From Prevotella sp. (GTDB lineage: Bacteria; Bacteroidota; Bacteroidia; Bacteroidales; Bacteroidaceae), in assembly GCA_017476785.1 (NCBI GenBank), contig JAFUZD010000111.1:1-33192 (forward strand): 33,192 bases of DNA, written 5' to 3'. The translations under genes were made by a program, and so were the position numbers. Positions 1-33,192 of the stretch are shown here, in pieces. The stretch's first letter is position 1; the number at the start of each line of letters is the position of its first letter. Below the pieces are notes generated by a model. The model saw nothing but the letters and a program-made list of their open reading frames with translations. It ran no database searches and was not told where the DNA came from.

Positions 1-21
1 ATACATCAAACAAAACTTACT

Positions 22-178
22 CCCCTCCCGTCGGGAGGGGTTTGGGGTGGGTCCCAAGCCAATCATTCTCCCCTCCCGTCGGGAGGGGTAGGGGGTGGGT
101 TCCAAGCCAATCAATCTCCCCTCCCGTCGGTAGGGGTTGGGGCCCAAACCAACCATACTCCCCTCCCGTCGGGAGGGG
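22..178. repeat. four tandem GC-rich hairpin repeats
   Basis: Four copies of the hairpin CCCCTCCC-GTC-GGGAGGGG lie at 22-40, 70-88, 118-136 (one mismatch in the right arm) and 160-178. Each is followed by a G-rich tail of the form ggggtgggt and a short linker resembling ccaagccaatcat. The period is 48, 48 and 42 bp. All are multiples of three, so the reading frame of the following fmt gene stays open back to base 1, although it contains no ATG, GTG or TTG. The units resemble dispersed REP-like intergenic repeats; I cannot check how many copies the genome holds. Confidence 0.85.
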
Positions 179-210
179 CTGGGGGTGGGTTTCGGGATTC
201 ACTCCGCATT

Positions 211-1161
211 GTGTTTATGGGCACCCCCGAGTTTGCGGTGGCTACCCTGAAGATGCTGGTAGAGCAGCGTTATAACGTAGTGGCCGTGGTGACGCAGCCC
301 GACAAGCCCGTAGGGCGTCACGGCTCTGTCTTGCAGCCGTCGGCCGTGAAGCAGTATGCGCTGGCTCAGGGCTTGCCCGTGTTGCAGCCGGAGAAGATGA
401 AAGACCCCGAGTTCATAGCGCAGCTGCGCTCCTACCGAGCCAACCTGCAGGTGGTGGTGGCTTTCAGAATGCTGCCCGAAGTGGTGTGGGCAATGCCTGA
501 GTATGGCACGTTCAACGTTCACGCGGCCCTGCTTCCGCAGTATCGCGGGGCTGCTCCCATCAATTGGGCCATTATCAACGGTGAGAAGCAGACGGGAGTA
601 ACGACGTTCTTTCTGGACCACAACATTGATACGGGGCGCATCATTATGCAGCTGCCTTTCGATATCCCGGAGACGGCCGACGTGGAATATGTCTATGACG
701 GGCTGATGCAGCTGGGAGCAGAGATATGCAGGCAGACGCTGGAGCGCATTGTTGAGGCCGGCGGTCATCCCGAATCGATGCCGCAGGACGAGTGCGCCAC
801 GCTCCACACTGCTCCGAAAATCTTTAAGGAGACCTGCGAAATCAACTGGGAGCAGCCTGCCCGCAATGTCTATAACTTCGTTCGCGGACTGAGTCCGGTG
901 CCGGGCGCGTGGACACGGCTGGTCGGGCCAGACGGAAAGGAGACGGTGCTGAAGGTCTTCCGTTCGCAGCCGGCCGACCTCGCCGTCGGCAGTCAGCCAG
1001 TCGGCTCGCTTTTCCTGTCAGGGAAGCAACGGCTCTGCGTCGTTTGCGGCGGGCAGTCGGCCATAGAACTGACTGACGTCCAACTGGCTGGCAAGAAGCG
1101 GATGGCCGTGCGCGACTTCCTGAACGGGATGAAAGACATTGAGTGCTACCGCGTAAAATAA
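211..1161 (+). CDS. fmt: methionyl-tRNA formyltransferase
   Basis: This enzyme transfers a formyl group from 10-formyltetrahydrofolate to initiator Met-tRNA in the cytoplasm. The N-terminal Rossmann domain begins with the family FMGTPEFAV motif, and the catalytic Asn, His and Asp are at residues 102, 104 and 140, within FNVHAALLP and the DTG segment. The C-terminal OB-like tRNA-binding domain follows to residue 316. The start is uncertain. Counting from the GTG at 211, the catalytic residues fall six short of the E. coli numbering, and the codons just upstream (193-210) read R-D-S-L-R-I, which fits the usual family N-terminus. The codon where ATG would be expected (190-192) is TTT, at the edge of the repeat array. 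GTG 211 and ATG 217 are the only nearby start codons. The gene probably forms an operon with the small ORF and rpe downstream. Confidence 0.93.
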   Translation: MFMGTPEFAVATLKMLVEQRYNVVAVVTQPDKPVGRHGSVLQPSAVKQYALAQGLPVLQPEKMKDPEFIAQLRSYRANLQVVVAFRMLPEVVWAMPEYGTFNVHAALLPQYRGAAPINWAIINGEKQTGVTTFFLDHNIDTGRIIMQLPFDIPETADVEYVYDGLMQLGAEICRQTLERIVEAGGHPESMPQDECATLHTAPKIFKETCEINWEQPARNVYNFVRGLSPVPGAWTRLVGPDGKETVLKVFRSQPADLAVGSQPVGSLFLSGKQRLCVVCGGQSAIELTDVQLAGKKRMAVRDFLNGMKDIECYRVK

Positions 1162-1243
1162 TTCTGCCTCGGGATATAATAAATAGGTCTGCTCCTCCGT
1201 TTCTAAAGATAGAAAGCCATTATGAAACCAGAACGGATTGCCT

Positions 1244-1372
1244 ATGAAGTATTTTACCCAAGACGAATTCAGACCCAGTGAATCGACCATCAGGCTTATC
1301 AAACAGATAGCCTACACTTATAATGCAATGAAAATGACCAGCGGAAAGGCCGCTGCGTTGTGTTTGAACTGA
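1244..1372 (+). CDS. 42-residue small protein, unknown function
   Basis: A 42-codon ORF fills most of the fmt-rpe gap and ends 6 bp before the rpe ATG. Its product starts MKYFTQDEFRPSESTIRLIK, has a basic amphipathic middle and ends in AAALCLN. The composition is protein-like, with a plausible helix around residues 14-30 and a single Cys at position 40. The tight fit between two cotranscribed housekeeping genes suggests real translation. I recall similar short proteins ending in CLN in other Bacteroidales but cannot confirm this. No function is assigned. A competing start at 1222 is in a different frame and stops at 1281, so it is less likely. Confidence 0.6.
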   Translation: MKYFTQDEFRPSESTIRLIKQIAYTYNAMKMTSGKAAALCLN

Positions 1373-1378
1373 ATCATT

Positions 1379-2035
1379 ATGCCAACATTAGTATCTCCTT
1401 CGTTGCTCGCAGCCGACTTCCTGCATCTCGACAGCGAGATAGAAATGCTCAATCGGAGCGAAGCCGACTGGCTCCATCTGGACGTGATGGACGGCGTGTT
1501 CGTGCCCAATATCTCATTCGGGTTCCCCGTGCTTGAGGCTGTGGCATCGCTCTGCCGTAAGCCGCTTGACGTGCACTATATGATAGTGAAGCCGGAGCGG
1601 TATATCAAGCAGACTGCCAAGCTGGGGGCTATGATGATGAATGTGCACTGGGAAGCCTGCGACCATCTGCACCGTACCATACAGGAAATCCACGACGCGG
1701 GTATGAAAGCGGGCGTAACGCTGAATCCGGCCACGCCCGTCTCGGTGCTCGAGGATATACTGGGCGATGTGGATATGGTGCTGCTGATGAGCGTGAATCC
1801 CGGTTTCGGCGGGCAGAAGTTCATAGAGAACACCATCAAGAAGGTGGAGCGGCTGCGTCAGATGATAGACGAGCGCGGGCTGAAGACCCTCATCGAAGTG
1901 GATGGGGGCGTGCAGGGCGAGACGGCTCCCCGGCTGGTAAAGGCCGGCGTAGACGTGTTGGTCAGTGGCAGTTACGTGTTCAAGAACCCAACTCCCGAAC
2001 AAACCATCCGCAATCTGCGCCAGCTTGAACGCTAA
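1379..2035 (+). CDS. rpe: ribulose-phosphate 3-epimerase
   Basis: This enzyme interconverts D-ribulose 5-phosphate and D-xylulose 5-phosphate in the pentose phosphate pathway. The 218-residue TIM barrel is of normal family length. It opens with VSPSLLAADF and then carries WLHLDVMDGVFVPNISFG, with the metal-binding His and the catalytic Asp (family knowledge). Further metal or phosphate ligands appear in DVHYMIV, MSVNPGFGGQKF and EVDGGV. The ATG at 1379 follows the small ORF by 6 bp, so the gene is probably cotranscribed with fmt. A strong hairpin terminator follows at once. Confidence 0.97.
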   Translation: MPTLVSPSLLAADFLHLDSEIEMLNRSEADWLHLDVMDGVFVPNISFGFPVLEAVASLCRKPLDVHYMIVKPERYIKQTAKLGAMMMNVHWEACDHLHRTIQEIHDAGMKAGVTLNPATPVSVLEDILGDVDMVLLMSVNPGFGGQKFIENTIKKVERLRQMIDERGLKTLIEVDGGVQGETAPRLVKAGVDVLVSGSYVFKNPTPEQTIRNLRQLER

Positions 2036-2045
2036 GCGCAAAAAG

Positions 2046-2103
2046 AAATCCAGTGAATTCAAGCTGTCACTCAAATTGGTAATAGCTTGAATTCACTGGA
2101 TTT
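2046..2103. terminator. bidirectional terminator, rpe / sigma factor
   Basis: A perfect 20-bp inverted repeat (arms 2046-2065 and 2084-2103) encloses an 18-nt loop. It has an A-rich left flank and a T-rich right flank, so it can terminate both the + strand rpe transcript and the convergent - strand sigma-factor transcript. Confidence 0.85.
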
Positions 2104-2147
2104 TATCTTGAATAGGCGCTTGTCGCTTCTCCGTTGCGGCGTAGGAA

Positions 2148-2747
2148 TTACATCTCGATGTTCAGCATAATGTCGTGCTGCTTGGCCATACGGCGCATAT
2201 TGATGAGCGCGTAGCGCATACGCCCCAGTGACGTATTGATGCTGACACCCGTCAAGTCGGCTATCTCTTTGAACGACAAGTCTTGATAGAACCGCATATA
2301 CACCACCTCGCGCTGAGGTGCCGGCAGCGCATCCATCATCCGTCTCACGTCGTCCATCACCTGTGCATTGATGATTTCGTTTTCGCGGTTGAGGTCCATC
2401 AGCGTGTCGCCGCGCAGGTTGCTCAGGTCGTTGCCTTCTGTCGGCTCCACCACGTGCTCCTGTCGCTGCTGGCGATACCAGTCCATCATCACGTTGTGGG
2501 CAATGCGCGTCACCCAGTAGGCAAACTTACCCGAAGTGGTGTACTTGCCCTCTTGCAGCTTGACGATGACTTTGACGAACGTGTCTTGGAAGATGTCGTT
2601 AGCCCGTTCGGGGTCACGAACCACGAACAGGATATAGTTGAAGAGCTTCTGTTGATTGCGTGCTAATAACTCATCAAAGGCTCTGTTGTCTCCTCCTACG
2701 TAAAGCAGGGCCAACTCTTCGTCGGTCCGACTTGCATAATTCTTCAT
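2148..2747 (-). CDS. RNA polymerase ECF-type sigma factor
   Basis: A 199-residue sigma-70-family protein with two conserved regions. Region 2 lies at about residues 22-95 and includes the core-binding and -10-recognition segment DPERANDIFQDTFVKVIVKL followed by AYWVTRIAHNVMMDWYRQ. Region 4 lies at about residues 133-190 and includes the helix-turn-helix LPAPQREVVYMRFYQDLSFK and IADLTGVSINTSLGRMRYA. It should direct RNA polymerase to a specific promoter set. No anti-sigma gene is adjacent: the neighbours are rpe (convergent) and a sugar kinase fusion (divergent), so control probably works by expression rather than by a linked anti-sigma factor. The ATG at 2747 matches the Bacteroidales family start. 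The regulon is unknown. Confidence 0.93.
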   Translation of the reverse strand: MKNYASRTDEELALLYVGGDNRAFDELLARNQQKLFNYILFVVRDPERANDIFQDTFVKVIVKLQEGKYTTSGKFAYWVTRIAHNVMMDWYRQQRQEHVVEPTEGNDLSNLRGDTLMDLNRENEIINAQVMDDVRRMMDALPAPQREVVYMRFYQDLSFKEIADLTGVSINTSLGRMRYALINMRRMAKQHDIMLNIEM

Positions 2748-2838
2748 ACTTAATGTCTAATAGTTTATTAAGTAAAAGTTTTCGTCGATAGGCTTAACAG
2801 TTTTAAATTAGTTATTAACTTTCTTTGATTAAACGCTG

Positions 2839-2870
2839 CAAAAGTATATAAAAATATCAATTTGGCCAAA
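2839..2870 (-). promoter_or_regulatory. promoter of the ECF sigma gene
   Basis: On the - strand, TACTTTTG (2846-2839) matches the Bacteroidetes -7 element TAnnTTTG. It is preceded, after exactly 20 bp, by TTTG (2870-2867) as the -33 box. The -33 box sits in a perfect 14-bp palindrome AATTTGGCCAAATT (2859-2872), a possible operator. Confidence 0.7.
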
Positions 2871-2909
2871 TTATTCCTCAAAAAAATGCAAGTTATCGAT
2901 ATTTTGTCG

Positions 2910-2917
2910 TACCTTTG
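2910..2917 (+). promoter_or_regulatory. -7 element upstream of the kinase/nucleotidyltransferase fusion
   Basis: TACCTTTG matches TAnnTTTG and lies 52 bp before the ATG at 2970. I see no clear -33 box at the usual distance. Confidence 0.6.
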
Positions 2918-2969
2918 TATCACTTTTGTGCCTTTGATGGCAGCTAACTAAATCAAACGATTCAAGAAA

Positions 2970-4922
2970 ATGCAGAAATTATTTGTCCCCGGTCGCCTGT
3001 GCTTGTTTGGCGAACATACTGACTGGGCTGGCCACTACCGCACGATGAATGCCGACATTGTGCCGGGAGCCGCTATCGTGACAGGTATAGAACAGGGTAT
3101 CTATGCCGAAGTGGAAAAGTCGTCAATCTTTGAGATGTACAGCGAAGCACCGGAACTGGAGGGCATCTGGCGCGACTTCTCTTGCCGGATGAGTGAGGTG
3201 GAACTGAAGCGCGTGGCTAAGTCGGGGTCGTTCTTCTGCTATTGTGCCGGCGTGGCATCGTATATGCTTGAATGGTATAAGGTGGGCGGTGTGCGCATCC
3301 GTATCACTGGGATGACGCTTCCAATGAAGAGCGGACTGTCCAGTTCGGCTGCTATCTGCGTGCTCGTGGCACGTGCTTTCAATCTGGTCTACAATCTGAA
3401 TCTCAATACGATGGGCGAGATGAACATCGCCTATCTCGGTGAGTTGCGTACCAGCTCGCGCTGCGGACGTCTGGATCAGGCCTGCGCTTTTGGCGTGAAG
3501 CCCAATCTGATGACTTTCGATGGCGACGAGATTGAGGTGCAGGCACTCAACGTGAAGAAACCGCTGTACTGGGTCTTTGCCGACCTTTGCGCCGAGAAAG
3601 ATACCATCAAGATTCTGGCCGACCTGAACAAGGGCTATCCTTTCGCCTCCAGCGAGCAGGAACGCCTGTTGCACGAGGCACTGGGCGTGAAGAATCAGGA
3701 GATTGTAGAGCGAGCCATCAGGTATATGGCCGAAGGCGAAGTGGAGGCTCTGGGACGGTTGATGACTGAGGCCGAGGCTCTTTTCGATAGGCAAGTGGCA
3801 CCGATGTCGCCGGCTCTGTGGGCACCCAAGTTGCATCAGTTGCTGCAAGACCCGCAGATTCAGCCGTTGGTCTATGGCGGTAAAGGCGTGGGCTCTCACG
3901 GCGATGGCAGTGTGCAGTTCCTCGCCCGCGATGCAGAATGCCAGCAACAGTTGGTCGACTACATCAATGGTTTGGGGATGCGTGCCTACACGCTGACGCT
4001 CCATCCTGTGCATACCGTCCGCCGCGCCATCATCCCGGTGGCAGGTTTCGGCACACGGCTCTATCCGGCCACGCGTGCATTGAAGAAAGACTTCTTCCCC
4101 ATACCCTGTGCCGATGGAATGGTGCGCCCCGTCATTCTCATCCTGTTGGAAGAGCTGGTGAAGAGTGGGGTGGAGGAAATCTGCCTCGTGCTGGGGTCGG
4201 AAGAAGAGCGGCTGCAGTACACGGAGTTCTTTGAGCGTCAGCTCTCGGAGGAGCATCTGCGCAAGTTGAACGCGGAGGCGCAGGAATATGAGAACCGCAT
4301 CCTCGACATCGGCAAGCGTCTGCATTATGTCTATCAGCACGAGAAGCGCGGTTTTGGCCACGCCGTCTATCAAGCTGCAGAGTTTGCGGCTAACGAGCCG
4401 GTGCTGCTGCTCTTGGGCGACACGCTGTATCGCAGCACCAGCAACAAGCCCTGCTCGCTGCAGATGATTGAAGAATACGAGCGCTACAACCGATTGATGG
4501 TGAGTATTCACACGGTGCCGCTGAGCGATGTCAGCCACTATGGCATACTGAGTGGCGTGTGGGAGGACAAAGACCGCAGCATCTTGAACGTCAGTACGAT
4601 GCAGGAGAAACCGAAAGCCAGCTATGCGGAAGAGTTCCTCGGCGTGCGCAATGCGGAGGGCGAAAAGGAATACTACTCCGTGTTTGGCCAATATATCCTT
4701 ACACCCGATGTCTTTGCCCAGCTGGCCGAGGATATTGCAAAAGCCGACAGCGAAGGCGACAACCAGCGTGAGATTGAATTGACATCGGCACTCGAAGCCG
4801 TGCGCAAGCGTAGCGGGATGATGGGTGTCAGACTGGACGGCAAGATGTATGATATGGGTAATCCAGTTGCACTGCGCAATGCCGTGCTGCGATTTTCATC
4901 CAATGAGGAAGTGAAAGAATAA
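2970..4922 (+). CDS. bifunctional GHMP sugar kinase / sugar-1-phosphate nucleotidyltransferase
   Basis: A 650-residue fusion. Residues 1-345 are a GHMP kinase closest in motifs to galactokinase. They carry the substrate motif GEHTDW (14-19), the phosphate-binding PMKSGLSSSAA (118-128), a galactokinase-like CGRLDQA with the presumed catalytic Asp169, and the third motif GGKGVGSHGDG (303-313). Residues 351-640 are a GalU-like nucleotidyltransferase starting RRAIIPVAGFGTRLYPATRA, with LLLLGDTLY as the metal-binding segment. The simplest reading is a salvage enzyme that phosphorylates a free sugar at C1 and activates it to a nucleotide sugar. The domain order is opposite to that of the Bacteroides fucose enzyme Fkp. 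Galactose, a uronic acid or arabinose are possible substrates; the sequence does not decide. The gene stands alone, between its own promoter and a terminator. Confidence 0.85.
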   Translation: MQKLFVPGRLCLFGEHTDWAGHYRTMNADIVPGAAIVTGIEQGIYAEVEKSSIFEMYSEAPELEGIWRDFSCRMSEVELKRVAKSGSFFCYCAGVASYMLEWYKVGGVRIRITGMTLPMKSGLSSSAAICVLVARAFNLVYNLNLNTMGEMNIAYLGELRTSSRCGRLDQACAFGVKPNLMTFDGDEIEVQALNVKKPLYWVFADLCAEKDTIKILADLNKGYPFASSEQERLLHEALGVKNQEIVERAIRYMAEGEVEALGRLMTEAEALFDRQVAPMSPALWAPKLHQLLQDPQIQPLVYGGKGVGSHGDGSVQFLARDAECQQQLVDYINGLGMRAYTLTLHPVHTVRRAIIPVAGFGTRLYPATRALKKDFFPIPCADGMVRPVILILLEELVKSGVEEICLVLGSEEERLQYTEFFERQLSEEHLRKLNAEAQEYENRILDIGKRLHYVYQHEKRGFGHAVYQAAEFAANEPVLLLLGDTLYRSTSNKPCSLQMIEEYERYNRLMVSIHTVPLSDVSHYGILSGVWEDKDRSILNVSTMQEKPKASYAEEFLGVRNAEGEKEYYSVFGQYILTPDVFAQLAEDIAKADSEGDNQREIELTSALEAVRKRSGMMGVRLDGKMYDMGNPVALRNAVLRFSSNEEVKE

Positions 4923-4933
4923 GGAGGAATAGA

Positions 4934-4980
4934 AACAGCGAGGGGCTGCAAGACGTATTGTCTTGCAGCCCCTCGCTGTT
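4934..4980 (+). terminator. terminator after the kinase fusion
   Basis: A perfect 21-bp GC-rich stem (arms 4934-4954 and 4960-4980) with a 5-nt loop, followed by gtttt. It separates the + strand fusion gene from the convergent HAD/wzc/rfbA operon and may act in both directions. Confidence 0.85.
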
Positions 4981-4997
4981 GTTTTGGATGCTTCTGA

Positions 4998-5447
4998 TTA
5001 GAATTGCCACCATTTCTTCTTGGTGGAGTGGTGGCGGTGGTGTCCGTATGGATTGACCATCTCGCCGCTTTCTGCTTCGGCCAGCAGGTCGTGCCACGTT
5101 TTATGGTGACTGATCATCCGATAGATGGTGCCCCAATCGGGCAGTCCACCCACATTGCGGTCGTCAATCCAGATGTCTACGGCACTCAGCTTGCGGCTGA
5201 AATGCTGATTGTTGTGCACGGTCTCTTCGGGATATTCGCGGTTGACGGCATAGAACTCCACGCCCCGCTCGCGACACCAGTTGACCGCGTCCTCCAGCAA
5301 TTCGCCCTCGCGCACGGTCCAGAGAATCAGTCGGTGATGGTCTTTGATGAGCATCTTCAGCGTGTCAATGGCAAAGGGAATCTCCTCGCCAATCTCTGGA
5401 TAGCGATGCTCAACGATGGTTCCGTCGAAATCTACTGCGATGGTCAT
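4998..5447 (-). CDS. small HAD-superfamily hydrolase (BT0820-like)
   Basis: A 149-residue cytoplasmic HAD-fold protein with all core motifs: DFDGT (Asp6 nucleophile, Asp8), Thr44 in LILWTVRE, Lys86, and the acidic pair Asp95-Asp96 in IWIDDRN. It lacks a large cap domain, like the Bacteroides structural-genomics protein BT0820. The tail is unusual, rich in His, Lys and Trp (GHHRHHSTKKKWWQF). The ATG overlaps the wzc stop as ATGA (5444-5447), implying translational coupling. Its substrate is unknown. The linkage suggests a phosphosugar or phosphoprotein step in polysaccharide synthesis, but that is inference. Confidence 0.85.
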   Translation of the reverse strand: MTIAVDFDGTIVEHRYPEIGEEIPFAIDTLKMLIKDHHRLILWTVREGELLEDAVNWCRERGVEFYAVNREYPEETVHNNQHFSRKLSAVDIWIDDRNVGGLPDWGTIYRMISHHKTWHDLLAEAESGEMVNPYGHHRHHSTKKKWWQF

Positions 5448-7975
5448 TTCTTAATCGAGTTATCGTTCTTGTTTCCGTAATGGCTGTTGGCATAGTTGCC
5501 ATACGAACCGTATGCTCCGTAGTTACCGTAGTTGCCGTAGCCGTAGCGTCCATAGCCATAACGGCCGTAACCATAGCGTCCGTACTTGCCATACTTGCCG
5601 TAGCCGTAGTAGTAGCCGTACTTCTTCTTCGACATATCCACACCGTTGAGCACGATGCACATATTAGGCAGCTTCTGCTCGGCATTGATGCCGTTCATCA
5701 TTCCGATGCTGGCCTTCGGGGTGTAGTCGGCACGCGCCACGATGACAGAGATGTCGGTGTACTTGCCGATTTGGAATGTATCGGTGACCAGTCCCACAGG
5801 AGCCGTGTCGAGAATGACGTAGTCGTATTCCTCTTTCAGAAGGTCAATGATTTCGCCCAGCGTCTCGCGCGAAAGGAGCTCGGCGGGGTTGGGCGGCACG
5901 GGACCGGCCAACAGCAGGTCGAGGTTCTTGTTGACACCCGACGGACGAATCTGCGCCAGCGTGTCAGCCTTCGACACTTCTTCCTTCACCAGCAGGCGGG
6001 TGATACCCTCGGTGCGGTCGGAGATGCCGAACAGGCGTCCCAACGCCGGCTTACGGATGTCAAGACCGCAGAGGATGACTTTCTTGCCCAGCAGCGCAAA
6101 GCTGACGGCGAGGTTGGCAGCGTTGAACGTCTTACCCTCGCCCGATGTGGACGACGTAAAGAGAATCACTTTCTGGTTGCCTTTCAGCATAAACTGGATA
6201 TTGGTACGCATTGAGCGGAATATCTCGTCTATCTGGTCGTTCTGGTTCTCGTGCACCACGATACCCGCAGCAGTCTTTGCGCTCTCGCTGGCCACGGCTA
6301 CGTCGGCGATGATGGGCAGATTGGTCAGTCGGGCCACGTCTTCGTGTCCCTCAATCTTGTAGCGCATCAGCTGAATCAGGTAGACGATAAGGAGCGGCAG
6401 TGCGAAGCCGAGTATCAGTGCTGCCAGCATAATGATGGCACTCTTGGGACTTACTTTGCCTTCGAAGATGGGGTCGTCAATCAGTTTTCCCTTATCGGCC
6501 GTAGCTGCCAGCGAGATGGAGTTCTCCTCACGCTTCTGCAACAGCATCAAGTACAGGCCCGACTTCACTTCCTGCTGGCGGCCAATCTGTGTCAGGATGC
6601 GTTCCTGCTCCGGCGTGTTGGACACCTTGCTCTGATAGAGACTGTACTGGCTGTTGATGCTCTGGCGTTGGATGTCCGCGCTGCGGCGAGCCTGCAGCAA
6701 TGCCTGACGGATGCTGCGCTGGAGGTCGTCGAGTGTGCTGGTGAGCGTCATCACCTGCGGTGCAGTCTCAGAAGCCGAGCGCAGCAGACGGTTACGGTCG
6801 AGCACGTTGCGGTTGAACTCGTTGATGAGCTGCGTAGACGCTCCGTCGCTCAGACCCACATTCGAGGGAATAATCTGGTATTTGTTGTCCGGATTGTCTA
6901 CGAATTCGCGCAGATAGTCGAGCAGCTGAATCTGCATATTGGCTTCGGCCAGCTTGCTGGAATATTCGTTGGCTTGCTGTACCGTCTGCGTAGCGTCCAG
7001 TCGCAGCTCGGTGACGGAGTTGCGACGCTTGTATTCCTCAAGCGCGCCTTCGGTGGTCCCGAGCTCTGCATCAATCTTCTCCAGACGGCCGTTGATGAAT
7101 TGCTCCGTTTTCAGCGCAATCTCGTTCTTGTCAGCATTGGCCTGACGGTTGTAGCAGGTAGCCAGCTGTTTCAAGAAGTCCATACCGCGGTCGGGATTCT
7201 GGTCCTTCACCGTCATCTGTGCAATCGTCGTCGTCTTTGAAGACGGTGCAACGGTCAGGTTGCCGATGTAACGCGCAGCAACGACCGACGGCGGCGTAAT
7301 CGTGACGTGGACAGAACGGCCGGGAGCGAGATTGCCGTTAGGATTCTTGGTGAAAGTCAGCGTTCCTATTTGTGTGCGCTTGCTGGCGGGGAACGACGTG
7401 AATGAAGTCTCGAACGGCAGTTCGCTTCCTTTCCGCAGAATCTTACCCGTCACTACGTATTTGTCTTTTAGCTGTTCTATCTCCATCTTGACCACGTAGA
7501 GCGAGTCGTCCATCTTGATGAGGCTTGCAGGGTCGAGGTCCACGTTGATGCCCTGTGTCTTGTAGACCAACTGCTTGGACAGTCTGCCTTCATTCTTATA
7601 TTCTACGTACAGCTTCAAGTCCTTCACGGCCTCTCTGGCAAGGATGTGTGATTGCAGAATCTCAACCTCATTGTCAATACCGCTTGAGTTCGAGATGAAT
7701 CCCAAATCCTGCATATTGGCCAGCATCTGGCCATTGCTACGCCGACCTCGGTTGTCGTCCTTGATGAGCATCTTGGCCGACACCTGATAAGTGGGTGCCT
7801 TATAGCGCAGATAGATCAGCGCACCGCAAAGGAAAATGAATATGGACAGCAGGAACCACTGCCAATTCAGAATAAATAATGTAAAGAGGGTTCTGAAGTC
7901 AAACGAGCTCTCTTCTTCATTCTGCACCATTGCGTCGATGTTCTCTATCGATTCCGCATTTTTTCTTTCTTCCAT
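5444..7975 (-). CDS. Wzc-type polysaccharide co-polymerase / bacterial tyrosine kinase
   Basis: An 843-residue inner-membrane protein controlling exopolysaccharide chain length and export. The first membrane segment lies at about residues 30-55 and is followed by a long periplasmic Wzz-like and coiled-coil region. The second membrane segment is at about 512-533. The cytosolic BY-kinase domain has Walker A TSSTSGEGKT (about 606-615), Walker A' VILCGLDIRKP and Walker B YVILDTAPV. The C-terminal autophosphorylation tail (about residues 780-835) holds some 19 tyrosines in KYG, RYG and NYG repeats, encoded by a degenerate tandem DNA repeat at about 5480-5640. The gene lies 45 bp downstream of rfbA and is probably cotranscribed with it. 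No Wza-type export gene is present in the window. Confidence 0.95.
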   Translation of the reverse strand: MEERKNAESIENIDAMVQNEEESSFDFRTLFTLFILNWQWFLLSIFIFLCGALIYLRYKAPTYQVSAKMLIKDDNRGRRSNGQMLANMQDLGFISNSSGIDNEVEILQSHILAREAVKDLKLYVEYKNEGRLSKQLVYKTQGINVDLDPASLIKMDDSLYVVKMEIEQLKDKYVVTGKILRKGSELPFETSFTSFPASKRTQIGTLTFTKNPNGNLAPGRSVHVTITPPSVVAARYIGNLTVAPSSKTTTIAQMTVKDQNPDRGMDFLKQLATCYNRQANADKNEIALKTEQFINGRLEKIDAELGTTEGALEEYKRRNSVTELRLDATQTVQQANEYSSKLAEANMQIQLLDYLREFVDNPDNKYQIIPSNVGLSDGASTQLINEFNRNVLDRNRLLRSASETAPQVMTLTSTLDDLQRSIRQALLQARRSADIQRQSINSQYSLYQSKVSNTPEQERILTQIGRQQEVKSGLYLMLLQKREENSISLAATADKGKLIDDPIFEGKVSPKSAIIMLAALILGFALPLLIVYLIQLMRYKIEGHEDVARLTNLPIIADVAVASESAKTAAGIVVHENQNDQIDEIFRSMRTNIQFMLKGNQKVILFTSSTSGEGKTFNAANLAVSFALLGKKVILCGLDIRKPALGRLFGISDRTEGITRLLVKEEVSKADTLAQIRPSGVNKNLDLLLAGPVPPNPAELLSRETLGEIIDLLKEEYDYVILDTAPVGLVTDTFQIGKYTDISVIVARADYTPKASIGMMNGINAEQKLPNMCIVLNGVDMSKKKYGYYYGYGKYGKYGRYGYGRYGYGRYGYGNYGNYGAYGSYGNYANSHYGNKNDNSIKK

Positions 7976-8020
7976 ATTATTATAAATATCGATTAATCGT
8001 CTTTTGATACATTAAGGTTC

Positions 8021-8899
8021 TTATTCTGCGTCGGCCAGCTGCATCAGATACTGGCCGTATTCGTTTTTCTGCATCGGTTCAGCCACCCGTCGCAGCTGGT
8101 CTCTGTCAATCCATCCGCGCTTGAAGGCAATCTCCTCGAGACAGGCCACTTTCAGGCCTTGGCGTTTCTCAATGACTTCTATGAAGGTACTGGCCTCGCT
8201 CAGACTGTCGTGCGTTCCCGTGTCGAGCCACGCGAATCCGCGCTGCAGTGTCTGCACTTTCAGGTTCTTCTGCTTCAGGTATTCCTGATTGACGGTTGTG
8301 ATTTCCAGCTCGCCGCGTGCACTGGGCTTGATGTTCTTGGCAATTTCCACAACGCTGTTCGGATAGAAGTACAGTCCCACTACGGCATAGTTGGATTTCG
8401 GATTGGCCGGTTTCTCCTCGATGCTGAGGCAGTTGCCTGCCTCGTCGAACTCTGCAACGCCATAGCGCTCCGGGTCGTTGACGTAATAGCCGAAGACCGT
8501 GGCCTCGCCTCGCTTCTCGGCATTCTCCACGCTCTGCTTGAGCAGGCCTGTGAAGCCGCTGCCATAGAAGATATTGTCACCCAGAACCAAGCAGGCGCAG
8601 TCATCGCCGATGAAGTCCTCGCCAATGATGAATGCCTGTGCCAGCCCGTCGGGCGATGGCTGCTCGGCGTATTCAAAGCGCACGCCCAGCTCGCTGCCGT
8701 CGCCCAGCAGACGGCGGAATCCCGGCAGGTCGTGCGGAGTGCTGATAATCAGAATCTCTCGAATGCCGGCCAGCATCAGCGCCGATATGGGATAGTATAT
8801 CATCGGCTTGTCGAAGATAGGAATCAGCTGCTTGCTAATGCCCTTAGTAATGGGGTAGAGACGTGTGCCACTACCTCCTGCTAAAACAATACCTTTCAT
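8021..8899 (-). CDS. rfbA: glucose-1-phosphate thymidylyltransferase
   Basis: This enzyme makes dTDP-glucose from glucose 1-phosphate and dTTP, the first step towards dTDP-rhamnose. The 292-residue length is normal. The N-terminal signature [20 protein letters not shown] is followed by [15 protein letters not shown], with VLGDNIFYG (metal-binding Asp), [20 protein letters not shown] and [12 protein letters not shown] further on. I chose ATG 8899 because an upstream in-frame TTG (8902) would only add one residue. A promoter lies about 25 bp upstream. The rest of the rhamnose pathway (rfbB, rfbC, rfbD) is not in the window. Confidence 0.96.
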
Positions 8900-8922
8900 C
8901 AATTATAACGTTATATCGTTTG

Positions 8923-8930
8923 CAAAGGTA
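8923..8930 (-). promoter_or_regulatory. -7 element of the rfbA-wzc-HAD operon
   Basis: TACCTTTG on the - strand (8930-8923) lies 23 bp before the rfbA ATG. It is back to back with the promoter of the + strand gene at 9025. Confidence 0.7.
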
Positions 8931-8971
8931 CGAATTTTTTCGATGAACGACGCTATTTTCAGTAAAAAACA

Positions 8972-9001
8972 TTTGGATGTGAAGAAAAAAGCGTAACTTT
9001 G
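8972..9001 (+). promoter_or_regulatory. promoter of the conserved unknown gene at 9025
   Basis: TTTG (8972-8975) and TAACTTTG (8994-9001) are separated by 18 bp, a good Bacteroidetes -33/-7 pair. The start codon follows 23 bp later. Confidence 0.75.
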
Positions 9002-9024
9002 CACCGTTAAACAACGAAAATATT

Positions 9025-9657
9025 ATGGGATTTTTATCAAAATTATTCGGCCGTAAAGGCGACGAGCAGCAGAAGACGGGCGGAATAGAAGACTTTATGA
9101 CGCTCATCAGAGTCTATTTTCAGGCGGTGATGGCGAGTGAACTTGGCATCTCGAATCTGGCAATGCTGCCCGATTTGCGCGTGTTTAAGGCCACCCTGCA
9201 CGTGCCTACACAGAACAACAAGCTGGGACTGGGAGAGAAGTCGCGCTGCAAGAAGATGCTGAAAGATATCTATGATATGGACGACGATTTCTTTAAGGAG
9301 ATTGACTCCAGTATCCGTAAGCGCTGCAAGAAGGTGCAGGACGTCCAGACTTATATGTACCAGTTCTCAGGCTTCACGCAGGACCTGATGATGCTGACGG
9401 GCAATCTGATGAAGTTCAAGCTCCGTGTGCCGGGCTTCTTCAAGAAGGCGATATACACAATGACCGAGAAGACGGTGAACGACATCTTCCACAAGAACGA
9501 CTTCTCCGATGCCGGTGTGATGAAGACGGTCGTGGCCATCCGCCAGTATGCCCAGAAACTGGGCTACTCGCAGCTGTGGACCACGAACTTTGTCTATAAA
9601 GTCGTGATGCTGGCCAAAAAGGAAAAGCGTCCCAGCGATGCTGAAGCAAACTCATAA
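9025..9657 (+). CDS. conserved protein of unknown function
   Basis: A 210-residue soluble protein, basic and rich in Lys, Met and Phe, with no signal peptide or membrane segment. It starts MGFLSKLFGRKGDEQQ, a possible amphipathic membrane-touching helix. The body looks mostly helical, with charged stretches such as KSRCKKMLKDIYDMDDDFF, and the tail is KKEKRPSDAEANS. I recognise no catalytic motif. It has its own promoter and sits just upstream of the zapA-rny transcription unit, which has a separate -7 element. The style suggests a Bacteroidales-specific cytoplasmic protein; any role near the envelope or in division is conjecture. Confidence 0.75.
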   Translation: MGFLSKLFGRKGDEQQKTGGIEDFMTLIRVYFQAVMASELGISNLAMLPDLRVFKATLHVPTQNNKLGLGEKSRCKKMLKDIYDMDDDFFKEIDSSIRKRCKKVQDVQTYMYQFSGFTQDLMMLTGNLMKFKLRVPGFFKKAIYTMTEKTVNDIFHKNDFSDAGVMKTVVAIRQYAQKLGYSQLWTTNFVYKVVMLAKKEKRPSDAEANS

Positions 9658-9705
9658 AAAAACTTAAATGTGAATAGGTTAGGCTTCCGTTTGGGAAAAA
9701 ATGCC

Positions 9706-9713
9706 TACCTTTG
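9706..9713 (+). promoter_or_regulatory. -7 element upstream of the coiled-coil/zapA/rny genes
   Basis: TACCTTTG lies 30 bp before the ATG at 9744. A TTTG at 9690-9693 is closer than the usual -33 spacing, so the upstream box is uncertain. Confidence 0.65.
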
Positions 9714-9743
9714 TCAATATATAATCAATCAGACGAGTGTGGT

Positions 9744-10040
9744 ATGACTGCTAACGAGAAGCTTTTGGCAACGTTTGAGACCCGCGTGAGGCAGATGATT
9801 CTTCGCTTTCAGGAACTGAAGAAAGAGAATGAAGAGCTCTATGCGATGGTCGACAAAAACGAGCAGGACATCAAGAGTCTGCGTGCCGAGATGGCTCAGC
9901 AGCAGCACAACTACGACTCGCTGAAAATGGCTAAGATGCTCGAGATTACCGACGGCGACCTCACGGGTGCCAAAGAGCGGGTGTCGAAGCTGATTCGTGA
10001 CGTCAACAAGTGCATTGCAATCCTTAGCGAGCAACAGTAA
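9744..10040 (+). CDS. short coiled-coil protein preceding zapA
   Basis: A 98-residue protein, almost wholly helical. A coiled coil spans about residues 10-65 (for example RFQELKKENEELYAMVDKNE), and a second helix ends in KLIRDVNKCIAILSEQQ. I chose ATG 9744 because an earlier in-frame TTG at 9711 lies inside the promoter element. The gene is 14 bp upstream of zapA, so the two are probably coexpressed. Its size, coiled coil and linkage recall ZapB, the partner of ZapA at the division ring in gammaproteobacteria. I see no clear sequence homology to ZapB, so a functional analogy is inference. Confidence 0.85.
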   Translation: MTANEKLLATFETRVRQMILRFQELKKENEELYAMVDKNEQDIKSLRAEMAQQQHNYDSLKMAKMLEITDGDLTGAKERVSKLIRDVNKCIAILSEQQ

Positions 10041-10054
10041 AAGGAGAACAGGCG

Positions 10055-10357
10055 ATGGCAGAACAGAACAAAGAGAAACTATATATCAAGCTCCTGCTCT
10101 ACGACGAGCCCATCCAAGTGAGGGTCGACCGTGAAGAGGAAGAGCACTATCGTGCAGCAGCGAAGCTCATCACCGAGCGTTATGGTATGTATGCGCAGGC
10201 CTACAAAGGCCATAAGGGCGACCATACCATTGCGCTGATGGCACTTCTGGACATTGCATTGATGTACCAGAAGGAGCATTCGCACAACGATACGACTCCC
10301 TATGATAATATTCTCAGTAAGCTGACTGCCGAAATCGAAGATGCACTGAAAGGCTGA
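10055..10357 (+). CDS. zapA: cell division protein ZapA
   Basis: A 100-residue ZapA-family protein, which in other bacteria bundles FtsZ filaments at the division site. The N-terminal beta region (KLYIKLLLYDEPIQVRV) precedes the characteristic helical segment EEEEHYRAAAKLITERYGMY and a C-terminal dimerisation helix (HTIALMALLDIALMYQKE). Length is normal for the family. An AAGGAG Shine-Dalgarno-like site at 10041-10046 lies 8 nt before the ATG, which is uncommon in this phylum. The gene is followed by rny after 64 bp with no terminator, suggesting one operon. Confidence 0.9.
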   Translation: MAEQNKEKLYIKLLLYDEPIQVRVDREEEEHYRAAAKLITERYGMYAQAYKGHKGDHTIALMALLDIALMYQKEHSHNDTTPYDNILSKLTAEIEDALKG

Positions 10358-10421
10358 ATGGCGGGTGCGGAGAGGCATAATGGCTGAGAGAATATTATAA
10401 ACAACTATATATTATTATTTT

Positions 10422-11960
10422 ATGGACATTGTACTTATTATATCCGTCGCTTTGGCGCTCCTTGTGGGAGGCCTGTGCGGCTATCTGATTTTCCGTTATG
10501 TGATTAAGGGAAAATATAACGAGATGGTGGATGCTGCCGAAAAGAAGGCAGAGGAACTGAAAAAGGAAAAGCTCTTTGAGGTGAAGGAGAAATTCCTTAC
10601 CAAGAAGAATGAGCTGGAGAAGGAGGTGCAGCAGCGCAACCAGCATATCCAGCAGAGCGAGAACCGCCTGAAGCAGCGCGAGATATCGCTCAACCAGCGC
10701 CAAGAGGAACTGGGTCGGCGCAAGAACGACTTAGACAACCAGCAGGTGCGCATAGACAATGAGAAGAAGCTGCTCAGCATCAAGCAGGACGAGCTGGAGA
10801 AGATGCAGCTGCAAGAGCGGGCCAAACTGGAGGAACTCTCCGGGCTGAGTGCCGAGGAGGCTAAGGCACGTCTTGTCGAGGCAATGAAAGACGAGGCCAA
10901 GACGGATGCAGCCAGCTACATCAACGAGATAATGGACGAGGCCAAGCTGAACGCCAATGCGCAGGCCAAGAAGATAGTTATCCAGACTATCCAGCGAGTG
11001 GCTACGGAGACGGCCATAGAGAACTCGGTCAGCGTGTTCCATATCGACAACGACGAGGTGAAGGGACGCATCATCGGTCGCGAAGGCCGTAACATCCGCG
11101 CGCTGGAGGCAGCCACGGGTGTGGAGATTGTGGTTGACGACACGCCGGAGGCTATTGTCATCTCGGCCTTCGACCCCATTCGCCGTGAGGTCTGCCGTCT
11201 GGCCCTGCACCAGCTGGTGGCCGACGGTCGCATCCACCCCGCACGTATTGAAGAGGTGGTAGCAAAGGTGAAGAAGCAGTTGGAGAACGAAGTGATTGAG
11301 ACGGGTAAGCGCACGGCCATCGACCTCGGTATCCACGGACTGCATCCCGAGCTGATTCGTATTGTGGGTAAGATGAAATATCGCTCCAGCTACGGACAGA
11401 ACCTCTTGCAGCACGCCCGCGAGACGGCCAACCTGTGTGCCGTGATGGCTGCAGAGCTGGGCTTGAATCCGAAGAAGGCCAAGCGTGCCGGACTGCTGCA
11501 CGATATTGGTAAAGTGCCCGACGAGGAGAGCGAACTGCCCCACGCACTCTATGGTGCCAAGATTGCAGAGAAGTATAAGGAAAAGCCCGATATCTGCAAT
11601 GCCATCGGTGCTCACCACGACGAGATGGAGATGAACACGCTGCTGGCACCGATTGTCCAGATATGCGATGCCATCAGCGGTGCCCGTCCCGGTGCCCGCC
11701 GCGAAATCGTGGAGGCTTATATCAAGCGTCTGAACGACCTCGAAGCCATTGCAATGAGCTATCCCGGTGTGACCAAGACCTATGCCATTCAGGCTGGTCG
11801 CGAGCTGCGCGTCATCGTCGGTGCCGACAAGATGGACGATGCCGAGACCGAAGCACTCAGCGGCGAGATTGCAACGAAGATACAGAACGAGATGACCTAT
11901 CCCGGACAGGTGAAGATTACCGTGATTCGCGAAACGCGCTCGGTGGCTTACGCCAAGTAG
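10422..11960 (+). CDS. rny: ribonuclease Y
   Basis: A membrane-anchored endoribonuclease that initiates mRNA decay. The 512 residues follow the standard layout. There is one N-terminal membrane segment (about 3-24), then a long charged coiled coil (about 30-190). Next is a KH RNA-binding domain with GREGRN at about 219-224, then the HD catalytic domain with His360-Asp361 in LLHDIGK and AHHDEME further on. The C-terminal domain ends in TRSVAYAK. It closes the zapA transcription unit and is followed by a strong terminator. Confidence 0.97.
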
Positions 11961-11983
11961 GGCAGGGCTGACACGACGCATCA

Positions 11984-12022
11984 AAAAATGCGGCATTGGA
12001 GTTTCTCCAGTGCCGCATTTTT
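11984..12022 (+). terminator. rho-independent terminator after rny
   Basis: An 18-bp stem (11984-12001 with 12005-12022, one G-U pair on the + strand transcript) with a 3-nt loop, ending in a run of five Ts. The A-run on the left side could serve the opposite strand as well. Confidence 0.9.
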
Positions 12023-12071
12023 CGTGCTGATTACAGGCGTTCTATGTTATCGGATGGCTGTGGGCAGATTG

Positions 12072-12129
12072 AATTCTCGCGAGAATTTTTGAGATTCTCG
12101 CGAAAATTCCGAAAATTCTCGCGAGAATT
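12072..12129. repeat. triple TCTCGCGAGA palindrome cluster
   Basis: Between the convergent rny and ccsBA ends lie two perfect 16-bp palindromes AATTCTCGCGAGAATT (12072-12087 and 12114-12129). A degenerate middle copy, ATTCTCGCGAAAAT, is at 12094-12107. The spacing is about 21 bp, two helical turns. The cluster could be an intergenic repeat, a protein-binding site or part of the ccsBA operon terminator region; the sequence does not decide. Confidence 0.8.
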
Positions 12130-12181
12130 CTGTCTGGGATGAGTGCGGGGTGGGCGAGCCGTCAGCCCCGCCGTCGGGTGG

Positions 12182-14209
12182 TTAGGCGTAGCTGTGCATT
12201 CCGCCGAGGAAGTAGTTGACGCCGAAATAGGTCATCAGTACGGTGAGGAAAGCCAGCACCAGATAGAGGTGATACCACACGGGGCGGCGCAGGAAAGCCA
12301 AACTCTGGTGGTGGAAGGGGACGGCATAGATGAGCAGCGTGATGAGCGCCCACACCTCTTTGGGGTCCCAGCTCCAGTATTTGCCCCACGACACGTTGGC
12401 CCAGACGGCACCGAGGAAGATGCCTACGGCCAGCAGGAACACGGCGGGATAGAGCATCAGGCGCGACAGCAGCGTGAGTTGGGCAATCTGTTGCCCGTCG
12501 TCGGTGGCCGTCCGGTGGCGGGCGATGAGAATCAGGGCGTAGATGCCGTTGAGCACCATAAAGGCCAACAATGCGTAGGCCATCATTATCACCGACACGT
12601 GGGTGGAGAGCAGCGGCGACTGGAGCACGGGCATCAGCGGCGTAATCTGCGGATTCATCTCGCCCAGAAAGGCCACCAGCAGCGTGAAGCCCGACAGCAG
12701 GAAGCCGAAAGGCAGCAGATAGGCAAAGCGGCGGTGCATCAGCAGCGTGATGAACATAATAGACAGGGCGAGAAACTGCATCGTCTCATAGCCGTTGCTG
12801 AGCGGAATGCGCCCACTGATGTACCAGCGCAGCAGATAGCTGAAAAGCAGCGTGGCAAACGAGGCCAGCAGAATGAGCGACGACAGCCGCCCCACCGTCT
12901 TGTAACGGCGGGTAATACCCGTCACCAGCAGGATGAATGTCAGCAGTCCGAAGGTGAGGTTGACCATAAAGAGCACTTTGGCAAACGGCACATTATTATA
13001 TAGAATCTCGCCGCTGATACGTGTCTCGGAGGGCAGTTCCACATTCTCGGCCGGTCGGATGAGCGTTCCGTTGGTGAGCATCAGGATGATGCCCACTTTC
13101 TCGTCCAGCTCGCGGATGGCTTTGGTCTCGCTGCCCTGTTGCTCAATGAGTGCCTGCAGCTTATACTGCTGCGAGGCGTCGAAGAGGTCGGCCAGTCGGG
13201 CATATTGCCCCTCGATGCCCAGCTGCCGGCGCAGGGTGGCATCCTTAATCTTGAGCATCGGCTCGTTCTTCCATACGTCGGGCCGCTGCAGCCATCCGTA
13301 GAGCACCTGTTCGGCCGACAGCCCCTTATAGCTGGGGCGGCCGTAGAGCTTCTGGGTGAAGTCGTGGGCCAGTGTGCTCAGCGGTGCCACCCGGTCATTG
13401 TAGACGATGGGCATCCGTGCCATCTTGTCGGCTTTCTCCTTATTGATGGTCGGAATACTGCGTGCCGTTGCCGGTGATGCACTGGTTACGGCGAGCAGTA
13501 TGGCCAGCGCTCCGTTGCGCAGCAGCGGATGGCGCAGCAGCGTGCGGAACTCTTCCTTCTTGCTCAGCAGCACCAGCAGCATCGAGATGCCCAGCAGTGC
13601 ATAGCCGAAGTAGGTGAGGGGAGTGCCCCACGGGTCGTAGGCCACCGTGAGGATGGTGCCCCGGCGGTCGGGGTCGAATGAGGATTGATAGAAGCGGTAG
13701 CCTCGATAGGTGAAGATGTTGTTCATCGAGATGGTTGCCGTTCCCGTCTGCCGGTCGGTGCCGGCATAGCTGATGTAGCTGACGAAATCCTGCGGTGCTT
13801 CGGTGCCCGGGTAGTAGACGACGCGGAAGCTGTCGAGCACCAGCCGGTCAAAGGGCAGCTCTTCGATGGCTTGCGCGTCTTTCGTGACATACTCGTTGGC
13901 AGGCAGTCCCTCGCGCAGGTGCAAGATGCCCTCGTTGGAAGTGATGAAGCTGGTGGCTGCTCCGGCCAGAATGACGACAAACGACAGGTGGAGCAGGCAG
14001 ACGGAGGTGCGCCGCCACAGCCGGTTGTGGGCAATGATGACGACGGAAAGCAGGGCCAGCAGTGCCCAGAGGGCAAAGAACCACCACGTGTGGTAGATGT
14101 GGGCAGATACAAAAAGAGGGCCTCTGGCCTGCTCTACGAAGGTAGCGAAGCCCAGAAGCCCAATGATACCGATGAGGGTAATAAGGAATAAAGTCTTGAT
14201 TAGTTTCAT
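12182..14209 (-). CDS. CcsBA-type cytochrome c synthase (ResB-CcsA fusion)
   Basis: A 675-residue polytopic membrane protein that should carry haem across the inner membrane and attach it to CXXCH motifs of apocytochromes (System II). The N-terminal ResB/CcsB-like half has several membrane segments within residues 1-110 and another near 215, followed by a large periplasmic domain (about 250-430). The C-terminal CcsA-like half has many membrane segments and the haem-handling tryptophan-rich motif WGKYWSWDPKEVW (about 605-618). Conserved-type histidines are in STHVSVIMMAYALL and YAVPFHHQ. It is the last gene of the operon, 9 bp after the Rid-family gene. Two upstream operon genes encode the haem c proteins it would mature. 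Confidence 0.92.
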   Translation of the reverse strand: MKLIKTLFLITLIGIIGLLGFATFVEQARGPLFVSAHIYHTWWFFALWALLALLSVVIIAHNRLWRRTSVCLLHLSFVVILAGAATSFITSNEGILHLREGLPANEYVTKDAQAIEELPFDRLVLDSFRVVYYPGTEAPQDFVSYISYAGTDRQTGTATISMNNIFTYRGYRFYQSSFDPDRRGTILTVAYDPWGTPLTYFGYALLGISMLLVLLSKKEEFRTLLRHPLLRNGALAILLAVTSASPATARSIPTINKEKADKMARMPIVYNDRVAPLSTLAHDFTQKLYGRPSYKGLSAEQVLYGWLQRPDVWKNEPMLKIKDATLRRQLGIEGQYARLADLFDASQQYKLQALIEQQGSETKAIRELDEKVGIILMLTNGTLIRPAENVELPSETRISGEILYNNVPFAKVLFMVNLTFGLLTFILLVTGITRRYKTVGRLSSLILLASFATLLFSYLLRWYISGRIPLSNGYETMQFLALSIMFITLLMHRRFAYLLPFGFLLSGFTLLVAFLGEMNPQITPLMPVLQSPLLSTHVSVIMMAYALLAFMVLNGIYALILIARHRTATDDGQQIAQLTLLSRLMLYPAVFLLAVGIFLGAVWANVSWGKYWSWDPKEVWALITLLIYAVPFHHQSLAFLRRPVWYHLYLVLAFLTVLMTYFGVNYFLGGMHSYA

Positions 14210-14218
14210 TGTGTCGGT

Positions 14219-15370
14219 TTAGAAGGCAGCGAATTGCGGATGGTCCACCGGCCGCACTGCCATACACTCCATCTCGATGAGCCAGCCCGGCCGGCATACG
14301 GGGGCGTGGACGATGACGTAAGGCTTGCCGGCGAAGCGCTCCTCGTACATCTCGCGCACCACTTCATAGTCGGCCGTGTCGCGTAGATAGACTATCATCT
14401 GAGCCACGTCGTCGTAGGTGCAGTCAGCTTCATTCAGCAGTGCTTCCACGTTCTCCCACATCCGGTGGGTCTGCTTGACGATGTCTTTCGGATACATCAC
14501 TTCGCCTTTGTTGTTGATGCTGGCCGTGCCAGAGATAATCACGTGGCGGCGGTCCTGATAGTCGACGCGCGTGCCGCGCTCAAAGCTGACGCCATAGTCG
14601 CTCGTCCGGTTCAGATGGGTGGGCGCATAGAGATGCTTCACCTGCTCGCTCTGGATGCCGGCAATGGCATAGTTGTCCATCTGCGACAGCACGTTGGGGT
14701 CGGCCTGTCGGCCGCCGATGCCCGTGCTGGCAATGAAGTGGGTCTTCTGCGTAAGGCCCTGCGTGAAGAACACTTGGTTGCGCGCACGCACCACACCGCC
14801 GTAGTTGAGGTCGACGTCGTTGACGAAGAACCACGTGCGGATGCAGTTGTCGGCCAGCTTGCAGCCTTCTTCCGTGAGTTGCAGCACGTATTCGTTGAGC
14901 AACAGGCGGGTCTGGTATTCCGAGTTGGCGGCCAGATTGTGTGCGCTTCCGTTCCATAGGTGGCGGTAGGCACTGTGCTTCACTTCGAAGAGTCCGCTGG
15001 GAGTGACACGCGTCTGTATGCCAGTCATCAGGTAAGCCCACAATGCCACTTTCGTACCGTCGAGTGGTGCCTGCTGTATCACTGACAATGCGCAGTCGCA
15101 ACTCTCGGCCGACAGGGCATAGATGTCGTCGGCCTGATTGCTGGCATCGCTGAGGAAATAACGCTTGAAGACAGTCTCTGCGCCTTTCAGCTGGTTGGCC
15201 CTCAGTTCGCCATAGGCATTGACGACGGCCTCGAGCTGCTGCGCAAAGGGGAGTTTCGGGGCAGTCACGTGAATCATTACGTGATACTCTTTCACTTCCG
15301 TGCCGTTGTCAAAGCAGAACACTTCGGCACGTGTCTTTTCCGTTTGGATAATCATTTGTCTTTTGTCCAT
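14219..15370 (-). CDS. large Rid-family (YjgF-like) protein
   Basis: A 383-residue cytoplasmic protein with no signal peptide. The C-terminal part (about 250-375) is a Rid/YjgF domain with RRHVIISGTASINNKGEVMY, TRMWENVEALL-type helix and AQMIVYLRDTADYEVVREMY, ending with the typical VCRPGWLIEMECMA segment. The N-terminal half also looks Rid-like but has diverged. Two-domain Rid proteins include the chorismatases FkbO and Hyg5, so a chorismate- or enamine-type hydrolase is possible; I cannot assign the substrate. Why it lies between a cytochrome lipoprotein gene (13 bp gap) and a cytochrome synthase gene (9 bp gap) is unclear. Confidence 0.8.
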   Translation of the reverse strand: MDKRQMIIQTEKTRAEVFCFDNGTEVKEYHVMIHVTAPKLPFAQQLEAVVNAYGELRANQLKGAETVFKRYFLSDASNQADDIYALSAESCDCALSVIQQAPLDGTKVALWAYLMTGIQTRVTPSGLFEVKHSAYRHLWNGSAHNLAANSEYQTRLLLNEYVLQLTEEGCKLADNCIRTWFFVNDVDLNYGGVVRARNQVFFTQGLTQKTHFIASTGIGGRQADPNVLSQMDNYAIAGIQSEQVKHLYAPTHLNRTSDYGVSFERGTRVDYQDRRHVIISGTASINNKGEVMYPKDIVKQTHRMWENVEALLNEADCTYDDVAQMIVYLRDTADYEVVREMYEERFAGKPYVIVHAPVCRPGWLIEMECMAVRPVDHPQFAAF

Positions 15371-15383
15371 ATATTTCGTGAGT

Positions 15384-16106
15384 CTAATCTTCGTTAGCGC
15401 CGTTGTCTATCCACCGGTCAATCAGTGGCAGAATGCTTTGGGCGTTCTTCTCTGACACGAGGTCGAGATGATACTCGCGCCATCCGCTGCTGAGTTCCGT
15501 GTTGAGCACTAAGTGGAGTACGCTGTTTTCAGCGTCTCCCGGTGCAACCAGCAGCTTGTCATCGACTTTGGTCGACGGCACCCCCACCAGTGCTGCATAG
15601 CTCTTACCCTCCGTCAGGTTCAGCCCAGCAGCAGTGAAGTTGGACGCGCCGTGGCAGTTAATGCAGGTGGTGTTGAAGTAACTCTGCTGGATGGCATTGT
15701 ACATTCCCACGTTCATCGTGCCGGCAATATTGATGCGAATGGTGTCGCGCACGCCTTCGACTTCGGCCTCTTGGAGCGTCAGCACGTGGCGGCGCAGGCG
15801 GTCGAGCACACAGAGCTGCACGCTGGTCACCTCGTCGGGGATGTTTTCGAGCGCCATACTCACCTTCCCCGATTCGTCGGCCATTATGGCACGCGAGACC
15901 GTTGCATAGTCGTCGCCCTCGGTGAAACCGGCAATAGCGACCGTGTATCCAGCCGCCCAGCTGCCGAGTCCCGTGACATTTCCTTCCACCTTAGCGACAC
16001 GCCCTTCGGAGGTGAAGACCACTTCCTTATAGATGCGGCCATCGTCGCACGATGACAGGCCGATAGCTACAAGCGCAATGAGAGATGCAAAGATAATCCT
16101 TTTCAT
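15384..16106 (-). CDS. monohaem c-type cytochrome lipoprotein
   Basis: A 240-residue lipoprotein. The signal peptide ends in the lipobox LSSC, with lipidated Cys20, followed by DDG. I chose ATG 16106 because the upstream in-frame ATG (16139) would put 11 extra residues before a clean signal peptide and overlap the previous gene. Residues 30-130 resemble a beta-sandwich carrying redox-unrelated sequence. A single haem-binding motif CINCH lies at 148-152, and the C-terminal ILPLIDRWIDNGANED resembles the closing helix of small cytochrome c domains. It is probably an electron carrier in the periplasm or outer membrane, matured by the CcsBA protein of the same operon. Confidence 0.85.
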   Translation of the reverse strand: MKRIIFASLIALVAIGLSSCDDGRIYKEVVFTSEGRVAKVEGNVTGLGSWAAGYTVAIAGFTEGDDYATVSRAIMADESGKVSMALENIPDEVTSVQLCVLDRLRRHVLTLQEAEVEGVRDTIRINIAGTMNVGMYNAIQQSYFNTTCINCHGASNFTAAGLNLTEGKSYAALVGVPSTKVDDKLLVAPGDAENSVLHLVLNTELSSGWREYHLDLVSEKNAQSILPLIDRWIDNGANED

Positions 16107-16128
16107 TGAATTGAGCAAATAATTTCGG

Positions 16129-17403
16129 TTAGAAAGCATATTGCAGCATCACCATAGCCGTGTGGGTAGAGATGCCAAGGTCGTCGAGATCACGGTCGAG
16201 CTGCGTGTCGTGACCCGTGCGGCCAATGTACTGATACATTGCCGACAGCTTGATGTTGGTCTTCGGCACAAAGTAGTTGACCACGGCAGCCGGCATATTG
16301 AGGAATCCGTCTTTCGACGAGCCGTTGCGGTCCATCAGGTCGTAGCGTGCACCAATCTGCCACTGCGGTGCAACGAAATAGCCCACTTGGGCGTAGCCAC
16401 CCCAATAGTTGTACGACTCGTCAATCTTCTGTCGCTTGGTAAAGCCCACGTTCATATAGTAGGCCTCGGCAGCCACGTACCATTTGTTCTTGAGCATAGC
16501 AAACTCGAAGCCTGCACGGAAGTCGTTGGTCGACTCGTTTTCCGATTCCACGTTGTAGTTGACGCTGACGCCAAAGAGCATCTTGTCGATGTGCTGCATC
16601 TTCGGGTTGCCCTGTGTCATCGGCATTGCCCCCTTAGGCTGGTAGGTGAAGCGGCCGGCATAGAGCAGCGAGGGGATGTGCTTGTCGTCGCTCAGTGTCT
16701 TGGTGGCACTGTTGACAGCCGAGCCGGTTCCGTTGAAGATACCGATTTCGTAGCCGAACTTGTTTTTCAGCATACCGTGCATCTCGACGCCGAGGTCAAA
16801 GCCCGTTCCGATGTTGGGTGTAACGGCGTTGAGCGAGTGGGGCATAATGGCAACGGCAGTCAGCGATGTGGGCAGCGAGGGAAACAGCGTTTCGCCCAGT
16901 GTGGTCAGGTATGCGTGGGTGTAGGGCGTCTTGAACTTACCGGCGCGGAAGCGGACCTCGGGGCTCACTGCATAGTCAATCCACGCCTGCTGCAGCACGT
17001 TGCCGCCAGATGCGGCAGCATTGATGCTCACGTTGTAGTCAATCTTCCCGAAAGCCTTTCCCGTAAAGCCAATGATGGCGTAGGGCATTGCAAAGCCGGA
17101 GTTGGCTACGTTGTCCTGATTATAGGCCTTATCCAAGCCCTCGTCGTCATAGTAGCGGAAGTTGAACGTGCTCTGGATGTACATATAGGGCTTGAAGACA
17201 AAGTCACCGTCCTTTGACTGCAGGGTGAAGCCGCGGTCGTCGGCAATGGGGACGACGCCATTGTCCATATTCATACGTGTCAGTTCGTCTTGCTCGACGG
17301 GTGAGCCGTTGGCTTCGTCGTCGGTCGTCGTGTCGGCATAGGCTCCGAGCGACATCATTGCTGCGCACAGCAGTGCGAGTGTTTTCTCTGAAAAGATTTT
17401 CAT
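16129..17403 (-). CDS. OprO/OprP-like outer-membrane porin
   Basis: A 424-residue outer-membrane beta-barrel protein of the phosphate-selective porin O/P type. A signal peptide of about 24 residues ends AYADT. The rest alternates aromatic beta strands (FVFKPYMYIQSTFNFRYYDD, IDYNVSINAAASGG, VRFRAGKFKTPYTH, WQIGARYDLMDRNG) and ends with LQYAF, the terminal aromatic signal for barrel assembly. Substrate specificity cannot be read from the sequence. It lies 36 bp after the di-haem gene and 22 bp before the cytochrome gene, so it is part of the operon. Confidence 0.88.
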   Translation of the reverse strand: MKIFSEKTLALLCAAMMSLGAYADTTTDDEANGSPVEQDELTRMNMDNGVVPIADDRGFTLQSKDGDFVFKPYMYIQSTFNFRYYDDEGLDKAYNQDNVANSGFAMPYAIIGFTGKAFGKIDYNVSINAAASGGNVLQQAWIDYAVSPEVRFRAGKFKTPYTHAYLTTLGETLFPSLPTSLTAVAIMPHSLNAVTPNIGTGFDLGVEMHGMLKNKFGYEIGIFNGTGSAVNSATKTLSDDKHIPSLLYAGRFTYQPKGAMPMTQGNPKMQHIDKMLFGVSVNYNVESENESTNDFRAGFEFAMLKNKWYVAAEAYYMNVGFTKRQKIDESYNYWGGYAQVGYFVAPQWQIGARYDLMDRNGSSKDGFLNMPAAVVNYFVPKTNIKLSAMYQYIGRTGHDTQLDRDLDDLGISTHTAMVMLQYAF

Positions 17404-17439
17404 TGTTATGTTTTGTTTTTCGTTTTTATTCGATTCGTT

Positions 17440-18894
17440 TTATAGTGACCACAGGAACTGAATCAGCTGATTGCGCTCCTGCTTTGACATATTGCGGAAA
17501 ACGTTCTTCGACGCTTCGCCCTCGCCGCCGTGCCACATAATGGCCTCGACGAAGTTGCGGGCTCGCCCGTCGTGCAGGAAATAGGTATGGCCGTTCACCT
17601 TCTTCTGCAGTCCGATGCCCCAGAGTGGGGTGGTGCGCCACTCATTGCCGCGCGCCAGACCGCTGACGAAGTTGTCGTTCAGCCCGACGCCCATAATCTC
17701 TGAGCCCATATCGTGCAGCAGGTAGTCGGAGTAGGGGTGGATGGTCTGTCCGCCCAGCCACGGCAGATTGGTACCTGCCAGCAGTGTCGTTCCGCGTGCT
17801 TTGGTGTGGAGCGTGGTGACGTGGCACAGGTGGCATCCGGCCTGATAGAACAGCTTCTCGCCAGCAATCACGTCGGGGTCGTTGACATTGCGGCGTGCGG
17901 GTACGGCCAGCGACTGCATATAGAGGTCAACATTTTCCATATCGGCTGTCGAAACGTCGAGTTGCGCATACGAGAGTCCCATCATAGAGCCTTCTTCCAT
18001 CTGCATCTGTCCTTCACAGATTTCTTCTGGATAGCGGCTGTTGGTCATACCCATATCGCTGGAGAAACCCAGCTCCACGGTCAGGTCGGCGTGATGTGCC
18101 TTATTGCCCGAGAGGCCCAGCTGTAGCTTGCCGCGTTCGGTAATGTAGTTGCATCGGCCACTGATGCCCCACTCGGGATAGTTGCTCTGGCGGGCCAGTG
18201 CCTCAATCTCGTTGGGGTCGAGTGCCATCATCTGTCCCATACCTACGTGGCGCAGCGGAACACGTACGGTGCAGAACAGGTCTTCGGGGTCAATCTCGTC
18301 GGCATACCATTCCGTAACCGTCCATTTAGGTACGCAGAGCGTGTACTTCTCTCCGTCGGGGAACGCATAGGTGGCAGAGTCGATCTTTACTTTCAGTTTG
18401 CCCTCGGGGCGTACTCCATAGATGGCTTGGTCGTGGATGACGCGGCCGTAGTTGGGGATGAAAGTACCGTTCTTGCGGGTAATGTAAATCAGTGACGAAG
18501 TGAAACCGTAAGGTCCCGAGCCGTCGTCGCTCTCATTCTTGAAGTTGGTCCAGTAGGTGGGCTCCGTACGTCCGGCATTGCGGTGGCAGCTGCCGCACGA
18601 ATAGCCGGCGTAGACCGGGCCGAGTCCGCCTCCCACGCCGTTCTCGTTCGAGCTCTTTACGTTGTCGTACAGGCGGTCGCCGGTATTGAAGCGTGCATTG
18701 TATTCTCCCGACAGCCAGCGCGCTCCTTGGTCGTAAGCCACGGACGAGTTGTAGAAGCCTGTGGCAGTCCCGGCAGAGAGTGCGTAGCCCGATGGGATGT
18801 TGATGTCGTCCACGTCCAATTGGTCATCGTCACTGCACGCTGCCATTGTGAAGAATCCTGCTGCAAATAGTGTGTATTTCAGGAGTTTATTCAT
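17440..18894 (-). CDS. di-haem oxidoreductase lipoprotein (DHOR family)
   Basis: A 484-residue lipoprotein with two covalent haem c motifs, CGSCH (100-104) and CHLCH (354-358), the layout of the DHOR family (once annotated as thiol oxidoreductase, COG3488). Further conserved segments are LGPVYAGYSCGSCHRNAGR and YFLHDGRARNFVEAIMWHGG near the C-terminus. The lipobox MAAC gives lipidated Cys20, followed by SDDD. This matches the surface-export signal described for Bacteroides lipoproteins, so it may face the cell exterior. The reaction is unproven; peroxide reduction or electron transfer linked to metal uptake are options. DHOR genes often neighbour imelysin genes, as here. Confidence 0.9.
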   Translation of the reverse strand: MNKLLKYTLFAAGFFTMAACSDDDQLDVDDINIPSGYALSAGTATGFYNSSVAYDQGARWLSGEYNARFNTGDRLYDNVKSSNENGVGGGLGPVYAGYSCGSCHRNAGRTEPTYWTNFKNESDDGSGPYGFTSSLIYITRKNGTFIPNYGRVIHDQAIYGVRPEGKLKVKIDSATYAFPDGEKYTLCVPKWTVTEWYADEIDPEDLFCTVRVPLRHVGMGQMMALDPNEIEALARQSNYPEWGISGRCNYITERGKLQLGLSGNKAHHADLTVELGFSSDMGMTNSRYPEEICEGQMQMEEGSMMGLSYAQLDVSTADMENVDLYMQSLAVPARRNVNDPDVIAGEKLFYQAGCHLCHVTTLHTKARGTTLLAGTNLPWLGGQTIHPYSDYLLHDMGSEIMGVGLNDNFVSGLARGNEWRTTPLWGIGLQKKVNGHTYFLHDGRARNFVEAIMWHGGEGEASKNVFRNMSKQERNQLIQFLWSL

Positions 18895-18940
18895 TCTTTC
18901 CGTGTGTTATTTTTATGTTCCTTCTCTTTTTACCACAATA

Positions 18941-18971
18941 GCGAAGACAGAATGAAGCATTCCGTCTCCGC
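18941..18971 (-). promoter_or_regulatory. intercistronic RNA hairpin between imelysin and di-haem genes
   Basis: On the - strand transcript, two 13-nt arms (18971-18959 and 18953-18941) pair fully, including two G-U pairs, around a 5-nt loop. On the + strand the same two positions would be A-C mismatches, so the structure belongs to the operon mRNA. No U-run follows, so it suits mRNA stabilisation, processing or partial attenuation better than full termination. Confidence 0.6.
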
Positions 18972-19002
18972 TTTGTGTTAAGAGTAAATAGAAGTCCTTA
19001 CC

Positions 19003-20175
19003 TTATTTTACTTTGCGGGGCTGACCGTCTTTGAAGATGAAGAACTCCAGCGTGTGGAAGCCGCGGAGGCTCTGTGCATCCTCAATGTCTTGGTCGCTGT
19101 CGCCCTCTTTCCAAGTCAGTTCGCTGAAGTCACCGCTCTTGAGAATCTGGGCAATCTGTGCCTGATCCAGAGGCCAGCTATCCATATTCGGGTCAAGACC
19201 CAACTCGTCTACCGGACCAAACAGGAAGGCCTCGCTCGACTCCCACGGCTGACGTGCAGCCAGCCAAGCATTGGCACAAGCCGTGAATGCAGCATCGGAA
19301 GGATTAGCCTTGAATGCATTGACAGCAACGTCGAGTGCAGCATTGCGCTCAGCAAGCAGCTTGTAGGTGGGCAGCACCACAGCATCAACGTACTGGGTAA
19401 CCACGGGCGAAAGCGTTGCTTCGTCAATGTCGCTGAATGCAGGCTTCAGCTCGTTCTCAATGAAATCGCCCAGATCAGCGCAGGCATCCATTGCGGCAAC
19501 GGTAGCTGAGGTATTGATGTTGTTGCGGAACGGCTGCTGGATGGCCCAGATGGCATCGGCAGCTGCCTTAATCTTGGCCTTAGCAGTAGCGTCGAGCTCG
19601 GGATTCACCTTTGCCAATACGGCAGACAGCGAGTTGGCGTCAACAACGTCGTAGTTGCTCTTGTCCTCGTCATAGATGTTGCCATAGTACGAGTTGCGAA
19701 TAGAATAGATGTTGTTGCGATAGTCTTCGCGCGAATGCCAGCTGTACCACGACTCTACGGCATAGAGGGCTTCGGTGGTCTTACCGTCAACATACAGGCG
19801 GTAGGGCTCGCCAATCTTCTGGTCGCCTACTTCGCCAGCGATATCAATACATCCGTCGAGAATCTGCTCCACGCACGAAAGTGCTGAGGGATATTCGTCG
19901 CTGTTGTGTGTCTTGAAAAGGGTTGCATAGCCACCCGTCCAAGCGTCGTAGAGCGACTGGGCATCCTGCTTCAGCAGGTTCGATACCACGGCCATATAGT
20001 TGCCCCACTGTGCAGCATACGTATCGTTGTAATCAAGGTCAGCAGCCTTCTCGGGGTCAATCGTGTCAACTCCCCCTGCAGGCTTCTCGTTCTCGTCGTC
20101 GCCGCAGGCTGCCACTCCAAATGAGAGTGTGCAAGCAGCAGCAAATAGCATAGCGTACTTAAAAATCTTCTTCAT
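19003..20175 (-). CDS. imelysin-family lipoprotein (putative iron uptake)
   Basis: A 390-residue imelysin-like (M75 family) lipoprotein with lipobox VAAC, lipidated Cys24, and acidic residues GDDE right after it. The helical body contains WLAARQPWESSEAFLFGPVD and SWPLDQAQI, and the signature GxHxxE is at residues 372-377 (GFHTLE), a probable metal site. Structures of imelysin-like proteins from gut Bacteroides have been linked to iron uptake; peptidase activity is doubtful. It lies 48 bp after the first porin gene and is followed by the di-haem gene, a pairing also seen in other phyla. Iron handling is the best-supported role, though not proven here. Confidence 0.92.
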   Translation of the reverse strand: MKKIFKYAMLFAAACTLSFGVAACGDDENEKPAGGVDTIDPEKAADLDYNDTYAAQWGNYMAVVSNLLKQDAQSLYDAWTGGYATLFKTHNSDEYPSALSCVEQILDGCIDIAGEVGDQKIGEPYRLYVDGKTTEALYAVESWYSWHSREDYRNNIYSIRNSYYGNIYDEDKSNYDVVDANSLSAVLAKVNPELDATAKAKIKAAADAIWAIQQPFRNNINTSATVAAMDACADLGDFIENELKPAFSDIDEATLSPVVTQYVDAVVLPTYKLLAERNAALDVAVNAFKANPSDAAFTACANAWLAARQPWESSEAFLFGPVDELGLDPNMDSWPLDQAQIAQILKSGDFSELTWKEGDSDQDIEDAQSLRGFHTLEFFIFKDGQPRKVK

Positions 20176-20223
20176 TTTTTTCTTTACTTTTATGTTTAAC
20201 TTATTTTTATTGATTTCTGTTTC

Positions 20224-21606
20224 CTATTTCTTGGCGAACCAGAGCTGGTAAGCTACTCCGATACGGAATTCGTTCTCGCTGTTATAGTCGCTGGTGCCAA
20301 AGATTTTGTTCGTTCCTATCTGTCGGGTAGTGAAGTCGGCTTTGACAACCAATGCGGGAATCGGTCGCCAGTTCAGTCCGAAGCTCCACATACTGACTTG
20401 ACAGCGCTTGTCAGCCACCAGTCCGGTCTCGCATTCCTCTTGCGGGTTGTAGTAGTTGTAATGAGCAAAAGGATAGACTACCGGGAATCCTTTGACGCTT
20501 GGGAAGAAGGCTTTCAGGTTGACTCCTGCCTCAACGCTCCAGTCAACGGCGCGCTTGGCTACCGGCCCCATACGGCTGTAAGGGGACTTGCTGGAGTAGC
20601 GGCGGTTGGCTGCCGTGATGCCTACTGTCTCGCTGATGTTGCCAGAGAAGTAGTTGGCGCGGGCTGTCACATACTTGTTGATGTATTGTGCGTCGAACGA
20701 GTAGAGCAATACATTGATTTTGCCCAGTTCGCTGTAAGTCATCAGTTTGTCGGCATTCTTTCCGGCATTAGGGTTGTAGAGCAGTGAGGCACCGACGCGC
20801 AGTCCCGGTACACCCGTCCAGTTCAGACGGACGGTATAGGCGGGAGCGGAGAAGTTGTCGGTCTCCAGAAATCCCTGCTTGCCCTTCTTTATCCAGTGGT
20901 ACACATCGAATCCGTTGGGATTCAGACCCGAGGTAATCATTGCCTCATAGTCGAATGAAGCCAGCCCGCTTCCGAATTCGCCAAAGAACTCAATACCCGT
21001 TTCGTGCCACGTAGAGGCCATCAGCGTGGTGGCACCCTCGGGGCGGGCTGCAGTAAAGAAGTTGAGTGGCTCGTGATGCGAGTTGGTCAGTCCAACGGGG
21101 ATAATCATATGGCCTACGCGGACGTTGAACTCCGGGATAATCAGGCGTGTAATGTGGAACTGCTCCAGTGCCACTTCGCCGCCTTTCTCCACCTCAGTCT
21201 CGTATTCGCCGTTTTCGCTTCCTGACTGTGACTCAATCTCGTAGGTCGTTCCCGTACCGCCAGACTCAAATTCAATCTCTGCACCGAGAATCCATTTCGG
21301 TGTAATCTTGTATTCGCCTTCGAGGATAAAGCGCGGTATGGATATCTCGTTATGGTTTCTCTTTGTGTTTCCTGCGCTGGCACCGTAGAAACGGTTCAGT
21401 CCGTAGTCCTTAAACGTAGCCAGCATCTCACCATAGCTGCCGATACGCCATTTGGAATATCCGTCAGCGGGAGCAGGTGCCTCGGCCTGTACGTCCTCTG
21501 TGCCGGTCGTACCGGCAGACAGGTTATTGTCGTCGGGCTCAGCTGCCAGCGCGATGCTCGTGCTCAGCAGAAGTCCCGTAGCTATCAGTGATAAAGTCTT
21601 ATTCAT
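20224..21606 (-). CDS. outer-membrane porin-like beta-barrel protein
   Basis: A 460-residue outer-membrane protein and first gene of the redox operon. I chose ATG 21606 because it gives a clean signal peptide ending ALAAEP; the in-frame ATG further upstream (21645) lies in the promoter. The barrel has alternating strands such as WRIGSYGEMLATFKDYG, KWILGAEIEFESGG, FNVRVGHMIIPVGLTNSHHE and LVVKADFTTRQIG, and ends YQLWFAKK. Gly, Glu and Thr-rich loops follow residue 110. It is similar in style to porins of Bacteroidetes but the substrate is unknown. A promoter and a perfect palindrome lie immediately upstream. Confidence 0.85.
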   Translation of the reverse strand: MNKTLSLIATGLLLSTSIALAAEPDDNNLSAGTTGTEDVQAEAPAPADGYSKWRIGSYGEMLATFKDYGLNRFYGASAGNTKRNHNEISIPRFILEGEYKITPKWILGAEIEFESGGTGTTYEIESQSGSENGEYETEVEKGGEVALEQFHITRLIIPEFNVRVGHMIIPVGLTNSHHEPLNFFTAARPEGATTLMASTWHETGIEFFGEFGSGLASFDYEAMITSGLNPNGFDVYHWIKKGKQGFLETDNFSAPAYTVRLNWTGVPGLRVGASLLYNPNAGKNADKLMTYSELGKINVLLYSFDAQYINKYVTARANYFSGNISETVGITAANRRYSSKSPYSRMGPVAKRAVDWSVEAGVNLKAFFPSVKGFPVVYPFAHYNYYNPQEECETGLVADKRCQVSMWSFGLNWRPIPALVVKADFTTRQIGTNKIFGTSDYNSENEFRIGVAYQLWFAKK

Positions 21607-21613
21607 ATATCTT

Positions 21614-21629
21614 CTAAATACGTATTTAG
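21614..21629. promoter_or_regulatory. perfect 16-bp palindrome, candidate operator
   Basis: CTAAATACGTATTTAG is perfectly self-complementary. It sits between the operon -7 element (21650-21643) and the porin ATG (21606), 7 bp upstream of the ATG. A dimeric regulator bound here would block early transcription. The neighbouring LuxR-type genes are obvious candidates, but no binding is shown. Confidence 0.6.
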
Positions 21630-21642
21630 TTCTTTTCCGCTG

Positions 21643-21673
21643 CAAAGGTATTGCGTTTAGTAGTATCTCACAA
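21643..21673 (-). promoter_or_regulatory. promoter of the porin-imelysin-cytochrome operon
   Basis: On the - strand, TTG (21673-21671) and TACCTTTG (21650-21643) are 20 bp apart, a good Bacteroidetes promoter. The predicted leader is about 30 nt. Confidence 0.75.
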
Positions 21674-21704
21674 TACCTAAAAATTATGAAATTAGTGAAA
21701 AATA

Positions 21705-21735
21705 TTGCTTGTTTCGTTTAAAATAACTACTTTTG
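21705..21735 (+). promoter_or_regulatory. promoter of the di-iron LuxR regulator gene
   Basis: TTG (21705-21707) and TACTTTTG (21728-21735) are 20 bp apart. The start codon follows 44 bp later. This promoter and that of the divergent operon lie within about 90 bp, so one regulator could control both. Confidence 0.7.
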
Positions 21736-21779
21736 CATTTGGTTATATATATTAATAAGGTATATAAAGGCATTGAGTT

Positions 21780-22739
21780 ATGAAACATCAGAAAATGTAT
21801 GAAGCGGACGACAAGATGATTTCGCTCATCAAAGATGACTATAGTCTGCTGCAGTCGTTGGGTTCCTTCGGCATCAATCTCGGCTTCGGCGACAAGACCG
21901 TGCGCGAGACGTGCGAGGACAACAACGTCGATACGCATACGTTTTTGGCCGTGGTCAACTTTACCATCAACGGCTATACGGTATTCGAAGATGACGATGA
22001 GCTGTCGGTGCCCACGTTGCTGCACTATCTGCGCGCCAGCCACGAATACTATCTCGACTTCCAACTGCCCTTTATCCGCCGCGAGTTGCAGGAGTCTATT
22101 GACGATACTGACAGCCTCGGCATCCTCATAATGAAGTTCTATGACGAATATGCACAGGAGATTCGTCGCCATATGAAATATGAGGAGAAGACGCTCTTCC
22201 CCTATGTAGAGGCACTGCTCGACGGGCAGGCACAGGGCGACTATAACATCGAGACTTTCTCTAAGCATCACGGCCAGACGGACAAGAAGCTGCGCGAGCT
22301 GAAGCTGATGATTATCAAGTATCTGCCTGCCGACTCGCACCGCAACAACAAGCTGACGGCTACGCTCTACGACATCTACAACAATGAGGAGTGGCTGCGC
22401 CAGCACGCCTTAGTGGAGGACAAAATCTTTGTGCCGGCCATCCGACGGCTGGAGCGCGTGCAGAAGCAGAGCGACGTGACGAAGAATATATCGACAATGG
22501 TGTTCAAGAACGGCAGCGACAGCAGCGAGATGCTGTCCGACCGTGAGCGCGATGTCATCATCAGTGTGGTACAGGGGATGTCGAATAAGGAGATTGCCGA
22601 CCATCTCTGCATCTCCATCAACACCGTCATCACCCACCGCCGCAACATCGCCCGTAAGCTGCAGATCCATTCTCCTGCCGGCCTCACTATCTATGCCATC
22701 GTCAACGGCCTCGTGGACATATCGGCTGTGAAGCTGTAG
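21780..22739 (+). CDS. RIC/YtfE-like haemerythrin domain fused to a LuxR DNA-binding domain
   Basis: A 319-residue cytoplasmic protein with three parts. Residues 5-60 resemble the ScdA/YtfE N-terminal domain (SLGSFGINLGFGDKTVRE), but the Cys pair usual there is absent. Residues 75-230 form a haemerythrin-like four-helix bundle. Its ligands His88, His131, Glu135, His163 or His164, His209 and Glu213 have nearly the spacing of the E. coli YtfE di-iron ligands (84, 129, 133, 160, 204, 208). Residues 250-319 are a LuxR/GerE helix-turn-helix: LSDRERDVIISVVQGMSNKE, then SINTVITHRRNIARKL. A di-iron centre tied to DNA binding suggests a sensor of O2, NO or iron. It is divergent from the imelysin/cytochrome operon, its likely target. 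Confidence 0.85.
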   Translation: MKHQKMYEADDKMISLIKDDYSLLQSLGSFGINLGFGDKTVRETCEDNNVDTHTFLAVVNFTINGYTVFEDDDELSVPTLLHYLRASHEYYLDFQLPFIRRELQESIDDTDSLGILIMKFYDEYAQEIRRHMKYEEKTLFPYVEALLDGQAQGDYNIETFSKHHGQTDKKLRELKLMIIKYLPADSHRNNKLTATLYDIYNNEEWLRQHALVEDKIFVPAIRRLERVQKQSDVTKNISTMVFKNGSDSSEMLSDRERDVIISVVQGMSNKEIADHLCISINTVITHRRNIARKLQIHSPAGLTIYAIVNGLVDISAVKL

Positions 22740-22805
22740 GAAATACTTAGGGCATTATTCTTGCGCCGAATCGCGACCTTTCTCATATCATTATATAGAA
22801 CATCA

Positions 22806-22851
22806 AAAGCGGGAAACAGCACCGATACTGTCGGTCTCTGCTTCCCGCTTT
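22806..22851. terminator. bidirectional terminator between convergent genes
   Basis: An inverted repeat with a 10-bp perfect outer stem (AAAGCGGGAA at 22806-22815 with TTCCCGCTTT at 22842-22851) and a partly paired inner stem. It separates the convergent di-iron regulator and the flavin-reductase-like lipoprotein gene. Confidence 0.8.
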
Positions 22852-22869
22852 AAAGATAGGAGCGGCGTG

Positions 22870-23580
22870 TTATTTTATGGCCTTTCCCGATTCCCACGCC
22901 TGTCCCACACTGTCACCTACTACGCGGTAGTTGTGCGTTGACGAATCGTAGATGACGGGCTGCAGTTTGGCCAAATCTACCTTTCCGTCGGTAAGGATGC
23001 GCTGATTGGCACTCATATTCACGATTTCGCCTACTACGCGGGCACCACCGTTCTCATTCTCGTCGAATGTGACTACCCGGCACTCCAGCGTCAATGGATA
23101 TTCGTTGATGATGGGGGCGTCTACGTTCGGGCTCTTAGTGACGGTGAAGCCTGCGCGAGCCACTTTGTCGGGCACGTCGTTGGCAGACACCAGTCCGAAG
23201 TAATCGCTCTGTACTACATTGTCCTTCGAGGCGAAGCTGATGGTGAAAGCCTGCTTCAGCTTGATGTTCGAGGTGGTCTTGTGGGCTGAGAGATTGACGC
23301 AGATGTGGTTCGGACCGCACTGGCCGCCCCACGCTGCCATCATTACGTCGGGATTCTCGTTCTCATCGTAGGTGGCAATCATAATGGCAGGCAGCGGCGT
23401 GATGATGCCCTTAGCACCGAAGTTCTCGCGTCCTTCTACATTCTGAACCTGCTCCTTCTCAGGATTCACGTTTGCTTCTGCGGCAGGTTTCTCACTCTTG
23501 TTTCCGCAAGCGCCCAATACGAGCGCAACAGCCACGGCTGCGCAAGCAAGTCCGAGGCCTCTTTTGTTCATTGTCTTCAT
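22870..23580 (-). CDS. flavin-reductase-like lipoprotein (FMN-binding split barrel)
   Basis: A 236-residue protein. Residues 53-230 match the flavin reductase family common in Bacteroides, with ITPLPAIMIATYDENENPDV, AAWGGQC, NLSAHKTTSNIKL and DYFGLVSANDVPDK, and a family-like ending on LQPVIYDSSTHNYRVVGDSV. Cytosolic relatives start near the barrel. Here an extra N-terminus provides a signal peptide with lipobox LGAC (lipidated Cys25) and a spacer rich in Glu and Ala. It therefore appears exported and membrane-anchored, which is unusual for an NAD(P)H-linked family. It may be a flavin-binding redox protein of the envelope. ATG 23580 or 23571 could be the start. No -7 element is visible in the 88 bp upstream, so it may be read through from the LuxR gene. 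Confidence 0.85.
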   Translation of the reverse strand: MKTMNKRGLGLACAAVAVALVLGACGNKSEKPAAEANVNPEKEQVQNVEGRENFGAKGIITPLPAIMIATYDENENPDVMMAAWGGQCGPNHICVNLSAHKTTSNIKLKQAFTISFASKDNVVQSDYFGLVSANDVPDKVARAGFTVTKSPNVDAPIINEYPLTLECRVVTFDENENGGARVVGEIVNMSANQRILTDGKVDLAKLQPVIYDSSTHNYRVVGDSVGQAWESGKAIK

Positions 23581-23668
23581 AATCTTCTTACTTTATCAGT
23601 CAAGTTATGCTTTATGCTGTCTGTGGGACAATCTCTTTTCCCCGCTATCAGTATAGGCCTTTCTGTGC

Positions 23669-24265
23669 TTAAATCTTGTTGATGTCTACATAGCCGTGCA
23701 TCACAGCATAGATGGTCAGCGCCGACACACTCTTCACACCCAGCTTGTCCATAATGTTCTTGCGGTGGGTGATGACGGTAGCAATGCCGATGTTGAGGCG
23801 GTCGGCAATCTCTTTGTTGATGAGCCCCTGCACGATGAGCGACATTACCTCTATCTCGCGATCGGTGAGAATCTTCCGTTGCAGTACGTCGGGCATCGGG
23901 GGCAGATTGCGTCCGTGAGCGTGGGCGTGCTGCTCCAGTGTGAGGATGGCACGGATGAGTTGCTGCTCCGGTTGGTTGATGCAGAGGCTATGAAACTCTG
24001 ACAGTTGTGACGTTTCGCCCAGCGACAGGGTCAGCACGATGGTCTTGCGCTGGCGCTCGCTGAAAAACGCACGGTTGCGCAGCAGGATGTCCATCGACAC
24101 AAAGTAATGGACATAGCTGTCGGAGTTGTTGGCTTCCAACTCGGCCAGTGTGCCAAACGTGTCGATAGTCATTATCGGCATCACGTTCTGCAGCAGGTTC
24201 TTCAATCCCAATGCGGCAAGCGTATTGGCATCGATGATGGCTATTTTAGGGCGGGACGATGGCAT
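23669..24265 (-). CDS. LuxR-type regulator with degenerate receiver domain
   Basis: A 198-residue transcription regulator. Residues 5-110 look like a response-regulator receiver domain (KIAIIDANTLAALGLKNLL). Asp12 and a possible phospho-acceptor Asp59 are present, but the usual conserved Lys is missing (INQPEQQ), so phosphorylation is doubtful. The linker holds HAHAH (113-117), a possible metal site. Residues 130-198 are a LuxR helix-turn-helix closely resembling the one in the di-iron regulator nearby, sharing TVITHR, LTIYA and VDI. I chose ATG 24265: an earlier in-frame ATG (24319) adds 18 residues inside oadB. It lies 7 bp after oadB, so it may share its transcript. Confidence 0.88.
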   Translation of the reverse strand: MPSSRPKIAIIDANTLAALGLKNLLQNVMPIMTIDTFGTLAELEANNSDSYVHYFVSMDILLRNRAFFSERQRKTIVLTLSLGETSQLSEFHSLCINQPEQQLIRAILTLEQHAHAHGRNLPPMPDVLQRKILTDREIEVMSLIVQGLINKEIADRLNIGIATVITHRKNIMDKLGVKSVSALTIYAVMHGYVDINKI

Positions 24266-24272
24266 ATTGATA

Positions 24273-25430
24273 TTATGATAAGAATCCGAGCAGTGCACCG
24301 GCAGCCACAGCCGAACCAATGACGCCAGCCACGTTGGGACCCATAGCGTGCATCAGCAGGAAGTTACGGCGGTCGTACTCCAGTCCGAGGTTATTGGATA
24401 TGCGGGCAGCCATCGGTACGGCACTGACGCCTGCATTTCCGATGAGTGGGTTCAGTTTCTTGTCTTTTGGCAGGAAGAGGTTCATCAGTTTCACGAAGAG
24501 TACACCGCTCATTGAGGCCACAACGAATGCCAGTGCACCGATGGCGAAGATGAAGATGGTGTTCATCGTGAGGAACTCGCTGGCCTGCGTAGAGCAGCCT
24601 ACGGTGAGGCCGAGCAACATCACAACAATGTCGTTCAGCGCACTGCCTGCTGTCTTGGCCAGTCGGGTGGTCTTGCCGCTTTCTTTCAGCAGATTGCCGA
24701 AGAAGAGCATACCGAGCAGGGGCAGACCGGAAGGCACGATGAAAGTAGTGAGCAGCAGTCCGATGATGGGGAAGAGGATGCGCTCCGTCTGGCTCACTTG
24801 GCGGGCAGGTTTCATCCGAATGACGCGCTCTTTTTCCGTGGTGAGCAGTCGCATCAGCGGCGGCTGGATCAGAGGCACCAGTGCCATATACGAGTAGGCG
24901 CACACAGCGATGGCTCCCATCAAGTTGGGGCTCAGCTTGGAGCTGAGGAAGATGGCTGTGGGGCCGTCGGCACCGCCGATAATGGCAATGCCTGCAGCTT
25001 GGTTGGGCTCAAATCCGAGTGCCAGCGCAAACATATAGGCTCCGAAGATGCCGAATTGTGCTGCTGCACCGATGAGTACCAGCTTAGGATTGGCAATGAG
25101 CGCCGAGAAATCGGTCATTGCGCCGATGCCGAGGAAGACGAGTGGGGGATACCACCCGAGCCGCACGCCCTGATAGAAGATGTTGAGCACCGAGTTGTCC
25201 TCGTAGAGGCCAATCTCCAGTCCGGCGTCAGCCCGGAAGGGAATGTTGCCGAGAATGATGCCCAGCCCGATAGGGACGAGCAGCAGCGGTTCGAAGTCTT
25301 TCTTGATAGCCAGATAGATGAACAGTGCACCCACGACAATCATAATGAGGTTTCCTGCCGTGGCATTGGCAAAGCCAGTATAGGTCAGGAATTCATTGAA
25401 GTTTTCTGCTATGAAGTTGATAAATCCCAT
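24273..25430 (-). CDS. oadB: sodium-translocating decarboxylase, beta subunit
   Basis: A 385-residue polytopic membrane protein of the OadB/GcdB/MmdB family. This subunit decarboxylates carboxybiotin and uses the energy to pump Na+ out. About nine to ten membrane segments are visible. Family motifs include PLVFLGIGAMTDFSALIANP, AIIGGADGPTAIF (Na+ and biotin-handling region), the repeat-like GNAGVSAVPMAAR and MHAMGPNVAGVIGSAVAAG. With the biotin carrier and OadG genes upstream it forms the membrane part of a methylmalonyl-CoA or oxaloacetate decarboxylase. The nearby methylmalonyl-CoA mutase genes favour methylmalonyl-CoA. Confidence 0.95.
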   Translation of the reverse strand: MGFINFIAENFNEFLTYTGFANATAGNLIMIVVGALFIYLAIKKDFEPLLLVPIGLGIILGNIPFRADAGLEIGLYEDNSVLNIFYQGVRLGWYPPLVFLGIGAMTDFSALIANPKLVLIGAAAQFGIFGAYMFALALGFEPNQAAGIAIIGGADGPTAIFLSSKLSPNLMGAIAVCAYSYMALVPLIQPPLMRLLTTEKERVIRMKPARQVSQTERILFPIIGLLLTTFIVPSGLPLLGMLFFGNLLKESGKTTRLAKTAGSALNDIVVMLLGLTVGCSTQASEFLTMNTIFIFAIGALAFVVASMSGVLFVKLMNLFLPKDKKLNPLIGNAGVSAVPMAARISNNLGLEYDRRNFLLMHAMGPNVAGVIGSAVAAGALLGFLS

Positions 25431-25439
25431 ACTTATTCT

Positions 25440-25506
25440 ACGATTTTACAATTTTACGATTTTGGATGTCTGTTAGTGAATTTGTCCAATAGTGAAATTG
25501 TCCAAT
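25440..25506. repeat. short tandem repeats between biotin carrier gene and oadB
   Basis: The 75-bp gap holds two small AT-rich repeats. The first is tacgattt/tacaattt-like units at about 25439-25464. The second is a 16-bp tandem duplication agtgaatttgtccaat / agtgaaattgtccaat (25475-25490, 25491-25506; 15 of 16 identical). No promoter element is evident. Confidence 0.65.
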
Positions 25507-25961
25507 CATCCGATGGTCAGCATTACTGCACCTTCCATTACCGAGTCGCCCGGGTTTACAGTGACAGAAGTGACGGTTCCTGCATATTCGGCTTCGATGT
25601 TGTTCTGCATCTTCATTGCCTCGAGCACAATCACTACATCGCCTACTTGCACCGTATCGCCCACTTTTACGTTGATGCTGGTAATGGTGCCGGGCAGCGG
25701 TGCTTTCTGTGGGTTGCCGGCTCCGGCAGGTGCCGCAGACGCAGTGGCCACGGGAGCTGCTGCGGGTTTGGGAGCAGCGGCTGGCGCGGGCTTGGGTGCC
25801 TCTACCTTCACGCGGTTCAGCGGGCTGGTAGGGTTGATGGGCTGTTTCAGTTCCACTTCGAACGGGATGCCGTTGACGTTTACTTTGGCGATGTTGCCTT
25901 CTACTTCTTCGATTTCTACTTCGTAGTCGACACCTTGTACGGTATATTGATACTTGTCCAT
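25506..25961 (-). CDS. biotin carboxyl carrier subunit of the decarboxylase
   Basis: A 151-residue protein. Residues 1-50 are a small beta domain, 52-85 an Ala-Pro-rich flexible linker, and 88-151 the biotinyl domain with the attachment site EAMKM (Lys117). It shuttles carboxybiotin from the carboxyltransferase to OadB. The gene follows the oadG-like gene by 3 bp. The family is shared by acetyl-CoA carboxylase carriers, but the oadG/oadB context favours the sodium-pump decarboxylase. Confidence 0.94.
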   Translation of the reverse strand: MDKYQYTVQGVDYEVEIEEVEGNIAKVNVNGIPFEVELKQPINPTSPLNRVKVEAPKPAPAAAPKPAAAPVATASAAPAGAGNPQKAPLPGTITSINVKVGDTVQVGDVVIVLEAMKMQNNIEAEYAGTVTSVTVNPGDSVMEGAVMLTIG

Positions 25962-25964
25962 TGC

Positions 25965-26999
25965 TTATAAAAGGTTTTTGGGGGTTGTTGGAATTTGGGG
26001 AGCTGTGTGGGAAGAGGGCGTGACAGGGTCGTGGAACTGGGTCATCTGCGTGTACTCGTCGTCCCATCCCGTGTCTTTCGGTTTGATGGTGATGACGCCA
26101 CTTTCCACGTCGTGCACGTTGTCTTGATACTGTTTCAGTGCCATTGCGATGACTGCAATGTAGATTTCTTTGTCAATACCCTTTGTCTTCAATCCATCTT
26201 GCAGGATGACGCCGGTCTTGTGACCAATCTCTGCCGTCTTCTCAACGGTCTTCACCACGGGTTTGATGGGTTGGTGGGCTGCCACTTTCTTGGCCGTCTC
26301 CTGATGCTTCATAAGGAGTCCGAACAGCGTGAAGAAAATCCACAGCAGAGCCAGACAGAAGAAGACGATGCCCATTGCCATAATGGTCATACCGAACCCG
26401 TGGGGGTCTTCTCGCTTGAATTTCGATATTTTCGATTCGCTGGCCTTCGTGTAGTTGGAAATTCCGGGCGTCACGTTGTCAGCCGGCCGGATGTCCCAAC
26501 GCGAAGCCCCGTCGCTGACGCGGGCAAACGACTGGTCGGCAGCGAGTGGGGGGATGCTGACAGAGTCGATGAGCTGGGTGGCATTTCCGTTGTAGAGTGC
26601 AATCCAAAGCGGTTCGCCGGGATTGACCGTCACGTTGAGATGCAGCGTTCCCTGTGTGGGATTGCTGTTGAGATAGAACACGATGTGCTGCCGTGCACTG
26701 AGGTTGGTGCGCTCGTCTCCGCTGGGGATGATGCTCATTCGCTGAATTCGCTCGGGCACGCTCATCGTCTTGTCAAGCACGGAGCGGTCGGTCGTGATGT
26801 ACATTCCTCGGATGTTGTACGTCGAGTGTGAGATGTTGGCAATCTCAATCCACGCATTCCGGGCTCCGTATTCGTCCATCAGGCTGGTCTGGTTGTCGGT
26901 CAGCACCTCGTTCAGTTTGATGCTGGCATCCATCTGGGCGTGCATCGCGGTGCTTCCGGCCAAGAGCAGTGAGCCTAATATTAAGCCGAATTTATTCAT
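25965..26999 (-). CDS. OadG-family decarboxylase subunit with N-terminal lamin-tail-like domain
   Basis: A 344-residue protein. A signal peptide (about 1-21, ending AMHAQ) precedes a periplasmic beta-sandwich resembling a lamin-tail domain (about residues 25-175: IKLNEVLTDNQTSLMDEYGA, AWIEIANIS, LNVTVNPGEPLWIALYNG). A single membrane segment (about 203-225, MTIMAMGIVFFCLALLWIFF) and a cytosolic tail follow, the tail with VYIAVIAMAL-like helix and DTGWDDE. OadG/MmdC subunits are normally about 85-120 residues and have only the membrane segment and tail, so the exported domain is an addition. It should anchor the decarboxylase complex. Confidence 0.85.
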   Translation of the reverse strand: MNKFGLILGSLLLAGSTAMHAQMDASIKLNEVLTDNQTSLMDEYGARNAWIEIANISHSTYNIRGMYITTDRSVLDKTMSVPERIQRMSIIPSGDERTNLSARQHIVFYLNSNPTQGTLHLNVTVNPGEPLWIALYNGNATQLIDSVSIPPLAADQSFARVSDGASRWDIRPADNVTPGISNYTKASESKISKFKREDPHGFGMTIMAMGIVFFCLALLWIFFTLFGLLMKHQETAKKVAAHQPIKPVVKTVEKTAEIGHKTGVILQDGLKTKGIDKEIYIAVIAMALKQYQDNVHDVESGVITIKPKDTGWDDEYTQMTQFHDPVTPSSHTAPQIPTTPKNLL

Positions 27000-27045
27000 T
27001 TGTTTAGATAGGTGTAATTATTATATAAGTTGATTTTTTCTTGCT

Positions 27046-28740
27046 TTATCCGCAGAAGAACAGCACGATAATCTGCGCAGTGAAGATGCGGAGGAACATA
27101 GACAGAGGGTAGACTGTGGAGTAGCCCAGTGCCGGTGCCTCTTTGGAGCATACGCTGTTGGCATAGGCCAATGCGGGCGGGTCGGTATAGGTTCCGGCAA
27201 TCATACCCATTATCGTGAAGTAGTTGAACTTGAAGCGGATGCGTGCAATGGGACCCACGATGAGGATAGGGATGACGGTGATGAGGAATCCCGTCAGCAC
27301 GTAGAGCAGTCCGTCGCCCTGTACTACGGTGCTCCAGAATCCAGCTCCGGCCTTAATGCCTACACTGGCGAGGAAGAGCACCAGCCCAATCTCTCGCAGC
27401 ATCATATTGGCCGACGTGGTGGTATAGGTCACGAGCTTAATCTTATAGCCGTAGCGGCCTATGAGGATGGCGATAATCAGCGGACCACCAGCGATACCGA
27501 GCTTCATTGGTACGGGCATCCCGGGGATAGCGATGGGCAGCGACCCGAAGATGATGCCCATAATAATGCCCACGAAAATCGTAGCGATGTTGGGCGCATC
27601 CAGCCGTCGGATGGAGTTACCCATCTTGTTAGCCACGCGGTCTACGGCGTCTTCAGGGCCAACCACCATAATGCGGTCGCCCACCTGTAAGGGCAGTCCG
27701 GCCGAGGCAAAGAGGTCCATTCCCTGACGCGTGACGCGGGTCACGTTGACGCCATAAACGCTCGAGAAGTGCATACCGCCCAGTGTCTTGCCGTTGATTT
27801 TCGGGTTGGTCACCAGTACGCGTTTCGACACGAGTGGCTGGTCCTGCTTCTCCCACGCTACTTCAATCTGCGGGCCGATAAAGGCAATGATAGCTTCGGC
27901 GTCAGCTTCTGCACATACAATGTAGAGCTGGTCGCCTTTATGGAAAACGGTATTGCGGTTAGGAATGCTGACGTGCCCCTCGTGCAGGATGCGTGAACAC
28001 ACGAAGTCGCGGTTCAGGAAGTCGTGGACTTGTAGCAGCGTGCGCCCCTCCAAGTACGAGTTCGTTACCTCGAGGTGCATCTGGTGAGGCTTCTGCGCAG
28101 CATTGGCCTGTTCCATTGCGTGCAGCCGTTCCTCTTCTTTCTCCAGTCGTACCTTACATATATATCGGATGAGAATCGTGGCACCGATGATGCCGAGCAC
28201 GCCGAGCGGATAGGCGCACGCATACCCGCTGGCAATCTGTGGCGGGGTACTGCTGGTGAAAACCGACCCCAACGCCTCGTTGGCCGCACCGAGACCCGGT
28301 GTGTTGGTGACGGCACCGTAGAGCGTGCCCACCATCATCGGCAGGTTGTTCACGTTGCTGGTGTCGAAGAAGATGAAGTAGCAGGCAAACATCACCAGAA
28401 TGTTGAGTAGGATAGCCGTGGCAGCCAGTCCGTTCAGTTTGATGCCTGCCGTCCCGAAGCTCTCGAAGAAGCCCGGTCCCACCTGCATACCTATCATAAA
28501 TACGAACAGGATGAGGCCGAAGTCTTGTATGAACGTCAGAATGTTGGTGGGAGCAGTAAAGCCGAAGTGCCCGGCTACGATGCCTGCAAACAATACGAAC
28601 GTGACGCCCAGCGAGATGCCGAAAATCTTAATTTTGCCCAGATAAACGCCTATGGCAATTACCATTGCGTAGAGTAGGGCAATGTGCGCTACCGAGTCGG
28701 TAGTAATGAATAAGTCTTTAAGCCATTGAAACGATTCCAT
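27046..28740 (-). CDS. AspT/YidE-family transporter with two TrkA-C domains
   Basis: A 564-residue membrane protein of the aspartate:alanine exchanger (AAE) family. Five or six membrane segments (about 15-190) come first, then two cytosolic RCK-C/TrkA-C domains (about 205-370), then another membrane half (about 380-564) with [19 protein letters not shown], matching the internally duplicated [19 protein letters not shown] in the first half. I chose ATG 28740 because two earlier in-frame ATGs lie in or next to the promoter. The substrate is unknown; dicarboxylates or amino acids are family examples. The gene precedes the decarboxylase genes by 46 bp with no clear terminator, hinting at a link to dicarboxylate metabolism. 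Confidence 0.92.
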
Positions 28741-28763
28741 AACATACATTTCTTTTCGGAGTG

Positions 28764-28771
28764 CAAAGGTA
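28764..28771 (-). promoter_or_regulatory. -7 element of the AspT-like gene
   Basis: TACCTTTG on the - strand (28771-28764) lies 23 bp upstream of ATG 28740. A TTTTG about 16 bp further upstream may be the -33 box. Confidence 0.7.
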
Positions 28772-28867
28772 GCTAAAATTTGCGCAACAAAAGCATTTTT
28801 GTGCAACTTTTTTAGAACTTCTGCTCACTTTTTCATTCTTTCACACTTAGTTTAATGCAAAAATCGT

Positions 28868-28875
28868 TACCTTTG
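28868..28875 (+). promoter_or_regulatory. -7 element of the sensor kinase gene
   Basis: TACCTTTG lies 19 bp before ATG 28895. The short distance argues against the in-frame GTG at 28880 as the start. A TTAG at 28847-28850 is a weak -33 candidate. Confidence 0.7.
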
Positions 28876-28894
28876 CAAAGTGGACCAATACAAG

Positions 28895-30895
28895 ATGCGG
28901 ATGAGAACTAAATTACAACCATTGCTGATTTTCCTGTTGGCGGCACTGTGGTTGCCTGTTGCAGCCCAGCAATCTGTAGATTCGTTGCGACGTCAGTTGG
29001 CTCAGCAAAAAGGCGAGGAGAAATTGGAAACGCTGCATCAGATCTATATCGAATCGCTCCGTGACGAAGATGTGGCCATCCGCCTGCGTGCCGTGAACGC
29101 GATGATCGACGAGGCCCGCCGTCAGCGGAATACCGATTACGAGGGCAAAGCAATGGCATTGAAGATAAGCGTGTTCTATTGCTATGTGATGATAGACAGC
29201 ATCAATGAGCAGAAAGAGACCACAATGGACTTCTTGGCCAAGTATGAGCAATGGGAAGATTACTACGAGGTAGCCCTGCAGTCCATCCAGACCACCGCTT
29301 TCGACGAGGGCCACTATATGATGGCCCTGCGCGATTGCCAGCATTTGTACGACTTTGCACGTCAGCATAACCACCCCATCGGGCTGGCCTATGCCTCGTT
29401 TGTGCTGGGCGACATCTACAGCAAATACTATCACGACTACAAAGAGGCCACGCGCCTCTTCGAGCAGAGCCTGAGCTACTTCCGCAGGATGGAACCGCGC
29501 GACTTGGTGGTCGACGTCTATTCGGGCTATCTCAGTGTGCTGGAGTACCAGAAACGCTTTGATGACGAGGAACGGGTCATTGGCGAGCTGCTGAACTATC
29601 TTGACCGCTTATGCGATGGCAACAAGAACGACCCTATCTATATGCCCAATCTGGGCGAGGTGCGGGCCACGCAGGTGTGGATGGAGACCAAGCGCGGCAA
29701 CCTGCGTGCGGCTGCCCGCTACGTGGCTGAGCTGAAGCAACTGCTCAACCGTGGTCAGATTTACTATTATTATAATGCCTGCAAGGCCATTGCCAACTAT
29801 TATTTCTCCATCCGCGACTATCAGCAGGCCGAGGTCTACATCCGCGAAATGAGCAATGCTCCTGAGGGCAACAGCCGTACTGCCCGCACAGAGATCCGGC
29901 GCTTCAGGGCCAATCTGCTGCGTGGTCAGGGACGCTTCGAGGCTGCGGCCGCCTTACTCGACAGTCTGCTCGTAGAGAGCGACACGGCCATCAATTTGCA
30001 GTTGCAGACGCAGCTCAACGAAATGACCACTCTCTATCGGTTGGACGATTTGCGGATGGAACAGCAGAAGGCCAAGACGCGCTACATTGTTATTATGGCA
30101 GCATTGGCATTCGTGGCATTGGTTGTGTTCATCATTTTCCGCAGCCGGGCCGCGCGACGGCTGAAACTGAAGAACGATGAGCTGGCCGTCGCACTGGACC
30201 ACGCGCAGGAGAGCGACCGAATGAAGAGTGCCTTCATCCGTCACATCAGTCACGAGATACGCACCCCGCTCAACATCATTACCGGCTTTGCCCAAGTCGT
30301 TTCCAGTCCGGAGTTTGAGGTGACCGAAGAAGACCGCTCCAAGATGTTGAACGACATCAGCCATAACACGCAGGAAATCACCAACTTCGTGAATGCGCTT
30401 ATAGAACTTTCTGAAAGCGAGAGCCGTGCTAAGTATGCACTTGATGAGCCGGTTGTCATCAACCGTCTGTGCCGTGACGCATTGTCGGAAGCGCAGAACG
30501 AATGCGGCGGGCGGTTGCAGATGAGTTTCGAGACGGCGCTGACCGACGACTTCGTCTTGAACAGCAACGGCAGTGCCATCAGTAAGATATTGCGGCAGCT
30601 GTTCAAGAATGCGATGAAATTTACAGCCAACGGAAGCGTTGTCTTGCGTGCTTCGCTCGACAAGTCAGCGTCGGAAGTGTCGGTCTCGGTAGAGGATACG
30701 GGCGTCGGAATCCCGGCCGGGCAAGAAGAGAAAGTGTTCGAACAATTTTATAAGGTGGACACTTTCAAGCAGGGCATCGGCCTCGGTCTGACGATGGCGC
30801 GCCAGATTGCCGTTCGGCTGGGTGGTACGCTCGTGGTCGATCCGGCTTATACCGATGGCGCCCGACTGGTGTTGACGCTACCCGTGACCGTCTGA
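28895..30895 (+). CDS. TPR-containing sensor histidine kinase
   Basis: A 666-residue inner-membrane kinase. The signal-like N-terminus ends PVAAQQ, then a periplasmic region of helical TPR-type repeats runs to about residue 385. One membrane segment (about 397-416) leads to a coiled-coil linker and a HisKA domain with FIRHISHEIRTPLNII (phospho-acceptor His453). The ATPase domain has the N-box ILRQLFKNAMKFT, G1 DTGVGIPAG and G2 GIGLGLTMARQ. No receiver or DNA-binding domain is fused and no partner response regulator is adjacent. It is divergent from the AspT-like transporter gene and may control it or mutAB. The stimulus is unknown. Confidence 0.93.
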   Translation: MRMRTKLQPLLIFLLAALWLPVAAQQSVDSLRRQLAQQKGEEKLETLHQIYIESLRDEDVAIRLRAVNAMIDEARRQRNTDYEGKAMALKISVFYCYVMIDSINEQKETTMDFLAKYEQWEDYYEVALQSIQTTAFDEGHYMMALRDCQHLYDFARQHNHPIGLAYASFVLGDIYSKYYHDYKEATRLFEQSLSYFRRMEPRDLVVDVYSGYLSVLEYQKRFDDEERVIGELLNYLDRLCDGNKNDPIYMPNLGEVRATQVWMETKRGNLRAAARYVAELKQLLNRGQIYYYYNACKAIANYYFSIRDYQQAEVYIREMSNAPEGNSRTARTEIRRFRANLLRGQGRFEAAAALLDSLLVESDTAINLQLQTQLNEMTTLYRLDDLRMEQQKAKTRYIVIMAALAFVALVVFIIFRSRAARRLKLKNDELAVALDHAQESDRMKSAFIRHISHEIRTPLNIITGFAQVVSSPEFEVTEEDRSKMLNDISHNTQEITNFVNALIELSESESRAKYALDEPVVINRLCRDALSEAQNECGGRLQMSFETALTDDFVLNSNGSAISKILRQLFKNAMKFTANGSVVLRASLDKSASEVSVSVEDTGVGIPAGQEEKVFEQFYKVDTFKQGIGLGLTMARQIAVRLGGTLVVDPAYTDGARLVLTLPVTV

Positions 30896-30931
30896 GTCGG
30901 GAACGAAGAATGATGGGGCGATTCTATCTAT

Positions 30932-30973
30932 GGGCTATGGCTTTCATTCAATGGAAGCCATAGCCCTTTCTTT
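30932..30973 (+). terminator. terminator after the sensor kinase gene
   Basis: A 14-bp stem (arms 30932-30945 and 30953-30966, one G-U type mismatch) with a 7-nt loop, followed by a T-rich run. The rest of the 240-bp gap before mutA is AT-rich and holds only the mutA promoter. Confidence 0.85.
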
Positions 30974-31083
30974 TTTATCCTGTCAAAACCTGTCCTGTTT
31001 TGAGGAAAGGATTCTTTAATCCCTCACATATAGATAAATATGAAATATTTATGAATTATTTTCGGCAGTTCGGAAATAATTGC

Positions 31084-31091
31084 TATCTTTG
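31084..31091 (+). promoter_or_regulatory. -7 element of mutAB
   Basis: TATCTTTG matches TAnnTTTG and lies 44 bp before the mutA ATG. A TTCGG at 31061-31065 is a possible weak -33 box. Confidence 0.65.
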
Positions 31092-31135
31092 TGGGCTGAA
31101 ATAAAAGAACAACTTATATAATAATCAAAAAGACT

Positions 31136-32983
31136 ATGGCAAACAAAGAGAAACTCTTTACCGAGTTTACCGCTCCCACCACGCAAGAGTGGCTGGACAA
31201 GATTGAAGTGGACCTGAAAGGTGCCGACTTCCAGAAGCGGTTGGTATGGAGAACAAACGAAGGATTCAACGTGCAGCCCTTCTACCGCCGCGAGGACTTG
31301 GCGGAGCTGAAGACGCCAGACGCCCTGCCGGGCGAATTTCCTTTCGTTCGAGGTAACAAGAAAGACGACAATGCGTGGTATGTCCGGCAGAACATCATTG
31401 TCAATGACCCGAAAGAGGCCAATGCAAAAGCGCTCGACATCTTGAATAAAGGTCTCGACTCGCTGGGCTTCTATTTCCCCGGCGACCTTGTGAGCGCAGA
31501 GACCGTGGCTACGCTGCTCGACGGAATCTATCTCGACATCGTCGAGGTGAACTTCTGCACCTGCAAGCGCCGTTCGCTGGAACTGGCTCAGTTGCTGGTG
31601 GCCTACTTCGAGGAGAAAGGCTACGACAAAGAGAAAGTAGTGGGCAGTATCGACTGGGATCCCATCGAGAAGATGGTGATGCAGGGTAAGGACACTACGC
31701 CGGTATTGGCACTGGCTCCGCAGCTCATCAATACGCTGAAGGATTATCCCAACTTCCGCTGCATTACGGTGAACACCGAGGCACTCAACAATGCCGGTGC
31801 CTATATCGTGCAGGAGCTGGGCTATGCACTGGCTTGGGGTAATGAGTACCTGCAGCAGCTGACCGACGCCGGCGTAGACATCGACACGGCAGCCAAGAAG
31901 ATTAAGTTCAATATGGGCGTCAGCGAGAATTATTTTATGGAGCTGGCCAAGTTCCGTGCCGCCCGTCTGCTGTGGGCACAGATTGTAAAGCAGTATGAGC
32001 CGAAGTGCGACTGCGCCTGCAAGATGATTGTCAACGCAACGACGTCGACCTATAATCAGACGCTGTTCGACTCCTATGTCAATCTGCTCCGCTCTCAGAC
32101 CGAGGCAATGAGTGCTGCGCTGGGTGGTATCCATTCGATGGTGGTGACGCCGTTCAATGTCACCTATGAGCAGTCCACCGACTTCTCGGAGCGCATCGCT
32201 CGCAATCAGCAGCTATTGCTGAAAGAGGAGAGCCACTTCGGACAGATTGTCGACCCGGGAGCCGGCTCGTATTATATTGAGCATCTGACCGATGCTTTGG
32301 CTCGCGAAAGCTGGAAAATATTCCTGAAAGTGGAAGAGGAGGGTGGATTCCTCGCTGCCGTTAAGGCTGGAACCATTCAGGACGATATCAACGCCACGAA
32401 CCAGAAACGCCACGGCGACGCAGCCAAGCGTAAGGAGTTCCTGCTTGGTACCAACCAATTCCCCAACTTCACGGAGAAGAGTGAGGGCAAGCGCCCGGTA
32501 ACAGTTGGCTGTGGCTGCGGACACGCTGATACTGCTCCTTTCAAGCGCATCAGCAGCACCCGCTTGGCTGCTGACTTCGAGGATTTGCGCATTCACACAG
32601 AAGAGCAGAAAGTGCCCACCGCCTTTATGCTGACCATCGGTAATCTGGCAATGCGTCAGGCTCGTGCACAGTTCTCGTGCAACTTCCTCGCCTGTGCAGG
32701 CTACAAAGTGGTCGACAACCTCGGCTTTAAGACAGTAGAAGAGGGCGTGGATGCTGCATTGGAGGCTGGTGCCGACATCGTGGTGCTCTGTTCATCGGAC
32801 GATGAATATGCCGAGTATGCCATTCCCGCATTCAAGTATCTGGATGGCCGTGCTATGTTTGTCGTAGCCGGCGCCCCCGCTTGTATGGACGACCTGAAGG
32901 CAGCCGGTATCGAGAATTTCATCCACGTGCGTTGCAACGTGCTCGAGACACTGAAAGAGTATAATCAGAAACTTGGTATCTAA
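31136..32983 (+). CDS. mutA: methylmalonyl-CoA mutase small (beta) subunit
   Basis: A 615-residue non-catalytic partner of MutB. The heterodimer interconverts succinyl-CoA and methylmalonyl-CoA, the B12-dependent step in propionate formation. The N-terminal TIM-barrel domain contains SYVNLLRSQTEAMSAALGGI-like sequence and DPGAGSYYIEHLT. The C-terminal flavodoxin-like domain (about 480-615) keeps the fold (TVEEGVDAALEAGADIVVLC) but lacks the DxHxxG cobalamin-binding motif, as expected for MutA. Local Cys-rich spots (CDCAC, CGCGH) are noticeable. mutB follows after 21 bp. Confidence 0.96.
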   Translation: MANKEKLFTEFTAPTTQEWLDKIEVDLKGADFQKRLVWRTNEGFNVQPFYRREDLAELKTPDALPGEFPFVRGNKKDDNAWYVRQNIIVNDPKEANAKALDILNKGLDSLGFYFPGDLVSAETVATLLDGIYLDIVEVNFCTCKRRSLELAQLLVAYFEEKGYDKEKVVGSIDWDPIEKMVMQGKDTTPVLALAPQLINTLKDYPNFRCITVNTEALNNAGAYIVQELGYALAWGNEYLQQLTDAGVDIDTAAKKIKFNMGVSENYFMELAKFRAARLLWAQIVKQYEPKCDCACKMIVNATTSTYNQTLFDSYVNLLRSQTEAMSAALGGIHSMVVTPFNVTYEQSTDFSERIARNQQLLLKEESHFGQIVDPGAGSYYIEHLTDALARESWKIFLKVEEEGGFLAAVKAGTIQDDINATNQKRHGDAAKRKEFLLGTNQFPNFTEKSEGKRPVTVGCGCGHADTAPFKRISSTRLAADFEDLRIHTEEQKVPTAFMLTIGNLAMRQARAQFSCNFLACAGYKVVDNLGFKTVEEGVDAALEAGADIVVLCSSDDEYAEYAIPAFKYLDGRAMFVVAGAPACMDDLKAAGIENFIHVRCNVLETLKEYNQKLGI

Positions 32984-32989
32984 ACGAAT

Positions 32990-32995
32990 AGGAGG
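32990..32995 (+). promoter_or_regulatory. strong Shine-Dalgarno site for mutB
   Basis: AGGAGG lies 9 nt before the mutB ATG (33005). Such a consensus site is uncommon in Bacteroidetes and is absent before most genes in this window. Confidence 0.7.
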
Positions 32996-33004
32996 ACTTG
33001 AATT

Positions 33005-33192
33005 ATGCGTAAAAATTTTAAGGATATTGACATTTATGCAGGCATCAAGGCTCAGGATGGTGCCAAGTGGATTAAGGACAATCATATTGAGAACAATTGG
33101 AAGACTCCGGAGCACATTGAGGTACGCCCCGTCTATACGAAGGAAGACCTCGAGGGAATGGAGCATCTTGACTTTACGGCCGGTATCCCGCC
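33005..33192 (+). CDS. mutB: methylmalonyl-CoA mutase large (alpha) subunit, 5' part
   Basis: The first 62 codons of the catalytic subunit; the gene runs past the window end. The N-terminus MRKNFKDIDIYAG and the segment NNWKTPEHIEVRPVYTKEDL followed by EGMEHLDFTAGIP match MutB. The remainder, including the substrate pocket and the cobalamin-binding domain, is not visible. It is cotranscribed with mutA. Confidence 0.93.
   Translation, partial: MRKNFKDIDIYAGIKAQDGAKWIKDNHIENNWKTPEHIEVRPVYTKEDLEGMEHLDFTAGIP

Follow-up and report, generated by a model that had tools for sequence, protein, structure and literature searches.

The locus raises the question of what a RIC/YtfE-like hemerythrin domain reads when it is joined in one protein to a LuxR-type DNA-binding domain, and which promoters such a protein would address. 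The gene occupies positions 21780..22739 (+ strand) of a 33,192-nucleotide stretch of Prevotella sp. DNA (contig JAFUZD010000111.1), which at its full length is called the window here. The ORF is intact and encodes 319 amino acids. Pfam assigned residues 80-221 (22017..22442, +) to the hemerythrin family with 55.2 bits against a cut-off of 25.3, and residues 251-306 (22530..22697, +) to the GerE/LuxR family with 60.4 bits against a cut-off of 23.5. The latter bears out the C-terminal LuxR helix-turn-helix (HTH) that the first-pass annotation had read from the sequence. A profile alignment to ScdA placed an ScdA_N-like N-terminal region of the RIC type at 21807..21974 (+, bounds approximate). 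The Pfam family ScdA_N itself did not match the window protein, and 3 of 40 family members matched it at E ≤ 0.1. No match to Pfam Response_reg was seen in the fusion protein. In the host genome, which is 89% complete, the fusion protein was the sole match to PF01814.

An AlphaFold model of the whole fusion protein had a mean pLDDT of 83. A structure search with this model ranked YtfE first, LuxR-type regulators being mixed in among the lower matches; no match reached E ≤ 0.001. With a model of residues 1-222 (pLDDT 77) the PDB matches 1 to 12 were all E. coli YtfE or S. aureus ScdA; their E-values were weak, from 4.8e-4 for the best of them to 0.08, and the thirteenth match had an E-value of 0.7. 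Structure prediction, a check proposed in the first-pass annotation, hereby put this part closest to YtfE/ScdA, and the model supports a RIC-like fold of residues 1-222.

An order-wide search of 393 genomes gave matches in 300 at E ≤ 1e-10, counting those to the HTH only, and a match at E ≤ 1e-20 was present in 55 of 61 genomes of the same family, in G413 just to the HTH. The hemerythrin homologues that stand alone are proteins of about 230 amino acids. We sampled 60 such loci in Bacteroidales, taken down the E-value list to about 4e-33, together with 20 fused loci that were selected as fused. In 59 of the 60 loci a LuxR gene of the cdhR type (~200 amino acids) adjoined the hemerythrin gene, each time on its strand; it lay downstream 57 times and upstream twice, with a spacing of -145 to +90 bp and a 4-bp overlap in 13 pairs. 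The sole exception was a 7.3-kb contig (L156), where no cdhR-type gene was found beside the hemerythrin gene. The HTH of the partners was 46-70% identical to that of the fusion in the 59 loci; in a set of 10 split loci identity was 54-70%, exceeding 55% in 8 of them. LuxN, a neighbouring LuxR protein of the window, shared 54% with the fusion HTH and 36-50% with the partners. Judged by sequence, the HTH of the fusion is of the CdhR kind and not that of another LuxR regulator.

The N-terminal part of the partner proteins, about 120 amino acids, has a receiver fold by profile and aligns along full-length VraR. Only 9 of 39 partners matched Pfam Response_reg at E ≤ 0.1, and the phospho-Asp column held Asn in 29 and Asp in 4 of the 39, as expected of a degenerate receiver. 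In one locus (L130) the hemerythrin and cdhR-type genes lay in one reading frame a few bases apart, forming a 442-amino acid frame with one internal stop. In L151, L153, L161, L163 and L164 a CCC-rich or related inverted repeat was located ~1.3-1.5 kb past the hemerythrin start, about where the cdhR-type gene should end.

The split arrangement is described in the literature. PG1236-PG1237 (CdhR) of P. gingivalis and BT_0519-BT_0520 of B. thetaiotaomicron are reported as operons that pair a hemerythrin gene with one for a DNA-binding regulator, and under low iron the hemerythrin and cdhR genes were up ~7-fold in P. gingivalis and 16-20-fold in B. thetaiotaomicron (PMC10434189). The same source, from 2023, describes the operon of Prevotella intermedia as fused into a single protein, PIN17_RS10465; CdhR is said there to regulate hmuYR, iron binding by CdhR is given as yet to be shown, and knowledge of the mechanisms behind iron-responsive expression in Bacteroidetes is called scarce (PMC10434189). 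One of our loci (L112) carried flavodoxin and DUF2023 genes upstream of the hemerythrin-LuxR pair, as BT_0516-0517 lie near BT_0519-0520 (PMC10434189). From its sequence features the window fusion appears to belong to this hemerythrin/CdhR regulator module of Bacteroidota. The first-pass annotation knew of no characterised regulator of this architecture and was only half right: the CdhR module was published in its split form, and for P. intermedia the fused form has been described as well (PMC10434189). What is already known is the module and its fused form; what is added here is a likely DNA target and signs of repeated fusion.

The 20 fused proteins were 296-358 amino acids long, which leaves no room for a receiver. 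An unrooted tree built from 87 hemerythrin domains required 7 changes for the fused state, at least 5 of them forced by the starred branches. Forcing all fused rows into one clade cost 102 log-likelihood units and was rejected (AU p 2.4e-49). The phylogenetic survey called for in the first-pass annotation hence yielded a picture of recurrent fusion, and the fusion appears to have arisen several times. Because some rows, such as the fused proteins L182 and L190, sit on long branches, the exact count of origins is unsure. We infer that the split form is ancestral, because the degenerate receiver is shared. The pattern suggests that the receiver can be dispensed with once hemerythrin domain and HTH are joined in one chain. 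Chance and misassembly were rejected as sources of the fusion, since the fused form recurs in L032-L111, isolates included, and in several clades.

The proposed metal site was examined in the same families. H88, H131, E135, H209 and E213 were invariant in 100 fused and 10 split sequences. H164 was kept in 97 of the 100 fused and all 10 split sequences while H163 varied, so the third His is H164. In a wider set each of 60 split proteins had all six ligands; the 27 fused proteins all kept five of them, and 23 kept H164. An alignment of 40 members, i.e. the window protein and 39 split proteins, had ten invariant columns (G35, C45, L84, H88, Y124, H131, E135, H164, H209 and E213), six of which are the predicted metal ligands. 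In the family profile H131/E135, H164 and H209/E213 fell into the ligand columns of both YtfE (E. coli) and ScdA (S. aureus); the first His was displaced by one residue from the ligand column. The column assignment used residues and numbers that we take to be those of the YtfE ligands. Thus the nearly exact YtfE ligand spacing claimed by the first-pass annotation stood in five columns, with the first His one off, and of its His163/164 the third ligand is H164. Sequence and model agree on a putative four-His two-Glu di-iron site in the hemerythrin bundle.

Three fused proteins from a single clade (L174, L176 and L177) had Arg in place of H164, and the fused protein L190 had Asp there. Therefore, not every relative need have a complete metal site; in these four the site is probably either altered or dead. 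L190 nonetheless had a strong operator upstream.

The Cys-Cys pair of RIC proteins aligned to G35-F36 of the fusion protein in the family profile, in line with the absence of the N-terminal Cys pair noted in the first-pass annotation. Another cysteine, C45, was invariant in 110 of 110 sequences (100 fused and 10 split). The fusion protein scored 55.5 bits with the RIC equivalog TIGR03652, compared with a curated cut-off of 204.7. Because this is far under the cut-off, the protein is RIC-like but is not classed as a RIC by the curated rule. The reading as a pure RIC repair protein was rejected on three grounds: the TIGR03652 score is too low, the Cys pair is gone and an HTH is attached.

A candidate DNA target emerged from the upstream regions, which in the Prevotella group align with a strongly conserved block. 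The inverted repeat AATACCTA-N4-TAGGTATT was found upstream of most Prevotella-group fusions and of 21 of 59 split versions. A matrix for the repeat had sites in 73 of 79 upstream regions, which are its own training set (78 of 80 loci and the window; L054 and L107 were left out with a contig end too close). On loci not used for training the matrix gave 23 hits at 14 bits (21 of 59 loci) in 21.9 kb around the split hemerythrin starts, compared with 8 in the remaining 987 kb. In the control scans the reversed matrix had 1 hit near and 2 far, and ten permuted matrices had 0-1 near and 1-6 far. No match at 14 bits was found in 38 of the 59 split loci. In fused clades outside the Prevotella group the operator was present in only 3 of 14 loci even at the loosest cut, and several of these lineages had none.

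The repeat holds a fixed position relative to the predicted promoters. Among Prevotella-group loci the -7 box TAnnTTTG came exactly 20 bp past the terminal TTG of the operator in 36 of 38 pattern matches, thus this TTG is the -33 box. Of 113 site-strand matches elsewhere, 36 had the element at 20 bp on the right side and 21 at 21 bp on the left, with other distances occurring once or twice; they gave 45 promoters in register, or 43 after two sites fetched twice were dropped. In the window the predicted operator AATACCTAAAAATTATGAAA lies at 21672..21691 (no strand assigned); its right half is weak and it has 1 mismatch to the scan pattern. The predicted promoter of the divergent operon (21643..21673, - strand) consists of a -33 TTG at 21673-21671, N20 and the -7 element TACCTTTG at 21650-21643, so that its TTG overlaps the operator. 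The predicted promoter of the fusion gene (21705..21735, + strand) has TTG at 21705-21707, N20 and TACTTTTG at 21728-21735; no clear operator was found in register with it in the window, unlike in many relatives. For both window promoters we assumed what we take to be the Bacteroidetes promoter consensus. The placement of the operator would suit an activator that touches RNA polymerase.

The first-pass annotation had placed the gene divergent from a haem/iron operon, and the neighbourhood agreed with this. On the - strand follow a porin-like protein as the first gene (20224..21609; assigned by reading of the sequence, no Pfam match), an imelysin (Peptidase_M75, 19003..20175, 191.5 bits in Pfam), a di-haem oxidoreductase (DHOR, 17440..18894, 212.8 bits in Pfam), a Porin_O_P protein (16129..17403, Pfam) and, further along, a ResB/CcsA-like cytochrome c assembly protein (12182..14209). 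According to PMC3143127, operons that combine imelysin with EfeB/DUF1111 peroxidases have been linked to iron uptake. In 80 Prevotella-group fusion loci homologues of the porin-like gene were present in 56, of imelysin in 56 and of DHOR in 52, mostly divergent as in the window, and of Porin_O_P in 6. In the other 80 loci a porin was found within 7 kb in 12, imelysin in 7 and DHOR in 7 loci, about half of them fused. Of 77 nearest upstream genes 3 were FeoAB and 2 flavodoxin, most others being unrelated; of 77 second-upstream genes 5 encoded imelysin.

Two main versions of the divergent operon were seen, sharing either 70-87% identity with that of the window (L068, L079, L084, L099) or 24-42%, with L033 and L037 in between. 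The regulators beside both versions were all 77-83% identical to the window fusion. Because the operon versions diverged beside a conserved regulator, the link between regulator and operon survives operon replacement. Compared with 12182-21609 of the window, the operon in L032-L111 looks as if it had been replaced in place. On the other side of the fusion gene, LuxN (23669-24277, - strand) is another LuxR protein of the CdhR-like kind; its receiver appears degenerate, and its recognition helix has the residues TVITHR as in the fusion. It was close to the fusion gene in 22 of the 80 Prevotella-group loci, had long matches in most of the 61 same-family genomes and is a separate paralogue. Between both LuxR genes lies a gene for a flavin-reductase-domain protein (22870-23580, - strand), whose N-terminus reads as lipoprotein-like; it might serve extracytoplasmic ferric reduction.

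The reach of the operator was explored by genome scans. With up to 1 mismatch the pattern was found in 39 of 61 same-family genomes, with 126 matches compared with 15 in the reversed control (hand sum); the strict pattern was present in only 11 of 149 genomes across the order. A composite of operator and promoter with up to 2 mismatches was found in 57 of 60 genomes of the same genus; its reversed control had 1 match in all 60. We assembled 88 distinct sites from 90 counted (L236/L272 and L242/L251 were duplicates) in 85 loci, 45 of which came from the genome scans and 40 were stretches picked by position before the genes were seen. By ORF filter 75 of the 88 were intergenic. We scanned 96 of 101 downstream ORFs, leaving out one duplicate and four others. 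These 96 genes lay no more than 300 bp downstream of a site, and the first 25 of their 80 families included TonB plug 13 times, hemerythrin 12, FeoAB 5, flavodoxin 4, TetR 4, enolase 3, cation efflux 3, PepSY_TM 2 and AhpC/TSA 2 times. Several of the predicted target classes are also in low-iron lists published in PMC10434189.

In the host genome the feoAB operon, which contains the sole strong FeoB match, had an operator with 2 mismatches in exact register, and a TonB receptor had one with 1 mismatch, also in exact register. Among 24 operator-promoter sites from other same-genus genomes, one each (29 loci, 5 of which were unrecognised by the script), 9 led into the fusion gene. TonB-receptor sites at C87 (L195/L204) were off the promoter register and are weak, several further candidates lay inside ORFs or before genes without evident iron link, and one scan for candidate sites gave 15 matches compared with 8 in its reversed control. 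An enolase gene, with no obvious iron link, was preceded by the operator in three genomes (L235, L257, L280). At G000:C17:22745-22845 (L302, L304) two divergent operator-plus-promoter matches with 2 and 3 mismatches lay a few bases apart; no ORF of 80 amino acids was found within 300 bp on the strand tested, and a short gene or RNA may start there. On the whole, the predicted operator and regulon are well supported.

Taken together we consider the fusion to be probably a one-component activator of an iron-starvation regulon that reads the occupancy of its di-iron site, the fused, receiver-less form of hemerythrin/CdhR. The LuxR-domain dimer would bind the 20-bp inverted repeat, which abuts and takes in the -33 box at a fixed register to the -7 box, and would recruit RNA polymerase to iron-uptake promoters. 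Targets in the host genome would include the divergent porin-imelysin-DHOR operon, feoAB and the TonB receptor; in many relatives the fusion would also activate its own promoter. The RIC-like domain, without repair cysteines, would carry a di-iron centre, and the filled site would keep the HTH inactive until loss of iron (or oxidation) frees it. Of this scheme the domains, ligands, module, repeated fusion, operator and regulon are supported by sequence. HTH binding to the operator and iron binding are what we infer from them; activation is added because of the operator placement, the published low-iron induction and the reported regulation of hmuYR by CdhR, and iron occupancy as the signal because of the predicted targets and the conserved ligands.

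If the fusion were but one target among others, the operator would be owned by another regulator, i.e. Fur or LuxN, which we regard as improbable. Fur is the textbook iron regulator and the host genome has two FUR-family genes. The repeat is unlike what we take to be the canonical Fur box, which was set aside as the motif on that ground, with Fur itself kept as an improbable owner; PgFur is reported not to bind the E. coli box (PMC6613475). For LuxN speak the recognition-helix residues TVITHR shared with the fusion and two genomes, G446 and G426, that have operator sites and LuxN with no hemerythrin match; the four one-mismatch sites of G446 come from an assembly in 320 contigs. Against LuxN, nine genomes with long LuxN matches lacked sites (G393, G400, G402, G403, G408, G415, G427, G439, G447), and G405 (77% complete) had three sites, one of them between hemerythrin and flavodoxin genes, with no long LuxN match. 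LuxN was provisionally set aside as owner because its presence does not predict sites. By hand count within the 61 genomes, sites were found in 23 of 25 with a stand-alone hemerythrin, 4 of 7 with a Prevotella-type fusion, 9 of 21 with another fusion, 1 of 2 unclear ones (G413, G434) and 2 of 6 without hemerythrin match. In both fused and split forms the operator marks promoters of fusion/CdhR themselves. Motif status also went with HTH residue 284, presumably the position of NarL K188: a strong motif was present in 27 of 53 loci with Ile and in 2 of 26 without, an association that argues against another owner but was insignificant after pairing on the tree (median p 0.25).

The signal could also be O2, NO or redox state, with a di-iron site that is always filled and an HTH switched by gas binding or oxidation; iron genes would then be targeted since oxidative or nitrosative damage demands iron. 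RIC relatives respond to NO and oxidative stress, the invariant C45 could be redox active, and two of the 96 genes that follow operator sites encode AhpC/TSA. Vibrio Bhr-DGC is reported as an O2-regulated hemerythrin (PMC10101095). We nevertheless consider this unlikely: the largest predicted target classes are TonB receptors, the regulator itself, FeoAB and flavodoxin, and the published stimulus of the homologous operons is iron depletion (PMC10434189). Gene context and predicted regulon favor iron status over gas. Least probable of all to us is a hemerythrin domain that senses nothing and acts as an iron store or donor or as a structural dimerization unit, the activity being set by expression level alone as in SsoR. 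Sites before the regulator's own gene are common and fit positive autoregulation, and Shewanella SsoR is described as a dose-dependent, phosphorylation-independent response regulator of iron genes (PMC12442407). Yet the ligands make up six of the ten invariant columns, beyond the demands of a structural role alone, and five of the six persist in 27 of 27 fused proteins despite repeated loss of the receiver.

Thus we favor the fusion as a di-iron-occupancy sensor. More tentatively, the RIC-like hemerythrin may be the iron sensor of much of Bacteroidales, a Fur-independent, positive switch of a conserved iron-starvation regulon that acts via AATACCTA-N4-TAGGTATT merged with the -33 box and from which a dispensable receiver was deleted several times; we hold this possible and somewhat doubtful. 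A specific operator in constant register with the promoter, together with the predicted regulon and the six named putative ligands, makes the proposed iron sensor of a dominant gut phylum directly testable in laboratory strains of commensals. By losing the degenerate receiver repeatedly, evolution has run a natural experiment, which suggests that the hemerythrin part can replace a receiver as input.

Compared with RIC, YtfE and ScdA the fusion has the same predicted fold and agrees in five of the six ligand columns, but it has no Cys-Cys pair, falls below the TIGR03652 cut-off and carries a DNA-binding domain. With response regulators of the NarL/LuxR type (VraR, NarL, FixJ) it has the HTH in common, and VraR aligns with the split partners as well; unlike them the fusion is devoid of a receiver domain. 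Vibrio cholerae Bhr-DGC and P. gingivalis PG_0686 resemble it in using a hemerythrin as a signalling input or accessory domain, yet they are reported as diguanylate cyclases and not as DNA-binding proteins (PMC10101095). The closest relatives are in the module itself. PG1236-PG1237 and BT_0519-BT_0520, likened here by description and not by sequence, are two proteins where the fusion is one, and in the split loci that we sampled the regulator bears an N-terminal degenerate receiver of ~120 amino acids that is missing from the fusion. PIN17_RS10465 of P. intermedia has the same fused form by its published description and is very likely an orthologue of the window fusion.
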